DNA of 64,000 bases from Methylobacterium radiodurans. GTDB lineage: Bacteria; Pseudomonadota; Alphaproteobacteria; Rhizobiales; Beijerinckiaceae. Positions 1 to 64,000 of this stretch are shown here, piece by piece. Each line of letters starts with the position of its first letter. Position 1 is the stretch's first letter. Location: contig NZ_CP029551.1 of NCBI RefSeq assembly GCF_003173735.1, forward strand, positions 4,851,001 through 4,915,000, written 5' to 3'. The notes under the pieces were generated by a model. It saw nothing but the letters and a program-made list of their open reading frames with translations, was not told the origin of the DNA and ran no database searches. Both the position numbers and the translations under genes were made by a program.

Positions 1-1
1 C

Positions 2-1621
2 TACCGCGACGACGGCGCCAGCGGCGTCGAGGCCGATTGCGTGGCCGAGTTCGCGCTCGACGGCGGCGGCGAGGTCCGGGTCGAGCTGAGCCGGACCCGC
101 AACCTCGCCAACACCGCCCGGATCGAGGGAACGCACGGCCATGTCGAGGTCGCGCTCTACCGCAACGAGGTGGTGGCGGGTTCTCCCAACGCGCTGGCCT
201 TCACCCATGCGGGCGTGAGCGGGACCACGATGAAGCCGCAGCTCTTCCCCGCCCTCTTCGACGCCGAGATGCGCGATTTCCGCGACGCGGTCGCGCAGGG
301 CCGCCCCCCGGCGGTCGGCGGGGCCGAGGGCCTCGCCTCGGTGCGGCGGATCGAGCGCTGCTACGCCCTGCGCGAGCCGCTGGAGCAGCCCTGGGACGCC
401 GCCCACGCGGCGCTCGCCGACGGTCTGCCGCCCGGTGCCCGCGCGGTGGTGACGGGGGCCAGCGGCTTCATCGGCGGCCGGCTGGTCGAGTGGCTGCTGC
501 GGGCCGGGGTCGACGTCACCTGCATCATCCGCGAGATCGGCAGCGCCACGCGCCTCGCCCGCCTGCCCGTACGGCTGGTCAAGGCGGATCTGACCGACCC
601 CGCCGCGATCGGCGCGGCGCTTGCCGGCGCCGACACGGTGTTCCACTGCGCCTACGATCCGCGCTCGCGGCGGCAGAATCTCGAGGGCGCGCGCGTGCTC
701 ATCGAGGCCGCCGCCGAGGCCAAGGTGCGCCGGCTCGTCCATGTCAGCACCTTCTCGGTCTACGAGCCCTTCCCGCCGACGCCGCTCACCGAGGAGACAC
801 GCGACGGCGATCGCGCCTGGATCTACGTGAAGGACAAGCTCGACATCGAGGGCCAGATGCTCGCCGCGGCCCGCGATGGGCGCGTTCCCGCGACCGTGGT
901 GCAGCCGACCATCGTCTACGGCCCCTTCTGCAAGCCCTGGACGAACGCCCCGGCCGAGGAGCTGATCCATGGCGAGGTGGTGCTGCCGGACGGCGGCGCA
1001 GGCCGCTGCAGCGCGGTGTTCGTGGACGACCTCGTGGACGGCATGCTGCTCGCCGCCACGCGGGACGCGGCGGTCGGCGAGCGCTTCATCCTGTCGGGAC
1101 CCGACACGGTGAGCTGGGGCACGTTCTTCGGCGAGTTCGCCCGCGCGCTCGGCGTGCCAGGTCCGACATCGTGGCCGCTGGCCGAGGTCTCGAAGCAGAA
1201 CCAGGGCTTCGTGCGCGACGTGAAGCTCGTCCTGCGCAACCCCAAGCGCATCGTCCAGATCATCGTGCGCTGGCCCCCGGCCCGCTCGGCCCTCCAGGCG
1301 GGCCTCGACGCCCTGCCGAAGCCCCTGCGGGCGCTGGTCGACCGCTACTATTTCGGCGGCGGCGGCCCGGTCTTCGGCGCGCTCATCGTGCCGGACCCGC
1401 AGAAGGCCGCCCTCTACACCACGCGGGCGACCGCCGAGATCGGCAAGGCGCGCCGGATGCTCGGCTACGCGCCGCGCTTCGCCTTCGCGGACGGGATGCG
1501 CGAGACGAAGCCCTACCTCGTCTGGGCCTATGCCGACCTCGTGCGGGCCGCCCGGCGCGCGCGGGGAACCTCCGCGCCGCCCGCCGCGCCGGTGGGAACG
1601 CCGGTCGCGGACGCGCGCTGA
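2..1621 (+). CDS. Gfo/Idh/MocA C-terminal domain fused to NAD-dependent epimerase (partial, 5' end outside window)
   Basis: The frame is open to the left edge, so the N-terminus is missing. The first ~125 visible residues look like the substrate/C-terminal domain of a Gfo/Idh/MocA sugar oxidoreductase (LFPALFDAEMRDFRDAVAQG, then a GxxGLASVRRIERCYAL segment). After a short linker comes an extended SDR domain with the Rossmann motif GASGFIGG and a catalytic-type YVKDK (YxxxK). Both halves are known to act on nucleotide or lipid-linked sugars, so the fusion probably performs two consecutive redox/epimerisation steps on a sugar precursor. It heads the polysaccharide cluster. The substrate cannot be told from sequence. 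An internal GTG at 41 is only an artefact of the edge. Confidence 0.85.
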   Translation, partial: YRDDGASGVEADCVAEFALDGGGEVRVELSRTRNLANTARIEGTHGHVEVALYRNEVVAGSPNALAFTHAGVSGTTMKPQLFPALFDAEMRDFRDAVAQGRPPAVGGAEGLASVRRIERCYALREPLEQPWDAAHAALADGLPPGARAVVTGASGFIGGRLVEWLLRAGVDVTCIIREIGSATRLARLPVRLVKADLTDPAAIGAALAGADTVFHCAYDPRSRRQNLEGARVLIEAAAEAKVRRLVHVSTFSVYEPFPPTPLTEETRDGDRAWIYVKDKLDIEGQMLAAARDGRVPATVVQPTIVYGPFCKPWTNAPAEELIHGEVVLPDGGAGRCSAVFVDDLVDGMLLAATRDAAVGERFILSGPDTVSWGTFFGEFARALGVPGPTSWPLAEVSKQNQGFVRDVKLVLRNPKRIVQIIVRWPPARSALQAGLDALPKPLRALVDRYYFGGGGPVFGALIVPDPQKAALYTTRATAEIGKARRMLGYAPRFAFADGMRETKPYLVWAYADLVRAARRARGTSAPPAAPVGTPVADAR

Positions 1622-1665
1622 CGCACGCGGGCGGCGTCCGGCCGATCACCGCCGAGACCGTGCAT

Positions 1666-1854
1666 CCCCCTCTCCCCGCACGCGGGGAGAGGGGCGAGGC
1701 CCCCCTCGTCGGGGGCGAGCCGAGCGTTAGCGAGGGTGAGGGGGCGGCTCGGAAAGAGGCTTCTCTGTTCAAGCGCCCTCACCCTCGCCTGCCGGCTCGC
1801 TCCGGCGATGACGAGGTCGCCGGAGCCCTCCCCCCGCCTGGCGGGGAGAGGGGG
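1666..1854. repeat. Mosaic intergenic palindromic repeat
   Basis: This 190-bp block between two genes is built of nested inverted repeats. CCCCCTCTCCCCGCA (1666-1680) faces CGCGGGGAGAGGGG (1681-1694). A related arm pair lies at 1826-1854 around a CCTGG centre. GAGGGTGAGGGGGC (about 1732-1745) faces GCGCCCTCACCCTC (about 1779-1792). Similar but shorter hairpins occur at 3489-3510 and 6254-6277 in the same cluster. Such mosaics are common between genes in Rhizobiales genomes; here they could also weaken transcription between operon members. No coding potential is evident. Confidence 0.75.
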
Positions 1855-1949
1855 AGCGCGTGCTCTTTCGACCCGTATGACCGGAATCGTCATCCCCGAT
1901 GCCACGTGGCCCCCGGGATCCAGCCCTACCGAACCTTCAGGACGAGACC

Positions 1950-3266
1950 ATGCGGTGGTCGTGGAAGCCAGGCTCAGCCGCGGCGCCTCGGGACGGAGGC
2001 GCCCTCGGGCGCCGGATCGGCGGCCATGCCGCGCGCCTCGCCCTGCCGCTGATCGACCAGGGCATCGCCAGCGTCGGCACCTTCGGGCTGACGATTCTGC
2101 TGGCGCGCGCGCTCCCGCCCGCGGAGTACGGGATTTTCGCCCTGTTGCTCGGCGGGCTGATGATCCTGCACATGGTCACGTCCTCGCTGGTGTTCTACCC
2201 GCTCTCGGTCCGGGCCGGCGCGGTCGGGCCGCAGGAGAGCGCCGGCCTGATGCGGGCGAGCCTCGACCTCCTCGGCCTGCTCTTCCTGCCGGCCGGGGCG
2301 CTGCTCGCGCTCGCGGCGCTCGCCGCCGGCCGGGCCGATCTGGCCCTGCCCGCCCTCGCTTATTTCCTGCTCTGGCAGATCCAGGAGGCATTCCGGCGCT
2401 ACCTCTTCGCCGAGCTGCGCTTCGCCGCGGCGATTCCCGGCGACGCGGTGAGCTATCTGGGACAGGTGGCGCTCGTGCTTTGGCTCGGGTGGAGCGGGCA
2501 TCTGACGCTCGCCAGCGCGCTCTGCGCGATGGCGCTCACCTCCGGGCTCGGCGCCCTGCTCCAGGCCGGGCACGCCGGGCTCGGATCACGCACGGGGCCC
2601 GCGCCGCGCCTGCACGCGATCCTCGGCGATTTCTGGCGCCTGGGCAGCTGGTCCCTCGCCAACAACATGCTGGGCACGCTCCGCGGCCAGGTGCTGTTCT
2701 GGCTACTCGCCGCGCTCTCGGGTGCGGCACTGACGGCCCAGCTCCAGGCGAGCCATAACCTCGTGAACCTGATGAACCCGCTGGTGATCGGGCTGTGCAA
2801 CATCATCCCGCAGACCGCCGCGCGGGCCCATGCCCGGGGCAAGGAGGAGGCTTGGCGCGCGGCCCGGCCCTTCGCGCTCTCCGGCGCGCCGGTGGCCCTC
2901 CTGTTCTTCTGCGTGCTGTTCGCGGCGCCGGAGCCGGTGCTGCGCCTCGTCTACGGGCCGGCCTCGCCGTATCTCGGATTGGCCGGGCCGGTGCGTCTGC
3001 TGGCGATCGCCGCGATCGCCGCCTACGCCACCGACATGGTGTGCTCCTACTTTCACGGCGTGGAGGCCGCGCGCCAAGCCCTCGTGGTGAACGCCGCCGG
3101 CACCCTCGCGACCTTCGCCGCCGCCGCGCCGCTCACGCTGTGGCTCGGGCTCAATGGCGCCTGCGCGGCCCTGGTCCTTGCGAGCCTCGTGCGGCTACTC
3201 CTTTCCCAACTCCTGCTGCGCCGCCTCATCGCCGCCGACCCGCCGAGGCCGGTGGCGGCGGAGTGA
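1950..3266 (+). CDS. Polysaccharide flippase-like multispanning membrane protein (Wzx/MATE-like)
   Basis: About 438 residues with some twelve hydrophobic segments and few charged loops, typical of the MVF/Wzx polysaccharide transporter superfamily. Such proteins flip undecaprenyl-linked repeat units across the inner membrane. The N-terminal segment (LALPLIDQGIASVGTFGLTI, then ILLARALPPAEYGIFALLLG) has the usual first-helix pattern of Wzx-like proteins. The ATG at 1950 is preferred because AGGACGAG lies a few bases upstream; a further upstream GTG/ATG would add 17 unlikely residues. It lies in an EPS cluster with a polymerase-like protein, GTs and an export channel, which supports the role. 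Confidence 0.85.
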   Translation: MRWSWKPGSAAAPRDGGALGRRIGGHAARLALPLIDQGIASVGTFGLTILLARALPPAEYGIFALLLGGLMILHMVTSSLVFYPLSVRAGAVGPQESAGLMRASLDLLGLLFLPAGALLALAALAAGRADLALPALAYFLLWQIQEAFRRYLFAELRFAAAIPGDAVSYLGQVALVLWLGWSGHLTLASALCAMALTSGLGALLQAGHAGLGSRTGPAPRLHAILGDFWRLGSWSLANNMLGTLRGQVLFWLLAALSGAALTAQLQASHNLVNLMNPLVIGLCNIIPQTAARAHARGKEEAWRAARPFALSGAPVALLFFCVLFAAPEPVLRLVYGPASPYLGLAGPVRLLAIAAIAAYATDMVCSYFHGVEAARQALVVNAAGTLATFAAAAPLTLWLGLNGACAALVLASLVRLLLSQLLLRRLIAADPPRPVAAE

Positions 3267-3660
3267 GGCCGATCCGAGGCATTCACAAAGCTGTCCCGGG
3301 CCTCCGCCAGCGGAGGCGGGGCGGTCGCCGCTGACAGCCAACGGTTATGGACCAGCGCCGAACCGCACGGCGCCCTCTGTCCATACAGAGCGGGGCTGGG
3401 ATGGGGGCACAGACGGTGCAGGATTGAGCACGCCATCGAGGCGCGCTCAGCGCCAACCCTTCTCGGTTACGTCAGACACCTCACCCCGCCCTCTCCCTAC
3501 AAGAGAGGGGACCCGCGCCCCGTGCGGGATCCGCGTTGCCCGATCGACGATCCTGCCCAATCGCCATACGCGACGGGCCTGCCCGCAAAGGGGGGGAAAG
3601 CTGGCGTCGACGCGTGTTCGTCTGAATTGAACACGCGAGGGCCTGCCCCCGGCGAGACCG
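3267..3660. other. Intergenic region between convergent genes
   Basis: A 394-bp stretch between the 3' ends of the flippase and the O-antigen-ligase-like gene. It contains small hairpins (CTCTGT/ACAGAG near 3371-3387; CCCTCT/AGAGGG at 3489-3510) related to the cluster's intergenic repeats. I see no convincing open frame or RNA gene. Confidence 0.5.
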
Positions 3661-4989
3661 TCAGGCCGGATCGCCGATCGCGTCCACGAGGCCCGCCCGG
3701 TAGATCATGCTGGCCCCGATCCCGAGTCCGACCACGGACCAGAACCAGATCCCCGACATCGGTCCTTCCAGCGCCACGTCGAAAGAGGCGTTCACCAGGA
3801 TACCGGCGCCGTAGCAGGTGATCCAGACGAAGACCGCAGCCCAGCGTCCGTGGCCGGCTTGCCGCGCCAGCAGCAGGCTGTGCAGGAGCATGCCGAACCA
3901 CGCGCCGAGCAGCGCGATCCAGAGCGCGAGGCCCGGCACACCCGCCCGCGCCAGCACCGTCATGTGGCCGTTGTGAGGGCTGCGCAGCGTCGCCTCCTGG
4001 GTGACGAAGTGATGGTAGCCGTCCTCCATCGCGAGGTTCACCCCGAAGCCCTTGCCGCTCCAGAAATAGGGGCCGTGCAGGGTGTAGTCCCGGATCGTGC
4101 GCCACCAGCGCAGGCGGAACTCCTTGGTGCCCTCGAAATTAGCCGCCTCGCTGGCGCCGAAGACGCTGCTGATGCCCTCGACGATCTGCATGGCGCCGAC
4201 CTCCCGGTCGCCCGGCATCATCACGCGCAGGTCCGCCAGCGCGGCCCCCGCCAGGAGCGAGAGCCCGATCAGGGCGGCCGGCGCGAAGCGCCGGAATTGC
4301 CGTCCCAGCACGACCCCGAGCAGGATCGGCACGAGGCAGGCGAGCGTCGCGGCCCGGCTCACCGTCACCACGGCCATGTTGATGCACAGGACGAAGCACC
4401 AGAGCGCGTTCACGCGGCGGAGGCCGAGCAGCACGAAGACAGCCGCACCGCCGAGGTGGAACGCCGCCTCGCCCGCCCGCACGTAGGGCAACTGGATCTG
4501 CGTGCCGGGGATGCGGAGGCTGTCGGCCATCGTGACCGTGGTGGCGAACAGGAACCCGCCGATCAGCCCGTACAGGAAGGCGAAACCCGCATACGCCCTT
4601 AGGATCCAGCCGAGGCGCGCGGGCTTCTCGAGCAGCAGCGCGACCACCACGAAGGCGAACAGCCCGTAGACGACGATCACGCTGTCGCGCACCGCGTCCA
4701 CGCCGTAGGCGCCGATGAACGGCACCGTCCGGACCAGCACCCAGACGATCAGCACGGCTAGCAGCAGGCTCGTGGGCGTGGCCAGCATCGCGAACCAGCA
4801 GCGCGTCCGCATCAGCGCGAGGAGGCCGAGGCCGAGGGTCAACTCGCCGACGTAGAGCGGCGCGACGCCCAGCACCGCGAAGCCCTTGCCGAAGACCGCG
4901 TAGCCGACGAGCGCGCAGGCGAGGCACCGCAGGTAGAGGTCGTTCGGGTCCCGCGCTGCCGCGGGCATGGTGACGGCGCGCGCCTGCAT
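3661..4989 (-). CDS. O-antigen ligase/Wzy polymerase-like membrane protein
   Basis: 442 residues with about ten to twelve membrane spans and a long periplasmic loop (about residues 270-350) holding GKGFGVN and RSPHNGHMTVLARAGVPG. The H-N-G-H/LxxxG pattern in the loop is characteristic of the Wzy_C/O-antigen ligase family, which polymerises or ligates lipid-linked glycan units on the periplasmic face. The ATG at 4989 has a strong GGGGAGG ribosome site; longer upstream frames overlap the neighbouring GT. It begins 19 bp downstream of the GT4 gene, so the two are likely co-transcribed. Confidence 0.85.
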   Translation of the reverse strand: MQARAVTMPAAARDPNDLYLRCLACALVGYAVFGKGFAVLGVAPLYVGELTLGLGLLALMRTRCWFAMLATPTSLLLAVLIVWVLVRTVPFIGAYGVDAVRDSVIVVYGLFAFVVVALLLEKPARLGWILRAYAGFAFLYGLIGGFLFATTVTMADSLRIPGTQIQLPYVRAGEAAFHLGGAAVFVLLGLRRVNALWCFVLCINMAVVTVSRAATLACLVPILLGVVLGRQFRRFAPAALIGLSLLAGAALADLRVMMPGDREVGAMQIVEGISSVFGASEAANFEGTKEFRLRWWRTIRDYTLHGPYFWSGKGFGVNLAMEDGYHHFVTQEATLRSPHNGHMTVLARAGVPGLALWIALLGAWFGMLLHSLLLARQAGHGRWAAVFVWITCYGAGILVNASFDVALEGPMSGIWFWSVVGLGIGASMIYRAGLVDAIGDPA

Positions 4990-5008
4990 GGCATCCTCCC
5001 CGGCCGGA

Positions 5009-6229
5009 TCAGCCCGCGAGCCTGAGATCGGCCTCGCCGGCCGCGTAGAGGTGCTGGAGCGCGTCGGCCGAGCGGGCCCAATCACCCGTGACCAGCGCCA
5101 TCGCGTGGGCGGCGCGCGACATCCGCACCCAGGCATCGGGCGCGAGATCCGCCGCCCGGCCGAGCGCCTGCGCGACGCCGGCGGGCGAGAGGTCGCGCAC
5201 GACGAAGCCGGCGCCGTGGCGCTCGACGAGGTCGCCGAGCCCGGTCGCTGTCGAGACGATCAGCGGCAGGCCGAGGAGTGCCGCCTCCACGACGCCGATC
5301 GGCAACCCGTCGAAGCGCGAGACCTGCACGAAGAAGTCCCAGCCGCGTAAGGCTCGGTCCTTCTCGGAGCCGAAGACGGGGCCGCCCACCGAGACCGCGG
5401 ACCCGATGCCGGCGCGGGCCGCGAGCGCCCGCAGGGCGGCGCCCTCCTCCCCCGTCGCCCCGTTGCCGACGAGCGCGAGGCGTCCGCGCCCGCCCATTGC
5501 CCGATGGGCCGCGAGGCCCTCGACCGCCAGGTCGAGCCCCTTGTGGTGGGCAGCGTAGCGACCGCAGAACCCGAAGAGGGGGAAGTCCGGCGAGGGAAAG
5601 GCCCGGTCCGGCGGAGGCGGGCTCACGTCGAAGGCGCTCGAGTAGGCCGCGTTTGCCACGATCGCGATGCGCGCGCGGGGCGCGATCTGCCGGATCGCGT
5701 CCGCCTCCTGCTCCGTCAGCGCGTGGACGAACCAGGCCCGCTCCAGGATCCGGCGCTCGAACATCGCGAGGTAGAGGCTGGTCGAGCGGTGCGCCCGGCG
5801 CATCTCCGCGTCGGCGACGTGGGCGTAGCGGCCGTGGACCGTGACCACGTAGCGGATGCCGCGGCGCGCGAGTTCCCGCCCGATCGCGAGCAGCAGCGGC
5901 CGGCGGGCGCAGTGCACGTGCACCAGCGTGTTCGGCCCCGCTCCGGCGACGAGTCCGGCGACGAGGCGCGGTCCCGGCTGCACGAGGTGGCCGAAGAGGC
6001 CGCGGCCCTCCAGCGGCAGCGCCTGGACGGGGGCGTCCCAGACCGCTTGGTCGACGGCCTTGCCCGGCGGGTGAAGCACGACGACGCGCACCGTCTGGCC
6101 GAGGCGCATCTGCTCGCGGGCGAGCCGGTTCGCCACGAGATGCACGCCGTTCATCCGGGACTGCTCGGCCTCCTCGACCACGAGGTGGCGGATGTCGAGG
6201 CGCGGCAGCACCCCGGTCTGATCGGTCAT
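5009..6229 (-). CDS. GT4-family glycosyltransferase
   Basis: 406 residues with two Rossmann-like halves (GT-B fold). The N-terminal part has NGVHLVANRLAREQMRLGQ (acceptor side). The C-terminal part has FGFCGRYAAHHKGLDLAVEG, which is the donor-binding start, followed by DGLPIGVVEAALLGLPLIVS, the usual E-x7-E-like region of GT4 enzymes. It would add a sugar from a nucleotide donor to the lipid-linked repeat unit at the cytoplasmic membrane face. It sits between the epimerase gene and the polymerase-like gene on the same strand. Confidence 0.88.
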   Translation of the reverse strand: MTDQTGVLPRLDIRHLVVEEAEQSRMNGVHLVANRLAREQMRLGQTVRVVVLHPPGKAVDQAVWDAPVQALPLEGRGLFGHLVQPGPRLVAGLVAGAGPNTLVHVHCARRPLLLAIGRELARRGIRYVVTVHGRYAHVADAEMRRAHRSTSLYLAMFERRILERAWFVHALTEQEADAIRQIAPRARIAIVANAAYSSAFDVSPPPPDRAFPSPDFPLFGFCGRYAAHHKGLDLAVEGLAAHRAMGGRGRLALVGNGATGEEGAALRALAARAGIGSAVSVGGPVFGSEKDRALRGWDFFVQVSRFDGLPIGVVEAALLGLPLIVSTATGLGDLVERHGAGFVVRDLSPAGVAQALGRAADLAPDAWVRMSRAAHAMALVTGDWARSADALQHLYAAGEADLRLAG

Positions 6230-6253
6230 CGCACGCTCGGTCGCTGGAGGGAT

Positions 6254-6277
6254 CCCCTCCCCCGCGCGGGGGAAGGG
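6254..6277. repeat. GC-rich palindrome between EPS genes
   Basis: CCCCTCCCCCGC directly faces GCGGGGGAAGGG in the 63-bp gap between the epimerase and GT genes. It resembles one unit of the mosaic repeat at 1666-1854. There is no T-tract, so it is an unlikely full terminator. Confidence 0.55.
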
Positions 6278-6292
6278 CTGAGGCGGCGCGCC

Positions 6293-7279
6293 CTACTCGG
6301 CGGCGTCCGGCAGGCGGTCACCGCGTCCGGCGGCGAGTTCGGCCTCGATCCAGCGGTAGGTCGGCTCAAGCCCGGCGCGGATCGTGGTGGCGGGCTCCCA
6401 GCCCAGCACCTGCCGGATCAGCGCGTTGTCGCTGTTGCGGCCCCGCACCCCTTGCGGCTTCGAGACGTCGTGGCGCTTGGCTATCCGCTTGCCCGCCACC
6501 GCGGCGGTGATGTCGACCAGATCGTTGATGCTGATCATCTCGTCGGTGCCGAGGTTGAGCGGCGCCGTGTAGTCGGACTGCATCAGCCGGTAGAGGCCTT
6601 CGACGCAGTCGTCGACATACATGAACGAGCGGGTTTGGAGACCGTCGCCCCAGACCTCGATCGTGCCGCCGTCCGGGCAGAGCGCGACCTTGCGGCAGAT
6701 CGCGGCCGGCGCTTTCTCGCGGCCGCCGTCATAGGTGCCGAGCGGCCCGTAGACGTTGTGGAAGCGCACGACCCGGGTCGAGAGGCCCCAATCCTCGGTC
6801 ATGTACTGGCACAGCTTCTCCATGTAGATCTTCTCCAGCCCGTAGCCCTCCTCGGGCTGGGCCGGCCAAGCGACGTCCTCGGAGAGCGGTGTGACGTCCG
6901 GCGAGGTCTGGAGGTGCATCGGGTAGACGCAGGCCGAGGACGAGAACAGGAAGCGCTTCACCCTGTTGTCGGCCGCGGCCTTGGCCATGTGCGCGCTGAT
7001 CAGGGTGTTGTTCAGCGTGATCTCGGCGTGCGACCCGCTGATGAAGCCGATGCCGCCCATGTCTGCGGCGAGATGGTAGACCTGCTCCATGCCCTGGCTC
7101 GCCCGCTGGCAGGCGTCGTGCAGGCGCAGGTCGCATTGCAGGAACTCGTGGGCGGCGGTGGGCTCGTATTCGGGGAGCTTGAGATCCGCGCCGCGGACCC
7201 AGTAGCCCCGGCCGACGAGATACTTCACGAGATGGTGGCCGATAAAGCCGCCGGCTCCAGTTACGAGGACGGGGATCAT
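6293..7279 (-). CDS. GDP-mannose 3,5-epimerase-like NAD-dependent epimerase
   Basis: 328 residues, the usual length of GDP-mannose 3,5-epimerase (GME). The Rossmann motif is TGAGGFIGHHL. Signature blocks follow in the same order as in plant GME: DMGGIGFISG, SSSACVYP (active-site Cys), YGLEKIYMEKLC (Tyr/Lys), RFHNVYGPLGTYDGGREKAP and WGDGLQTRSF, then GVRGRNSDNALI. GME converts GDP-D-mannose to GDP-L-galactose or GDP-L-gulose in the cytoplasm. ManC, encoded at 9739-11148, would supply the substrate. AAGGAC upstream of the ATG serves as ribosome site. Family assignment is firm; the exact product is inferred. Confidence 0.88.
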   Translation of the reverse strand: MIPVLVTGAGGFIGHHLVKYLVGRGYWVRGADLKLPEYEPTAAHEFLQCDLRLHDACQRASQGMEQVYHLAADMGGIGFISGSHAEITLNNTLISAHMAKAAADNRVKRFLFSSSACVYPMHLQTSPDVTPLSEDVAWPAQPEEGYGLEKIYMEKLCQYMTEDWGLSTRVVRFHNVYGPLGTYDGGREKAPAAICRKVALCPDGGTIEVWGDGLQTRSFMYVDDCVEGLYRLMQSDYTAPLNLGTDEMISINDLVDITAAVAGKRIAKRHDVSKPQGVRGRNSDNALIRQVLGWEPATTIRAGLEPTYRWIEAELAAGRGDRLPDAAE

Positions 7280-7291
7280 CTTGGTCAGTCC

Positions 7292-7314
7292 TTACCTGTG
7301 ACGAAGGCAGGTAA
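7292..7314. promoter_or_regulatory. Inverted repeat in the epimerase leader
   Basis: TTACCTG and CAGGTAA form a perfect 7-bp inverted repeat with a 9-base centre, ending 13 bp before the epimerase start codon and close to its ribosome site. It could be an operator or a small RNA hairpin; no known motif is matched. Confidence 0.35.
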
Positions 7315-7380
7315 TTACTGGCATGATCTCCGATGTACTTTCCATTCGGCTTGCGAACTACGCCGAAAGAGCGGCGCGCT

Positions 7381-8109
7381 TCAGGCGAACGGCCCAATTA
7401 GGCGTTTGTACTCGGCCTCGGCGAGGCCGTAGCTCTCGCCGGCCGCCCGGATCAGCCGTGTCCGGTCGATGACCGTGATCTGGCCGCGGCGCGTCGCGAT
7501 CATCTCGGCTCGTTCCAGCTCGTGCAGCGCCACCGTGATGCCGGGCCGGTGGGTGCCGAGCACCTGGGCCAGCGCCTCGTGGGTCATCACGATCTCGTTG
7601 CCGTCGATGCGGTCCGTCGCCAGAAGCAGCCAATGGGCGAGGCGCTCCTCGATGCGGTGGCGCCGGTTCGAGAGGGCCATCTGGCCCATCCAGAGCATCG
7701 CCACCTGAACGTAGCGCATCAGGACCTCGCGCAGGACCCCGCTCTGGGCCATCATCTGCCGCAGCGCCCCCGCCCCCATCCGCAGGGCGGTGCCGGGCAC
7801 GCGCACCTCGACATCGACCGGCATGTGCTCGACGCCGAGCACCAGGGCCGTGCTCACCATCCCGTCGCGTCCGACCACCAGCGTCTCGTAGGAGCCGCGC
7901 TCGGTCGTGTGCAGCATCACCGAGGCGAGCCCGCCCTCGAAGAACCACGCGTAGGGGATCGGCTCGCCCGCGGTGACGACCCGCTCGCCGGTCGCGAGCG
8001 GGACCTCCTCCAGTTGCGGGAGCATCAGGGTCAACACCTCGCCGGGCAGGGCGCGCAGAAGCCGATTCTGCACGGCGGGCGCCTGCGTGGGCAAGGTCGG
8101 CGTGTTCAT
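7381..8109 (-). CDS. Crp/Fnr-family transcriptional regulator
   Basis: 242 residues. An N-terminal cyclic-nucleotide-binding-like beta barrel (about 20-130) contains GEPIPYAWFFEGGLASVM. A C-terminal winged helix (about 160-230) has the recognition region MTHEALAQVLGTHRPGITVAL. No Cys cluster for an Fnr-type Fe-S centre is present, and the cAMP-binding R/S pair is not obvious, so the effector is unknown. GGAGGG precedes the ATG. It is embedded in the EPS cluster on the same strand as the epimerase, so local control of EPS is plausible but not shown. Confidence 0.9.
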   Translation of the reverse strand: MNTPTLPTQAPAVQNRLLRALPGEVLTLMLPQLEEVPLATGERVVTAGEPIPYAWFFEGGLASVMLHTTERGSYETLVVGRDGMVSTALVLGVEHMPVDVEVRVPGTALRMGAGALRQMMAQSGVLREVLMRYVQVAMLWMGQMALSNRRHRIEERLAHWLLLATDRIDGNEIVMTHEALAQVLGTHRPGITVALHELERAEMIATRRGQITVIDRTRLIRAAGESYGLAEAEYKRLIGPFA

Positions 8110-8346
8110 CGTCGGCCCTCCAGGTCAGATGCGAGCCGAATGCACAACAATCGAGCATTCGGTCGAATGGATGTGAAAGCATCTCATGTCGTCGCGCACC
8201 TTTGCATCTAAAAAAGATCCATACGTACGGATTAGTCCACTATCTTCAGAAGGACGCGAAACACGGGATCGCGCGACCTTGTCCGCGAGGCGCGGATACG
8301 CATCAGGACGTAGCTGGGAGCCGCCCGGGCCCCGATCCTGCGCGCT
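8110..8346. other. Intergenic region upstream of the Crp/Fnr gene
   Basis: A 237-bp gap that is less GC-rich around 8200-8260 (poly-A run near 8212, then an ATACGTACGGAT patch). It should hold the promoter of the Crp/Fnr gene and the end of the upstream GT transcript. No gene or clear terminator is seen. Confidence 0.4.
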
Positions 8347-9597
8347 CTAGCGGCCGGCCGCCGTGCTTCGGGCCGGCGCGATCGGCGGCACTTGGTGTTC
8401 CGTCGCCCGCTCGGATGCGGCAAGGACGCGGCCATAGGCCTCGTGGGCCTTGGACGCCGCCGCCGCCCAGGTGAAGCCGGTGGCCACTCGCGCGCGGGCC
8501 TCAAGGCCCATCCGGCGCAGCCGTGAGCGGTCCTGCCCGAGGCGCTCGACCGCCGCGGCGAGCGCGGCGGGATCGCCCGGCGGCACGAGCTGCCCGCAGC
8601 TCGGATCGATCTGGTAGGGGATCCCGCCGACCGCCGAGGCGAGGACCGGCACCCCCTGCGCCATCGCCTCGAACACCACCAGCGGCAGGGTGTCGGCGAG
8701 TGTCGGGAAGACGAAGAGGTCCGCCCGGCGCATCAGCGCTCCCACCTCCGCGTCCGAGAGCCGGCCGGTCACGACGACGCGCTGGTCCGGGGCGAGCGCC
8801 CCGAGCAGGCCCGCGTAGTCGATCTCGGGCCGCGTCTCGCCGCCGACGATGAGCTGGACCGGCCGCCTGAGAGCCTGCAGGCTCCTGAGCAGCACCGGCA
8901 GACCCTTGTTGGGCGTATGGTTGGCCAGGAACATCAGGGTCAGGGGCCCCGCCGGGTCCGGTGCCGGCAGGGCGAAGCGGGCGAGCAGAATCGCGTCCTC
9001 GCCGGGATCAGCGGGCTCCGGCACCGCGACGCCGTTCGGCACCACCTCCATGAGGCCGTCGCGGAACCCCATGGCGCGCACGATGTCGAAATCGGCCGGC
9101 GACAGGGCGAGGATCCCGGCGGCGCCCCGCACGGCCTCGGCGACCGGTCCGTGGACGAGGCCGCGCCACAGCGCCCGCCGCGCCGGCCCGAACCCGTAGA
9201 TGCTGCCGCCGTTGGCGACCTCGTTGAAGCCGTGGGTCGAGATGACGTAGGGCACGCCGGCCCTGCGGGCCGCGCGGGCGATGCGGGCCATCTCGAGCGA
9301 CGGCATCGGGTTGTGCAGGTGCACCAGATCGTAGCCGCGCACCCGCCCGGGAATGTCCGAGCGGTAGAACAGGGAGCGGTAGCGGTTGGGCAGGCGCGAC
9401 CAGGGCAGGCCCGGCGGCAGATGCGTGCGGACGGCGAGGCGCCCGCAGGGACCGGGATCCTCCGGACTCCCCATCATGCTGGCGACGTCGATCCGGCAAT
9501 GTGCGTGGAGCGCCGCGCTCAGCATCTCCCCCGCCCGGGCTCCCCCGCTGACAGACATGTGCGGCGGCACCACGATCGCCGAGAGGACGCGGATCAT
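8347..9597 (-). CDS. GT4-family glycosyltransferase
   Basis: 416 residues with a GT-B layout. The N-terminus VLSAIVVPPHMSVSGGARAG ends in a glycine-rich loop. The linker has LVHLHNPMPSLEM and YVISTHGFNEVANGG. The C-terminal donor domain holds LMFLANHTPNKGLPVLLRSL and LFVFPTLADTLPLVVFEAMA. The GAGGAA site upstream fits the ATG at 9597. It probably adds one residue of the EPS repeat unit. It lies between ManC and the Crp/Fnr gene in the same orientation. Confidence 0.88.
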   Translation of the reverse strand: MIRVLSAIVVPPHMSVSGGARAGEMLSAALHAHCRIDVASMMGSPEDPGPCGRLAVRTHLPPGLPWSRLPNRYRSLFYRSDIPGRVRGYDLVHLHNPMPSLEMARIARAARRAGVPYVISTHGFNEVANGGSIYGFGPARRALWRGLVHGPVAEAVRGAAGILALSPADFDIVRAMGFRDGLMEVVPNGVAVPEPADPGEDAILLARFALPAPDPAGPLTLMFLANHTPNKGLPVLLRSLQALRRPVQLIVGGETRPEIDYAGLLGALAPDQRVVVTGRLSDAEVGALMRRADLFVFPTLADTLPLVVFEAMAQGVPVLASAVGGIPYQIDPSCGQLVPPGDPAALAAAVERLGQDRSRLRRMGLEARARVATGFTWAAAASKAHEAYGRVLAASERATEHQVPPIAPARSTAAGR

Positions 9598-9644
9598 CGG
9601 GTGTTTCCTCGTGTTGGAGGTCGTTACTTGGGCATTCGGCGGGT

Positions 9645-9686
9645 GCGGTTCCGCCTCTCCCCGCGGGCTGGGAGAGGCGGAACCGC
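9645..9686 (-). terminator. Long perfect hairpin between manC and the GT gene
   Basis: GCGGTTCCGCCTCTCCC (9645-9661) and GGGAGAGGCGGAACCGC (9670-9686) pair perfectly over 17 bp around an 8-base loop in the 141-bp gap. No U-tract follows on either strand. It may act as an attenuating or RNA-stabilising hairpin that lowers expression of the downstream GT relative to manC. Confidence 0.5.
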
Positions 9687-9738
9687 GCCCGCCGACCTGA
9701 TCGTGCGAATCCCGTCCGGGGCGTTCGCGGAGGGCTCC

Positions 9739-11148
9739 TCACACCCGCGCGTAGACGTCCTCGATGCGCACGATGTCGTCCTCGCCGAGATAGCTGCCGT
9801 GCTGCACCTCGATGATCTCGACCGGGGTGTTGCCGAAGTTCTCGAGACGGTGGACGGCCCCCAGGGGGATGTGGGCGTGCTGGTTCGGCCCGAGTTCGTG
9901 CACCGCGTCGCCGACCGTGACGCGGGCGTGGCCCGCCACCACGACCCAGTGCTCGGCCCGGTGCCGGTGCTTCTGGAGCGAGAGGCGACCGCTCGGGCGC
10001 ACACAGATGCGCTTGACCTGGAAGCTCGCGCCCGCCTCGATCACCTCGTACCAGCCCCAGGGCCGGTTGACGCGCGGGTGCTGCTCCGCCTCCGCCCGCC
10101 CGCGGCCGCGCAGGGAGGCGACGATCTCCTTGACCTCGCCGGTGCGGCGCCTGTCGGCCACCAGGATCGCGTCGCCACTCGACACCACAACCACGTCCTG
10201 AAGCCCCAGCACCGCGGTGAGCGGGCCGTCGCTCGCCACGTAGCAGCCGCGGGCGTCGTGCAGCTCGGTCGGGCCCCGGGCGACGTTGCCGTCCGGATCG
10301 CTCTCGCCGAGGCTCCAGAGCGCCTCCCAGCTTCCGACATCCGACCAGCCGCAGGGAAGCGGCACCACCGCGGCGAGCCGCGTGTGCTCGAAGACCGCGT
10401 AGTCGATGGACTGCGCGCGGGCGCGCCCGAATGATTCGGGCTCCAGGGTCGTCGTACCGATCTCGCGCCGAGCCTCCGCGACCGCCGCCGCGACCGCCGC
10501 ACAGGTCGCCGGATCGTGCCGCTCGTACTCGCCGATCAGGGCGCCCGCGCGGAACAGGAAGTTGCCGGCGTTCCAGAGGTAGCCCTCCCGGACGTAGCGG
10601 GCGGCGAGCATGCCCTCGGGCTTCTCGGCGAAGCGCAGGACGGAGCGGGCGCCCCCAGCGATCTCGGGGCCGCCCTGGATGTAGCCGTAGGCGGTGGCCG
10701 GGTGCGTCGGCATCACCCCGAAGGTCACGAGGTGCCCGGCCTCCACGGCCGCGAGCCCCTGCCGCACCGCCTCGTGGAACAGGGCGTCGCCCTGGATCGC
10801 CTGGTCGGAGGCGAGCACGAGGACCGGCATGTCCGGATCCTCGCGGGCGATCTCGTGGGCGCCGGCCAGGATCGCGGGCCCGGAATCCCGCCCCTCCGGC
10901 TCGATCAGGATGTCGGCCTCGACGCCGATTTCGGCGAGCTGCTCCTCTACGAGGTAGCGGTGCAGCGCGTTCGTGACGACGAGCGGGCGCAGCGTGTAGC
11001 CCGGCCGCGCCACCCGCAGCACGCACTGCTGGAAGGTCGAGCGCTCGCCGATCAGCACGGCGAACTGCTTCGGCAGCGCCGCGCGCGAGACCGGCCAGAG
11101 CCGGGTGCCGTTGCCGCCGCAGAGGATGAGCGGCCTGATCTCGGTCAT
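9739..11148 (-). CDS. manC: Mannose-1-phosphate guanylyltransferase / mannose-6-phosphate isomerase (type II)
   Basis: 469 residues, the normal size for the bifunctional ManC/AlgA/XanB family. The N-terminal nucleotidyltransferase has GGNGTRLWPVSRAALPKQF and later FAEKP and LWNAG. The C-terminal cupin isomerase domain has RPWGWYEVIEAG and the metal-site block QKHRHRAEHWVVVAGHA. It makes mannose-1-P from fructose-6-P-derived mannose-6-P and then GDP-mannose in the cytoplasm. The product is the substrate of the epimerase encoded at 6293-7279. GGAGAGG precedes the ATG. Confidence 0.95.
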   Translation of the reverse strand: MTEIRPLILCGGNGTRLWPVSRAALPKQFAVLIGERSTFQQCVLRVARPGYTLRPLVVTNALHRYLVEEQLAEIGVEADILIEPEGRDSGPAILAGAHEIAREDPDMPVLVLASDQAIQGDALFHEAVRQGLAAVEAGHLVTFGVMPTHPATAYGYIQGGPEIAGGARSVLRFAEKPEGMLAARYVREGYLWNAGNFLFRAGALIGEYERHDPATCAAVAAAVAEARREIGTTTLEPESFGRARAQSIDYAVFEHTRLAAVVPLPCGWSDVGSWEALWSLGESDPDGNVARGPTELHDARGCYVASDGPLTAVLGLQDVVVVSSGDAILVADRRRTGEVKEIVASLRGRGRAEAEQHPRVNRPWGWYEVIEAGASFQVKRICVRPSGRLSLQKHRHRAEHWVVVAGHARVTVGDAVHELGPNQHAHIPLGAVHRLENFGNTPVEIIEVQHGSYLGEDDIVRIEDVYARV

Positions 11149-11252
11149 GGTGCCTCTCCGATGATCCCTGGTGTTCGATGATGCGTTGGGTCTCGCCCCT
11201 GGGTGCGGATCACGCCTGAGGCTCGGTGCGCTTCGGCGCGTCTCAGCGCGTC

Positions 11253-12536
11253 TCAGCGCGTCTCGGCGGCGGCGACCTGGCCGGCGGGCTCCAGACCCGC
11301 CTGGCCCGCGCGGGCCGGCAGCTCGCGCCGCACCTCGACGATGTCGCCCGGCATCAATGCTGCGCGCTCGTCGGCTTCGAAGGTCTCCGGGGTGCCGTCC
11401 CGGCCGCGGGTGATGAAGACCTTGCGGGCGAGGCTGCCCTGCGCCTGGGTGCCGAGCGCGCCGCCGGCCTGGAGCCGCGCCTCGCGGATCTCCCGGGCGC
11501 TCGGCAACTGGGTCTCGATCTCGTTGAGCCGGGTGGTCACGTCCTGCAGGTCGGACATGACCCGGCGGCGATAGGCCTCGACCGTCTCTTGGATGCGCAG
11601 CGCGAGGTCGCCGATGGCGAGGTCGAGCCGGGCGAGGTCGGCGCCGAGACGCGCGATGGCGGCTTTGTTGCGCGCCTCCTCGCGGGCGAACTCGATGCCC
11701 TGGTAGCGCCGGGCCAGTCCACTCGCCATCAGCTTCTCGTAATCCTCCATATGCGCCTGGATCAGGCGCAGCTGCGTCTCCTCGGAGGCGCGCTGGGCCT
11801 GGACGCCGGTGATCTCGCTCTCGAGCCGCGGCTTCTGCGCGCGCAGGAGGTCGAGCGACTGATCGAGCGCGGCGCGCTGGCCCTTCAGGATCTCGCGCTC
11901 CTCCGCGAGCGCGGCGGCCATCCGCGGATCGGTGTCCGTGCCGGGCGGGGGCTCGAACGCGTCCTTGTCGCGGCGCTGCGCCTCCAGGCGGGCGCGGCGC
12001 ACGGTGAGAAGCCGGCGGTTGGCCTCCAGCACCCGCACCCGCTCGTCGGCGGCCAGGAAATCGGTGCGCTGGCCGAGCTGCACCTGCTGCGGCTCGGCGA
12101 AGCCGCCCGCCAGTGCGATGCCGCTCAGCACCGAGGCGCCGTAGCGGAACGGGAAGCTGCCCGGCGCGCGCACGTCGCCGAGCACGTAGAAGGGCCGCAT
12201 CTCGCTGACCCGCAGGGTCACGACGGGCTGCTGCAGGAAGCCGTCGGCCAGCCGCGCGACCACCCGTCCCTGCGCCTCCGGCAGGGTCAGGCCGCCCACC
12301 GCGACCTCGCCGATCAGCGGTAGGAAGAGGTTGCCGCCGCCGCCCACCGTGTAATCGCCCGTCAGCTCCGTCTGCCCGTAGACCGAGAAGTTGATCCGGT
12401 CCCCCGGCCCGAGCCGGTAGCTCGCGTCCTGCGCGGCGGCGGGCAGCCCCAGCCCGAGGGCGAGGAGGAGCGCGAGCCCCACCCGTGCGCGGCGCCTGGG
12501 CGAGATGGAACGGTGTCGGCTGGCCGTGCGGATCAT
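11253..12536 (-). CDS. Polysaccharide export outer-membrane protein (ExoF/OPX-like)
   Basis: 427 residues. A signal peptide (VGLALLLALGLGLPAAAQ) is followed by a Poly_export domain (YRLGPGDRINFSVYGQTELT) and SLBB-like segments (FYVLGDVRAPGSFPF). About residues 175-350 form a long charged, Glu/Arg-rich coiled coil, a feature of ExoF-type proteins rather than compact Wza. It ends with a second beta segment (ALMPGDIVEVRREL). It should form or gate the periplasmic/outer-membrane exit for the EPS. Just past the stop codon the 10-mer GCGCGTCTCA recurs. It is transcribed divergently from uxs. Confidence 0.9.
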   Translation of the reverse strand: MIRTASRHRSISPRRRARVGLALLLALGLGLPAAAQDASYRLGPGDRINFSVYGQTELTGDYTVGGGGNLFLPLIGEVAVGGLTLPEAQGRVVARLADGFLQQPVVTLRVSEMRPFYVLGDVRAPGSFPFRYGASVLSGIALAGGFAEPQQVQLGQRTDFLAADERVRVLEANRRLLTVRRARLEAQRRDKDAFEPPPGTDTDPRMAAALAEEREILKGQRAALDQSLDLLRAQKPRLESEITGVQAQRASEETQLRLIQAHMEDYEKLMASGLARRYQGIEFAREEARNKAAIARLGADLARLDLAIGDLALRIQETVEAYRRRVMSDLQDVTTRLNEIETQLPSAREIREARLQAGGALGTQAQGSLARKVFITRGRDGTPETFEADERAALMPGDIVEVRRELPARAGQAGLEPAGQVAAAETR

Positions 12537-12926
12537 GCGCCTCAGCTCTCCTGGCCCGCGGCTACGGCCCGCCGTCGCGACGGGCTGGGCGACGGGCCGG
12601 GCCCGGCAGGTCCGAGCCGAGGCGGATCCTAGTCGGCGCTCCTCTGGCGGTGCCCGCGCCCTTCGGACGAGGAAACGGTCTCGATCGGATTACCTCCCGC
12701 GCCTGCTCAGTCGAGCCGCAGCGAAATCGGAATACCGTTCCAAGATTTCCGTAAAGAATAGGCCCTTCGTCAGTATTACCGCCGAAGCTGCCCGCATCCC
12801 TGCGGGCTCCGCCGGATGCTCCGTTGTCGCGGTGCAGCGCGCCGCTCCATTGTTCCCGCACATCCGGACAGGCCGCGCCGCGCCGCCGGAGGGGTGAACC
12901 CGACATTCGGACGAGGGGTATCCGGC
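12537..12926. promoter_or_regulatory. Divergent promoter region, EPS cluster
   Basis: 390 bp between the divergent export gene and uxs. A less GC-rich window at about 12720-12785 (containing GATTTCCGTAAAGAATAG) stands out in very GC-rich surroundings and probably contains the promoters for both arms of the cluster. No specific operator was identified. Confidence 0.5.
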
Positions 12927-13916
12927 ATGAAGCGGATCTTGGTGACGGGCGGGGCCGGCTTCATCGGCTCGCACCTGTGCGAACGGCTCCTGGGACAGGG
13001 GCACGAGGTGCTCTGCGTCGACAACTTCTTCACCGGCTCGCGGGCGAATTGCGAGCCGATGCTCGGCAACCCGCGCTTCGAGCTGATGCGCCACGACGTG
13101 ACCTTCCCGCTCTACGTCGAGGTCGACGAGATCTACAATCTCGCCTGTCCGGCCTCGCCGGTCCACTACCAGCGCGACCCGGTCCAGACCACGAAGACCA
13201 GCGTCATGGGCGCGATCAACGTGCTGGGGCTCGCCAAGCGCCTGAAGGTCCGCGTGCTCCAGGCCTCGACCTCGGAGGTCTACGGCGATCCGGACGTGCA
13301 CCCGCAGCCCGAATCCTACTGCGGCTCGGTCAACATCGCGGGGCCCCGCGCCTGCTACGACGAGGGCAAGCGCTGCGCCGAGACGCTGTTCCACGATTAC
13401 CGACGCCAGCACGGCATGCAGGTGCGTGTCGCGCGGATCTTCAACACCTACGGCCCGAACATGCATCCGCAGGACGGGCGCGTTGTCTCGAACTTCATCA
13501 TCCAGGCGCTGAAGGGCGAGCCGATCACCATTTACGGCGACGGCTCGCAGACGCGCTCCTTCTGCTACGTGGACGACCTCGTCGAGGGCCTGATGCGGCT
13601 GATGGCGGTCGACGCGCATCCGGGCGACGTGGTCAATCTCGGCAATCCGGTCGAGACGACCGTGCTGGCGCTCGCCCAGCGGGTGGTCGAGCTCTGCAAC
13701 TCGCCCTCGACCATCACCTGCCTGCCCCTGCCCCAGGACGATCCGCGGCGGCGCTGCCCCGACATCGCGCGCGCCCGCGCGGCACTTCACTGGTCGCCCC
13801 GGGTCGATCTCGACACCGGGCTCGCCCGCACCATCGCGTATTTCGACGCGCTGCTGGCGCGCTCACGCGGATCCGTCCTGCCGCTCGAGCAGGACCGGCG
13901 GACGATCCCCGCATGA
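12927..13916 (+). CDS. uxs: UDP-glucuronate decarboxylase (UDP-xylose synthase)
   Basis: 329 residues from the ATG at 12927 (GAGGGG upstream). Motifs: [16 protein letters not shown] (NAD site), [30 protein letters not shown] and [12 protein letters not shown] (catalytic Tyr/Lys), then [10 protein letters not shown] and GDGSQTRSF. These blocks define UXS enzymes, which oxidise and decarboxylate UDP-glucuronate to UDP-xylose. The stop overlaps the start of the WecB-like gene (ATGA), indicating translational coupling. A UDP-glucose dehydrogenase gene is not in this window. Confidence 0.92.
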
Positions 13917-14734
13917 GCGCGCAGGGCTCCCAGCGCTGGCTCGGGCCGCGGGCCCCGGTCCTCGGCCTCGGCGTCAGCGCGATCACCTTCCGGGACGCGC
14001 TCGACGCGCTCGACGCCTTCGTGCGCGCCCGCCGGCCGCACTACGTCTGCATCACGGGCGTGCACGGCGTGATCGAGAGCCGGTCCGACCCGCATCTCCG
14101 GGCGATCCACGAGGCGGCCGCCCTCGTGACGCCGGACGGGATGCCGCTCGTCTGGATGGCCAACCGGCTGGGCTACGGCCCCGTCGAGCGGGTCTACGGG
14201 CCCGACCTGATGCGGGCGGTCTGCCGGGACTCGCCCGTCCGCGGTTACCGGCACTTCCTCTACGGCGGGGCGCCAGGCGTCGCCGAGAGCCTCGCCGAGG
14301 TCCTGCGGCAGCGCTACGCCGGCATCGTGGTGGTGGGCACGCACTGCCCGCCCTTCCGGCCGCTCACCGACGCGGAGGACGCGGCCGTCGTGGCCGAGAT
14401 CAACGCGGCCAAGCCCGACATCGTCTGGGTGGGGCTCAGCACGCCGAAGCAGGAGCGCTGGATGGCCGCCCATCTCGGGCGGATCGACGCGCCCGTGATG
14501 ATCGGCGTCGGGGCCGCCTTCGATTTCCTGGCGGGCACCAAGCGGCAGGCGCCGCGCTGGATGCAGCGAAGCGGGCTCGAATGGCTGTTCCGGCTCGCGA
14601 CCGAGCCACGCCGGCTCGCCCGCCGCTACGCCAGCATCGTGCCACGCTTCCTCGTCCTGGCGGGCCTCCAGCTCGCCAGACGTGCGCTCACCGGACCCGC
14701 TGGGGGCTCGGCGCAGCGGGCGGCGCGGGGCTGA
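13913..14734 (+). CDS. WecB/TagA/CpsF-family glycosyltransferase
   Basis: 273 residues. Family hallmarks are [27 protein letters not shown] and [11 protein letters not shown], ending in a basic, amphipathic C-terminal tail that docks these enzymes on the membrane. Family members transfer N-acetylmannosamine(-uronate) or related sugars onto lipid-linked acceptors. The start overlaps the uxs stop by four bases and the sugar-transferase gene follows 70 bp later, so the three form an operon. The donor sugar is not deducible. Confidence 0.92.
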
Positions 14735-14804
14735 GGCGCCGTCCGCACCGGTCCCGGGGACCGGGACAGCATGACCGCGACAGTTCGCGTTCCGAGGGCC
14801 CGTC

Positions 14805-16262
14805 ATGGACACGACCGAGACCGTCGCCACCGCGATCGAGCTGACTGGGCGCGTCCCGCCCGACCGTGCGGCCCAGCGGGCGCGGAGCCGGGCCACCCGC
14901 GTGGCCGCAACCCTGATCCTGGGAGACGCCGCGGCGGCCCTCACCACCGGCTCGGCCCTCGCCCTGGCGGCCGGGCAGCGCGGCGCGGGGCCGCTTCTCG
15001 CCGGTCCCCTGCCCCTGCCGACGCTCTGCGTGCTTCCGATCTTCGCGGCGCTCGGCCTCTACGCGGTCTACGGGCCGAGTCCGCCCGAGCGGCTGCGGCT
15101 GCGGGCCTTCGGCGTCGCGATCTACGCGCTCGGTTGCCTCCTGGCGACGGGTGAGCTGCCGGGCTTGGCCCTTCTCGGGCAGGTCGCTGCGGCGGCGTTC
15201 CTCCTCGTCCTCGTCGGCTTCTACGGCGAGGCGGCCCTGCGCGGCCTCCTGATCCGGCGCGCCGCCTGGGGGGCGCCCGCCGTGATCGTCGGCACCGACG
15301 CCCACGCCCACGCGCTGGCCCGCACACTGCTCGCCCGGCCGGAACTCGGCCTGCGTCCGGTCGGCTACCTCACCGACCCCGCACGACCGCACGAGCCCGC
15401 CTCGACCGCTCACCCCGACCTGCCCCATCTCGGCCGCCTCGACGGCGCCGCCGGGGCCGCCGCCGAGGTGGCGGTCTTCGCGAACTGCGCCGATCTCGCG
15501 CAGCACGAGGGCCGGCTCGGCCGGCTGCCGTTCGGCCGTATCGTGCTCGCTCAGCAGATCCAGGATCTGCAGAACATGTGGATGCAGGTGCGGCCGCTGG
15601 GCGATGCCATCGGCCTGGAGATCCGGCGCGAGCTCTACCGCCCGCGCAATCTCCTTCTGAAGCGCCTGCTCGACGGGGTGCTCGCCGGCATCGGCCTGCT
15701 GCTGCTCTGGCCGCTGATCGCCGCGCTCGCCGGGGCGGTCCGCCGGATCGACCCGGGCAGCCCGTTCTACGCCCAGGTCCGGGTCGGCCGGGACGGGCGC
15801 CCGATCCGCGTCTGGAAGCTGCGCACCATGTACCGCGACGCCGACGCGCGCCTTACCGGGCACCTCGCGGCCGATCCGGCAGCCGCCGCCGAGTGGGCGC
15901 GCTTCTTCAAGCTGCGCGACGATCCGCGGGTGCTGCCCGGCATCGGTCGTTTCCTGCGCCGCACCAGCCTCGACGAATTGCCCCAGCTCTGGAACGTCCT
16001 GCGGGGCGACATGAGCCTCGTCGGTCCCCGACCCTTCCCGGCCTATCACATGGACGGGTTCGAGCCGGCCTTCCGGGCCCTGCGCACCAGCGTGCCGCCG
16101 GGGCTGACAGGCCTCTGGCAGATCTCGGCCCGCAGCGATGGCGACCTCGACGTGCAGCGCAGCCAGGACGGCTATTACATCCGCAACTGGTCGCTCTGGC
16201 TCGACCTCTACATCCTGCTGGCGACGATCCCGGCCGTTCTCTGCGCCCGCGGCGCGCGCTAG
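14805..16262 (+). CDS. Polyisoprenyl-phosphate hexose-1-phosphate transferase (WbaP-like, initiating)
   Basis: 485 residues. Four or five N-terminal membrane spans (about 35-150) are followed by a CoA-binding-like segment ([17 protein letters not shown]), then a further hydrophobic stretch and the catalytic bacterial sugar transferase domain. In the latter one sees [31 protein letters not shown] and [13 protein letters not shown]. Such enzymes start repeat-unit assembly by moving hexose-1-P (often galactose or glucose) onto undecaprenyl phosphate at the inner membrane. GAGGG lies before the ATG. Confidence 0.93.
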
Positions 16263-16735
16263 CCGACGCCCGTCGGCCCGTCGAGCGCGCGGCGCACCCG
16301 CCGGGCGAGTTCCATCCGCTTGTAGGGCTTGTTGATAATCTCGAACTCGGCGCCGCCCGCGTCGGTGCGCTCCAGGGAGGCCTCTGCGTAGCCCGTGGTC
16401 AGCAGCACCTTGATCCGGGGCTGGCGCTCGCGGGCGGCGCGGGCCAGCATCACCCCGTTCATCCGCCCGGCATGATCAGGTCGGTGAACAGGAGGTCGAT
16501 CCGGCCCTCGCCGTCGAGCGCTTCGAGGGCAGCCAACGGCCCGTCGACGACCGTGACCTTGTAGCCGAAATCCTCCAGGATCGTGCCCGCAGTCGCCGCC
16601 ACGTCCGGGCGGTCGTCGACGACGAGCACCGCCTCGGTGCCGTGCCGGTCGGCCGCGCGCTGCGCGACCTTGCGCTCCGCCTCGCTCTTCTGATCCGAGG
16701 CAGGGAAGAGCAGCCGCACCGAGGGCGGTGGGCCG
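16259..16735 (-). pseudogene. Receiver-domain relic of a hybrid histidine kinase, frameshifted
   Basis: On the minus strand the upstream part reads SVRLLFPAS (the usual tail of a HATPase domain), then [20 protein letters not shown] and [11 protein letters not shown], where the frame stops at 16459-16461. In the next frame it continues exactly where a receiver domain should: [29 protein letters not shown], and [15 protein letters not shown]. One missing base in the GGCGGATGAAC stretch near 16462 explains the break. Everything upstream of the HATPase tail is gone. The two short frames are therefore parts of one dead gene, not two genes. It overlaps the sugar transferase stop by four bases. Confidence 0.8.
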
Positions 16736-17405
16736 GGTTTCCGGATCGCGAATGGACGCCTGTCGTCGGGTCTCGCGTCATCGACGAGTCCGAGCTCGCG
16801 GTCGGCCGCATCAGGGACATTCTCGGCGGGACCGCGACGGTCATTCTGCAAAACACTCGGATTGCCGCCAACGTCATGAACGCGGAGGTCCGACGCGCGG
16901 TCGATACGAAGCCGGCCGCAGGCCCGGCGCGCGACGCCGTGTTCGTTCGCCGTGAGGGCCACCGCAGCAAGGCCGAACCTGTCTCGCCGCAAGCGACCGA
17001 TCCTCGGCGCGCGGGGCGACGTTCTGGCCCTCGGCGCCTCCATCGAGGCGGCGCGGGCCGGCGAGGTCGGGACGGGAGCGGCAAGCCACGGGAAGGCACC
17101 GGACCCGGACACGACATAGGCGCTTTCACCCGCCGACCGGCAGCCGTGAGCGGTTGCAAGTTTCAAATGCCAACTTCAAATAAATGATGCACTTCGAACC
17201 CCGATAGCACTGAACTCGAGCCTGAACGTAGGTATCAAACCTCTCAGCTTCCTTTCCGTCGGCGTTCCGCTTCTACGCGGGCGCCCAGCTGCGCAGCCCG
17301 TGCGGCCACGGACTCGGCACGCTGTGCATCATCGACCGCGAGCCGCGCGCGGAGGGCCTTATTGCCGCCCAGTCGGGCATACTCGGCACGCTGGCCGAGC
17401 AGGTC
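16736..17405. other. Degenerate region between two kinase remnants
   Basis: About 670 bp without an intact gene. The frame of the downstream HWE kinase is open from 17232 and reads FRFYAGAQLRSPCGHGLGTL, then CIIDREPR, which is the end of a GAF domain, but no start codon is available before 17406 and a stop lies at 17229. A plus-strand open stretch (about 16760-16960, [20 protein letters not shown]) has no recognised family. The region looks like a deletion/rearrangement junction. Confidence 0.55.
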
Positions 17406-18959
17406 ATGGCGCTGTTCGAGGCCCGGCGCGCCCTGCTCGCAAGGGAGGCAGAGGCGGCGAAGCTCAGGGCGAGCGAGGCGTTTCTCCACAGCGTGCTGGC
17501 TGCCTCGCCCGACTGCATCAAGGTGCTCGACCTCGACGGCAGGCTCTCGTCCATGAACGGACCCGGCCTGCGCGCCATGGATGTGGATGCGTTCGCGGAC
17601 ATCGCGGGCAGCTACTGGCAGGCGTTCTGGCCGGGTGCCGGCCAGACCAAGGCCCGCGCAGCGCTCGCGACTGCGCGCCGCGGGGGTACCGGGCACTTCG
17701 AGGGCTGGGCAAGCACCCTGCGCGGTGTCCTGAAGTTCTGGGACGTGTCGGTCACCGCCATACGCGGTGCGGATGGCAAGCCGGACCGTCTGCTGGCCGT
17801 GTCGCGCGACCGGACGCAGGAGCGGCTCGCAGCAGAGCGGCAGGCCGCCCTCACGAGCCTCGGCGACCGCCTCCGGGATCTCGCGGACGCCCACGCGGTG
17901 CAGGCGATCGTCACCGAGACGGCCGGGCAGGCGCTTGGCCTGTCGCGGGCGGCCTTCGGTGCCGTCGACCCCTCGGGGAACGGCATCTCCTTCGAGCGGG
18001 AGTGGACGCGGCCAGGCCAGCGCAGCTTGGTCGGCCATCACCGCTACGCGGATTACGGCAGCTACGTTGACGACCTGCGCCGGGGCGAGACCGTCGTCGT
18101 CTCCGACGTGCGGACCGACCCGCGCACCGCAGCGACGCATGAGGCGCCCGGGCGGCTCGACATCGGCGCCCTCGTCAACGTGCCGGCGATGGCGGAGGGG
18201 CGCCTCATCGGGGTCCTCTGCTTGCACGACGCCGCACCGCGGGCTTGGACGGCCGACGCAGTCGCCTTCGCGCAGGCCCTGGCCGAGCGGGCACGCCTGG
18301 CTCTGGCGCGGATCGCGGCCGAGGAGCAGCGGCAACTCCGCACCCAGGAGGTCGGCCACCGCTTGAAGAACATCCTGGCGATGGTTCAGGCCGTCGCCAC
18401 GCAGACCCTGCGCTCGGCCGACACCGTTGCCGCCGCAAGCGAGGTGCTGGCGGGCCGGCTGGCCGCGCTGGGCCAGTCGCACGATCTGCTCCTCGACGGT
18501 GAAATGGGAGCAGGCTCCATCCACGACGTGGTGACCCGCGCCCTGCCCTTGCACGTCGATGCGACGGGACGCTTCGACATCTCGGGGCCCGAGGTCCTCG
18601 TCGGCGGCCAGGTTGCCCTATCGCTGTCGCTGATGCTGCATGAGCTGGCGACGAACGCAGCCAAGTATGGCGCCCTCTCGAACGCCGCGGGCCGGGTCGC
18701 GGTCGTGTGGCAGGTTCGGGAAGCTGGCGCCGGGGCGAGGTTGCGCTTGACCTGGACCGAGCGCGGCGGCCCGCCGGTCACACCACCGGCGCGGAAGGGG
18801 TTCGGCACGCGACTGATCGAGCGGGGTCTCGCCGGGCAGGTCGGAGGCGAGGTCGAACTCTCCTATCCACCCACGGGCCACGTGTTCGCCATCGAGGCGC
18901 CGCTCGCCGCCTTCCGCGCTGGGCTGGGGGCGGCGGAGGAAGCGCATGATCACCCGTGA
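17406..18959 (+). CDS. HWE-family sensor histidine kinase, 5'-truncated
   Basis: 517 residues from the only usable ATG. Order: a PAS domain (about 25-140, FLHSVLAASPDCIKVLDLDG), a GAF domain (about 150-300, ALVNVPAMAEGRLIGVLCLH), then an HWE/HisKA_2 dimerisation box with the phospho-acceptor His (EVGHRLKNILAMVQAVA, His near residue 319) and an ATPase domain (MLHELATNAAKYGALSNAAG; FGTRLIERGL). An N-terminal GAF domain has been cut, with its end still readable upstream of the ATG. The catalytic part appears intact, so a shortened protein could be made, but whether it is translated is unclear. No cognate regulator is adjacent other than the relic at 16259-16735. Confidence 0.75.
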   Translation: MALFEARRALLAREAEAAKLRASEAFLHSVLAASPDCIKVLDLDGRLSSMNGPGLRAMDVDAFADIAGSYWQAFWPGAGQTKARAALATARRGGTGHFEGWASTLRGVLKFWDVSVTAIRGADGKPDRLLAVSRDRTQERLAAERQAALTSLGDRLRDLADAHAVQAIVTETAGQALGLSRAAFGAVDPSGNGISFEREWTRPGQRSLVGHHRYADYGSYVDDLRRGETVVVSDVRTDPRTAATHEAPGRLDIGALVNVPAMAEGRLIGVLCLHDAAPRAWTADAVAFAQALAERARLALARIAAEEQRQLRTQEVGHRLKNILAMVQAVATQTLRSADTVAAASEVLAGRLAALGQSHDLLLDGEMGAGSIHDVVTRALPLHVDATGRFDISGPEVLVGGQVALSLSLMLHELATNAAKYGALSNAAGRVAVVWQVREAGAGARLRLTWTERGGPPVTPPARKGFGTRLIERGLAGQVGGEVELSYPPTGHVFAIEAPLAAFRAGLGAAEEAHDHP

Positions 18960-19573
18960 GGACGGGGTGACCGTCTCGCTCGTCCGCATCCGCCTGCTTG
19001 GCGCCGCATCCGCCGTCCGCCGCGACTGACCTGAGACGCAGCCTCGGATATCCTCGACCGGACGGGGAGATCCACCCCCGTACGCCTGTCGAAACAGTGC
19101 GACCGCAGCGTAAACGCAGTGCAGAGCGGGTGCGCGGGAGCCCTCATGGCCGGTCCGACGGCGCCCTTCGCCGGAGCAAGGCGAGCAGGGCAGCCAAGCT
19201 TATCGAACGAGCCTGCGCATTGGCCTGTCGCACCTGTGGCTCGCCCTCGCGTCATCGGACCGACGATGCGTGTCCGGCGAGCGTCGGCAGACATCGTCGC
19301 GCCGCGCGGTCACGGCGAATCCCACGCCCAAGCCCTGGCTCGGGAAACCGTCCGCCCCGAGGATCGCCTCGGCTTGGTGCAACACCCAGCGCTAGGTCCG
19401 GCAGCACTTTGGTGCGCTCCGAATTCGGTAGCGCCGAGGCCGCGCTCTGGCGGGACAACGCAAGCGCCCAGCGGATTTGGTCGTATATGAATTCGATTTC
19501 ATATTGCCCCGGCAGCACAGGAAGTGTCGTGTCGGACCGCCTTCCTGCCCCTGGCGGCGCCTGTCCGGATCGA
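18960..19573. other. Non-coding or decayed region upstream of the tungstate locus
   Basis: 614 bp in which no frame on either strand resembles a known protein and no hydrophobic frame that could encode a permease is visible. The last 90 bp contain a near-perfect palindrome (19485-19504), probably the regulatory region of the downstream ATPase gene. Confidence 0.55.
19485..19504. promoter_or_regulatory. Candidate ModE-type operator
   Basis: ATATGAATTCGATTTCATAT equals its own reverse complement except at two positions (8 and 13). It sits 70 bp before the ATPase start in an AT-rich island. Molybdate/tungstate regulators of the ModE type bind AT-rich ATAT-flanked palindromes, and a ModE-like regulator is encoded at 21950-22993. 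Binding is inferred. Confidence 0.5.
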
Positions 19574-20302
19574 ATGAGTTCCCCACTGCCTGTTCGCCTC
19601 GAAGGGCTCGTCTACAGGGTAGGCGTGAAGACAATCATCGATCGGCTCGATGCAACGATCACCACGCCGGGCATCACGGCGCTGATCGGCCCAAACGGCG
19701 CCGGCAAGAGCGTCACCCTGCGTTTGATCGACGGCCTTCTCGCTCCCGAGGCTGGCGCAATTCGCATCGGCACGGACCGGACGCCGGTGCGCCGCGCCTT
19801 CGTGTTCCAGCGTCCGGCGATGATCCGGGCGAGCGCCGCCTACAACGTCGCTCTTGGCTTGAGGACGCTCGACCTGACCGGTCGGGAGCGCCGCGACCGC
19901 GTTCGAGCCGCTCTCGCGCGGGTGGATCTGCTGGCTCGGGCCGACGATCCAGCGACCAAGCTCTCGGGCGGCGAGCAGCAGCGCCTCGCGCTCGCCCGCG
20001 CCCTTGCAGCGGAGCCGCAGATCTTGCTGCTCGACGAGCCCACCGCCAGCCTCGACCCGACCGCCACGGAGGAGATCGAGGCCCTCGTCGTCGAGGCGGC
20101 AGGGCGGGGCACCAAAGTGCTCCTCGTCTCGCACAATCTCGGTCAGGTCGGCCGCCTCGCCGACGACGTGATCGTCCTATCGCAGGGGCGCGCCGTCGAG
20201 CACGGCCCAACCCAGCAGGTGCTTTCCGCACCGCGCACCCCGGAAGCCCGCGCCTACATCAAGCGAGAACTGCCATGGACATCCTACGCCGCAGCCTTCT
20301 GA
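19574..20302 (+). CDS. tupC: ABC transporter ATP-binding protein, tungstate type (TupC-like)
   Basis: 242 residues. Walker A is GPNGAGKS (about residues 36-43), the signature is [15 protein letters not shown], Walker B is [12 protein letters not shown], and the switch His lies in LLVSHN. It lacks the C-terminal TOBE/mop domain of ModC, as TupC does. The next gene encodes a TupA-type binding protein and overlaps it by 28 bp. The ATG at 19574 gives the normal N-terminus ([11 protein letters not shown]); longer upstream translation is not protein-like. The inner-membrane partner (TupB) is absent nearby. Confidence 0.82.
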
Positions 20303-21108
20303 GCCTCGCGCTCACGATCCTTGTGGCCGGGCCGGCCACCGCCGAACCGCCGGACACGATCACCGTCGCCTCGACGACCTCCACGGAGCAGTCGGGCTTG
20401 TTCAAGGTTCTGCTGCCGAAGTTCACCGCAGCAACGGGGATCGGGGTCAAGGTCGTGGCGCTCGGCACGGGCCAAGCGCTGGATGTCGGACGCCGCGGCG
20501 ACGCGGACGTTGTCTTCGTCCACGACAAGGCCGCGGAGGAGAAGTTCGTGGCCGAGGGCGCCGGCGTGGGGCGCCGCGAGGTGATGTACAACGACTTCAT
20601 CGTCGTGGGCCCGAAAACGGATCCCGCCGGCGCGCAAGGCCAGGATGTGACCGCGGCCTTCAGGAGGATCGCCGCCGCCCAGGCCCCCTTCGTCTCGCGC
20701 GGTGACCGTTCCGGCACGCACGCGGCGGAGCTGCGGTACTGGAAGGATGCAGGTATCGACGTCGCGGCCACGCGCAGCGACTGGTACAAGGAGATCGGTC
20801 AGGGCATGGGGCCGGCCCTCAACACAGCATCGGCCATGAATGCGTACGTGCTGAGCGACCGCGGCACCTGGCTGTCGTTCAAGAACCGGGGCGACCTCGC
20901 CGTCCTGGTCCAGGGTGACCGGCGCCTGTTCAACCAGTACGGCGTGATGCTGGTGAATCCTGACAAGCACCCGCAGGTGAAGGTGAAGGCGGGTCAGGCA
21001 TTCATCGACTGGCTGGTCTCGCCGGTGGGTCAGGCTGCCATCGCGGACTACAAGATCGAAGGCGAGCAGCTCTTCTTCCCGAATGCAGGGACGAACGGAA
21101 CACCGTGA
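20275..21108 (+). CDS. tupA: Tungstate ABC transporter periplasmic binding protein (TupA-like)
   Basis: 277 residues. A signal peptide ([17 protein letters not shown]) is followed by the TupA hallmark VASTTSTEQSGLFKVLLPKF, then ALGTGQALDVGRRGDADVVF, VMYNDFIVVGPKTDPAG and SRGDRSGTH. The TTS/T and RGD residues in these blocks are known in the family to line the oxyanion pocket. It would capture tungstate in the periplasm for the ATPase encoded upstream. It overlaps that gene by 28 bp and the ModA-like gene by one base, indicating one operon. Confidence 0.9.
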   Translation: MDILRRSLLSLALTILVAGPATAEPPDTITVASTTSTEQSGLFKVLLPKFTAATGIGVKVVALGTGQALDVGRRGDADVVFVHDKAAEEKFVAEGAGVGRREVMYNDFIVVGPKTDPAGAQGQDVTAAFRRIAAAQAPFVSRGDRSGTHAAELRYWKDAGIDVAATRSDWYKEIGQGMGPALNTASAMNAYVLSDRGTWLSFKNRGDLAVLVQGDRRLFNQYGVMLVNPDKHPQVKVKAGQAFIDWLVSPVGQAAIADYKIEGEQLFFPNAGTNGTP

Positions 21109-21923
21109 TGCGGCAGGTTCTGGCCTTCCTCATCGGCCTTATGGCGCTCCTTCCTGCACCCGGTCACGCGGCCGACGCCGTTCGCCTCCACGCGGCAGGC
21201 AGCCTGCGCGCGGCCCTCACCGAGGCCGCCCACGCCTTCGAGGCTGCCGGTGGCCCGCCGGTCGCCAGCGAATTCGGCGCATCCGGCCTGCTTCGGGACG
21301 CGATCGTCGCGGGAGCAGGAGCCGAGATCTTCGCCTCCGCCAACATGGACCACCCGCGCTCCCTTGCGGCGGCCGGGCGCGGCTCTCCGGTGGTGCTGTT
21401 CGCACGCAACCAGCTCTGCGCACTCGTCCGACCCGGCCTGACGGTGACCGGCGCGACCCTCGTCGACCGAATGCTCGATCCAGGGATCAGGCTGGCAACC
21501 TCGACGCCGCGCGCTGATCCGTCCGGTGACTACGCCCAGGAGGTCTTTCGCCGGATCGACGTCGCGCGTCCCGGCAGCTTCGCGGCGCTCGACGACAAGG
21601 CGCTTCGCCTGACGGGCGGTCCGGCGAGCCCGCGGCCGCCAACCGGGCGCAGCGTCTACGGCGCCATCATCGAGCGCGGCGAGGCAGACCTGTTCCTGAC
21701 GTACTGCACGAACGCGCGCGTCGCGGCGCTTGAAGTCGCGGGGGCCGGTGTCATCGACCTGCCGGAGGCCGTTGCGGTCGGCGCCGATTACGGCCTTACG
21801 GTGATCAACGGCGCCTCCGAGGGTGCCTACCGCCTCGCCCTGTTCATCCTGTCGCCCGAAGGTCAGAACATCCTGGCGCGGCATGGATTCGCGGCACCCA
21901 CCCTTCCGAGAGGCGGCGGGTGA
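21108..21923 (+). CDS. Molybdate-binding protein-like (ModA family) periplasmic protein
   Basis: 271 residues. A signal peptide (FLIGLMALLPAPGHAAD) precedes LHAAGSLRAALTEAAHAFEA, the usual ModA start with the Ser of the oxyanion site. FGASGLLRDAIVAGAGAEIF and FARNQLCALVRPG follow, and near the end FILSPEGQNILARHGFA. The start overlaps the tupA stop (TGATG). A second oxyanion-binding protein in the same operon may widen the substrate range (molybdate) or supply the same missing permease. The family is clear; the ligand is inferred. Confidence 0.82.
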   Translation: MRQVLAFLIGLMALLPAPGHAADAVRLHAAGSLRAALTEAAHAFEAAGGPPVASEFGASGLLRDAIVAGAGAEIFASANMDHPRSLAAAGRGSPVVLFARNQLCALVRPGLTVTGATLVDRMLDPGIRLATSTPRADPSGDYAQEVFRRIDVARPGSFAALDDKALRLTGGPASPRPPTGRSVYGAIIERGEADLFLTYCTNARVAALEVAGAGVIDLPEAVAVGADYGLTVINGASEGAYRLALFILSPEGQNILARHGFAAPTLPRGGG

Positions 21924-21949
21924 CCACGGGGTGATCCGGCGCATCGCAG

Positions 21950-22993
21950 CTAGGGCACCGCGGCGGCGGACGCATCGTGCCCCGGCCGGTACCCGGACTG
22001 GCGGCTCGCGCGCTCGGCGAGATCGGCGACGAGTTCGTCGAGAACGGTCGGGCCGAGGGACCGGCTTGCCGCCAGGTAGTAGACCTCCCAGCCTACCGGC
22101 ACGAATGCGAGGCCGAGCCGTTCGGCCGCGGCCCGCGCACCCAGCCCCGCATCCGCCTCGCCGCAGGCGATCACCGCCGCCACCGCCTGATGGGTGAACT
22201 CCTCGACGCCGTAGCCCCGGATCGCCGCGGGCGGGATCGCGGCAGCCTCGAGCAGGCGGTCGAACCAGATCCGCGTTCCCGAGCCCTTCTGCCGGTTCAC
22301 GTACCGCGCCCGCGTGCCCGCCAAGTCAGAGACGCTGCGGACCTTCATCGGATTGCCGGGCGCCAACATCAAGCCTTGTTCACGCTTGAAGGCCGCGCGC
22401 AGGGTCAGGCCCTCGCTGGCCTGGATTGCCGAGAAGGGCATCCCAGCCGTTGCGGGAGCGAGCGCCCCGCAATGGAAGCCCGCTACGTCGGCCTGACCGA
22501 GGAGGAGTTGCCGCACGGCCTCGCTGCTGCCGAGCACGCTCAACTCGCAGTCGGACCGCTCCGAAACCGCCTCGACCAGCAGCGGATCGTGGCTACCCAC
22601 GATCCGCAGGAGGCCCTGCGTGCCGCTCACCAAGCGCGTCAGGCGGTGCTCCAGAGCGCGGGCCTCGCGTCCTAAGACCGCGTCCAGGCTGGCACGCGCC
22701 TCGACGAGCGCCCCGGCCAGCGCCTGCCCCGCTTCTGTCAGGGCGCTGCCATGGCCGCGGACCTTGCGCACCAGCGGCTGCCCAAGCGCCGTCTCGAAGG
22801 CCTGCAGGCGAGCCCAGGCAGTGCGGTATGACAGGCCGAGGGCGTCGGCGAGCCCCTGAACGGTGCCCGTGCGCTCGATCGCCTCCAGGGCAATGACCAA
22901 GCCGGAAACGTCGAGGGTGGCGGGACCGAGGTTGAGGGTACCGCCAAGGCTCAGCGCCACCCGTATCGCGGGCTCTTCGGCAGATGGCTTCAT
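21950..22993 (-). CDS. ModE-like regulator with C-terminal substrate-binding domain
   Basis: 347 residues from the ATG at 22993. The N-terminal winged helix (about 25-100) resembles ModE/MopA-type DNA-binding domains: GLADALGLSYRTAWARLQAF and LVRKVRGHGSALTEAGQAL. The C-terminal two-thirds is a periplasmic-binding-protein-like domain (GSHDPLLVEAVSE; RYVNRQKGSGTRIWFDRLL) as in the PBP_like family seen in molybdopterin and tungstate regulation. It faces the tup/mod genes tail to tail, 26 bp apart. It probably controls the locus in response to oxyanion or cofactor. Confidence 0.85.
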   Translation of the reverse strand: MKPSAEEPAIRVALSLGGTLNLGPATLDVSGLVIALEAIERTGTVQGLADALGLSYRTAWARLQAFETALGQPLVRKVRGHGSALTEAGQALAGALVEARASLDAVLGREARALEHRLTRLVSGTQGLLRIVGSHDPLLVEAVSERSDCELSVLGSSEAVRQLLLGQADVAGFHCGALAPATAGMPFSAIQASEGLTLRAAFKREQGLMLAPGNPMKVRSVSDLAGTRARYVNRQKGSGTRIWFDRLLEAAAIPPAAIRGYGVEEFTHQAVAAVIACGEADAGLGARAAAERLGLAFVPVGWEVYYLAASRSLGPTVLDELVADLAERASRQSGYRPGHDASAAAVP

Positions 22994-23104
22994 ATTGATG
23001 GCCTCGCAACTGTCATTAAAAACGAACTTCGCAGGCCCAGGAGGGGGCGGCAAGCTCGACGCGTAGCGGCGGGAGGGGCCGGCCCGTGATGTGATGCAGC
23101 GCGT

Positions 23105-23797
23105 ATGCTTCCAGTGAACTTCGTCTCCTATCTGTCCGCCGAGGCTCGCGAGAGCACGGGTCCCAGCCTCGCGATGGCCGCCCAGCGCGCGGCCATCGCT
23201 ACCCATCTGTCGGAATGCGGCGGCCATCTTATCGCGGAGGTGCGGGAGATCCGACGCGCCGACGCCTACGGTTCACGTCCAGCGCTGCGCAGGGCCCTCG
23301 CCCTATGCCGGCAGCACGGCGCCGTGCTTCTTGTCCCAGGGCTTGATCAACTGACGCGCGATCCGGCCTTCCTCACGGACTTGCGCCGCGACCTCACCCG
23401 CCTCGGCGTTCTCCTCGCGGTGACGCGCACGCCCGAGGCGAACGAGAGCACGATCGGGATCCTGGCTGCCCTCGAAGCCTACGCGGTGCCAAACGAGAAT
23501 AGTGAGCGCGCCCTGCGCAGGCGCGACTTCCTGGCCCGCCTGGGGGGCCGGAAGCGACAGGCACACGAAGAGCCCAGCGACGACCGCGTTCGGCCTGATC
23601 CGGTCTGCAGGCCCCGAACGATGGAGCGGGCGCTCAGCGTCGCCCCGGTCCTGGCGGAGATCCGCGCTGCGGGAGCCACTACGTTCGAGCAGGTTGCGCA
23701 TGCCCTGAACGAACTGGGTGTGCCGAGCGCGCGCGGCGATCGCTGGTATCCCGCGCAGGTGCGACGGGTGGAGCAACGGATCGCCTCAGCGACCTGA
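23105..23797 (+). CDS. Serine-recombinase-like protein with degenerate active site
   Basis: 230 residues. The resolvase fold is readable: AAQRAAIATHLSECGGHLIA, RPALRRALALCRQHGAVLLV and the LDQLTRDPAFLTDL helix (LDRLxRD in active enzymes), then a recombinase-type tail (VPSARGDRWYPAQVRRVEQR). Aligning on the AQR block, the start VSYLSAEARES places Glu where the catalytic Ser of YxRVST should be, and the preceding Arg is Ser. It is therefore probably inactive as a recombinase, or a domesticated DNA-binding protein. It diverges from the ModE-like gene. Confidence 0.7.
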   Translation: MLPVNFVSYLSAEARESTGPSLAMAAQRAAIATHLSECGGHLIAEVREIRRADAYGSRPALRRALALCRQHGAVLLVPGLDQLTRDPAFLTDLRRDLTRLGVLLAVTRTPEANESTIGILAALEAYAVPNENSERALRRRDFLARLGGRKRQAHEEPSDDRVRPDPVCRPRTMERALSVAPVLAEIRAAGATTFEQVAHALNELGVPSARGDRWYPAQVRRVEQRIASAT

Positions 23798-23871
23798 GGG
23801 CACGCTCCGGTCCAGCGGGCTCAGCTCGGGCCGCACCTTCTCCGAATGATATTTCCGATGCAGCGCGTACG

Positions 23872-24066
23872 ATGCGGGAGATCTCCCAGAACACCAATCA
23901 CGGCCTCATCACCCTGACGATCTCGGCGGCCTTCCGCCCGACCGGGTGGTACACTTGGTTGATCTGTCGGGATGGCCGCCCTTATCAGCGTGCCGAGCGC
24001 TCCTTCCGCACCGAGCAGCGAGCACAGCGCGACGGCATCGCCGCGATGCAGCGCCTCTTGGAGTGA
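23872..24066 (+). CDS. Small hypothetical protein
   Basis: 64 residues with a compact pattern (WYTWLICRDGRPYQRAERSF, then RTEQRAQRDGIAAMQRLL) that suggests a real short protein with a beta hairpin and a helix. No family is recognised and no strong ribosome site is visible. It follows the resolvase-like gene on the same strand. Confidence 0.45.
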   Translation: MREISQNTNHGLITLTISAAFRPTGWYTWLICRDGRPYQRAERSFRTEQRAQRDGIAAMQRLLE

Positions 24067-24499
24067 CCTCAGTCGGTATCGGGGCCTTGCCGATGCTGGC
24101 GAGATCAGGAACGGAGCTTGGGATGTTCCCGGAAAGCAGATCCTTCGAGGATCAGGCGAAATGACGGCTTTCCAGCCTGAACCAACGTTCCCGGACGTCA
24201 GACCTACGGTCGCTTCGGAGCAAGACCAACGGCAACCCCGGCGGTCACCTTGGGTCGGATGCGGAACGGCAGCTCCCCGGTAGAGGGACAGATTGCGCCC
24301 TCCGCCCTCGGCGGTTCCTGCCCATCGGGCTGATCCGAGCTTTCAAGGGTTGACCATCCATCCTGCCGCCATGCTCAAGCCGTCGCGTCACACCCTCCTA
24401 TGCGAAGCCCTGGACGCGCTTGAGGCGGCCGGTACGTCGAGCGGGCAGACGAAGCGCTGGATAACTGGCGTCTCGACGGCGGCCCCTGACCTGACCTCG
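24067..24499. other. Non-coding stretch before the IS relic
   Basis: About 430 bp in which no frame is protein-like. It probably contains decayed mobile-element flank sequence. Confidence 0.4.
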
Positions 24500-24990
24500 G
24501 GCGACGATCGAGGCGCTCCTGCCACCCGAGCCCGAGAAGCCGAAAGGCGGCCGGGTGGTGCTTCACCGCGTGCGGCGGAGCGGCTTCAGAATGCCGACGC
24601 GCTCGCCTGGTCGCGGGCCGCTCTCGCCAGCACCTGCCTGCCCGCCAATGAGGCGCACGGCCACGGGCTCGAACCCGACGGGCCGGGGCAAGCCGGATCA
24701 GACGCGCCACCTCGTCCTGGACGCACACGGCACGTCGCTTGGCCTGAGGCTCACGGGGCCAACTGTCACGACGCCGTGAGCTGGCCGCCACGCTCGATAC
24801 GGCGCCGGACGAGCGCCCAGGTCGGCGCGGCATCGAGAGCCGCTAACGGCTCGGTCGCTATCGGTGAAGCGTGGAGCGCATCCGGGCCTGGCTCGCCGTC
24901 ACCATGCTCGCGTGCGCCCTCATCTGCCAAGCTCAAGCCAAATGGCTTTGTCCCCGCGTCTCAGTGAAGGTCGAAACGCTGCCTGTACCG
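24500..24990 (+). pseudogene. IS5-family transposase relic
   Basis: Pieces of one IS5-type transposase appear in the right order but in alternating frames: IEALLPPEPEKPKGGR (about 24510-24557), NADALAWSRAALASTCLPAN (about 24590-24650), GRGKPDQTRHLVLDAHGTS then LGLRLTG (about 24682-24760), GANCHD (about 24757-24775), ELAATLDTAPDERPGRRGIE (about 24776-24836), and after in-frame stops VERIRAWL with CALICQ. The DDE catalytic segment between GRRG and GIESR is largely deleted. No terminal inverted repeats were identified. The element is clearly dead. Confidence 0.72.
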
Positions 24991-25189
24991 CCCGCCATAG
25001 TCTGACTCTCACGGCTGGCCTGTCATGACACGATCAGATTTCCGTGGGGACTGTTGCTCTCTGGCGTTCGCAACAGCACAGCTTGCCCGCAACCTGCGGT
25101 CTATTTCGCGACTCTGGCGCAGATGGGACGCCGCGCCTTCAATTCGAAACGACCCGCGAAGGCGGCCTATGTCATCGCGTGTGAGACAG

Positions 25190-25218
25190 AAAAAACCCGC
25201 CACGGCGAACCGGGCGGG
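25190..25218 (-). terminator. Rho-independent terminator (minus strand), no gene assigned
   Basis: Read on the minus strand, CCCGCC and GGCGGG pair around an 11-base loop and are followed by six U residues. This is a textbook shape, but no recognised gene lies upstream. Confidence 0.55.
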
Positions 25219-25310
25219 GGGAGTTCCAGGGCCGATCAGCGTCACGCGATCGGGTGCCGGCATCCTACCGACCGATGATGAGCGCACAACCTCTGCGGGT
25301 GACGATGCAC

Positions 25311-25343
25311 GAAGAAAGAAACCCGCATCGGTGCCGAGGCGGG
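25311..25343 (-). terminator. Second terminator-like hairpin (minus strand)
   Basis: On the minus strand CCCGC/GCGGG is followed by TTTCTTTCTT. It lies about 100 bp upstream (minus sense) of the previous one and has a similar sequence, so it may mark another lost or unrecognised short transcript. Confidence 0.4.
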
Positions 25344-25829
25344 CGGGATGGAGGGCGCGCTGTTGAGCATGAGGTAGACGTGCGTGCCGGCCGGGCCATC
25401 CCGGCGATCCGCGCCTGCGCCCCACCTTGCCCTGCACTACTGCGAGGCCGAGGCCGAAGATCAGGCTGCCCAGCCCCACCATGCCAAGCCGTCCGAGTTC
25501 CCCGAGGGATGGGGCAGCCACCGATGGACACCTTGAGGAACGGCTGGATCGCGGTGGTGGCTGCGATCCGACGCATGATCGAGCATCTGAAGAGCCGGCG
25601 AAGGCTCCCCGATGTTTCGGCGCGGCATGGAGTCGGCTGGTCCGACAGCAACCGTCGATGTCCGCCGTTCCTCAATCGACGCGCGACAAGCTGAACTGCT
25701 CACGCAGCCTGCACATCGACCATTTTAGGCTCCGCGGGCGACCGTCGCGCGAGGACGTTGGCGGCCGCCCGCTGCCACTGGTCGAGCGAGATCGCTTCCG
25801 CGATCGTGGGAAAGCCCAGGCACGGATCC

Positions 25830-25852
25830 CACGACACGACACGACACGACAC
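25830..25852. repeat. Short tandem repeat (ACGAC)4
   Basis: Four perfect copies of the 5-mer ACGAC (25831-25850) plus partial flanks. It is a simple microsatellite in non-coding DNA. Confidence 0.8.
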
Positions 25853-25877
25853 CGGCAGCAGTCCGCCCATGCGGAGA

Positions 25878-25905
25878 GGACCGCCCTCACCTAGGAGGAC
25901 GGTCC
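25878..25905 (-). terminator. Likely terminator of the chemoreceptor gene
   Basis: GGACCGTCCTC and GAGGGCGGTCC (minus sense) form an 11-bp stem with one G-U pair and a 6-base loop, starting 36 bp after the chemoreceptor stop codon. No long U-tract follows. Confidence 0.5.
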
Positions 25906-25941
25906 CCGACCTGCTGAGTAGAAGCGAGATGCCAGCCGGTA

Positions 25942-27939
25942 TCAGGCGGCCTGGATGTTGCGCAGGAAGCTATCGACCTCCTGCTTGACGCTCAGTGACT
26001 GTGTGGCGAGTTCGGCTGCGGCTGTGAGCACCTGGGTCGCCGCACTGCCGGTTTCCCCCGAGGTGGCGAGCACCCGCGCAACGTTCGCCGAGACGTGCTC
26101 CGTGCCCCGGGCCGCTTGGTTCGCGTTGCGCGAGATTTCGCTGGTCGCAGCCGTCTGCTCCGTCACGGTCGCGGCAATCGTGCCGCTGATCTCGTTCATT
26201 GCAGCGATCGTCCGTCCGATCTGCCGGATCGCCTGCGCGGCCTGGGCGGTCGCCGTCTGGATCTGTCCGATCTGCCCCCCGATCTCGTCCGTCGCCCGGC
26301 TCGTCTGATTGGCCAGTTCCTTCACCTCCGCGGCGACCACCGCGAAGCCGCGGCCCGCATCGCCGGCCCGTGCCGCCTCGATCGTCGCATTGAGGGCCAG
26401 CAGGTTCGTCTGGCTGGCAATCTGCGAGATCGTGGTCACGGCTGCCCCGATCTGATCTGCTGCCGTGCTCAAGGCCGACATGGCCGCGCCACTCGCCTCG
26501 GCCTCGCTGGCGGCGTGGGTGGCGACCTCGTTGGAGCGCACCACCTGCCGCTGGATCTCCTGAAGAGAGGACACCATCTCCTCGGCGGCCGCGGCGACCG
26601 TCTGGACGTTGGCCGATGTCTGCTGCGCCGCCGCGCTCGATGCTGCGGCTTGGCCGTTTGTCGCGTCGGCGACCTTGGTCATGGAGCGGGCCGTCGCATC
26701 GAGTTCGGTCGCGGCCGAGGTGACGATCTCCAGCGAGCCGGCGACCTTCTGCTGGAAGCTGCGGACAAGGTGGTCGACGAGATCGGCCCGGCGCTGGCGC
26801 GCGGATTGCTCGATGACCTGGGCAGCCTCCAGTTCGACGCGCGCGATGGCGTTCTGCCGGAACACGTCGACGGCCTTTGCCATCTCGCCCATCTCGTCGA
26901 CTGCGTCGCGCGAGGGCACGTCGACGGCATTGTCGCCAGATGCGAGGCGCTTCATCGCGGCCGTCATACCCGCAACGGGCTGGATGATGCTGCGAGCGAT
27001 CAGGAAAGCGAGGATCGCGCCGAGGCCCAGTGCGAAGACCAGCATAGCCATCTGCACGGATCGCGCCGTGCTGACCTGGGAGGCGGTCTCGACCGCGATG
27101 CCGTTGACCGCAGTCTGGATCTTGGATCGGACGGTATCGCCGGCCTCCAAGATCGCGGCCGTCCGCGGCTTGATTCCGACGTCGAAGGCGTTCTGGCTTG
27201 CCTCCATGGCGGCATTGTTGGCGTGGAATGCCGCCGCGTAGGTGGCCAGGGCCTGCTCGAGGGTCTTGATCGGCTGCGCGAAACCTCCCGCTGGATCGAG
27301 CGCGCGCAGCGTCTTCAGAGCGCCTTCAGCCTTTCCGGTATTGGTCGCGAACGTCGCGGGGCCTTTGGGATCCAGAGTGGCCAGGAAGCGCCAGTTGGCG
27401 ACACGAACCAGGAGTACGGCGCTCTCGGTGGCCGCGGCTTGGGCAACTTGAGCATCAGTGCCGCGAGCGCGCATCTCGGCAAGCAGCACATTCGTCGAGC
27501 GCGTGAGTTCGTCACCGCCCTTGAACAGCCTGTCCTTCGTCTCGGCAATCGTCGCCCCGGCGGCTCCGAGCCGTTGAATCTCGTTCTTGAGATCCTTGCT
27601 CGTATCCCGGAGCTTGATGTAGATCTGCCGCCGATCCTCCGAGATGGCTGCAGCGATGAGGCGCTCACCCATCGCTTCGATCGTCTGACGCGTCTCGCTC
27701 AATGCTGTCAGCTTATCTGGCTGAGGCGTGGCACGGTATTCCTCCGCCTGGGCATTCAGCTTCGTCGCCAGCCCATTGACGGTGAAAATATCCCGGGCGA
27801 GCGACTCCAAGTATCCACGCTTCTCATATAATTGAGATATATTTTGCGTTTCATAGTAGGAAAAGCCGCCGACACCGACAGCGATCACCATGAGGCTTCC
27901 AAAGCCGGCGTACAGGCGCGAACGGATACCGGTCTTCAT
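25942..27939 (-). CDS. Methyl-accepting chemotaxis protein
   Basis: 665 residues from the ATG at 27939. TM1 (about 10-30, [15 protein letters not shown]) and TM2 (about 310-330, [20 protein letters not shown]) flank a helical periplasmic sensor of about 280 residues (HBM-like: all helical, with [11 protein letters not shown]). A HAMP domain follows (about 330-385), then the cytoplasmic signalling hairpin with the conserved tip [20 protein letters not shown] and [17 protein letters not shown]. There is no C-terminal CheR-docking pentapeptide (ends RNIQAA). It signals to CheA/CheW; the ligand is unknown. It is intact amid degraded neighbours. Confidence 0.95.
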
Positions 27940-28314
27940 GGCATGCCATCTGGAACAACACTGCGTTCTTAATGATGGCAACGACATTAATGTTGAACTA
28001 AAAATCTGGGCAGAAATCGCTCACTTCGCAGATTGCAACCTATGGCTGCAATCTGCGAAAATACACGACATCGCCCATGCATCCGCATCCCATGATCACT
28101 TGCGGACGGTACTCGCAGGACGAGTTGATGTTCGCGCAACGCCGCCCCTCGCACCGGCTTGTCGGCCGGCTCCATCCAATCGCTCTCGATACCGGCACGC
28201 GCGAGGACGCCATCTCGCTCGGCCCGCTCGAACGGGTGAAGGGCATAGGCTGGATCGACCTTGATCGCTTCGTCTTCTAGACGCCGCACGGCCGGCCAGC
28301 GCGAGTCAAAGAAG
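27940..28314. other. Region between chemoreceptor and integrase relic
   Basis: About 375 bp. The first 120 bp are AT-rich (for example AATGATGGCAACGACATTAA near 27970) and probably hold the chemoreceptor promoter. A minus-strand frame (27987-28289, starting MRRLEDEAIKVDPAYALHPF) is open for 100 codons but matches nothing I know and runs into the promoter region, so I do not call it. Confidence 0.4.
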
Positions 28315-28673
28315 CTGCAGCCGCCCGCGCAGATCTCGGACAGTCCGCTCGCGCACCTGAGCCGCTGGCGGGCGAACAGCCAGACCTATGCCGTAGGATG
28401 GAACGGCAGGCCTGTCGGGACGGGCGTCGAGAAAGCCTTCGCGCAGGCCTGCGGGGACGCGAAGCTGGTCCACGTCACACCTCACGCCCTGCGGCACGCG
28501 GCGGCAACGTGGCTGGTCGCGAACGGAACGCCGTCGAGAAGACCTCGGACTTTCTCGGCATGACGTTCGAGACGCTGATCCGGGTCAACCGGTACCACAC
28601 GCCGGGCTTCCAGCTGGCGGCGGCGGACAACATCACCCGCAAACCGCAGGCGGCCAAGCGGTCCACGGCTTAG
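28315..28673 (+). pseudogene. Tyrosine recombinase (phage integrase) C-terminal relic
   Basis: The first frame reads SPLAHLSRWRANSQTYAVGW, NGRPVGTGVEKAFAQAC and VTPHALRHAAATWLVANGT, which contains the HxLRH catalytic box. Near 28530 the frame shifts and continues as VEKTSDFLGMTFETLIRVNR, then YHTPGFQLAAA with the region of the catalytic Tyr. The N-terminal DNA-binding and core domains are missing. It ends about 50 bp from the 3' end of a tRNA-Pro gene, the normal location of an island integrase. Confidence 0.78.
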
Positions 28674-28723
28674 CGCTTCCGCAAGAGCTTAAGTCACAAG
28701 TTTTTTGAAGATCTCGGGAATTT

Positions 28724-28800
28724 TGGTCGGAGTGGCAGGATTTGAACCTGCGACCCCCACGTCCCGAACGTGGTGCGCTACCAGACTGCGCTACACTCCG
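28724..28800 (-). tRNA. tRNA-Pro (CGG), CCA encoded
   Basis: On the minus strand, CGGAGTG begins the acceptor stem and CACTCCG closes it, followed by ACCA. The D arm has GCGCAGTCTGGTAGCGC. The anticodon arm is CCACG-TTCGGGA-CGTGG with anticodon CGG. The T arm has GCAGGTTCAAATCCTGC. All stems pair, giving 77 nt including CCA. The 3' end points toward the integrase relic. Confidence 0.96.
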
Positions 28801-28881
28801 AAGGCCGGTCGGCGCCGGCGAGCGGGTGTATAGCCGCGGCCCCGCTCCGCCGCAAGCGGCCTCGCGCGAGAATCTTTCCGG

Positions 28882-32259
<3,378 letters not shown>

Positions 32260-32290
32260 CCGGCGCGCGATCACGAAGCCAGGAGGATCC

Positions 32291-32857
32291 ATGACCGATG
32301 TGCCGGACGGCCGCTCCCAGAAGCAGCGGATGCTCGCGGGCGATCTCTACATCGCCGACGATCCCGAGCTCGCGGCCGACAACCGGCGCATCTCGGCCTG
32401 GATGGACCGATACAACGCCACCCAGACCCTGAGCCAGCCCGAGCGGCAGGCGCTTCTGGAGGAGATGTTCGCGAGCGTCGGCCCAGGCTGCAACATCCGG
32501 CCGCCCTTCCACTGCGACTACGGCTACAACATCAGCCTCGGCCGGGGCGTGTTCATGAATCACGGTTGCTGCATCTTGGACGTGGTCCGGGTCAGCATCG
32601 GCGACATGACGCAGATCGGACCCGGGGTGCAGATCCTGACCGCCGACCACCCGCGCGACTCGGCCCAGCGGCGGCAGATGCTGGAATTCGGCCGCCCCGT
32701 CACGATCGGGGCGAATGTCTGGATCGGCGGCGGCGCCATCCTGCTGCCCGGCATCACGATCGGGGACGACGCGATCATCGGGGCGGGCAGCGTGGTGACG
32801 CGCGACGTGCCGGCGGGCGGCGTCGCGGTCGGCAATCCCGCACGGCTGCGCGGATAG
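32291..32857 (+). CDS. maa: Maltose/galactoside O-acetyltransferase-like (hexapeptide repeat)
   Basis: 188 residues. The N-terminal Maa helical domain (KQRMLAGDLYIADDPELAAD) is followed by left-handed beta-helix repeats (GRGVFMNHGCCILDV, IGPGVQILTADHP with the catalytic His, VTIGANVWIGGGAILLPGIT). It ends in IIGAGSVVTRDVPAGGVAVG. It acetylates a sugar hydroxyl with acetyl-CoA. It follows ligA by 31 bp with AGGAGG upstream of the ATG. The natural acceptor is unknown; decorating an exported glycan is possible. Confidence 0.92.
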   Translation: MTDVPDGRSQKQRMLAGDLYIADDPELAADNRRISAWMDRYNATQTLSQPERQALLEEMFASVGPGCNIRPPFHCDYGYNISLGRGVFMNHGCCILDVVRVSIGDMTQIGPGVQILTADHPRDSAQRRQMLEFGRPVTIGANVWIGGGAILLPGITIGDDAIIGAGSVVTRDVPAGGVAVGNPARLRG

Positions 32858-33079
32858 GACCTCGCTCCGGCAGGCTGAGGGCCCTCGGGCAGAAAGCGGG
32901 GCGCTTGCCCGGTGCGGTGAGGGGCTTCGGCCGGCCGGATCGGGGGACGGCCGACCGAAGCATCGCCGGGTCGTCGCAACCGGCTGATCAAGACATGGGC
33001 ACTGGGCTCCGCGCGGCGAGGGCGCGGCGCCGCATTCGGCCGGCTGTCGCGACCGGGCCACAGGTGCATCCGCACCGGT
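32858..33079. other. Intergenic region, convergent genes
   Basis: About 220 bp of GC-rich sequence between the acetyltransferase and a minus-strand small gene. No feature is recognised. Confidence 0.4.
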
Positions 33080-33250
33080 TCAGCGCAGGTGGAAGGCGAC
33101 CCAGGCGACGGCGACGAGGGTCGCCGCCAGAATCAGGGCCCGGGCAAGCCTCGTCCAGCGGGCCGCCGTGCCGCGACCGGTCCCGGCTTCCCCGGCCGGG
33201 GCACCGGAAGCGTCGCGTCGGGAACGGGAGACGGGGGGCGGCTCGGCCAT
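33080..33250 (-). CDS. Small membrane protein at the end of the glycan operon
   Basis: A 56-residue frame, MAEPPPVSRSRRDASGAPAG then a single C-terminal membrane helix (LARALILAATLVAVAWVAFH). It lies 50 bp downstream of the CelD/FemAB-like gene in the same orientation, so it probably belongs to that operon. It has no recognised family. The start is uncertain because the frame stays open further upstream. Confidence 0.5.
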   Translation of the reverse strand: MAEPPPVSRSRRDASGAPAGEAGTGRGTAARWTRLARALILAATLVAVAWVAFHLR

Positions 33251-33300
33251 CGCGGGCAGAACGGGTGCGGGTGCCGCGCGTTCCCGCGCCCGCTCCGCGC

Positions 33301-34419
33301 TCAGCGCCGCCCGAGCATGCGCTTGGCCGCGGCGCGGGCGCGGTGCTCGGCCCGCGCGAGCCGGATTCGCCCGGCCAGCGACGGGCCCCGCGCGCCCGTT
33401 GGAAGGGCCAGAATCTCGATCACGCTCTCCCGCTCCGGGTAGAGGTCCTCCAGTGCCGATCCGGGCAGGGCCGCGGAATCGAGCCGGTCGGCGAAGCGGG
33501 TCTCATGGAAGGCCCGGACGATCTCCGCCTCCAGCACGAGGCCGGGCGCCTGGGCGCGGCGACCCTCGTCGTAGGCGGTCTTCAGCAGGGTGGCGGTGCG
33601 GCCGTCCGTGAGCGCAAGGCTGATCGCGACCGGCACGCCGTCGAGGGTCAGGCTGTCGGCCCGGGCGCGGACCGGGCCGTCCGCGTCGGCGAACAAGGCG
33701 CGGGCGAGCCGCGCCGTCTCGGGGCGGCAGGCCATGGCGGTGCCGGCCGCACCCTTCCAGCCACGCCGCTCCAGATCCAGGAACGCCTCGACCGCGGCGG
33801 CGAGTTCGGACCCGGCGGTCGCCGTCTCGAGCCTCAGCAGACCGTCGCCCGCGAGGCGGCGGGCCCGGCGGCGCAGGTCCTTCAGCCGGCCGCTTCGCGG
33901 ATGCGCGGCGAGGAAGTCGGCGTGGCTCTCGCGCCGGTCGAGCACCGGGCGCGCGAATTCCGCCACCGCCCCGTGCGACCAGCCAGCCCGATCCAGGGCG
34001 GCGCGGAGCGGATCCGCACAGGCTTGCGGCAGCAGCGGCCAGCGCCAGGCCCGGCCCGGCGCGGCGGCGGCGAGCCCCCGCACCAGGGCGTCGAGGGCGT
34101 CCGGCGCGTCCGCGGCAACGAGCGGACCTGTGGCCGTGACGAAGGCCGAGCGGAACGGAACGGCGACAGATCGGCCGAGTCCGGTGATGTCGCGACGCGA
34201 CCGGATGGGCAGGAGCGCGTCGAGCCGGCGGCCCCGGTGGACCGTGAGGACGGAGAGGTCGGCGGCTGCCAGCCCCGCGGCGCGATGCGCCGCGAGCACG
34301 TGCCGGCTATAGTGCGGATGGGGCGCGCGGGCCCGCGCGAAGAGGTCGTCCCAGGCGGCCGCGTCGAGGCCGGCCAGCGGAACGAGCGCGACATCGCTCC
34401 TCGTGCTCCCCGCGCCCAT
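33301..34419 (-). CDS. CelD/FemAB-like acyltransferase (GNAT superfamily)
   Basis: 372 residues with the double-GNAT layout of CelD/BcsL-type proteins found in polysaccharide clusters. FLDLERRGWKGAAGTAMACR and the DGVPVAISLALTDGRTATLL strand region are typical of the C-terminal acetyltransf_6 domain, followed by KTAYDEGRRAQAPGLVLEAE. Such proteins acylate or attach substituents to cell-envelope glycans. The start codon overlaps the stop of the upstream flippase (ATGA), indicating tight coupling. Confidence 0.8.
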   Translation of the reverse strand: MGAGSTRSDVALVPLAGLDAAAWDDLFARARAPHPHYSRHVLAAHRAAGLAAADLSVLTVHRGRRLDALLPIRSRRDITGLGRSVAVPFRSAFVTATGPLVAADAPDALDALVRGLAAAAPGRAWRWPLLPQACADPLRAALDRAGWSHGAVAEFARPVLDRRESHADFLAAHPRSGRLKDLRRRARRLAGDGLLRLETATAGSELAAAVEAFLDLERRGWKGAAGTAMACRPETARLARALFADADGPVRARADSLTLDGVPVAISLALTDGRTATLLKTAYDEGRRAQAPGLVLEAEIVRAFHETRFADRLDSAALPGSALEDLYPERESVIEILALPTGARGPSLAGRIRLARAEHRARAAAKRMLGRR

Positions 34420-35768
34420 CAGCGCGCGGCGTCCGCCCGCACCGCCCGGACGCCCGACCAGACCGGGGTCGCGAGCCCGTGCATGGCGCGGGCGGCCCAG
34501 GCCAGGGCGGCTGCCCGCAGGACGGTTGCGGCCGCCATGGATGCCGCCGCGCCCAGGAGGCCGAACGCCGGGATCAGGCAGAGGCCGAACAGTACCGCCA
34601 GGAGCAGCGCGGCGAGCGTGATCGCGGCGCAGAGCCGCTCGCCGCCCAGCATGGTCAGCAGATCCTCGCCCGGCCCGAACACGCTGGCGGCGACGCCACC
34701 CAACACCAGAACGGCGAGGACGGGCACGCCCGCGGCGAAGCCGTCGCCGAACAGGGCCAGCAGGGGCGGGCCGGCGGCGAGCACCGCGAGCCCGGCCGCG
34801 AGCGTGGCCGCGGCGGTCGCCCGCCCCTGAAGCCGGACGAGGCGTGCGAGCCCGTCTCGGTCGTGCCGGGCATGGGCGGCGCTGAAGCGCTGGGCGGTCG
34901 CCGCGGTGGCGGCGAAGGGCACGAAGGCCATGAATTGCTGCACCCGGGTCGCCGCGAAATAGAGGCCGACCGCGGCGGGCGGCATCAGCAGCCCGAGCAG
35001 CAGCACGTCGACGAAGCCGAAGGCGGTGGTGGCGAGATCGACGAGCGCGATGGGCAGGCAGGTGCGCAGCCAGTGCCGCGCGCGGAAGCGGCGCGGCCCC
35101 GCCGGCAGCACCCGCCGCAGCCGGGCCGACAGGACGAGGGCCTGGAGGGCGGTCGAGAGCGCCGCCGCCAGCAGCATGCAGGCCATCGCGACCTCGGCCC
35201 GGGGCGGGGCCCCGGCCAGCATGGCGGTGGTCAGGGCCGACACCATCACGAGCTGGCGCAGCAGGTAGGTCGGCAGGATCGCCAGCACGACCCAGTTCTG
35301 GCTGCGGGCAACGCCTTCGAGGTAGTCCTGGAAGGTCAGGAGCGGCAGCAGGCAGGCCGCCAGCAGGAAGGGGGTGCGGTACGAGTCAGTGAGCAGCCCG
35401 GGCGCCAACCCCAGGGCCCCGAGGCCGAGCAGCGCGACGCCGACGGAGGTCGCCAGAGCGATCAGGGCGCCGGCCAGCAGGTAGCCGCGGGCGTGGTCGA
35501 TGTCGCCCCGCGCCTGATCGACGGGCAGGAAGCGGCAGGCGCCCTGAGAGAGGCCGAGCGTCAGGGTGTGACCGAGCATGGCCGCCCAGACCCAGAGGCT
35601 GGCATAGATGCCGTAGCCCTCCCAGCCCATCAGCCGGGCGGCGATCACCTGGGCACCGTAGGCGAGGCCCGCGGCGGAGACGCGGATCGCGAAAACGCTC
35701 AGCGCGGCTCCGGCCGCGCCCGTGCTCAGGCGTAGCCAGGTCGCGCCAGCAACAGCCGAGACGGCCAT
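34419..35768 (-). CDS. Polysaccharide/lipid-linked glycan flippase (Wzx-like)
   Basis: 449 residues with about fourteen hydrophobic spans. The first half has LAYGAQVIAARLMGWEGYGI and LGLSQGACRFLPVDQA, as in MVF/Wzx-type transporters; the second half repeats the pattern (FGFVDVLLLGLLMPPAAVGL, YFAATRVQQF). The ATG at 35768 has a GGAGC ribosome site; the upstream GTG at 35798 is less likely. A second flippase in the window, separate from the EPS cluster, implies a second glycan or lipid-carrier system. It is the first gene of the pair with the CelD-like protein. Confidence 0.82.
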   Translation of the reverse strand: MAVSAVAGATWLRLSTGAAGAALSVFAIRVSAAGLAYGAQVIAARLMGWEGYGIYASLWVWAAMLGHTLTLGLSQGACRFLPVDQARGDIDHARGYLLAGALIALATSVGVALLGLGALGLAPGLLTDSYRTPFLLAACLLPLLTFQDYLEGVARSQNWVVLAILPTYLLRQLVMVSALTTAMLAGAPPRAEVAMACMLLAAALSTALQALVLSARLRRVLPAGPRRFRARHWLRTCLPIALVDLATTAFGFVDVLLLGLLMPPAAVGLYFAATRVQQFMAFVPFAATAATAQRFSAAHARHDRDGLARLVRLQGRATAAATLAAGLAVLAAGPPLLALFGDGFAAGVPVLAVLVLGGVAASVFGPGEDLLTMLGGERLCAAITLAALLLAVLFGLCLIPAFGLLGAAASMAAATVLRAAALAWAARAMHGLATPVWSGVRAVRADAAR

Positions 35769-35825
35769 GCCCGCTCCACACCAAGTCCCCCCCACCACTA
35801 TGGGGGCGGGGCGGTTCGCGGGCCG

Positions 35826-36734
35826 TTAACGGGCGGCGGGCTGGCCCGCCTGCTGTGTCGGCGCCTCGCGGGTGCCCCCGTCCTGCTGGAGCAGCGAGAG
35901 GCTGATGGCCCGGGTGACGTGCTCGGCCATGCAGCGCAGGCCGAGATCGTTCAGGCGGAACTGGCGCCCGAGCATGTGGCCCTCGCCCTTGTCGGCGCGG
36001 CCCGCGAGGTAGCGCATCGCCTCGTAGCGCTGCACCAGCGGCACCTGCTCGCGGGCGGCGATCTCGCGCACGGTGCGTACCACGTCGTTGTAGTAGACGT
36101 CGTCGGCGAGGCTCGCGGTGTATTGCGGATCGACCAGCACCACGTCGATGTCGTGCGACTTGATCCAGCGCACGGTGTCGTCGAGGGCGTCCGCGAAGGC
36201 GGAGAGCTCGACGCGGGAGAGCGCGTCGTGGGTGCCGACCTGCCAGACGACGAGATCGGGCTCGAGTTCCGCCACCATGCTGCGCAGGCGCTCGGCCGCC
36301 CCGGAGGCGATCTCGCCCTGCAGCCCGCGCGCCTCGACCTCGACGTCGACGTCCGGCAGCGAGCGCTCCAGCGCCGTCTCCAGCTTGACCGGGTAGGTGG
36401 CCGAGGCCCCGAGCCCCGCCGAGATACCGCCGATGGAGAGCACCCGCACCGGCCGCTTCTCCTTCAGGGCCGCCTTCACGGCCCGGAGCTTTGCCAGGGT
36501 GTAGAGCTGCGAGCCCGGCACGCGGCATTCCGGCGAGAGACTGGCATCGCCCGGCTCCGCGGTGGTCGGAGGCGAGACGACGGTCGGCACCGGCCGGGGG
36601 GCTATCGGCTGCGCGGGCGACTGCGCGGGTTCCTCGGCCCGGGCGAGACTTGCCCCGAGGAGCAGCGCGCCCAGGAGGAGGATCGGCCTCAGACCCGGGG
36701 GCGCGGTTTGCGGGAGCGCCATTCGACGAACCAT
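35826..36734 (-). CDS. Secreted SGNH/GDSL-hydrolase-like protein
   Basis: 302 residues. A signal peptide (PILLLGALLLGASLARAEE) is followed by a Pro-rich linker. The hydrolase core has VRVLSIGGISAG (block I, GGIS rather than GDS), VVWQVGTHDALS (block III) and a C-terminal LNDLGLRCMAEHV with the Asp-x-x-His pair replaced by a looser spacing. It likely removes or adds acyl groups on a periplasmic glycan. It overlaps the OpgC-like gene by 46 bp (or 34 bp if ATG 36722 is used), so the two are coupled. Confidence 0.75.
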   Translation of the reverse strand: MVRRMALPQTAPPGLRPILLLGALLLGASLARAEEPAQSPAQPIAPRPVPTVVSPPTTAEPGDASLSPECRVPGSQLYTLAKLRAVKAALKEKRPVRVLSIGGISAGLGASATYPVKLETALERSLPDVDVEVEARGLQGEIASGAAERLRSMVAELEPDLVVWQVGTHDALSRVELSAFADALDDTVRWIKSHDIDVVLVDPQYTASLADDVYYNDVVRTVREIAAREQVPLVQRYEAMRYLAGRADKGEGHMLGRQFRLNDLGLRCMAEHVTRAISLSLLQQDGGTREAPTQQAGQPAAR

Positions 36735-37780
36735 GCGGTGTAGCCCATCGCGAGCAGGCCGAGGCAGAGGATGACGAGGTCGACCAGCAGGCCGCCGCCC
36801 GTCCAGAAACGCAGGAGCTGCCCGCCCAGGCTCAGGAGCGACCCCATCGAGAACACGGCCAGGGAATTCCGGCCGAGGCGCGCCAGGTAGCCGGCGACCG
36901 GCCCGATCCGGGGCGCGACGAGCCCGTAGACCGCGCGGAACGCCAGCAACACGCCGAGGAAGTGTATCAGCCGCGCGGGCGTCAGGTAAGTTTTGTCGAA
37001 GGTGAACAGCAGCCGCGGTTCCGGCACGCGTAACGGATCGGGCCGAATCTCCAGCACCGCGGAGGCGATACCGAGAAGGACGAGCGCGATGCCGACCGGC
37101 ATCAGCCTGCGCGACCAGCGCGCGAGCGTATCCGATTCGCGGCTCCAGTCCTGAAGCACGAAGCCGAGGACGAGGAGGAACTGCCAGCACAGGGGGTCGA
37201 AGAACCAGTCGCCCTCGCCCGGCCAGGAGGGCAGGTTCCACTCCTCGATCAGGCTGAGGAGATAGAGGCCGCCGGAGAAGACGAGCGCCGCGGCCCGGCT
37301 CTCCCGGGCGATCAGGATGAAGACCGGCGCGATGCCGAGCAGCACGACGTAGAGCGGCAGGATGTTGAAGAAGCCGAGCTGATGCGTGAGCAGCGCGACG
37401 CCGACGACGGTCTGGATCGGGTCGGCGAAGAAGGTGCCGGCATTGTGCCATTCGAGGATCAGCGGGTTGTCGAGCACCAGCGCGGTGCCCGCGATGATCG
37501 CGAGCGCCAGCAGCATCACGGTGAGCTGCGCGCGGTAGACCTCGATCGTGCGCGACAGGAGGCGCACGACGGTGCGCCCGCGCGGCTCGGGATGGCCGTC
37601 GCGGCCGCGGGTGGCGATGCCGATCGACCAGCCGGCCAGGAACACGAACAACTCCGCCGCGTCCGAGATGCCGTACTGCGAGTAGGTGTAGCGCTCGAAC
37701 GTATTGCCCGGCACGTGGTTGATGAAGATCGTGACCAGGGCGAGGCCGCGCCAGAAGTCGATCGCGTTCGGGTCCCGCAT
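36689..37780 (-). CDS. opgC: OpgC-family membrane acyltransferase
   Basis: 363 residues from the ATG at 37780 with about ten membrane spans. The N-terminus AIDFWRGLALVTIFINHVPG carries the conserved R-G and H of OpgC/acyltransferase_3-type proteins; GISDAAELFVFLAGWSIGI follows. OpgC adds succinyl groups to osmoregulated periplasmic glucans; no opgGH is in the window, so the acceptor could be another glycan. It is adjacent to and overlapping a secreted SGNH protein, a combination that suggests periplasmic glycan acylation and its removal. Confidence 0.88.
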   Translation of the reverse strand: MRDPNAIDFWRGLALVTIFINHVPGNTFERYTYSQYGISDAAELFVFLAGWSIGIATRGRDGHPEPRGRTVVRLLSRTIEVYRAQLTVMLLALAIIAGTALVLDNPLILEWHNAGTFFADPIQTVVGVALLTHQLGFFNILPLYVVLLGIAPVFILIARESRAAALVFSGGLYLLSLIEEWNLPSWPGEGDWFFDPLCWQFLLVLGFVLQDWSRESDTLARWSRRLMPVGIALVLLGIASAVLEIRPDPLRVPEPRLLFTFDKTYLTPARLIHFLGVLLAFRAVYGLVAPRIGPVAGYLARLGRNSLAVFSMGSLLSLGGQLLRFWTGGGLLVDLVILCLGLLAMGYTAWFVEWRSRKPRPRV

Positions 37781-37975
37781 CGCGGTGGCGGCTCCGGAGG
37801 GTGTCTGATGGCACGGGCGCGGACGGCGCGTCCTGATACGGTGATGGGGCGGTTCTGCAAAGGCCGTGCAGCTGCGGGAGGCGCGGGAACCCGCGTCGCA
37901 GGACGCCGGCCGCGAACGATGCGGCGAACCGGGGCCGCTCTGCCGCGTTGGGGGCGCGAAAGGAGGATCTTCCCG

Positions 37976-38275
37976 ATGATCCACTCATGCTTCTCACTGA
38001 CGCGCGCGATCCTGACTGTCCCGGCCGTGCTCTCGGCCGCCCTCGCGATCGCCGCGCCGACCGGCGCTCAGGCTCAGGCGCAGACCGGCACCGGGGGCGG
38101 CCCGACCTCGACCGTGACCGCCCCGAACGCCTCGTCGGTGGGGCGGGTGATGCCGCGGCCCGGAGCGGGCGGCGCCGAGGCCGACTCGCGAATGGATCGC
38201 CTCGAGCGGACGCCGCAGATGAAGGCCGACGACAAGATCCAGAAGGGCATCTGCATCGGCTGCGGTGCCAAGTAG
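37976..38275 (+). CDS. Small secreted protein with C-terminal CIGC motif (paralogue A)
   Basis: 99 residues with a strong AAGGAGG site before the ATG. A signal peptide (ILTVPAVLSAALAIAAPTGA, cut near AQA) precedes TGTGGGPTSTVTAPN, a Pro/Gly-rich low-complexity middle, and the invariant end IQKGICIGCGAK. It has only two Cys, both in the C-terminal CxxC, suggesting metal, haem or redox use in the periplasm. A second protein with the same layout is encoded at 50759-51016. I know no described family. Confidence 0.8.
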   Translation: MIHSCFSLTRAILTVPAVLSAALAIAAPTGAQAQAQTGTGGGPTSTVTAPNASSVGRVMPRPGAGGAEADSRMDRLERTPQMKADDKIQKGICIGCGAK

Positions 38276-38335
38276 GGCCCCTCATCGGGGCTTCGCAAGC
38301 AGGCGCCGATGGGCGGCCTCCGGCTCAGTAGCGGC

Positions 38336-39373
38336 ATGATCGACCGCACGACCCGCCAAGCCCGCCGGAAGCCCCGGGCACCGCGCACCCTTCTCGCCGC
38401 AGCGCTGGCCGCGCCGCCCGCGCTCGCGGACGGGATCCGCCTGCACCTGCCCCTCGCCTGCGAGCCCCGACGGACGTGCTTCGTGCAGCACTACGTCGAT
38501 CGCGACCCGGGGCCGGGTGCGCGCGACTACGCCTGCGGCAGCCGCACCTACGACAAGCACGACGGCACGGATTTCCGCGTGCGGACCGGCGCGGAGGCGC
38601 GGGGGGAGGCGGGGCGCGTCCTCGCGGTGGCGCCTGGGCGTGTCCTGCGGGTCCGCTCCGACATGGCGGACGGGCGCGTGCGCGGGGCGGACGCCGCCGA
38701 GATCAAGGGCGTGGAATGCGGCAACGGGCTGGTCGTCGCCCACGCGGACGGCTGGGAGAGCCAGTATTGCCACATGGCGCGGGACAGCCTCGTGGTTCGC
38801 CCCGGTGACCCGGTCGCCGCCGGCCAGACTCTCGGCCAGGTGGGCCTCTCGGGCATGACCGAGTTCCCCCATCTCCACCTTACGCTGCGGCAAAACGGGC
38901 AGGTCGTCGATCCCTTCGCGCCGGAGGGGGCACCCGATACCTGCGATCCGGCGGCGCCGGGGCGCGGCGGCACGCTGTGGGAGCCGAAGACTGCTGCTGC
39001 CCTCGGTTATCAGTCGGGCAGCGTCCTCAATGCCGGCTTCGCCGACGCGGCGGTGAGTATGGAGGACGTCGAGGCCGCGACGCTGCGCATGCCCGGAGCG
39101 GATTCGGGCGCGCTCGTCGCCTACGTGCGTGCGATCGGGCTGGAGACCGGCGACGTGCAGAGCCTCGTCCTCACCGATCCGGGCGGCGCGGTCGTGGCCC
39201 AGAGCGTCCAGCCCGCCCTGGAGCGTCCGCGGGCGCAGTCGCTGCTCTTCGTCGGGCGGAAGCGTCCTGTGGAGGGATGGGCCGCCGGCACCTTCACGGC
39301 CCGCTTCTGGGTGGAGCGGGGTGGCCGCGTCGCCCTGGAAAAGACGTTCGGGCTCGCGCCGCGCGACCGCTGA
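38336..39373 (+). CDS. M23-family peptidase (LytM-type), secreted
   Basis: 345 residues. A signal-like N-terminus (RTLLAAALAAPPALAD) precedes an M23 domain with KHDGTDFRV (zinc His and Asp) and EFPHLHLTL (HxH). The zinc set looks complete, so it is probably active on peptidoglycan cross-links. A C-terminal beta domain of about 120 residues (AVSMEDVEAATLRMPGADSG to the end) is not recognised and may bind substrate. ATG 38309 is an alternative start. Confidence 0.88.
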   Translation: MIDRTTRQARRKPRAPRTLLAAALAAPPALADGIRLHLPLACEPRRTCFVQHYVDRDPGPGARDYACGSRTYDKHDGTDFRVRTGAEARGEAGRVLAVAPGRVLRVRSDMADGRVRGADAAEIKGVECGNGLVVAHADGWESQYCHMARDSLVVRPGDPVAAGQTLGQVGLSGMTEFPHLHLTLRQNGQVVDPFAPEGAPDTCDPAAPGRGGTLWEPKTAAALGYQSGSVLNAGFADAAVSMEDVEAATLRMPGADSGALVAYVRAIGLETGDVQSLVLTDPGGAVVAQSVQPALERPRAQSLLFVGRKRPVEGWAAGTFTARFWVERGGRVALEKTFGLAPRDR

Positions 39374-39397
39374 GCCCGCTGCGGGTTCGGCTCTGTG

Positions 39398-39422
39398 TTT
39401 GACTTCGGGGTTTGACTTCGGG
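39398..39422 (+). promoter_or_regulatory. Duplicated TTTGACTTCGGG element, possible promoter
   Basis: TTTGACTTCGGGG (39398-39410) is followed directly by TTTGACTTCGGG (39411-39422). TTGACT at 39412 resembles a sigma-70 -35 box; 17 bp later comes GCTACC, a weak -10 candidate. It lies 34 bp before the next gene. Confidence 0.4.
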
Positions 39423-39455
39423 CCGGGAACGGGGGCTACCTGAACCCGGTCCCGA

Positions 39456-39797
39456 ATGAGCCCGGCCTTGGACGACACCCCCGAAATCCGCGAGCAGCTG
39501 TCTCGCGCGTGGCGCTCGACCCTCGACGCGGCCGTCGCCAACGGCGCGCCGCCACAAGCGGTCGTCGAGACAATGGTCACGGTGGCGCACGAGTGCTTCG
39601 CCGAGGCCTTCGGCGCGACGGCGGCGGCGAGCTATCTCCAACTCCTGGCCGAGCAGTTGCGGGCGGGCGAGCGCTGCGAGACCGACGCGCTGGTCCGCGG
39701 CCAGCCGGAGGAGCGCCCGTCGCGCAGCTTCATGCCCGCCGACGCCGAGGCGCTGATCGACCCGGACTGGCCGACGCGGAACGACCTGTTCGGCTAA
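39456..39797 (+). CDS. Hypothetical protein
   Basis: 113 residues, mostly helical, soluble. SRAWRSTLDAAVANGAPPQA and VTVAHECFAEAFGATAAASY suggest a compact helical fold. The tail (FMPADAEALIDPDWPTRNDL) is acidic. No family is recognised. It lies 82 bp downstream of the M23 peptidase but has its own promoter-like repeat. Confidence 0.72.
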   Translation: MSPALDDTPEIREQLSRAWRSTLDAAVANGAPPQAVVETMVTVAHECFAEAFGATAAASYLQLLAEQLRAGERCETDALVRGQPEERPSRSFMPADAEALIDPDWPTRNDLFG

Positions 39798-40263
39798 GAC
39801 AAAGCGGACCGCCGCCGAGATCTCAGGAGGCGCGTCCCAGCGCACGACGCGTATTCGGTGCGTTCGCGCCGCTCCGCCCCGCCAACGTCAAGTCCTTTCC
39901 CGACAGGGATCGCGGCCATCCCGCGCACGGATTTTGGAGGTCGCGGCGCTCAGGTCCCGCGGCGCGGCCGATTCGCAGTGGAGCGGACGCGCCGCGGGGA
40001 TCACGCTTTATCGTATGTGTATTTCCGCCCGGGCGATCTCCGGAACTTCCGAGCGCTTACAGAAGGCCCGGAGCGGGAATCCTGAATTTCCCGCTCGAGT
40101 AGCATCTATAGGTGCTTGCAATCCAGATAACCTGGGTTAGGGTACGCCTACGTTACGCTGCGATGCGGAGCGGACAGTCAAAGTGGGGGACTTCATCAGG
40201 GGCCGGGCGCCTGAGCGAGCGCACGGTCTCATCGACGACGCGCGCCAATTCGGAGGCGGATGG
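39798..40263. other. Intergenic region upstream of LuxR-type gene
   Basis: 466 bp without a convincing frame. From about 40075 to 40160 base composition drops in GC, with TAACCTGGGTTAGGGTACGC near 40129, probably the promoter of the downstream regulator. Confidence 0.4.
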
Positions 40264-41037
40264 ATGCCTGGCACGATCAATTTCCAGTACGGAACCGGAC
40301 GTGGCACGACCCGCGCCCCGCTGGCGGCGCGGCAGCTTTCCGGAACTCCGGCCCTTGTGCCGACGATCGCGACGCTGCTCCTCGGATCGGCCGGGCTGTC
40401 CCGGGACGGTCTCGTGCGGATCCTCGACGCGCACGCCTACGCGGTCCTCGACGGTTTCGAGACGCTCGCGGAAATCGATCCGACCTGCGACCCGGCTCTC
40501 GTGCTGCTCAGCGATTTCGGGGCCGCACAGGTGGCCGACGGCACGATCGGCCTGCTGCGCGCGATGTTCCCGCAGGCCCGCATCGTCGTCCTCACCGACA
40601 TGCGCGATCCCGCGACCTTCCGCGCCGCGCTCGAGGCGGGCGCACAGGCTTGTCTCGACCGGGTCACGGGGCCGGAGGCCCTGATCAAGTCGCTCAACGT
40701 CGTGATGCGCGGCAATATCGTGATGCCGATGCACGCGGTGCCGCATCTCGGCGGCGACGGTGCACAGGCCGTCCGCCTCTCGGTCCAGAACGCGGGCGCC
40801 GAGATGCCGCCCGGCGCCCGCGCGCTCTCGAACCGGGAGATCGAGATCCTGACCTGCCTCGCGGACGGCCAGTCGAACAAGCTGATCGCCCGCCGCTTCG
40901 CCATCGCGGAGGCGACCGTGAAGATCCACGTCAAGGGGATCCTGCGGAAGATCAGCGTGCAGAATCGAACCCAGGCCGCCGTCTGGGTCCTGAAGCACGG
41001 CCTCCCGCGGCTGCCGGGACGATCGATCGCGCAGTAG
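40264..41037 (+). CDS. LuxR/NarL-type response regulator
   Basis: 257 residues from the ATG at 40264, which has GGAGG 5 bp upstream. The N-terminal half is a receiver-like domain (ARIVVLTDMRDPATFRAALE, ALEAGAQACLDR), but the usual phospho-Asp position reads LVLLSDFG, with Asp one turn later than normal, so phosphorylation is uncertain. The C-terminal HTH is clear: LSNREIEILTCLADGQSNKL then FAIAEATVKIHVKGILRKI. No kinase is adjacent. An upstream GTG at 40183 would give 284 residues. Confidence 0.88.
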   Translation: MPGTINFQYGTGRGTTRAPLAARQLSGTPALVPTIATLLLGSAGLSRDGLVRILDAHAYAVLDGFETLAEIDPTCDPALVLLSDFGAAQVADGTIGLLRAMFPQARIVVLTDMRDPATFRAALEAGAQACLDRVTGPEALIKSLNVVMRGNIVMPMHAVPHLGGDGAQAVRLSVQNAGAEMPPGARALSNREIEILTCLADGQSNKLIARRFAIAEATVKIHVKGILRKISVQNRTQAAVWVLKHGLPRLPGRSIAQ

Positions 41038-41059
41038 GCGCAGCGGTCTCGGTACGAGG

Positions 41060-41083
41060 AAGGCGGCGAGCGATCGCCGCCTT
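41060..41083 (+). terminator. Terminator after the LuxR-type gene
   Basis: AAGGCGGCGA and TCGCCGCCTT form a perfect 10-bp stem with a GCGA loop, 23 bp after the stop codon, followed by CTCGCGTT. Confidence 0.7.
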
Positions 41084-41673
41084 CTCGCGTTGCAGGGTCT
41101 TCGATTGATCCGGATCGCCGTCACTCTCCCGCGCGGACGGGGCGATGGCCTTCGCATACGGCGATCACGACGTGCCTCGGATCGCGCCTGCCGAGGAGGG
41201 GGCCGGCGCCGCGTGCGGCATCCGGGTTGGCCGACGGACGATCTCGCCTCCCGGCCCTATGCAAGCGCCCTCGCCCCGTGGGGCGGGGCGAGGAATGGGC
41301 AGGCCTCCGCGGCGATCGTTCAAAGCCGCGGTCACGGGGCCGGCGGGATCATACTCGGATCATCGCCGGTCCTGCGCCCGCCCCTGCAAGCTGGGCCGCC
41401 CGCGGCCTCGTCCCGGCACCCCACGCCTGCCCGGTGGCATGCCCGTGGCCGGCGGGCTTGTCATCCCTCGCTTCGGAACTGCCCAGGCCGGCCTACGGGA
41501 TCGCCGCGCTTCCGCCCCGCCTCGCGCAGCACGTCGTCAGGCCGGACGATGTTCCCCGATGGAAGGTGCGTCCCGGCACGTCGCATCGTCCCTGCGCCGT
41601 CTATATACAGATCACGCAAGTCGATGCGGATAAAAAATCGCCGACCGGTAATACTGAAGGAGATAAAATAGTT
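41084..41673. other. Long leader region of the secreted 89-aa protein
   Basis: 590 bp without a convincing gene. The last ~70 bp are AT-rich, with TCTATATACAGATC near 41600, GGATAAAAAATCGCC and then GAAGGAGATAAAATAG before the ATG. This is the likely promoter and 5' UTR of 41674-41943. Confidence 0.45.
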
Positions 41674-41943
41674 ATGAATACTCGCATTGCCGCCACTGTT
41701 GCCGCTCTCATGCTCGGGGTTGCTGCCCCGGCCTCGTCTGCCTTGGCCTCAGGTTACGAGGCGTCGCGCGGCCATTACACCGGCTTCTTGCCCTACGAGC
41801 CGGACGTGACGGGCTCGATCGGCTTCCATGGCAGCCGCAACCCGGCCGACTGCCGGATGAGCTCGGCCGCTGAGGGGAACGCCAACCAGCAGAACTTCCC
41901 AGTGAAGCAGTACGGTCAGACCGCGGGCGGCAACCGTTGCTGA
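41674..41943 (+). CDS. Small secreted protein
   Basis: 89 residues. Signal peptide (VAALMLGVAAPASSALA) with cleavage near ALA-SG; the mature part is about 63 residues (YEASRGHYTGFLPYEPDVTG; GFHGSRNPADCRMSSAAEGN) with two Cys, one as the last residue. The ribosome site (AAGGAGA) and AT-rich leader are unlike neighbouring genes and suggest strong expression. It is followed 11 bp later by a 34-aa membrane microprotein, then a terminator. Function unknown. Confidence 0.8.
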   Translation: MNTRIAATVAALMLGVAAPASSALASGYEASRGHYTGFLPYEPDVTGSIGFHGSRNPADCRMSSAAEGNANQQNFPVKQYGQTAGGNRC

Positions 41944-41954
41944 AGGGACTCCGG

Positions 41955-42059
41955 ATGCTGACGTTGATGAAGGCGTTCTCCTACGGCATGATCGGTGTGT
42001 TCGTGGTCGGTCTCGGTCTCACGCTCTGGGGCTCTCTCGACGTGCTCGCCGGCCTGTAG
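41955..42059 (+). CDS. 34-residue single-span membrane microprotein
   Basis: MLTLMKAFSYGMIGVFVVGL with a continuous hydrophobic helix to GLTLWGSLDVLAGL. The ATG is 11 bp after the previous stop and preceded by GAAGGGA. A perfect terminator starts 50 bp after its stop codon. It is too short for standard gene finders. The tight operon placement is the main evidence that it is real. It may anchor or regulate the secreted partner. Confidence 0.6.
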   Translation: MLTLMKAFSYGMIGVFVVGLGLTLWGSLDVLAGL

Positions 42060-42109
42060 GACAAAGTCCCGGATAGATCTCCGCAAGCAGAAACCGTGGG
42101 AAAGACCAT

Positions 42110-42134
42110 AAGGACCGCCCAATGGGCGGTCCTT
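42110..42134 (+). terminator. Strong rho-independent terminator
   Basis: AAGGACCGCCC and GGGCGGTCCTT form an 11-bp perfect stem with an AAT loop, followed by TCGGC. It ends the 89-aa/34-aa transcript. It also argues that the diguanylate cyclase/phosphodiesterase gene starts downstream, at 42264. Confidence 0.85.
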
Positions 42135-42263
42135 TCGGCTGTCGAGCGCCGTTCAAGATCCCGGGCCGCGGGCATTGCGGATCTCATCAACGCTTCGTTA
42201 CCTGTTCCGGCTTACAGAACCGGAAAGCCCCAATGCCGGGGCGGCTTGGAACAGCGACTTGGC

Positions 42264-44240
42264 ATGCGCCTCCTGCGGAGCGCCGAACCTCCCCAAGACT
42301 GGCTGATTCGGCGCGACCAGCTCGACGCCGTCCGCCGCAGCGTGCTCGGCGCGATCCCCATCAACGTGCTTCTCGGCCTCGCCGGCACGCTCGTGGCGGC
42401 CCATGCGGGCGAGATGCGCGCGGGACTGATCTGGTTCGCGGTCTCGACGGGCGTCAACCTGCTGCGCGTCGGCCTCTGCCAGGCGCCGTGCCCTGGTCTC
42501 GCGCTGACGCCTGCGACATCACCGGAGCAGGCGCCCGCCGCGGCGCGCTCGATCGACCGGCACCTGCGCCTCTGCTGGCTCGCGGCGCTCCTGTCGGGCA
42601 CGGTCTGGGCCTTCCTGCCGCTGCTCTGCGCGGGCTACACCTCCGACCAGACGCTGTTCTATCTCACCATCACCTGTGGGATCACCGCGGGGGCGGTCAC
42701 CTACGGCACGGCCTTCGCACAGGTCCCGGTCTGCTTCATCGCCCCGCCGCTCCTCTCGGCCGCGGCTTGCCTGCTCGTCGCCGGCGGCTTCGACCGCAAC
42801 TGCCTTGCCGCCACCGTGCTGCTCTACTTGGCGGCGCTCACGCGCAGCGCCTTCTCCTCAGAGGCAAGCTTTCGCGAGACGAGCCGCCTGAAGCACGAGG
42901 CCACGGCTCTGGCCGAAGCGCACGAGGTGGCCCACGCGAGCGCCAGCGCGCTAGCCGAGGCGATGCGGGTGCGTGCGACCCACGACGCGCTGACCGGCCT
43001 CCTGAACCGTGCCGGCTTCGCGCAGCAGGCCGAAGGTCGGCTCGCGGGCCAGTCCTGTCTGATGCTGCTGGATCTCGACGGCTTCAAGTCCGTCAACGAC
43101 ATCTACGGCCACACCACGGGAGACCGCCTGCTCGCCGAGGTCGCCCGGCGCGTTGCCGCCTGCCTTCCGCCGGGATCCTCCGCCGCCCGCCTCGGCGGCG
43201 ACGAGTTCGCCCTCCTGTACGACCCCGAAACCTCGGGCTGCCCGCCGGAGGCGCTCGCCGAGAGCCTGATCGGGCGCGTCGCCGAGCCCTTCGAGGGCTT
43301 CGACATCGGGCGCCTCGGCATGAGCATCGGCATCTGCCAGATCCCGGCCGACAGCCTGACCCATCTGCTGACCTGCGCCGATCAGGCGCTCTACGCCGCG
43401 AAAGCCGCGGGCCGGAACCGATTTCGCGTCTTCGACGAGGGCCTCCTGCGGCGCCTGGAGATGCGGCGCGCCTGCGAGCGCGACCTCTCCCGCGCGCTGG
43501 CGGAGGGCGGCCTCGCGGTGTGGTTCCAGCCGATCTTCGGCCAGGCGGGGCGGCGGGTCGCGAGCCTGGAGGCGCTCCTGCGCTGGCATCACCCGGTGCA
43601 CGGCTGGATTCCGCCGGGCGAGCTGGTTGCGGCTGCCTCGGCGGCCGGCCTCACCGAGTCGCTCCTGCGCTTCATTCTGGAGCGGGTCTGCGCGATGATG
43701 CAGAGCCTGCGCGAGAGCGGCCGCGGCGATGTGCGCGTCGCCATGAACGTCTCGCCCCGCGAGATGGCCCAGATCGCCGTGGACGAGATCGTCCTCGGCC
43801 GGCTGCGCGCCCTCGGTTTGCCGCTCACGATGCTGGAGATCGAGATCACCGAGGAAACGGCGCTCGACATCGAGGCCACGCAGAGCAAGCTCGTCGCCCT
43901 CTCCCAGGCCGGCATCCGCCTCGCGCTCGACGATTTCGGGGTCGGCTACTCGGCCCTCGCCTCGCTGCGCACCCTGAGGGCCGACCGGATCAAGATCGAC
44001 CGCAGCCTCGTCACCGGCCTCGCCGCCGCCGACGACAAGCGGGGGCTTGTCCAGGCGGTTCTCGGCCTCGGACGCGCCCTCGGCCTCGACGTGGTCGCCG
44101 AGGGCGTGGAGACCGCCGAGGACCTCGACACGCTGGAAGCTCTGGGCTGCGTCTTCATGCAGGGCTACCACCTCGGTCGGCCCGCCCCGGCGGAGGCGAC
44201 CCTCCGGATGTTGATCGACCAGCGGGTCGACGCTGCCTGA
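42264..44240 (+). CDS. Membrane GGDEF-EAL cyclic-di-GMP enzyme
   Basis: 658 residues from the ATG at 42264 (upstream starts would overlap the terminator). Five or six N-terminal membrane spans (about 30-195), a short coiled linker, then a GGDEF domain (THDALTGLLNRAGFAQQAEG; ARLGGDEFALLY, intact active site) and an EAL domain (SLEALLRWHHPVHGWIPPGE, LALDDFGVGYSALASLRTL, DVVAEGVETAEDLDTLEALG). Both halves keep their key residues, so either activity is possible. It would adjust c-di-GMP, which often controls EPS and motility. Confidence 0.93.
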   Translation: MRLLRSAEPPQDWLIRRDQLDAVRRSVLGAIPINVLLGLAGTLVAAHAGEMRAGLIWFAVSTGVNLLRVGLCQAPCPGLALTPATSPEQAPAAARSIDRHLRLCWLAALLSGTVWAFLPLLCAGYTSDQTLFYLTITCGITAGAVTYGTAFAQVPVCFIAPPLLSAAACLLVAGGFDRNCLAATVLLYLAALTRSAFSSEASFRETSRLKHEATALAEAHEVAHASASALAEAMRVRATHDALTGLLNRAGFAQQAEGRLAGQSCLMLLDLDGFKSVNDIYGHTTGDRLLAEVARRVAACLPPGSSAARLGGDEFALLYDPETSGCPPEALAESLIGRVAEPFEGFDIGRLGMSIGICQIPADSLTHLLTCADQALYAAKAAGRNRFRVFDEGLLRRLEMRRACERDLSRALAEGGLAVWFQPIFGQAGRRVASLEALLRWHHPVHGWIPPGELVAAASAAGLTESLLRFILERVCAMMQSLRESGRGDVRVAMNVSPREMAQIAVDEIVLGRLRALGLPLTMLEIEITEETALDIEATQSKLVALSQAGIRLALDDFGVGYSALASLRTLRADRIKIDRSLVTGLAAADDKRGLVQAVLGLGRALGLDVVAEGVETAEDLDTLEALGCVFMQGYHLGRPAPAEATLRMLIDQRVDAA

Positions 44241-44440
44241 CTCCACTCAAGCGCGGCTCGCTGATCGCGGGGCCGGGCGCAAGTGCTGGCCGCCGGGCAC
44301 CGTCCCGGGATCCGCTGACCTGTTGAGCCGGCGCAACAGGCGCGTGCCGACAGGTGCCGCCGGCTTCCGGTTCCGTTGACGGGACGGACCGTCGTGCCGA
44401 TAGCTTAGCCCAAGGGGGCCGGTGCCGATGGTGGAAAGCC

Positions 44441-45292
44441 ATGCCCGGTCAGGCCTCGCCTCACGTTCTCTCGTCGATCCCGCTCGCGCCGGATCCCGCC
44501 CATCGTCTGGGCATCGGCCGCAGCGCCGAGGTCTTCGCGGACGCTCCGGGCCGCGTCCTCAAGCTCTTCGTCGAGGGATCCGATCCGGAGGCGATCGCGG
44601 CGGAGTTCCGCGCCGCGCGCCTCGCTCACGGGCAGGGTCTGCCCGCTCCGCGCGCCCACGCGGTCGTCGCGCACGGGGCGCGCACCGGCATCCTGTTCGA
44701 TCGCGTCGAGGGGCGCAGCCTGCTGCGGCATTGCGGCATGCGGCCGGACCGGGTCATGCTGGGCTTCCGCTCCCTCGCTCTCCTGCAGCGGCGCATCCAT
44801 GCCCGCTCGGGCGCGGGGCTACCCGACCAGCGCGCGGTCCTGCGCGAGGGTATCGTGCGCGCCCGAATCTCGGAGGGCGCGCGGACGGCCGCGCTCGCCC
44901 GGCTCGAGCGCCTGCCGGGGGGCGAGGCCCTCTGCCACGGGGACCTGCATCCCGAGAACGTCCTGGTGACGCCCGGCGGCTGGCGCGTGGTGGACTGGCA
45001 GAAGGCGGTGGCGGGACACCCGGCCGCGGATGCGGCGCGCACCGCGATGCTCATCCGATTCGGCCGCGTGGTCGATGGTCCGCGCGCGGCCGCCACCGCG
45101 GCGCCGCTGCGCGCCCTCGTGGCCTTCTGGTACACGCTCTGCTACCGCCGCGGCCCGGGTCCGCGGGTCGGGCTCGCCGACATTCGGGCCTGGACGCTGC
45201 CGGTCGCCGCCGCGCGGCTCGCGGGCCGCATCGCCGAGAACGAGGATGCCCTGCGCGCGGAGGTGGAGCGGCTCGCCGCCGAGGCGGCCTGA
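44441..45292 (+). CDS. Aminoglycoside-phosphotransferase-family kinase-like protein
   Basis: 283 residues from the ATG at 44441. The kinase-like fold is shown by IGRSAEVFADAPGRVLKLFV (Lys in the N-lobe), ALCHGDLHPENVLVTPGGWR (catalytic Asp and Asn) and VVDWQKAVAGHPAADAART (DxD-like metal site, here DWQ). The family phosphorylates small molecules such as choline, sugars or aminoglycosides. Substrate unknown. It is a lone gene with about 180-200 bp on either side. Confidence 0.85.
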   Translation: MPGQASPHVLSSIPLAPDPAHRLGIGRSAEVFADAPGRVLKLFVEGSDPEAIAAEFRAARLAHGQGLPAPRAHAVVAHGARTGILFDRVEGRSLLRHCGMRPDRVMLGFRSLALLQRRIHARSGAGLPDQRAVLREGIVRARISEGARTAALARLERLPGGEALCHGDLHPENVLVTPGGWRVVDWQKAVAGHPAADAARTAMLIRFGRVVDGPRAAATAAPLRALVAFWYTLCYRRGPGPRVGLADIRAWTLPVAAARLAGRIAENEDALRAEVERLAAEAA

Positions 45293-45473
45293 GGGACGGG
45301 CCGTGCACCGGCTTCGACGGACGGGCATCGGGTCGTCATATCGGGTAGTCATCATGTCGCTCCGGCGCCGTCTGCCCGGGGGCTTCCAGCCCGCGCCGCG
45401 GGGCGCTACGCGCTTGTCCGACCGGCGCCCAGCCGACCACTTGCCCCATGACACGTCCTCAGGAGACCTCGCG

Positions 45474-46010
45474 ATGAACCGCATCCCGCCGGCCGCCCGC
45501 CTCTCCCGCCTCGGCGCGCTGGGCCTCGCTGGGCTGGTGCTCCTCGGCTCGGCCGGCCTCGCGGCGGCGCACGACTACGCGGCCGGCAGCCTCAAGATCG
45601 GTCATCCCTGGTCCCGGGCGACGCCGGGCGGTGCCAAGGTCGCGGGCGGCTACGTCACCGTGACCAACACGGGCACCGAGCCGGACCGGCTCGTCGGCGG
45701 CTCGCTCAGCGAGGCCGGCCGGACCGAGCTGCACAGCATGTCGATGCAGGGCGACGTGATGAAGATGGCCCCGATCGAGGGCGGCGTCGCGATCGCGCCC
45801 GGCGAGACGATCAAGCTGGCGCCCGGCGGCAACCACATGATGTTCCTGGACCTGAAGACCCAGCTGAAGCAGGGCGCGCGGATCAAGGGCACCCTGATCT
45901 TCGAGAAGGCCGGCACCGTGCCGGTCGAGTTCGCGGTGGAGAGCATCGCCGCCAAGGCGCCGGCCGAGGGCGGGGCCGACGATCATTCCGGGCACAAACA
46001 TGCCCACTGA
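45474..46010 (+). CDS. Periplasmic copper chaperone PCuA(C)
   Basis: 178 residues. Signal peptide (LGLAGLVLLGSAGLAAAH), then the PCuAC domain with IGHPWSRATPGG and GGYVTVTNTGTEPDRLVGG. The Cu(I) site Met/His residues are in ELHSMSMQGDVMKM and GGNHMMFLDL. A His-rich tail (DDHSGHKHAH) adds metal affinity. It passes copper to cytochrome oxidase assembly. It overlaps the SCO gene by 11 bp and is preceded by AGGAGA. Confidence 0.93.
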   Translation: MNRIPPAARLSRLGALGLAGLVLLGSAGLAAAHDYAAGSLKIGHPWSRATPGGAKVAGGYVTVTNTGTEPDRLVGGSLSEAGRTELHSMSMQGDVMKMAPIEGGVAIAPGETIKLAPGGNHMMFLDLKTQLKQGARIKGTLIFEKAGTVPVEFAVESIAAKAPAEGGADDHSGHKHAH

Positions 46011-46611
46011 GGGGGCCGCCCGGGCCTCGCGCCGCAGCGTCCTCCTGACCTTCGGCCTGCTCGGCCTCGGCCTCGCGGGGATCGTCGGCACCACGGTGGC
46101 GCTGCTGCCGGGCGGTCCGAGCGCGCCGGCCATGTCGGTGATCGGCGGCCCGTTCCGCCTGCAATCGACCAAGGGCGGCGTGCTCGATTCGGCGACGCTC
46201 GCCGGCAAGCCCTACCTCGTCGGCTTCGGCTTCACGCACTGCCCGAATGTCTGTCCGACGGTGCTGGCCGACCTCACCAACCTGATCGAGGCCCTTCACA
46301 AGGAGGGCCGCGACATCGGCGTCTACTACGTCACGGTGGACCCCGAGCGCGACACGGTCGCGGTGATGCGCGAGTACATGGCCTCGTTCAGCGACCGGAT
46401 CACCGGCCTGACCGGCACGCCCGAAGAGATCGGCCAAGTCGAGCGGGCCTTCCGCGCTGAGGTGCGCCGGGTGCCGCTGAAGGCCGGGGACTACACCTTC
46501 GAGCACACCGCGATGCTCTACCTGATGGATGCGGCCGGCCGCTTCGTCGGCCCGCTCGACCTCGCGGCTGGCCAGGACCTCGCCCTGAAGCAGATCCGGG
46601 CCGTGCTCTGA
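46000..46611 (+). CDS. SCO1/SenC-type copper chaperone
   Basis: 203 residues. An N-terminal membrane anchor (LLTFGLLGLGLAGIVGTTVA) and a thioredoxin-like SCO domain with GFTHCPNVCPTVLADL (CxxxC copper site) and the third ligand His in YTFEHTAMLYL. It works with PCuAC to insert CuA into cytochrome c oxidase. The coding overlap with the PCuAC gene supports a shared pathway. Confidence 0.95.
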   Translation: MPTEGAARASRRSVLLTFGLLGLGLAGIVGTTVALLPGGPSAPAMSVIGGPFRLQSTKGGVLDSATLAGKPYLVGFGFTHCPNVCPTVLADLTNLIEALHKEGRDIGVYYVTVDPERDTVAVMREYMASFSDRITGLTGTPEEIGQVERAFRAEVRRVPLKAGDYTFEHTAMLYLMDAAGRFVGPLDLAAGQDLALKQIRAVL

Positions 46612-46636
46612 TCCTGTCGGTCCCGAGGGCGGACCA

Positions 46637-47194
46637 ATGAAGCGCCTCGACAGGCGGAGCCGTTCGCCTAGAGTGCCGCCCGCCTGCCCCTGGAGACTCG
46701 ACGCCTTGCTCCGCACCGCTCTGGCCGCTGCCCTCTCGGCGGGTGCGCTCTGCGCCTCCGGGGCCGGGGCGCAACCCGCCCTCCCCTCCGTCGCCGAGGC
46801 GGTGCGCCTGGTGCGCGAGCACCGGACCAACGGCTACGTCACGGTCGCGCAGACCCTGGCCTACGCGGCGCGCGAGCGGCCCGACAGCTTCCGGCTCGCC
46901 GAGATCCGGGCCGAGCACCGGCCCGGCGAGGGCTTTGCCCGTGTTCGGGTCTGCTACTGGCTGCGCCCGCCCGGGACACCCGTCCTGCCCAGCTGCGGGA
47001 TCGGCTTCGTGGTCACCACGAACCCGCCCCATGTCGAGCCGGAGGAGCGCTTCGCCGGGCTCGGCCGCGACCTTCAGGACGGACGGCAGGCCTTCCTGCG
47101 CGGCCTCGACCGTGAAGTCGCGCTACGAACTGACCCAGGCACGCGGACGCTGCGCGCCGTGCTCGACCCCTACGACCTCTACGACGACCGCTGA
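46637..47194 (+). CDS. Secreted hypothetical protein
   Basis: 185 residues. Signal peptide (LLRTALAAALSAGALCASG, cut near AGAQP), then a soluble domain with GYVTVAQTLAYAARERPDSF, RVRVCYWLRPPGTPVLPSCG (two Cys) and FVVTTNPPHVEPEE. No family recognised. It lies 25 bp after the SCO gene, so it may be co-expressed with the copper pair. Confidence 0.7.
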   Translation: MKRLDRRSRSPRVPPACPWRLDALLRTALAAALSAGALCASGAGAQPALPSVAEAVRLVREHRTNGYVTVAQTLAYAARERPDSFRLAEIRAEHRPGEGFARVRVCYWLRPPGTPVLPSCGIGFVVTTNPPHVEPEERFAGLGRDLQDGRQAFLRGLDREVALRTDPGTRTLRAVLDPYDLYDDR

Positions 47195-47364
47195 GGGACG
47201 GCCCGGGGTCGGACGATCTGCCGCCTTCTCGTCGGGCGCGCCCGTGCCGATCTCTTGTCCGGAGATTGGAGACTCCTGGTGACGGGCGGGCGGCGCGGAT
47301 CGCGGGCACCGCTCGGCGGCGCTAGGGTGCTCCGGCCCCGGCGGCGCGAGCGAGCGTGCGGCGT

Positions 47365-49590
47365 ATGAACCAGCGGGTAAGACCGCAGAGCGTAGAGCGC
47401 GGCGCGCCCGTCGAGGTGCTGGCCGGCACGATCGAGCGCGTCACCTTCCACAGCCCCGAGAGCGGCTTCTGCGTGCTCAAAGTGCAGGCCAGGGGCCGGC
47501 GCGACCTCGTGCCGGTCGTCGGCCACGCCCCCGCGATCGCGGCCGGTGAGTGGATCACCGCCACCGGGGCGTGGGTCTCCGACCGCCAGCACGGGCTGCA
47601 GTTCCGGGCCGACACCCTGAAGGTCACCCCGCCGACCGGGCCGGAGGGCATCGAGCGCTACCTCGGCTCGGGCCAGATGCGCGGCATCGGGCCGGCCATG
47701 GCGAAGCGCATCGTCGCGGCCTTCGGCGAACGCACCTTCGAGATCATCGAGGCCGAGCCGCACCGGCTCACCGAGATCGGCGGGATCGGGCGCACCCGCG
47801 CCGCCCGCATCGTCGCGGGCTGGGCCGAGCAGCGGGCGGTGCGCGAGATCATGCTGTTCCTGCACGCCCACGGCGTCGGCACGGCCCGCGCGGTGCGCAT
47901 CTTCAAGACCTACGGTCACGAGGCGATCGCGGTGATGAGCGAGGACCCGTACCGGCTCGCCCGGGACGTGCGCGGCATCGGCTTCCGCACCGCCGACGCC
48001 ATCGCGATGAGGCTGGGTCTCCGGCCCGACGCGCCGCAACGCCTGCGCGCGGGCGTCGCCTTCGCGCTTCAGACCGCGATGGACGAGGGGCATTGCGCGC
48101 TGCCGCTGGAGCACCTCTCGGGCCTCGCCGAGAAGCTCCTGGAGGTCGAGGCGCCGCTGGTGCGCGCGGCGATTTTCGAAGCGCTCGCCCGCGCCGAGGA
48201 CGTCGTCGCCGACACGGCGGCGGGCGAGCCCTGTGTCTTCCTCAAGGGCCTGCACGCGGCCGAGCGCGGCATCGCCGAGCGGCTCCTGCGCCGGGCCGCG
48301 GGCGCCCCGCCCTGGCCGGCGATCGATCTCGACCGGGCGCTCGCCTGGGTCGAGGAGCGGACGGGCAAGACCCTCTCGCCCTCGCAAGGGGAGGCCGTGC
48401 GCCTGCTGCTTGCCTCGAAGATCGCCGTGATGACCGGCGGCCCCGGCGTCGGCAAGACCAGCACCCTCGATTCGGTGCTGCGCATCCTCACGGCCAAGGG
48501 CGTGCGGGTGCTGCTCGCCGCGCCGACCGGCCGGGCGGCCAAGCGCATGAGCGAGCAGACGGGGCTGGAGGCGCGCACGATCCACCGCCTGCTGGAGTTC
48601 GACCCGCGCCACGGCGGCTTCACTCGGACCGAGCAGAACCCCCTGCCCTGCGACCTCCTCGTCCTCGACGAGTGCTCGATGATCGACGTGCCGCTGATGC
48701 ACGCGCTCCTGAAGGCCGTGCCGGAGCAGGCCGGCCTCCTCCTCGTCGGCGACGTCGACCAGCTTCCCTCGGTCGGGCCCGGTCAGGTGCTCGCCGACGT
48801 GATCGCCTCGGGCGCCGTGCCGGTGGCGCGGCTGACCGAGGTGTTCCGGCAGGCGGCCGAGAGCCGGATCGTGCTCAACGCCCACCGGATCAATGCCGGG
48901 CGGATACCGGAGCGCCCGCGACCGGGCGAGCGGGCCGACTTCTACATCGTCGAGGTTGAGGATCCGGAAGCGGGCGTGGAGCGCCTGATCGAGGTGGTGA
49001 CCCGGCGCATCCCGGCGGCCTTCGGGCTCGACCCGAACCGCGACGTGCAGGTGCTGACGCCGATGCAGCGCGGCGCGATGGGTGCGCGCAGCCTCAACGT
49101 CGCCCTCCAGCGCGTCCTGAATCCGGATCCGCCGGCCCAGGTCGAGCGCTTCGGCTGGCGCTTCGCCTCCGGCGACCGGGTGATGGAGACGCAGAACGAC
49201 TACGACCGCGAGGTCTTCAACGGCGATCTCGGCCGGATCCTGCGCCTCGACGAGGACGAGGGCGCCGTGGTGGTCGATTTCGAGGGTCGGGAGGTCAGCT
49301 ACCCGTTCGGTGAGCTGGACACGCTGGTGCCGGCCTTCGCGACCACGATCCACAAGAGCCAGGGCTCCGAGTACCCGGCTGTGGTTATCCCCTTGGTGAC
49401 GCAGCACTACACGATGCTGGCGCGCAACCTGCTTTATACCGGGGTGACACGCGGGCGGCGGCTCGTGGTGCTGGTCGGCCAGCGCCGGGCGATCGCCATG
49501 GCGGTGCGCGGCGGGCATCGCCGCCGCTACACGAAGCTCGCCGAGTGGCTCGGCGCTCCCGCAGTTCAGGATCTGCGACGTACGGCGTAG
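47365..49590 (+). CDS. recD2: RecD2-like SF1B DNA helicase
   Basis: 741 residues. An N-terminal OB-like domain (GTIERVTFHSPESGFCVLKV), then HhH segments (MRGIGPAMAKRIVAAFGERT; GGIGRTRAARIVAGW), then the helicase core. Walker A is MTGGPGVGKTSTLDS (about residue 358 on), Walker B LLVLDECSMIDVPLM, and motif VI FATTIHKSQGSEYP with LLYTGVTRGRRLVVL. Like other RecD2 proteins it stands outside RecBCD. The start could be GTG 47356 instead. It overlaps the next minus-strand gene by 25 bp at the 3' end. Confidence 0.95.
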   Translation: MNQRVRPQSVERGAPVEVLAGTIERVTFHSPESGFCVLKVQARGRRDLVPVVGHAPAIAAGEWITATGAWVSDRQHGLQFRADTLKVTPPTGPEGIERYLGSGQMRGIGPAMAKRIVAAFGERTFEIIEAEPHRLTEIGGIGRTRAARIVAGWAEQRAVREIMLFLHAHGVGTARAVRIFKTYGHEAIAVMSEDPYRLARDVRGIGFRTADAIAMRLGLRPDAPQRLRAGVAFALQTAMDEGHCALPLEHLSGLAEKLLEVEAPLVRAAIFEALARAEDVVADTAAGEPCVFLKGLHAAERGIAERLLRRAAGAPPWPAIDLDRALAWVEERTGKTLSPSQGEAVRLLLASKIAVMTGGPGVGKTSTLDSVLRILTAKGVRVLLAAPTGRAAKRMSEQTGLEARTIHRLLEFDPRHGGFTRTEQNPLPCDLLVLDECSMIDVPLMHALLKAVPEQAGLLLVGDVDQLPSVGPGQVLADVIASGAVPVARLTEVFRQAAESRIVLNAHRINAGRIPERPRPGERADFYIVEVEDPEAGVERLIEVVTRRIPAAFGLDPNRDVQVLTPMQRGAMGARSLNVALQRVLNPDPPAQVERFGWRFASGDRVMETQNDYDREVFNGDLGRILRLDEDEGAVVVDFEGREVSYPFGELDTLVPAFATTIHKSQGSEYPAVVIPLVTQHYTMLARNLLYTGVTRGRRLVVLVGQRRAIAMAVRGGHRRRYTKLAEWLGAPAVQDLRRTA

Positions 49591-49823
49591 CGGTAGGCGC
49601 GGCCATCCGCGTCGGTCAGCTCGCCATTCGGGCTGTCGGCCCAGATGACCTGATCCTCCGCCTCGGGGCGGTCGGTGAGGATCGCCCCCCGGCTGATCTC
49701 CAGCTCGATCCCGTGGCCGTAGGCCGTGCAGGTCGTCTCGCGGATGGCGCCCGCGATGTCGGCCTCGTCGGGCAGGCACACGAACAGGACGTCGTCGGCG
49801 ATGGCAAGCGTGTAGGTTCGCAT
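49566..49823 (-). CDS. Small hypothetical protein
   Basis: 85 residues. A strand-rich pattern (MRTYTLAIADDVLFVCLPDE, then TAYGHGIELEISRGAILTDR) ending in WADSPNGELTDADGRAYRYA. GGAG lies 8 bp before the ATG. It converges on the helicase gene with a 25-bp overlap. No family known. Confidence 0.65.
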   Translation of the reverse strand: MRTYTLAIADDVLFVCLPDEADIAGAIRETTCTAYGHGIELEISRGAILTDRPEAEDQVIWADSPNGELTDADGRAYRYAVRRRS

Positions 49824-50112
49824 CAGCGAAGCTCCATCTGCTGCTGGGGGCGCCCGGAGCGGAGGGCGCGCGCGCGGGGAAGCGGCCGCGGGCAGGACAC
49901 CATGCGGCCCGCGCGGCGCCCGTCAGGTAAGCCCTCGACGCCCATGCGGAAGCGCGCGGACGAGGGGGCTGCCCTGCACGAACAGCAGTCGGGCCATGCG
50001 CGCCAGAGCACATCGCGGATCTGCGGCCCGGAACCGTGTCGTCGGCGCGCTTGCGGCCCGGCACGCGGCAAGCCTAAGGTCCGGCCAAGGGGGTCTGGCA
50101 GCGGGAACGCGT
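49824..50112. other. Intergenic divergent region
   Basis: 289 bp of GC-rich DNA between divergently transcribed small genes. No specific feature is seen. Confidence 0.35.
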
Positions 50113-50346
50113 GTGCTGGACGATAGCTTCACCTACGGCGGCCTGATCCTCGGACTGACCGCGCTCGCGCTGTGGATCCGGCTCGCGCTGCGGGCGCTCC
50201 CGAGCGTCGAGACCATGATTGCGCGCTATCAGGACGAGAGGATCGTCACCGAGTCCCCCTCGCATGGCGGGATGGGCCGGCTCGCCGCCTGTGCCACCGC
50301 GATGGCCGTGACCTTCTCCGCCATCGGCTACGCGCTTCCCGGCTGA
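50113..50346 (+). CDS. Small membrane protein
   Basis: 77 residues from a GTG at 50113. Two hydrophobic segments (GGLILGLTALALWIRLALRA; ACATAMAVTFSAIGYALPG) flank a charged loop. No family is known, and the start is uncertain because the frame is open further upstream (ATG 49996 is less likely). Confidence 0.5.
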   Translation: MLDDSFTYGGLILGLTALALWIRLALRALPSVETMIARYQDERIVTESPSHGGMGRLAACATAMAVTFSAIGYALPG

Positions 50347-50370
50347 CGCGCGGCTCGCTCGCGGTTCCGC

Positions 50371-50682
50371 GTGCATCGGTCCGCGTTCCGGTTTAGAACA
50401 TTTGATGAACATGGGCCGCGACAGGGGATCGCCGTGGACGCTGTGCAGCGGGTCGGGAGCTACCTTCAGGTGCAGGACGAGGAGGGCTGCCGACACCTCC
50501 TGCGCGTCACCGCCGTCCAGGCGCTCTCCGACACCGATCCGTTGCGCAACGAGACCTTCATCACGGCTGCCGGCCGCACGATCCGGGTGCCGCAATCGCT
50601 CGACGCGATCGTCGGCCTGATCGCCCCGGGCGAGCGGCTGGCACCCGAGGCGGAGACGGCCGAGGCGCCCTGGCCCTTCTGA
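50371..50682 (+). CDS. Small hypothetical protein
   Basis: 103 residues from a GTG at 50371, with a possible later start. It reads IAVDAVQRVGSYLQVQDEEG, then HLLRVTAVQALSDTDPLRNE and GRTIRVPQSLDAIVGLIAPG, a beta-rich pattern. Its size and composition fit a small regulatory or nucleic-acid-binding fold, but nothing specific can be said. Confidence 0.6.
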   Translation: MHRSAFRFRTFDEHGPRQGIAVDAVQRVGSYLQVQDEEGCRHLLRVTAVQALSDTDPLRNETFITAAGRTIRVPQSLDAIVGLIAPGERLAPEAETAEAPWPF

Positions 50683-50758
50683 GCGGGCGTCCGATCGCCG
50701 CGTGGTCGGGGGCCGATGACGGGTTCGCGCGTTGGCCTCCCGTAGACCCGGAGATCCG

Positions 50759-51016
50759 ATGCCCCTGTCCCTCGCCCGCGCCGTATTGGTTGCCGCACTG
50801 CTCCCGACGCCCGCTCGCGCCCAGGCCGACCGCACCGGAACCGGCGGCGGTCCGCTCTCCACGGAGCGCGCCGGCAACGTGACGGCGTCCGGCCAGACCA
50901 AGCCGCCGGGCCGCGCCGCGAGCCCGACCGCGCGGAGCGATACGGAGCGCGCACCGGACGGGCAGACGCGCGGTGGGATCAGCACCGGCATCTGCATCGG
51001 CTGCAACGCGAAGTGA
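50759..51016 (+). CDS. Small secreted protein with C-terminal CIGC motif (paralogue B)
   Basis: 85 residues with GGAG 6 bp before the ATG. Signal peptide (LARAVLVAALLPTPARAQA), then TGTGGGPLSTERAGN, a polar Pro/Ala/Thr-rich middle, and STGICIGCNAK at the end. It matches the protein at 37976-38275 in layout, in the TGTGGGP block and in the ICIGC tail, while the middle differs. The two Cys are the only ones. It sits beside the aldehyde dehydrogenase gene, convergent with it. Confidence 0.8.
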   Translation: MPLSLARAVLVAALLPTPARAQADRTGTGGGPLSTERAGNVTASGQTKPPGRAASPTARSDTERAPDGQTRGGISTGICIGCNAK

Positions 51017-51095
51017 GCGGGCTTCGCCGAAGTGGATGCCGATCCGGCGAACGAGAGCGCGTCGAGACAATGGCCTGGAGCCGTGCGGCCTCGCC

Positions 51096-52517
51096 TCAGG
51101 CCGCCCAGATCTCCTCGTCGCTCGGCACCGGTCGGCTGATGACGTTGCCGATGCGGGAGACGTTCATCAGGTGCTTGTAGTCGAGGTTTTCCGAGATCGA
51201 GTTGCCGCCCCAGGAGCCGCAGCCCAGCGTCGTGGTCGGCGCGAAGCCGTTCGTCAGCGAGCCGCCCGCGGTCAGCGCCGAGGACTGGTTGACCACCAGC
51301 CGGCTCACCGGCAACGCCACGCCCATCGCGCGGATATGCGCCTCGTCCGCCGAGTGCAGGGCCGCCGAGTGCCCGGCGCCCTCGACCAGGAGGTTGGCCT
51401 TGGCGAGTTCCACCGCCTCCTCGAAGCTTCCGTAGGGCAGGATCGCGACCACGGGGCAGAGCTTCTCCTTGGCCAGCACGTCGTCGTTGCCCGCCCCGTC
51501 CGCCGGGACGAGGATGATCCGCGCGCCCTCGGGCACGGCAAGGCCGGCCCGCGCGCCGATCTCCTGGGCCGAGCGCCCGACCACGTCCTTGTTGAGATGG
51601 CCGTGGTCGAACACCACGGCGCGCACCCGGTCGACCTCGGCCGGGTCGTCGGTGAAGAAGACCCGCCCGGTGTCGCGGAAGGCCGCGACCGTGTCGGCGT
51701 AGCGCTCCTCGGGGGTCAGCACGAACTGCTCGTGCGAGCAGATGATGCCGTTGTCGAACGAGGCGCCCGCCACGATCTTCTCCGCCGCCTCCCGCAGGTC
51801 GACGCCGCGGTCGATCACCACCGGCACGTTGCCGGCCCCGACCCCATAGGAGGGCTTGCCCGAGGAGTAGGCCGACTTGACCATGGCGCCGCCGCCGGTG
51901 GCCACCACCACGTCCACCGCCTGCATCAGGGTCTGGGTGGTCTGGACCGAGCCGCGCCGCACCGCCTGGACGAGATGCTCGGGTCCGCCGTGCTCGCGCA
52001 CGATCCGCTGGTACTCCCTGGTCAGGTGCCAGGTGGAATCGTCGGCCTTCGGGTGTGGCGCGAAGATAATGGCGTTGCCGGCCTTCAGGGCGAACATCGC
52101 GTTGCACATCGGCGTGACGATCGGGTTCGTCACCGGGCAGACCGCCCCGACCACGCCCATGGGTTTGGCCACCAGGATGAGCCCCTCCTCCGCGTCCTCG
52201 CCGATGATGCCGCGGGAGCGCTTGCCCTTGAGGTTGTTCCAGATGACACGGGACTTGCCCTTGGCCTTGGCGACCTTGTCCTCGTAGACGCCGAGGCCGG
52301 TCTCCCTGTGGGCCATGCCGGCCAGCGCCTCGGCGTTGTCGTAGACGTACTTGGCGAAGTCGCGCACGATCGCGTCGACCTTCTCCTGGGAGAAGGTCTC
52401 GAACACGGCCTGTGCGGCCCGCGCCCGCGAGACGAGGCGCTGCACCTGCTCCGGCGAGGTCGTGGTGGTCTCCGCCACCTCGCCGCCGATCGCGGCGTCC
52501 AGCGTCGGGCTTGCCAT
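51096..52517 (-). CDS. CoA-acylating aldehyde dehydrogenase (sulfoacetaldehyde/acetaldehyde type)
   Basis: 473 residues from the ATG at 52517 with a perfect GGAGGAG site. It has the acylating-ALDH pattern: HRETGLGVYEDKVAKAKGKS, PVTNPIVTPMCNAMFALKAG, GAGNVPVVIDRGVDL and the catalytic Cys in SFDNGIICSHEQFVL (the CxxEQ of EutE/AdhE/SauS). It converts an aldehyde plus CoA to acyl-CoA with NAD(P). Sulfoacetaldehyde dehydrogenase (SauS) and acetaldehyde dehydrogenase are the closest families I recall. Neighbours give no pathway. Confidence 0.85.
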   Translation of the reverse strand: MASPTLDAAIGGEVAETTTTSPEQVQRLVSRARAAQAVFETFSQEKVDAIVRDFAKYVYDNAEALAGMAHRETGLGVYEDKVAKAKGKSRVIWNNLKGKRSRGIIGEDAEEGLILVAKPMGVVGAVCPVTNPIVTPMCNAMFALKAGNAIIFAPHPKADDSTWHLTREYQRIVREHGGPEHLVQAVRRGSVQTTQTLMQAVDVVVATGGGAMVKSAYSSGKPSYGVGAGNVPVVIDRGVDLREAAEKIVAGASFDNGIICSHEQFVLTPEERYADTVAAFRDTGRVFFTDDPAEVDRVRAVVFDHGHLNKDVVGRSAQEIGARAGLAVPEGARIILVPADGAGNDDVLAKEKLCPVVAILPYGSFEEAVELAKANLLVEGAGHSAALHSADEAHIRAMGVALPVSRLVVNQSSALTAGGSLTNGFAPTTTLGCGSWGGNSISENLDYKHLMNVSRIGNVISRPVPSDEEIWAA

Positions 52518-52743
52518 GGATCTCCTCCGTCTGTCGCTTCGTGCGGACGGCTGCCGTCCGGCTGGCGACAGGAGTAGCGTGGCGAGCGCCCGCCGGGGCG
52601 CCGCCCGGCCGCGCCTCGGCGAGGGTTGGCCGAACCTGTAACCGGTCGCGGCGCAAGAGCGCGTATTCAATCCCGGCGGCGCGCAGGCCCGCGAGATGGC
52701 GACCGGACCTGCTATCCGCGCGGCGCAGATCAGAATCCGCGCC

Positions 52744-53088
52744 TCAACGCTCTCCCACGAGGCGGCAGGCGACGCCGCTCGCCCGGGGCCAGCCGTAGTA
52801 GATCACCTCCGCGACCGCGCTCGCCGCCTCGGCGATCTCGCGCACGGACGCCTCCACCGTCTCGAGCGCCCGCCCGTCCCCGTCCCGGAAGGTGCAGGCG
52901 AGGCCGAGCCCGCGCGCCGGGCCGCCCGCGTTCCGGAGCGAGACCAGGGCCCGCTGCGGCTCATGGGAATCCGGCGGCAGGCGCAGGTCCGTGCCGACGA
53001 TCCGGACATCCGCCTCCGCGGCCGCCGCCCCGGAGGACGCGAGCGCCAGCAGCGCCAGAACCCCGAGCCAACGCCGCATCCCGTCCAT
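52744..53088 (-). CDS. Small secreted hypothetical protein
   Basis: 114 residues. Signal peptide (WLGVLALLALASSGAAAAEA), then a single beta-domain (VRIVGTDLRLPPDSHEPQRA; ACTFRDGDGRALETVEASVR) with two Cys, reminiscent of short FxLYD-type extracellular domains. GGGAGCGCGAGG precedes the ATG. It faces away from the efflux operon, so the operator region lies between them. Confidence 0.7.
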   Translation of the reverse strand: MDGMRRWLGVLALLALASSGAAAAEADVRIVGTDLRLPPDSHEPQRALVSLRNAGGPARGLGLACTFRDGDGRALETVEASVREIAEAASAVAEVIYYGWPRASGVACRLVGER

Positions 53089-53339
53089 CCTCGCGCTCCC
53101 GTCCCGACCCTCCGGACGCGATGGCCATACGCTGTTGAAGGGCCGGCGGTTCGTTTCCGGCCCGTCCGCGGGGTCCCGGATCACCTTCCGCTGCGCTCCA
53201 GGCGTCCGGGAAAGGGCCGTGCGCTCTCGATCCGTGGGTGCGGCTGGTGGAAACGTCGGATTGGCCCGGCGCCGGGCCGATCCGGGCCGATGTGGAGAGG
53301 CATCCGTACCGGGCCGTCCCTCCGCCGCCCGGCCAACCT

Positions 53340-53380
53340 GTGAGAATGAACGTTCATTGACGTGAGAATGAACGTTCATT
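53340..53380. promoter_or_regulatory. Tandem TetR-type operators
   Basis: The 19-mer GTGAGAATGAACGTTCATT occurs twice (53340-53358 and 53362-53380). Each copy contains the perfect 14-bp palindrome AATGAACGTTCATT (53345-53358; 53367-53380). The spacing is 22 bp, two helical turns, so two repressor dimers could sit on the same DNA face. It is 28 bp upstream of the first gene of the operon that encodes a TetR regulator. Confidence 0.85.
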
Positions 53381-53408
53381 ACACTGCGTCGCAGTCGAGG
53401 AGTTGCGT

Positions 53409-53693
53409 ATGCGCGCGTCGAGCCAGATCCTTCCGAGCCGCCGGACCGAGGCCGTGTCCGAGCCGCGCCTCGTCGCGGTGCTGCGCGAGGCGCTGGCGCC
53501 CGCCAATCTCGCCCTCGGCGCGGTGCTGCTGCTCGGCTGGTTCGCCCTCGTCAGCTGGACCGGCGCCGGACCTGCCGGCTGGCAGGCGCGTCTCTGCGCC
53601 GGGCTCGATCTCCAGCCCCGCGCCTGCGGCGCCGTCCAGGTCACGGACGAGGCCGCCGTCCTGCGCTCCGCCGAGCCGGGGCGCGCGTCGTGA
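53409..53693 (+). CDS. Small membrane protein leading the efflux operon
   Basis: 94 residues with GAGGAG before the ATG. A basic N-terminus, one membrane span (LALGAVLLLGWFALVSWTGA) and a soluble C-terminal part with two Cys (CAGLDLQPRACGAVQVTDEA). Its stop overlaps the TetR start (GTGA). It has no known family and may be an accessory factor of the pump. Confidence 0.72.
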   Translation: MRASSQILPSRRTEAVSEPRLVAVLREALAPANLALGAVLLLGWFALVSWTGAGPAGWQARLCAGLDLQPRACGAVQVTDEAAVLRSAEPGRAS

Positions 53694-54325
53694 GCGGCGC
53701 GGCTGCCGTCGCGGAGGTCCGCAGCGCGCAGGCGCAGCGGCGCGAGCACATCCTGGACGCGGCAGAAGCCTGCTTCGTGCGCAACGGTTTCCACCGGACC
53801 ACGATGCAGGACCTCGCCCGCGAGGCCGGCATGAGTCCGGGCAACATCTATCGCTACTTCGAGTCGAAGGAGGCCGTGGTGCGCGGCCTCGCCGAGCGCG
53901 ACCGCGAGCGCGGCATGGCGCTGGTCGAGGAGTTCGAGCGGGCGGGCGACCGGCGCGGCGCGCTGCTGCGCATCATCGAACATTACTTCGCCCACATGAC
54001 GCGGGAGGATGCGGTCCTGCGCGTCGATCTCTGGTCGGAGGCGACCCGCAATCCCGACATCGCCGCCCTGGTGAAGCAGGGCGAGGACGAGGCACGGTGC
54101 TGGATGACCGAGATCTTCGCCGCGCTCGCGGCGACGCCCGACTGTGATCCGGTCGCGCTCCACGCGCAGCTCGACGCTCAGATGAAGGGCATCGTGGTGG
54201 CCCGCGCACTCAACCCCGATTACGACCCGGCTCCGGCCGCCGCGCGCCTCAGCGCCCTGATGGATGCCGGCCTCGAAGGCCGCTTGGCGACCATCGCACG
54301 CCCCCTCGGGGAGACCGTATCATGA
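53690..54325 (+). CDS. TetR-family repressor of the RND operon
   Basis: 211 residues starting with GTG. N-terminal HTH: AQRREHILDAAEACFVRNGF then HRTTMQDLAREAGMSPGNIY and RYFESKEAVV, the classical TetR signature. The C-terminal half is the helical ligand/dimer domain. It overlaps the previous gene by four bases and the adaptor gene by four. It probably binds the tandem palindromes at 53345-53380 and represses its own operon until a pump substrate binds. Confidence 0.93.
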   Translation: MSGAAAVAEVRSAQAQRREHILDAAEACFVRNGFHRTTMQDLAREAGMSPGNIYRYFESKEAVVRGLAERDRERGMALVEEFERAGDRRGALLRIIEHYFAHMTREDAVLRVDLWSEATRNPDIAALVKQGEDEARCWMTEIFAALAATPDCDPVALHAQLDAQMKGIVVARALNPDYDPAPAAARLSALMDAGLEGRLATIARPLGETVS

Positions 54326-55560
54326 GACCCCCCCTCCTGCGCGCCGCGCCCGCCGCGCTTCTGCTCGGGCTGGCGCTCGCTGGGATCCCGGCGGGCGCCC
54401 GGCCCGAAGCCCCCGCGCCCAAGGCACCGCCCCTGCCCGCCGTCAGCGTGGTCGAGGCCGCGCGCCGCGAGATCGCCGAGACCGTGGTCGTCACCGGCAC
54501 CCTGATGCCGCGCGACGAGATCCTGGTGACGCCGGAGATCGAGGGCTACCGGATCACCGAGTTGCTGGTCGAGGAGGGCGCGCGCGTCGAGCGCGGCCAA
54601 GTGCTGGCGCGGCTCTCGCGCGACCTGATCGACCGCCAGCTCGCTCAGCAGAACGCGCTGATCGACAAGGCCGCGGCGGTCGTGCCGCAGGCCCAGAGCA
54701 GCATCGAGCAGGCCGAGGCCGCCGAGACCGAGGCGCGCCTCGCCTACGAGAGGGCCCGCCAGCTCCTGACCTCCGGCAACGGCACCGCCGCCATCATGGA
54801 GGCGCGCACCGCCGCCCTGCGGCAGGCCGAGGGCAAGCTCGCCTTCGCGCGCAACGGGCTCGTCATCGCGAAGGCCGAGCTCGCCCAGGCGCGCGCCGTG
54901 AAGGACGAGCTGGAATTGCGGCTCGCCCGCACCGAGATCCGCGCGCCCGAGGCCGGCATCGTCAGCCGCCGCACCGCCCGCGTCGGCATGACGGCCTCCG
55001 CCTCCGCCGAGCCCCTGTTCCGCCTGATCGCCCGCGGCGAGATCGAGCTGGAGGGCGAGGTGGTGGAGACCAAGCTGCCGCGCCTGCGCGACGGCTCGCC
55101 GGCCTGGATCGAGATCGGCGAGGGCGAGCGCGTCGAGGGACGGGTGCGCGTGGTCTACCCGGAGGTCGATCGCGCGAGCCGCCTCGGCAAGGTCCGTGTT
55201 CGCCTGGACCCGGACCCGCGCCTGCGCATCGGCACCTTTGCCCGCGGCGCCGTCGAGCTCGCCCGCACTCGCGGCGTCACCGTTCCGCAAGCCTCGGTCC
55301 TCTACGGCGGGGCGAAGCGCTCCAGCGTGCTGGTCGTGGTCGGCGACAAGGTGGAGGCGCGCTCTGTCCGCACCGGCCTCACCGACGACGACGACATCGA
55401 GATCCGCGAGGGCCTGGAGGCCGGCGAGCGCGTCGTCGCCCGCGCCGGCAGCTTCCTGCGCGACGGCGACCGGGTGCGGCCCGTCCTCGTCGCCACCCCC
55501 GCCCCGGCCGTCGCCGCGATGCCGGCGGCGCGCACCACGGCGGATGCCGGCGCGCCCTGA
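54322..55560 (+). CDS. RND efflux periplasmic adaptor (membrane fusion protein)
   Basis: 412 residues. Signal peptide (LLLGLALAGIPAGARP), biotinyl-lipoyl-like halves (VVVTGTLMPRDEILVTPEIE and RTEIRAPEAGIVSRRTARVG) around a long alpha hairpin (about 105-210, Ala/Glu/Arg-rich), then beta-barrel and membrane-proximal domains. It links the inner-membrane pump to an outer-membrane channel, which is not encoded here. There is no lipobox Cys. Its ATG overlaps the TetR stop. Confidence 0.93.
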   Translation: MRPPLLRAAPAALLLGLALAGIPAGARPEAPAPKAPPLPAVSVVEAARREIAETVVVTGTLMPRDEILVTPEIEGYRITELLVEEGARVERGQVLARLSRDLIDRQLAQQNALIDKAAAVVPQAQSSIEQAEAAETEARLAYERARQLLTSGNGTAAIMEARTAALRQAEGKLAFARNGLVIAKAELAQARAVKDELELRLARTEIRAPEAGIVSRRTARVGMTASASAEPLFRLIARGEIELEGEVVETKLPRLRDGSPAWIEIGEGERVEGRVRVVYPEVDRASRLGKVRVRLDPDPRLRIGTFARGAVELARTRGVTVPQASVLYGGAKRSSVLVVVGDKVEARSVRTGLTDDDDIEIREGLEAGERVVARAGSFLRDGDRVRPVLVATPAPAVAAMPAARTTADAGAP

Positions 55561-55605
55561 CGCGCCGCCCGCCCCTCACGCCGGAACGTCCCCAGGAACC
55601 GCCCG

Positions 55606-58600
55606 ATGCGCCTCAACGTCTCCGCCTGGGCGATTCGCAACCCGATCGCGCCCCTCGTCCTCTTCCTCGTGCTGGTGGTGCTGGGCCTTGTCAGCTTCCG
55701 GGGGCTGGCCGTCACCCGCATGCCCAACGTGGACGTGCCGATCGTCTCGGTCTCGATCACGCAGTCGGGCGCCGCGCCCTCCGAGCTTCAGACCCAGGTC
55801 ACCAAATGGGTCGAGGATTCGATCGCGGGCGTGCGGGGCGTCAAGCACATCACCTCGTCGATCACGGAAGGATCCTCCGTGACCACGGTCGAGTTCCGCC
55901 TGGAGGTGAACACCGACCGCGCCGTCAACGACGTGAAGGACGCGATCTCTAAGATCCGCATCAACCTGCCGCGCACCATCGACGAGCCGGTGATCCAGCG
56001 CGTCGAGATCACCGGCCTGCCGATCCTGATCTACGGCGTCACCTCGCCCGCGATGACGCCAGCCGACCTGTCCTGGTTCGTCGAGGACAACGTCGCCCGC
56101 ACGCTCCAGGGGGTGAAGGGCGTGGGCGGCGTCGAGCGCGTCGGCGGCGTCGCGCGGGAGCTGCGCGTCACGCTCCAGCCGGACCGGCTGCTCGCGCTCG
56201 GCATCACCGCGGCCGACGTGAACCGGCAGTTGCGCCTGACTTCCGCCGACATGGCGGGCGGGCGCGGCGAGGTCGGCGGGCGCGAGCAGTCGATCCGGAC
56301 GCTCGCCGCCTCCCGCTCCGTGCGCGACCTGAAGGCCACCTCGATCGTGCTGCCCGGCGGCCGCAAGGTCCGGCTCGACGACCTCGCGACCATCGAGGAC
56401 ACGATCGAGGAGCCGCGGACCTTCGCCCGCTTCAACGGCGAGCCGGTGGTGGCGCTCGCCGTCTCGCGCGGCTCGGGCGCGAGCGATGCCGAGGTCGCGA
56501 CCGCCGTCGAGAAGAAGATGGCGGAGATCCGGGCGAGCTATCCCGAGATCCGCTTCGAGCGGATCGATTCCTCGGTCGAGGCGACGCGCGGCTCCTACGA
56601 ATCGGCGATGCACACCCTGATCGAGGGCGCGGCGCTCGCGGTCGTGGTGGTGCTGCTCTTCCTGCGCGACTGGCGCGCGACCCTGATCGCCGCGGTGGCG
56701 CTGCCGCTCTCGGTCTTTCCGACCTTCTGGGCGATGGACGCGATGGGCTTCACGCTCAACGGCATCAGCCTGCTCGCCATCACGCTGGTCACCGGCATCC
56801 TGGTGGACGACGCGATCGTGGAAATCGAGAACATCGTCCGGCACATGCGGATGGGCAAGTCCGCCTACCGTGCCGCCCTGGAGGGCGCCGACGAGATCGG
56901 CTTGGCCGTCATCGCCATCACGGCGACCCTGATCGCGGTCTTCGCGCCGGTTTCCTTCATGGGCGGCATCGCGGGCCGCTACTTCATCCAGTTCGGCCTG
57001 ACCATCGCGGTCTCGGTCTTCATGTCGCTGCTCGTCGCACGCCTGATCACGCCGCTGATGGCCGCCTACTTCCTGCGCGACCACGGCCACCACGAGGCGC
57101 GCGAGGGCGCGGTGATGCGCACCTATGCCCGCGTCGTGACGTGGTCGGTGCGCCACCGCTTCCTGACGCTCATCGCCGGCCTCGCGCTGTTTGCCGGCTC
57201 GCTCGTCTCGACCGGGCTGCTGCCCTCCGGCTTCATCCCGAAGCAGGACAACGCCCGCACCCTGTTCATGGTCGAGCTGGCGCCGGGCGCCCGGCTCGCC
57301 GACACGGTCGCGGTCTCCGACCGGGTGGTGGAGCGTATCCGCCAGATGCCCGAGGTCGTCTCGGTCTTCGTCGACGGCGGGCGCCAGTTGCCGGGCAAGA
57401 AGGAGACGCGGCTCGCCACCCTCATCGTGAACCTGACGCCGAAATCGGAGCGGGCCAAGCGGCAGTGGACGATCGAGGCCGAGATCGCCGGGATGCTCGC
57501 CGAGGAGCCCGACATCCGCTCCTGGACCCTGCGCGAGAGCGGCCAGCGCGACCTCGCCCTCGTGGTGAGCGGGCCGGACGTCGCGGTGGTGACCGAGGTC
57601 GCAGCCCGCCTGCAGCGCGACATGACGGCGATCCCCCACCTCGTCTCGGTGATGTCGACGGCGCCGCTCAACCGCACCGAGGTCCGCATCCGCCCGCGCG
57701 AGGGAGCGGCCGCCGATCTCGGCGTCTCGACCGACACCATCGCGGAGACCGTGCGGGTCGGCACGATCGGCGACATCGGGCTCAACCTTGCCAAGTTCAA
57801 CGCGGCGGACCGGCAGGTGCCCATCCGGGTGATGCTGCCCGAGAGCGCCCGCGGCGCCCTCTCGCGGCTGGAGAACCTCAAGGTGCCGGCCAAGAACGGC
57901 ACCGCCGTGCCGCTGGCCGCGGTCGCCGACATCGAGCTCGACCAGGGACCGGGCGCGATCGATCGCTACGACCGCGCGGTGCGCGTCGCCGTCGAGGCGA
58001 ATCTCGAAGGTTCGGACGCCCTCGGCACGGCGATCGCCCGGGCTCTCGAGACGCCGACCGCCCGGAACCTGCCGCCCGGCGTCACCATCAAGCAGACGGG
58101 CGACGCCGAGATCATGCAGGAGGTGTTCTCCGGCTTCCTTCTGGCGATGGGCGCCGGCATCATGATGGTCTACGCGGTGCTGGTGCTGCTGTTCGGCAAC
58201 TTCCTGCAGCCCCTGACCATCCTGTTCTCGCTGCCGCTCTCGATCGGCGGCGCGATCCTGGGCCTGCTCCTGTGCAACATGTCGATCTCGATGCCGGTGG
58301 TCATCGGCATCCTGATGCTGATGGGGCTGGTGACGAAGAACGCCATCATGCTGGTCGATTTCGCCGTCGAGGAGATGCGGCTCGGCGTCGATCCGGTGAC
58401 CGCGATCGTCGATGCGGGCCGCAAGCGGGCGCGGCCCATCGTGATGACCACGATCGCGATGGCGGCCGGCATGGTGCCCTCGGCGCTGGCGCTCGGCGTT
58501 GGCGGCGAGTTCCGCGCACCGATGGCGGTGGCGGTGATCGGCGGCCTGATCGTCTCGACCCTGCTCTCGCTGATCTTCGTGCCGGCCGTCTTCCTCCTAG

Positions 58601-58710
58601 TGGACAGCCTGTCCCGCGTGCTCGGTCGCCTGCTGGGACGCTTCGTCGGCCCGCGCGATGAGGCGGATCCCGGAACCGTGCCGCACGCCGCGCCCGGGCC
58701 CACCCGGTAG
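55606..58710 (+). CDS. RND (HAE1/AcrB-type) efflux pump subunit
   Basis: 1034 residues, the standard size, with twelve membrane helices and two large periplasmic loops. The proton-relay motif GILVDDAIVEIENIVRHM (Asp pair in TM4) and LMGLVTKNAIMLVDFAVEEM (Lys in TM10) are present, so the pump should be functional. It exports drugs or metabolites using proton import. 45 bp separate it from the adaptor gene. A bidirectional-looking terminator follows at 58735-58761. Confidence 0.96.
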   Translation: MRLNVSAWAIRNPIAPLVLFLVLVVLGLVSFRGLAVTRMPNVDVPIVSVSITQSGAAPSELQTQVTKWVEDSIAGVRGVKHITSSITEGSSVTTVEFRLEVNTDRAVNDVKDAISKIRINLPRTIDEPVIQRVEITGLPILIYGVTSPAMTPADLSWFVEDNVARTLQGVKGVGGVERVGGVARELRVTLQPDRLLALGITAADVNRQLRLTSADMAGGRGEVGGREQSIRTLAASRSVRDLKATSIVLPGGRKVRLDDLATIEDTIEEPRTFARFNGEPVVALAVSRGSGASDAEVATAVEKKMAEIRASYPEIRFERIDSSVEATRGSYESAMHTLIEGAALAVVVVLLFLRDWRATLIAAVALPLSVFPTFWAMDAMGFTLNGISLLAITLVTGILVDDAIVEIENIVRHMRMGKSAYRAALEGADEIGLAVIAITATLIAVFAPVSFMGGIAGRYFIQFGLTIAVSVFMSLLVARLITPLMAAYFLRDHGHHEAREGAVMRTYARVVTWSVRHRFLTLIAGLALFAGSLVSTGLLPSGFIPKQDNARTLFMVELAPGARLADTVAVSDRVVERIRQMPEVVSVFVDGGRQLPGKKETRLATLIVNLTPKSERAKRQWTIEAEIAGMLAEEPDIRSWTLRESGQRDLALVVSGPDVAVVTEVAARLQRDMTAIPHLVSVMSTAPLNRTEVRIRPREGAAADLGVSTDTIAETVRVGTIGDIGLNLAKFNAADRQVPIRVMLPESARGALSRLENLKVPAKNGTAVPLAAVADIELDQGPGAIDRYDRAVRVAVEANLEGSDALGTAIARALETPTARNLPPGVTIKQTGDAEIMQEVFSGFLLAMGAGIMMVYAVLVLLFGNFLQPLTILFSLPLSIGGAILGLLLCNMSISMPVVIGILMLMGLVTKNAIMLVDFAVEEMRLGVDPVTAIVDAGRKRARPIVMTTIAMAAGMVPSALALGVGGEFRAPMAVAVIGGLIVSTLLSLIFVPAVFLLVDSLSRVLGRLLGRFVGPRDEADPGTVPHAAPGPTR

Positions 58711-58734
58711 GTCGACGGCGCCGGGGCCATGAGA

Positions 58735-58761
58735 AAAGGCCAGCCCGGCGGGCTGGCCTTT
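58735..58761 (+). terminator. Terminator of the RND operon
   Basis: AAAGGCCAGCC and GGCTGGCCTTT form an 11-bp stem around CGGCG, flanked by A on the left and T on the right, so it may also serve the converging 58795-59004 gene. Confidence 0.85.
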
Positions 58762-58794
58762 CGCGTGCCGGGGCGGAAAGTCCGGAAAGGGCGC

Positions 58795-59004
58795 TTACTC
58801 GCCGGCCATCATCTCGGGCGAGTAGTGGCCGCACCAGTCGGAGGCCGACACGACCGGCCAGAGCCCGTGCTCCTGCGGCCCCGGCTGGGTCACCGGCGGG
58901 TTGAAGCGGCACAGGCCCTCGTCGCCCTGCCCGGCCGTCTGCGCCGCCTTGTGGGTGTCGAAGTAGCGGCAGCTCTGGCACTGGGCGTTCATGGTGTTGG
59001 CCAT
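58795..59004 (-). CDS. Small four-Cys protein, probably metal-binding
   Basis: 69 residues with GAGGAG upstream. QCQSCRYFDTHKAAQTAG begins with CxxC, then GLCRFNPPVTQPGPQEHG and DWCGHYSPEM. The four Cys (2+1+1) plus His resemble a small zinc or Fe-S site. I recall similar short proteins in other Rhizobiales with the same GLCRFNPPV...WPVV..DWCGH pattern, without known function. Confidence 0.78.
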   Translation of the reverse strand: MANTMNAQCQSCRYFDTHKAAQTAGQGDEGLCRFNPPVTQPGPQEHGLWPVVSASDWCGHYSPEMMAGE

Positions 59005-59487
59005 CGGGTTGCTCCTCGCTTGCCGGTGCGGGTCTGGACACCGCACGGTTCGGAATTAGAAGAAGTCCAATCTGGCGGGTCAACGCGGCGGGTCGGCGGA
59101 GGTTTCAGCGCCGGGTGCGCGAATGGCGGACCCAAGATGTCGCACCGCGTCGCGGTGACCGCAGCGGTATTACCGGCCCAAACGTACGACGGAAGACACG
59201 TATTCTGAGGACGAGGCTGGTGCGCCCTCTTCCATCGCCTGAGGTCGCACGGCACAATCGTGCACGATCGAGCGGCTCAAGCGGGAAATCCCTCGCGCTC
59301 CATTAATGCCGACTTGGCTCTCACCGAAATTCAACGGCTGCGCTACAGGGCTGTGCGGTCGCGCACTCCAGGAGCCATGCGGCTGCCGGCCGGTCCCGGC
59401 CGTGTTGCAGGTCTGCACTATCGAGCGGCGACGCTTTGGTTTTTCTCTCTGCTCATGGTCCCCGCCCCGGGGACGAGGATTTGAGCC
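59005..59487. promoter_or_regulatory. Region upstream of the porin gene
   Basis: 483 bp without a convincing gene; plus-strand frames here are Arg/Ser-rich and not protein-like. The stretch before the porin ATG includes TTTGGTTTTTCTCTCTGC near 59430-59450 and GACGAGGAT as a weak ribosome site. It is presumably the long leader and promoter of an abundant outer-membrane protein. Confidence 0.4.
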
Positions 59488-60372
59488 ATGAAGAAGATCC
59501 TGCTTGCCTCCACGGTGCTCGCCGGCCTGACCGCTGCCGCGTCTGCCGCCGACCTTCCGCGTCGTGCTGCGCCGCCGCCGGTGTTCACGCCGGTTCCGGT
59601 CTTCACCTGGACGGGCTTCTACGCCGGTTTCAACGCGGGCTACGGCTTCGGCACGGGCAACGATCGTCAGGCCCCCACCGTGGTGCTGGTCAACGGCGCC
59701 AGCGGCCTGGTCGCCCCCGGCACCTCGGCCGCCCTCGGCTTCAGCAACAACCGCTCCAACACCGACGGCTTCGTCGGCGGCGGCCAGATCGGCTACAACT
59801 GGCAGCTGACCCCCGGCTCGGGCGTGGTGTTCGGCATCGAGGCCGACGCGCAGTACGTCGATTTCGGCCGTGAGCGGAACCGCTTCGCCCTGGCCGGCGC
59901 CGGCCTGCTGCCGGGTGTCGGCGTGTTCAACCCGAACGGCCTGTCGACCCTCGACTACTTCGGCACCGTGCGCGGCCGCCTCGGCTACGCCTTCGACCGC
60001 ACCCTCGTGTACGCCACGGGCGGCTTCGCCTACGGCTCGGGCGGCGGCCGCGACTTCGGCCTGCCGAACTCCTCGCGCGACGAGTTCCAGACCGGCTACG
60101 CGGTCGGCGGCGGCATCGAGTACGCCCTGCCCACCGACTCGTTCCTGAACTTCTTCCGCTCCTCGGCCGTGACGCTGAAGGTGGAAGGTCTCTACGTGAA
60201 CCTCGACCAGGGCAACCGCAACATCGGCGCCTTCGCCACCACGCCGGCCGGCGGCCTCGTCACCGTCGCCTCGCCCGGCGTCGCCCTGGTCTCGGGCGTC
60301 ACCAACAACCGCCGCGACACCGAGTTCGCCGTCGTCCGCGCCGGCCTGAACTACAAGTTCGGCTCGTACTAA
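59488..60372 (+). CDS. Outer-membrane beta-barrel protein (Omp25/31-like porin)
   Basis: 294 residues. Signal peptide (MKKILLASTVLAGLTAAASA), Pro-rich linker, then FTWTGFYAGFNAGYGFGTGN as first strand, alternating-residue strands throughout, YVDFGRERN and DYFGTVRGRLGYAFDRTLVY, and a C-terminal FAVVRAGLNYKFGSY ending in an aromatic. This is the typical opacity/Omp25 family of Rhizobiales. Codon use is strongly biased to C-ending codons, consistent with high expression. A strong terminator follows. Confidence 0.93.
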   Translation: MKKILLASTVLAGLTAAASAADLPRRAAPPPVFTPVPVFTWTGFYAGFNAGYGFGTGNDRQAPTVVLVNGASGLVAPGTSAALGFSNNRSNTDGFVGGGQIGYNWQLTPGSGVVFGIEADAQYVDFGRERNRFALAGAGLLPGVGVFNPNGLSTLDYFGTVRGRLGYAFDRTLVYATGGFAYGSGGGRDFGLPNSSRDEFQTGYAVGGGIEYALPTDSFLNFFRSSAVTLKVEGLYVNLDQGNRNIGAFATTPAGGLVTVASPGVALVSGVTNNRRDTEFAVVRAGLNYKFGSY

Positions 60373-60412
60373 GATCGAACATCCGGGTCGCGCAGCGACC
60401 CAAAATACTGAG

Positions 60413-60438
60413 AGCCCCGGGCGGAAACGCCCGGGGCT
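60413..60438 (+). terminator. Terminator of the porin gene
   Basis: AGCCCCGGGCG and CGCCCGGGGCT form an 11-bp perfect stem with a GAAA tetraloop, followed by TTCCC, 41 bp after the stop codon. Confidence 0.88.
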
Positions 60439-60542
60439 TTCCCGTTTGATGGAGGATCCGACGCGGGGGCGAGCCCAGATCGCAGATCTGCATTGCGCGC
60501 AATCGAGTCCCTGGGCGGTCCAATCCACGCTACGGCATCCCG

Positions 60543-60794
60543 ATGGGCACAGGAACGAGACGGCGGCCGGATGTCACGGCGCAGGCGTCGGCGATAGATC
60601 TCGACAGCACGCCGATCGAGCGCATCGCCGTGGCGCTGGGCTATCCCCCGACCATCTTTACGGACGGTACGCCCGTCGAGGCGCGCCTCGCCGAGACCGC
60701 GGAACTGCTCCGGCTCTGGTCGCGCGTCCGCGAGCCGGAGGCCGCAGAGCGCATCCTCGCCTTCCTCGCAGCGATCGTCGCCGAGCAGAGCTAG
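60543..60794 (+). CDS. Small hypothetical protein
   Basis: 83 residues. It reads LDSTPIERIAVALGYPPTIF then LAETAELLRLWSRVREPEAA and RILAFLAAIVAEQ, a helical pattern like the C-terminal part of XRE-type regulators but without a helix-turn-helix. No ribosome site is obvious. Confidence 0.55.
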   Translation: MGTGTRRRPDVTAQASAIDLDSTPIERIAVALGYPPTIFTDGTPVEARLAETAELLRLWSRVREPEAAERILAFLAAIVAEQS

Positions 60795-61126
60795 CCGGTC
60801 TCGCGACTGCCCTGGCGAATTCGATCGTTTGGTCTCCCCGCCGACCTGCGCCGCCCTACCACCCGCCGCACGGGCAATGCGCAATCTCGCTGAGAGAAGT
60901 CGTCCGCATCGCACCCAAGAAAAAAGGCCACTCCCGAGGGAGCGGCCCGAAGTCTAGGGAGGAAACGCCCAAGATGGGCTGCGCGACCGCGACGCCGTCG
61001 CGGCTGCGCGATCTCCGTATGACACGGATTGCTGCGCCGCACCACGGCATCGGTACAGAGGTGGGCATGTCCTGCCCGCATGGTTGTAGTCCCGGCGCGG
61101 CCTCTGGCTAGGCCGCAATAGTGGTC
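60795..61126. other. Intergenic region with a minus-strand terminator
   Basis: 332 bp; contains the terminator at 60919-60947 and no recognised gene. The segment 61000-61060 has several short inverted repeats. Confidence 0.4.
60919..60947 (-). terminator. Rho-independent terminator (minus strand)
   Basis: On the minus strand GGCCGCTCCC and GGGAGTGGCC pair (one mismatch) and are followed by TTTTTTC. It is about 180 bp after the PAS gene stop, so that transcript has a long 3' UTR or contains a short unrecognised gene or sRNA. Confidence 0.75.
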
Positions 61127-61678
61127 TCATTGGATCTGCGTCGACTGTCCGGCGTCCGAACCGCCTGCGGCCAGTTTCAGCCCTACCTGATAAAGCACCG
61201 TCCGTAGCGCCGTCAGCAGGTGATCGTCGCCGCCTTGGCCGAGCAGGACGTGTGCCATGATAAGGTGATCGGCGGCCGCTTCCAGGCCAGATCGTGATGG
61301 ATCCGGCGCCGGCTCGAAGGATCCGACCGATCCCTGCGCCCTTCCCTCCGTCACCAACGCGTCCGGCAGTTGCGTGATCGATCCCAGGAAACCCAGGAAC
61401 CTGCGGTCCGGCGGTCCGAAGGAGGGCACTGCGCCGCCGAGCAGCCAGACGCTCCGCCCATCGAGACACTGCACGCGGTAGCGCACGCTGAAGGGCTGCT
61501 GCTGCCGGATCGCCTCGCCGACGATCGCGCGCACGAAGTCCCGGTCCATGGGATGCACGACCCGGGCCCAACCGTAATCGACCGCCTCGGCGAGTGTCTG
61601 CCCGGTGAGGGCGGTCCATTCCGAGCTGAGATAGATCGCCTTCCCGGCGGCGTTCGTGACGAAGATCATGCCCAACAC
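61127..61678 (-). CDS. PAS-domain protein
   Basis: 183 residues. One PAS domain (about 5-110): FVTNAAGKAIYLSSEWTALT, VVHPMDRDFVRAIVGEAIRQ, FSVRYRVQCLDGRSVWLLGG. The C-terminal ~65 residues are helical (HLIMAHVLLGQGGDDHLLTA) with no kinase or GGDEF domain. It may be a stand-alone sensor or partner of another protein. The start may be GTG 61678 or ATG 61669. It is divergent from the MucR-like gene. Confidence 0.78.
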   Translation of the reverse strand: MLGMIFVTNAAGKAIYLSSEWTALTGQTLAEAVDYGWARVVHPMDRDFVRAIVGEAIRQQQPFSVRYRVQCLDGRSVWLLGGAVPSFGPPDRRFLGFLGSITQLPDALVTEGRAQGSVGSFEPAPDPSRSGLEAAADHLIMAHVLLGQGGDDHLLTALRTVLYQVGLKLAAGGSDAGQSTQIQ

Positions 61679-62000
61679 TCGTTCCAGATGGTGCTCGGCC
61701 CTCGATGGGCAGGTCCAGCGCGCGTTTTTGGTGTGCCAGACCGAGCAGAATCCAGCGCCATTCTCATGTATTGCAAATGAGCTTTCTAAGTTTCGAGTAA
61801 AATTCAGGGACTGTTAAAAACAACCTGAAGTTATAGCGGGGATCTGACCGGTGCCAGCGCTCAAGCTCCTACCAGCTTCTGACCGTAGGTATGTTCGATC
61901 CTCTTGGGGAAGCTTGTGTGCACAAATCGACATTCCTGCTTGATCTTGGCGCACTGCTCGCAGATCTAGCTCCTGTAGGTCTCCTGATCGGATTTTGGCG
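61679..62000. promoter_or_regulatory. Divergent promoter region, AT-rich
   Basis: 322 bp between the divergent PAS and MucR-like genes. The 61760-61840 part is markedly AT-rich (GCAAATGAGCTTTCTAAGTT; GACTGTTAAAAACAACCTG with a small inverted repeat). MucR/Ros proteins bind AT-rich DNA and commonly control their own gene, so this is a good candidate site. Confidence 0.5.
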
Positions 62001-62486
62001 ATGGCAGAACAAGCGACGGATGTGCGGTCCAATCTCGTCGAAGAGGCGGTCGACATCGTATCGGCCTACGTTTCGAACAACTCGGTTCCTGCGGCCGAGC
62101 TCGGTGGTCTGATCGCCGGCGTGCACGCCGCGCTGCTGCGGTTGACGCTCGCGGGCGCGAGCAGCGCTCCCGCCGAGGAGCCGGTCGAGAAGCCTTCCGC
62201 CGCCCAGATCCGCAAGTCGGTCACCGATGAGGGCCTGATCAGCTTCATCGACGGCAAGACCTACAAGACGCTCAAGCGCCACCTGACCACCCACGGCCTC
62301 GATCCGCGCTCCTACCGCCAGCGCTACGGCCTGCCCGACGACTACCCGATGGTCGCTCCCGCCTACGCCGCGCAGCGCTCGGCACTCGCCAAGCAGATCG
62401 GTCTCGGACGGCCAGGCGCGATGGCCGAGCGGGCGGCACCCGCCGAGAAGGAGCCGCCGGCCGGAGGCCGGCGCCGGAAGAGCTGA
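62001..62486 (+). CDS. MucR/Ros-family transcriptional regulator lacking the zinc-ligand Cys
   Basis: 161 residues from the ATG at 62001. N-terminal helical oligomerisation part (LVEEAVDIVSAYVSNNSVPA ELG region), then the Ros/MucR core: KSVTDEGLISFIDGKTYKTL, KRHLTTHGLDPRSYRQRYGL and PDDYPMVAPAYAAQRSALAK. In canonical members a Cys (with a second Cys or Asp) and two His bind zinc; here the Cys is Ser (SFID) while Asp and the two His remain. Some Mesorhizobium homologues fold without zinc. The family often governs EPS, motility and symbiosis genes. No other MucR is in the window. Confidence 0.88.
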   Translation: MAEQATDVRSNLVEEAVDIVSAYVSNNSVPAAELGGLIAGVHAALLRLTLAGASSAPAEEPVEKPSAAQIRKSVTDEGLISFIDGKTYKTLKRHLTTHGLDPRSYRQRYGLPDDYPMVAPAYAAQRSALAKQIGLGRPGAMAERAAPAEKEPPAGGRRRKS

Positions 62487-62498
62487 GCACCACGCGCG

Positions 62499-62786
62499 TC
62501 AGGAAACGGCGAGGAGCTTGTCGGCCATCGACTGCTCCTTGTCCCGCCGGGTCGAGAAGATCAGCGTGAAGAAGGTGCGCTGTACGCCCATCTCGGCGAG
62601 ACGCGCCTCGCAACGCTCGGCCAGGCTGCAGATCGCGCTGAGTTCGCCCTCGATGTTGGTGCCGTTGGGATGCATCGTCGCGTCGAGACCGCTCGCCTCG
62701 ATCAGTGTCTTGATCTCGCGCACGTAGGGCGAGACCGATGGGCCTACGCCCATCGGAACGATGCAGAAATCGGCCGAAACCTTCAT
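62499..62786 (-). CDS. MTH1187-family thiamine-binding protein
   Basis: 95 residues from the ATG at 62786 with AGGAGG 8 bp upstream. The fold signature VSADFCIVPMGVGPSVSPYV then YVREIKTLIEASGLDATMHP, NGTNIEGELSAI and FFTLIFSTRRDKE is that of the MTH1187/YkoF-like (DUF77) family, which binds thiamine or related molecules as a ferredoxin-like oligomer. It converges with the MucR-like gene, 12 bp apart. Confidence 0.88.
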   Translation of the reverse strand: MKVSADFCIVPMGVGPSVSPYVREIKTLIEASGLDATMHPNGTNIEGELSAICSLAERCEARLAEMGVQRTFFTLIFSTRRDKEQSMADKLLAVS

Positions 62787-62834
62787 CGCGAACACCTCCT
62801 CGAAAACCTGTCCCTGCGGGGCGCGGCGCCGACG

Positions 62835-63152
62835 TCACGCCACGCGTAGCGGCACGGCGTAACCTGTGCGATCACGGCCCTCGTCGAGACCCGCGCGGGC
62901 TTGGTCGAGAACCTCCGCGATTCGGCCTCCGACCGCGACGGCGATGGCCGTCGAGTTCGCGCCCTCGGTCTGTTGCGCCGCCATGCGGCCGATCGCGGCC
63001 GTGATCAGCGTCTCGACGCCGAGCAGAAGCGTCCGCGCCGCCTCGGGGTTCGTCTTGCCCATGGCATCCGTCACCGAGCAGCAGATCTCTTTCAACAGCC
63101 GGAAGGTCAACCGGTCGACGGCCTCGCGATCGGCGTGCGAGAGTTCGGGCAT
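62835..63152 (-). CDS. Small hypothetical protein
   Basis: 105 residues from the ATG at 63152, with GGAG 7 bp before it. Fully helical: MPELSHADREAVDRLTFRLL, LLLGVETLITAAIGRMAAQQ, GRIAEVLDQARAGLDEG. It contains a CC pair (EICCSVTDAM). No known family. It is 48 bp upstream of the thiamine-binding gene on the same strand, so possibly co-transcribed. Confidence 0.68.
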   Translation of the reverse strand: MPELSHADREAVDRLTFRLLKEICCSVTDAMGKTNPEAARTLLLGVETLITAAIGRMAAQQTEGANSTAIAVAVGGRIAEVLDQARAGLDEGRDRTGYAVPLRVA

Positions 63153-63429
63153 GTCAGGCTCCGAAGGTTCGGCATGGCGGACGACCGGGCCGTGCGTGTC
63201 CGGTTTACGATGACAGGTCGAACAGATCAGCCTTGCGCCAGGCTTGAAGTTGCGCCGCGCGTTCAATCGATAGCTGTGAAGCCCGGCCCGCTAACGGCGG
63301 GAGCGGGCGCGGCACGGTTCGGGACTGGTCCGATGCTGGTGTTCCTTGATGCGAGCGGAAGCCCGAGTCCTGCCTCCCGTCCGAGGAGGCGATGCCGCGT
63401 GCCAGTCGTCGTGGCCGACCCGGAACCGC

Positions 63430-64000
63430 TCAAGTGCCGCAGAAGGTTCGGTAGCCGACCCCCCCGCCCTCGGGCGCCTCGGCGTATCGGGCGAAGTCCG
63501 GCTGGTCGGCGTAAGGCTGTGCCAGCACGCGCAGCAGCTCCTCGAACGGGCCGAGATCCGCCCGCTCGACCGCGGCCTCGATCACCGCCTCGACCCGGTG
63601 GTTGCGTGGGATGAAGGCCGGGTTCACCGCCCGCATCGCCGCCGCCGTCTCGCCCGGCCCGCGCGCGTCGCGCCCCAGGCGCTCGCGCCAGCGCAGGGCC
63701 CAGGCATCGTAGGCGGTCGGATCGACGAAGAGGTCGCGCACCCGCCCGTCTGCCGCCGGGTCCGCGGCCGCGTCGGCGAGGCGCCGGAAAGTCAGGGTGA
63801 AGTCGGCTTGGTTCTCGGCCATGCGCCGCAGAAGGTCGCCTGCCAGTTCCGCGTCGCCCGCGCCTGGAAGCGGAAGACCGATCTTGCGGGCGAGCCCTCC
63901 ATGATAGGCCGCCTCGAAGCTCGGCGCGAAGCCTCCGAGCGCCGCCTCGGCCACTATTACCGCCGCGTCCTCGGTCTCGGCCAGCAGCGGCAGCAGGGCC
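63430..64000 (-). CDS. selO: Protein adenylyltransferase SelO (C-terminal part, 5' end outside window)
   Basis: About 190 residues are visible, open through the right edge. ALGGFAPSFEAAYHGGLARK and AENQADFTLTFRRLADAA, then VNPAFIPRNHRVEAVIEAAV and VLAQPYADQPDFARYAEAPE, end in YRTFCGT. These are the C-terminal hallmarks of SelO/YdiU, a pseudokinase-fold enzyme that AMPylates proteins in response to redox state. The catalytic kinase-like part is outside the window. The Cys near the end is where some eukaryotic forms have selenocysteine. Confidence 0.88.
   Translation of the reverse strand, partial: ALLPLLAETEDAAVIVAEAALGGFAPSFEAAYHGGLARKIGLPLPGAGDAELAGDLLRRMAENQADFTLTFRRLADAAADPAADGRVRDLFVDPTAYDAWALRWRERLGRDARGPGETAAAMRAVNPAFIPRNHRVEAVIEAAVERADLGPFEELLRVLAQPYADQPDFARYAEAPEGGGVGYRTFCGT

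What the first reader, a model, noticed from the sequence alone, without database searches (positions are those of the whole stretch)
37976..38275. Small secreted protein family with invariant C-terminal GICIGC tail (copy A)
Two unlinked genes (this and 50759-51016) encode signal peptide + TGTGGGP block + low-complexity middle + ICIGCxAK at the very end. Only the ends are conserved, as if the tail is the functional unit (metal, haem or thiol exchange) and the rest a tether. I know no named family. This copy lies between envelope-glycan genes and an M23 peptidase.
Basis: partly seen in the sequence, partly recalled or inferred. Interest (0 to 1): 0.7.

Follow-up and report, generated by a model that had tools for sequence, protein, structure and literature searches.

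The report
Portable C-terminal ICxGC cysteine tail
Several unrelated exported proteins of Methylobacterium end in the same tiny two-cysteine tail, which suggests that the tail itself, and not the protein it hangs on, is the working part; what it does is not known.

Summary
Both genes are real. Copies A (37976-38275) and B (50759-51016) belong to a small exported family with 1-7 profile matches in 108 of 111 Methylobacterium genomes and more distant members in other genera of the order. No Pfam or NCBIfam model covers either copy. TGTGGGP and the final AK are lineage-specific; [IV]C-x-[GN]-C followed by 0-3 residues and the stop is what stays.

A pattern search for the tail alone found six exported proteins in this genome, two with unrelated bodies. 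All pattern hits of eight other Methylobacterium genomes gave 52 in-frame tails, 43 of them ending exported ORFs, including lipoproteins and TonB-domain proteins. The same test on 30 loci outside the order gave 7 in-frame tails, none exported.

An ECF-sigma-type promoter, [GC]AAC[CT]-N15/16-CGTT, precedes copy A and 47 of 79 family members tested (shuffles: 0.5).

Haem c and MNIO modification are unlikely. Best reading: an extracytoplasmic dithiol tail handling soft metal or disulfides. Main rival: a recognition tag. The chemistry is untested.

The parts
37926..37949 (+). ECF-sigma-type promoter element GAACC-N15-CGTT upstream of copy A (preceded by C, so CGAACC)
   Evidence: genome-wide hit 4888926-4888949
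37976..38275 (+). copy A, 99 aa exported protein, stop included
37976..38080 (+). predicted signal peptide of copy A (residues 1-35, ...GAQAQA|QTG; judged by eye, no SignalP run)
   Evidence: sequence
38084..38104 (+). TGTGGGP block of copy A (residues 37-43), typical of Methylobacterium members, absent from the members read in other genera
38138..38167 (+). middle motif VGRVMPRPGA of copy A (Gly56 invariant, Pro60 nearly so)
38249..38272 (+). tail ICIGCGAK of copy A (residues 92-99)
50759..51016 (+). copy B, 85 aa exported protein, stop included; no match to the promoter regex, only a CGTT at -29
50990..51013 (+). tail ICIGCNAK of copy B
36689..37780 (-). OpgC (PF10129) gene, divergent neighbour of copy A, also beside it in 26 of the 30 best genus loci
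38309..39373 (+). M23 peptidase gene downstream of copy A; adjacency seen in 3 of the 30 best genus loci

Best explanation
Shown by computation: [IV]C-x-[GN]-C at the extreme C-terminus is a portable tail. It is carried by exported proteins with otherwise unrelated bodies (small low-complexity proteins of about 80-120 aa, lipoproteins, a TonB C-terminal domain). The core family to which copies A and B belong often has an ECF-type promoter. Inferred: the mature protein is sent across the inner membrane, its body acts as tether or address (soluble periplasm, lipid anchor, TonB-type contact), and the tail presents two closely spaced thiols on a tight turn. The tail then binds a soft metal ion (most likely Cu(I), in the manner of the CxGC loop of Atx1-type metallochaperones) and/or exchanges disulfides with a shared extracytoplasmic partner that also recognises the fixed Ile and Gly. 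In the core family this capacity would be raised under stress by an EcfG-like ECF sigma factor.
For: Exactly two Cys after residue 30 in 196 of 198 listed members with a tail at the end, both in the tail. Ile (195) or Val (3) before the first Cys, Gly before the second in 197 of 198, 0-3 residues after it in 198 of 198; of the other 4 of 202 proteins, three lack the end and one, P0112, has CIGC followed by a long extension. Unrelated bodies: 13 single-linkage clusters among 120 tail-bearing ORFs, of which I judge 2 spurious. PF13103 TonB_2 in two of them at E 1.1e-10 and 5.9e-10, above cut-off, while the three TonB relatives I read, of 12 matching plasmid records, end right after the domain. 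Members with a lipobox by eye (L264, L277, L293) already have a membrane anchor, so the tail is unlikely to be only an anchor. Tail-pattern hits that are in frame end exported ORFs in 43 of 52 cases in eight genus genomes and in 0 of 7 outside the order. ECF-type promoter upstream of 47 of 79 members against a mean of 0.5 in shuffles and 1 on the reverse complement.
Against: Strict Ile and Gly are more than a plain metal or disulfide site needs. A CxxC in the oxidising periplasm would normally be oxidised (established knowledge of DsbA), which fits disulfide better than Cu(I). The promoter is missing in 32 of 79 upstream regions and in 29 of 37 further tail genes, copies B, C, D, E and F included, so stress control is not common to all tailed proteins. 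The base before the -35 AAC[CT] block makes it mostly CGAACC, not the GGAAC of the EcfG consensus.
Confidence: 0.42

Rival explanations
1. The tail is a C-terminal recognition tag. A dedicated, still unidentified extracytoplasmic enzyme or receptor recognises ICxGC at the C-terminus of exported proteins and processes, attaches or localises them through a cysteine, in the way CTERM-type tags are used.
For: Portability over unrelated exported bodies and lipoproteins, 3-7 exported tailed proteins in each of eight genomes read in full for this pattern and six in this genome. Strict Ile and Gly beyond the Cys pair. Position locked to the last residues.
Against: No transmembrane segment or basic cluster follows the motif, unlike MYXO-CTERM as its abstract describes it (PMC11980579, start of abstract in the listing). 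No single neighbour gene goes with the tail genes of different groups. Tailed lipoproteins are already anchored.
Confidence: 0.3
2. The two cysteines only form a structural disulfide, within the tail or between two chains, that caps or dimerises small stress proteins.
For: Two Cys, exported, no other Cys in 196 of 198; established knowledge that the periplasm oxidises CxxC.
Against: Does not explain why Ile and Gly are fixed, why the tail is terminal, or why it is reused on TonB domains and lipoproteins.
Confidence: 0.13
3. All tailed proteins are one fast-diverging family by descent, so the tail is merely its last recognisable remnant and no separate module.
For: Core, D-type and several other bodies share a GxTxP-PG middle and link up by single linkage (83 of 120 ORFs in one cluster).
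Against: TonB-domain proteins and lipoproteins with the same tail are hard to see as remnants of a short low-complexity body; three TonB relatives read elsewhere lack the tail.
Confidence: 0.08
4. Nascent-chain sensor or leader peptide (like CruR or CutF) that controls a downstream gene through its C-terminal CxxC.
For: Exported, C-terminal CxxC. CruR senses copper through CXXC (abstract of PMC9426467). One group lies upstream of a co-directional acetyl-CoA-synthetase-like gene (name by eye).
Against: By my reading of the crude gene maps about 25 of the 30 best genus loci have a convergent gene downstream. Copies A and B have no RAPP motif, which CruR uses for arrest (abstract). The tail is at the stop codon, so it would still lie in the ribosome tunnel at termination (inference).
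Confidence: 0.03

Closest known systems
Atx1/CopZ-type HMA metallochaperones (MxCxxC, often CxGC; motif recalled, not from a call)
   Same: C-x-G-C spacing with a hydrophobic residue nearby; two thiols on a short loop
   Different: HMA sites lie near the N-terminus of a folded cytoplasmic domain; here the motif is the extreme C-terminus of exported, mostly low-complexity proteins
C-terminal redox arms such as those of high-Mr thioredoxin reductase or MerA (recalled)
   Same: cysteine pair within the last residues on a flexible arm
   Different: those arms serve one enzyme; here the same tail sits on several unrelated exported bodies without an enzyme domain
MYXO-CTERM / PEP-CTERM sorting tags (PMC11980579, start of abstract in search listing only)
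   Same: short portable C-terminal signature with invariant cysteine, several per genome
   Different: MYXO-CTERM is described there as tripartite, and further segments follow the signature (a transmembrane helix and an Arg-rich end, recalled); here 0-3 residues follow the second Cys
CruR (DUF2946) copper-responsive upstream ORF, PMC9426467 (abstract and outline read)
   Same: CXXC motif in a small protein
   Different: CruR heads operons and has a C-terminal RAPP arrest motif; copies here are mostly single genes with changing neighbours
MNIO-modified copper-binding peptides (methanobactin, bufferins; recalled; PF05114 partner)
   Same: small proteins with Cys near the end
   Different: no PF05114 match in this genome
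EcfG general stress response promoters (Sphingomonas motif GGAAC-N17-20-GTT, PMC6599016, passages read; Methylobacterium has the largest number of EcfG proteins, PMC4814048, passages read)
   Same: AAC in the -35 box, CGTT in the -10 box, compatible spacing; GCAACC and CGAACC variants appear in that paper's target table
   Different: first -35 base mostly C here; which ECF sigma acts was not determined

Membership tests
c-type cytochrome / haem c attachment | CxxCH (His after the second Cys) | tested here: not met
   0 of 198 tails have His there; next residue is N, G, S, D, A, E, R, K, T or none
MNIO RiPP precursor (methanobactin, bufferin) | PF05114 enzyme encoded in the genome | tested here: not met
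   0 matches in the own genome; 2 of 14 control genomes positive
CTERM sorting tag (MYXO-CTERM, PEP-CTERM) | further segments (transmembrane helix, basic end) after the signature | tested here: not met
   0-3 residues after the second Cys in 198 of 198
CTERM sorting tag (MYXO-CTERM, PEP-CTERM) | several unrelated exported proteins per genome share the C-terminal signature | tested here: met
   six in this genome; 43 of 52 in-frame tails in eight genomes, 3-7 per genome; 0 of 7 outside the order
CruR / DUF2946 | DUF2946 domain match | tested here: not met
   no Pfam or NCBIfam match for copy A; copy B only a sub-threshold DUF1156 hit
HMA metallochaperone | HMA domain match | tested here: not met
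   no Pfam match up to E 1 other than the DUF1156 hit of copy B
HMA-like Cu(I) site (works like) | binds Cu(I) through CxGC | not testable with these tools
   needs purified peptide
EcfG regulon | EcfG-type promoter upstream | tested here: inconclusive
   strong ECF-type element in 47 of 79, but preceded mostly by C, giving CGAACC rather than GGAAC
EcfG regulon | expression lost in phyR or ecfG mutants | not testable with these tools
   no expression data at hand

The most novel reading that the evidence does not exclude
ICxGC is a new class of portable C-terminal signature in Hyphomicrobiales: an unknown extracytoplasmic enzyme or receptor acts on the terminal cysteine pair of several unrelated exported proteins per genome (3-7 by a pattern that undercounts), giving them a shared modification, metal centre or destination.
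Probability: 0.35. Interest if true: 0.85.

Novelty: new variant of a known kind. Interest (0 to 1): 0.66.

Why it matters
A five-residue tail that is kept almost to the letter while everything in front of it changes points to an unseen extracytoplasmic system in a common group of plant- and soil-associated bacteria. It would give a handle on proteins annotated only as hypothetical, links some of them to ECF-sigma control, and can be tested with one reporter fusion and one mass spectrum.

Tried and rejected
MNIO RiPP reading: no PF05114 in the genome. Haem c: no CxxCH. Leader peptide of the CruR kind: downstream genes mostly convergent (by eye on crude gene maps). Pairing with the M23 peptidase: 3 of 30 loci only.

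Search outside the order: the class-level profile search of 385 genomes gave 21 with E <= 0.01, 3 of them known members and 18 outside the order, best E 2.5e-4. Loci were given for 17 of the 18; a scan of these for a C-terminal [VIL]C.[GN]C found one string, in L109, in a stretch broken by stop codons and without a signal peptide, and I read the match translations of 10 of them.

Control against the reading: the reversed pattern is a weak null. In 110 genus genomes the tail pattern gave 833 hits against 217, but in 30 genomes of at least 4.0 Mb outside the order (picked by size from rows G677-G813) it also gave 166 against 78, so hit counts alone prove little; the pattern's TRR also accepts TGG and overlapping hits are counted twice. 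The argument rests on what the hits are: 43 of 52 in-frame tails exported in eight genus genomes, 16 of 21 by hydropathy in 30 loci listed from the genus search, which overlap in part with those genomes, and 0 of 7 in 30 loci outside the order. Some genomes outside the order have high counts (for example G837, 22 against 1) that I could not inspect because their places were not listed.

Own-genome sigma factors: none of the 15 loci was shown to have this promoter at an ECF gene. AAC[CT]-type matches lay in L128, L129 and L132 and GGAAC-type matches in L128, L131, L132, L139 and L141; only the L129 site was clearly upstream of a sigma gene, which looks by eye like rpoH. Plasmid collection: one Methylobacterium aquaticum match for copy A (48% of the query), none for the g78 protein or body F.

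Literature: none of the titles and abstract starts listed described such a tail (10 of 18, 12 of 33, 4 of 4 and 3 of 3 papers listed), and one search found no paper; the library holds open-licence papers only.

Limits: protein 1 was given in the wrong reading frame and repeated in frame (OpgC). Signal peptides were judged by hydropathy and by eye. The hydropathy test passes 114 of 120 tail ORFs and 150 of 778 other ORFs in the loci at hand, but most of the 120 were fetched because they match the family. The fairer figure is: 39 of 52 by the test, 4 more by eye, 9 not exported. Its pattern requires ATC-TGY-NNN-GGN-TGY, so it cannot show other residues or codons there and undercounts. The eight genomes were taken from those whose hits were listed in full (8 of 110), not at random. 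Some start codons chosen by script for the 79 upstream regions are wrong by eye (for example L036, L042), which shifts distances. The 202 proteins are those listed by three searches, the third of which listed 120 of 479 hits.

Full report
Copy A and copy B are two complete small genes with signal peptides, a TGTGGGP block and the tail ICIGCxAK at the stop codon. The back-translated tail occurs twice in the 5.54 Mb genome and its reversed control not at all. The window is G000:C1:4851001-4915000. The genome is a Methylobacterium, judged from the names given to close database relatives.

The family is wide in the genus. A profile of 27 members gives 1-7 matches per genome, 2.9 on average, in 108 of 111 genomes. 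Protein searches list 95 relatives of copy A and 24 of copy B, each list including the query itself, named where named only hypothetical, uncharacterised or secreted protein. No Pfam or NCBIfam model reaches its cut-off for either copy. Of the 202 proteins listed by three searches (the third listed 120 of 479 hits), 198 have the tail at the end. Three of the other four lack the end, and one, P0112, has the motif followed by a long extension. In the 198, the residue before the first Cys is Ile in 195 and Val in 3, the residue before the second Cys is Gly in 197 and Asn in 1, 0-3 residues follow the second Cys, and 196 have exactly two Cys after residue 30.

Outside the genus, 9 genomes of 4 other genera matched in a sample of 199 genomes and 43 genera of the family, in which 10 further matches were same-genus. 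In a sample of 397 genomes of the order, 12 genomes of another family matched, 11 of one genus, g78. The copies I read from both samples have hydrophobic starts and end SICKGC, SICSNC, GICAGC, SICRGC and the like. They lack TGTGGGP but keep a GxTVPxPGA-like middle or have another body. Genus g78, with 6-9 Mb genomes, is probably Bradyrhizobium, which I could not confirm by name. Beyond the order I found no convincing member, with the caveat on uninspected counts.

The tail is portable. A search of this genome for ATC-TGC-NNN-GGN-TGY plus at most nine bases and TRR gave eight hits against three for the reversed control. Six are the ends of ORFs with signal peptides: A, B, C, D, and two (E, F) whose bodies do not cluster with the family. 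In 110 genus genomes a slightly looser pattern gave 833 hits against 217 for the control, 7.6 against 2.0 per genome. That ratio alone is not specific, because 30 genomes of 4 Mb or more outside the order gave 166 against 78. I therefore read the hits. All hits of eight genus genomes, 71 places, gave 52 with the motif in frame at a stop; 43 of these end exported ORFs (39 by hydropathy, 4 by eye), 3-7 per genome, and 9 do not. In 30 loci of the same pattern outside the order 7 were in frame and 0 exported; in 30 loci listed from the genus search 21 were in frame and 16 exported by the same hydropathy test. The bodies include three lipoproteins by lipobox (L264, L277, L293, by eye), two TonB C-terminal domain proteins (L286 and L307; PF13103 E 1.1e-10 and 5.9e-10), an Ala/Lys/Glu-rich coiled-coil-like protein (L258) and several small families. 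Of 12 plasmid records with TonB relatives I read three, from Bradyrhizobium, Methylosinus and Tritonibacter; all three end directly after the domain, so the tail looks like an addition. Body comparison without signal peptide and tail gave 13 clusters among 120 tail ORFs, one of 83 members; I judge two single-member clusters spurious.

Regulation. Upstream of the core family lies [GC]AAC[CT]-N15 or N16-CGTT, most often with 26 bases between CGTT and the start codon (15 of 47). It is present in 47 of 79 upstream regions, against a shuffle mean of 0.5 (maximum 3) and 1 on the reverse complement. The 30 regions from the best genus loci all have it, but they are closely related; 17 of the other 49 have it. 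The element was first seen by eye in these same sequences, so the test is not blind. In copy A it is at 37926-37949. Copies B, C, D, E and F lack a match, as do the 12 upstream regions of loci L069-L080 from the order-level search. In a further set of 37 tail genes, 8 had a loose form against 0.6 in shuffles. The element resembles EcfG promoters: the Sphingomonas paper gives GGAAC-N17-20-GTT and its table has GCAACC and CGAACC variants among targets (PMC6599016, passages). Methylobacterium holds the largest number of EcfG proteins among sequenced Alphaproteobacteria, by the abstract of PMC4814048. The sigma factor is not identified.

Context. Copy A is divergent from opgC (PF10129, E 8.4e-80), a neighbour in 26 of the 30 best genus loci. 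The M23 peptidase (PF01551) is a neighbour in 3 of 30. Other groups lie by an acetyl-CoA-synthetase-like gene, by mtnA-like genes, or between a lysine-aminomutase-like and a DAHP-synthase-like gene (neighbour names by eye). Tail genes thus stand at fixed places within a group but with different partners between groups.

Mechanism. Shown: export signals, a strict terminal motif, portability, an ECF-type promoter for much of the core family. Inferred: two thiols on a tight turn act on a metal or a disulfide partner outside the cytoplasm, and the bodies place the tail. The lipoproteins argue against a mere anchor. The strict Ile and Gly argue for a partner that reads the tail, which is why a recognition tag stays the main rival. 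Haem c and MNIO modification are unlikely, and a leader-peptide role does not fit the gene order.

Verdict. A real, so far unnamed exported family, and beyond it a portable C-terminal ICxGC tail. The finding is more interesting than first described; the function is open.

Noticed in passing
L286:63-473 (-) and L307:63-464 (-): Exported proteins made of a signal peptide, a lone TonB C-terminal domain and an ICxGC tail, without the usual TonB membrane anchor and linker.
   Followed up: partly
G000:C1:467432-467455 (L148): GAACC-N15-CGTT about 95 bases upstream of what looks by eye like an Hsp20-type small heat-shock gene; the genome has 64 such sites against 17 for the reversed control.
   Followed up: partly
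L129 (own genome near 410195): A gene that looks by eye like rpoH has CAACC-N15-CGTT 56 bases upstream of a start codon; L128 has GGAACC-N16-CGTT about 250 bases before its sigma domain.
   Followed up: no
L079, L094, L095, L105: Gly/Met/Ser-rich small exported proteins of the unnamed genus g78 (6-9 Mb genomes) end in SICRGC; another tail-bearing body.
   Followed up: no
class sample: G709 and G837 (f85), G939 (f93), G899 (f172), G910 (f186), G931 (f206): Genomes outside the order with many more tail-pattern hits than reversed-control hits (e.g. G837 22 against 1); cause not seen because the places were not listed.
   Followed up: no
window 47356-49590 (+): RecD2-type helicase gene upstream of the copy B region (Pfam PF14490 and others).
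   Followed up: no
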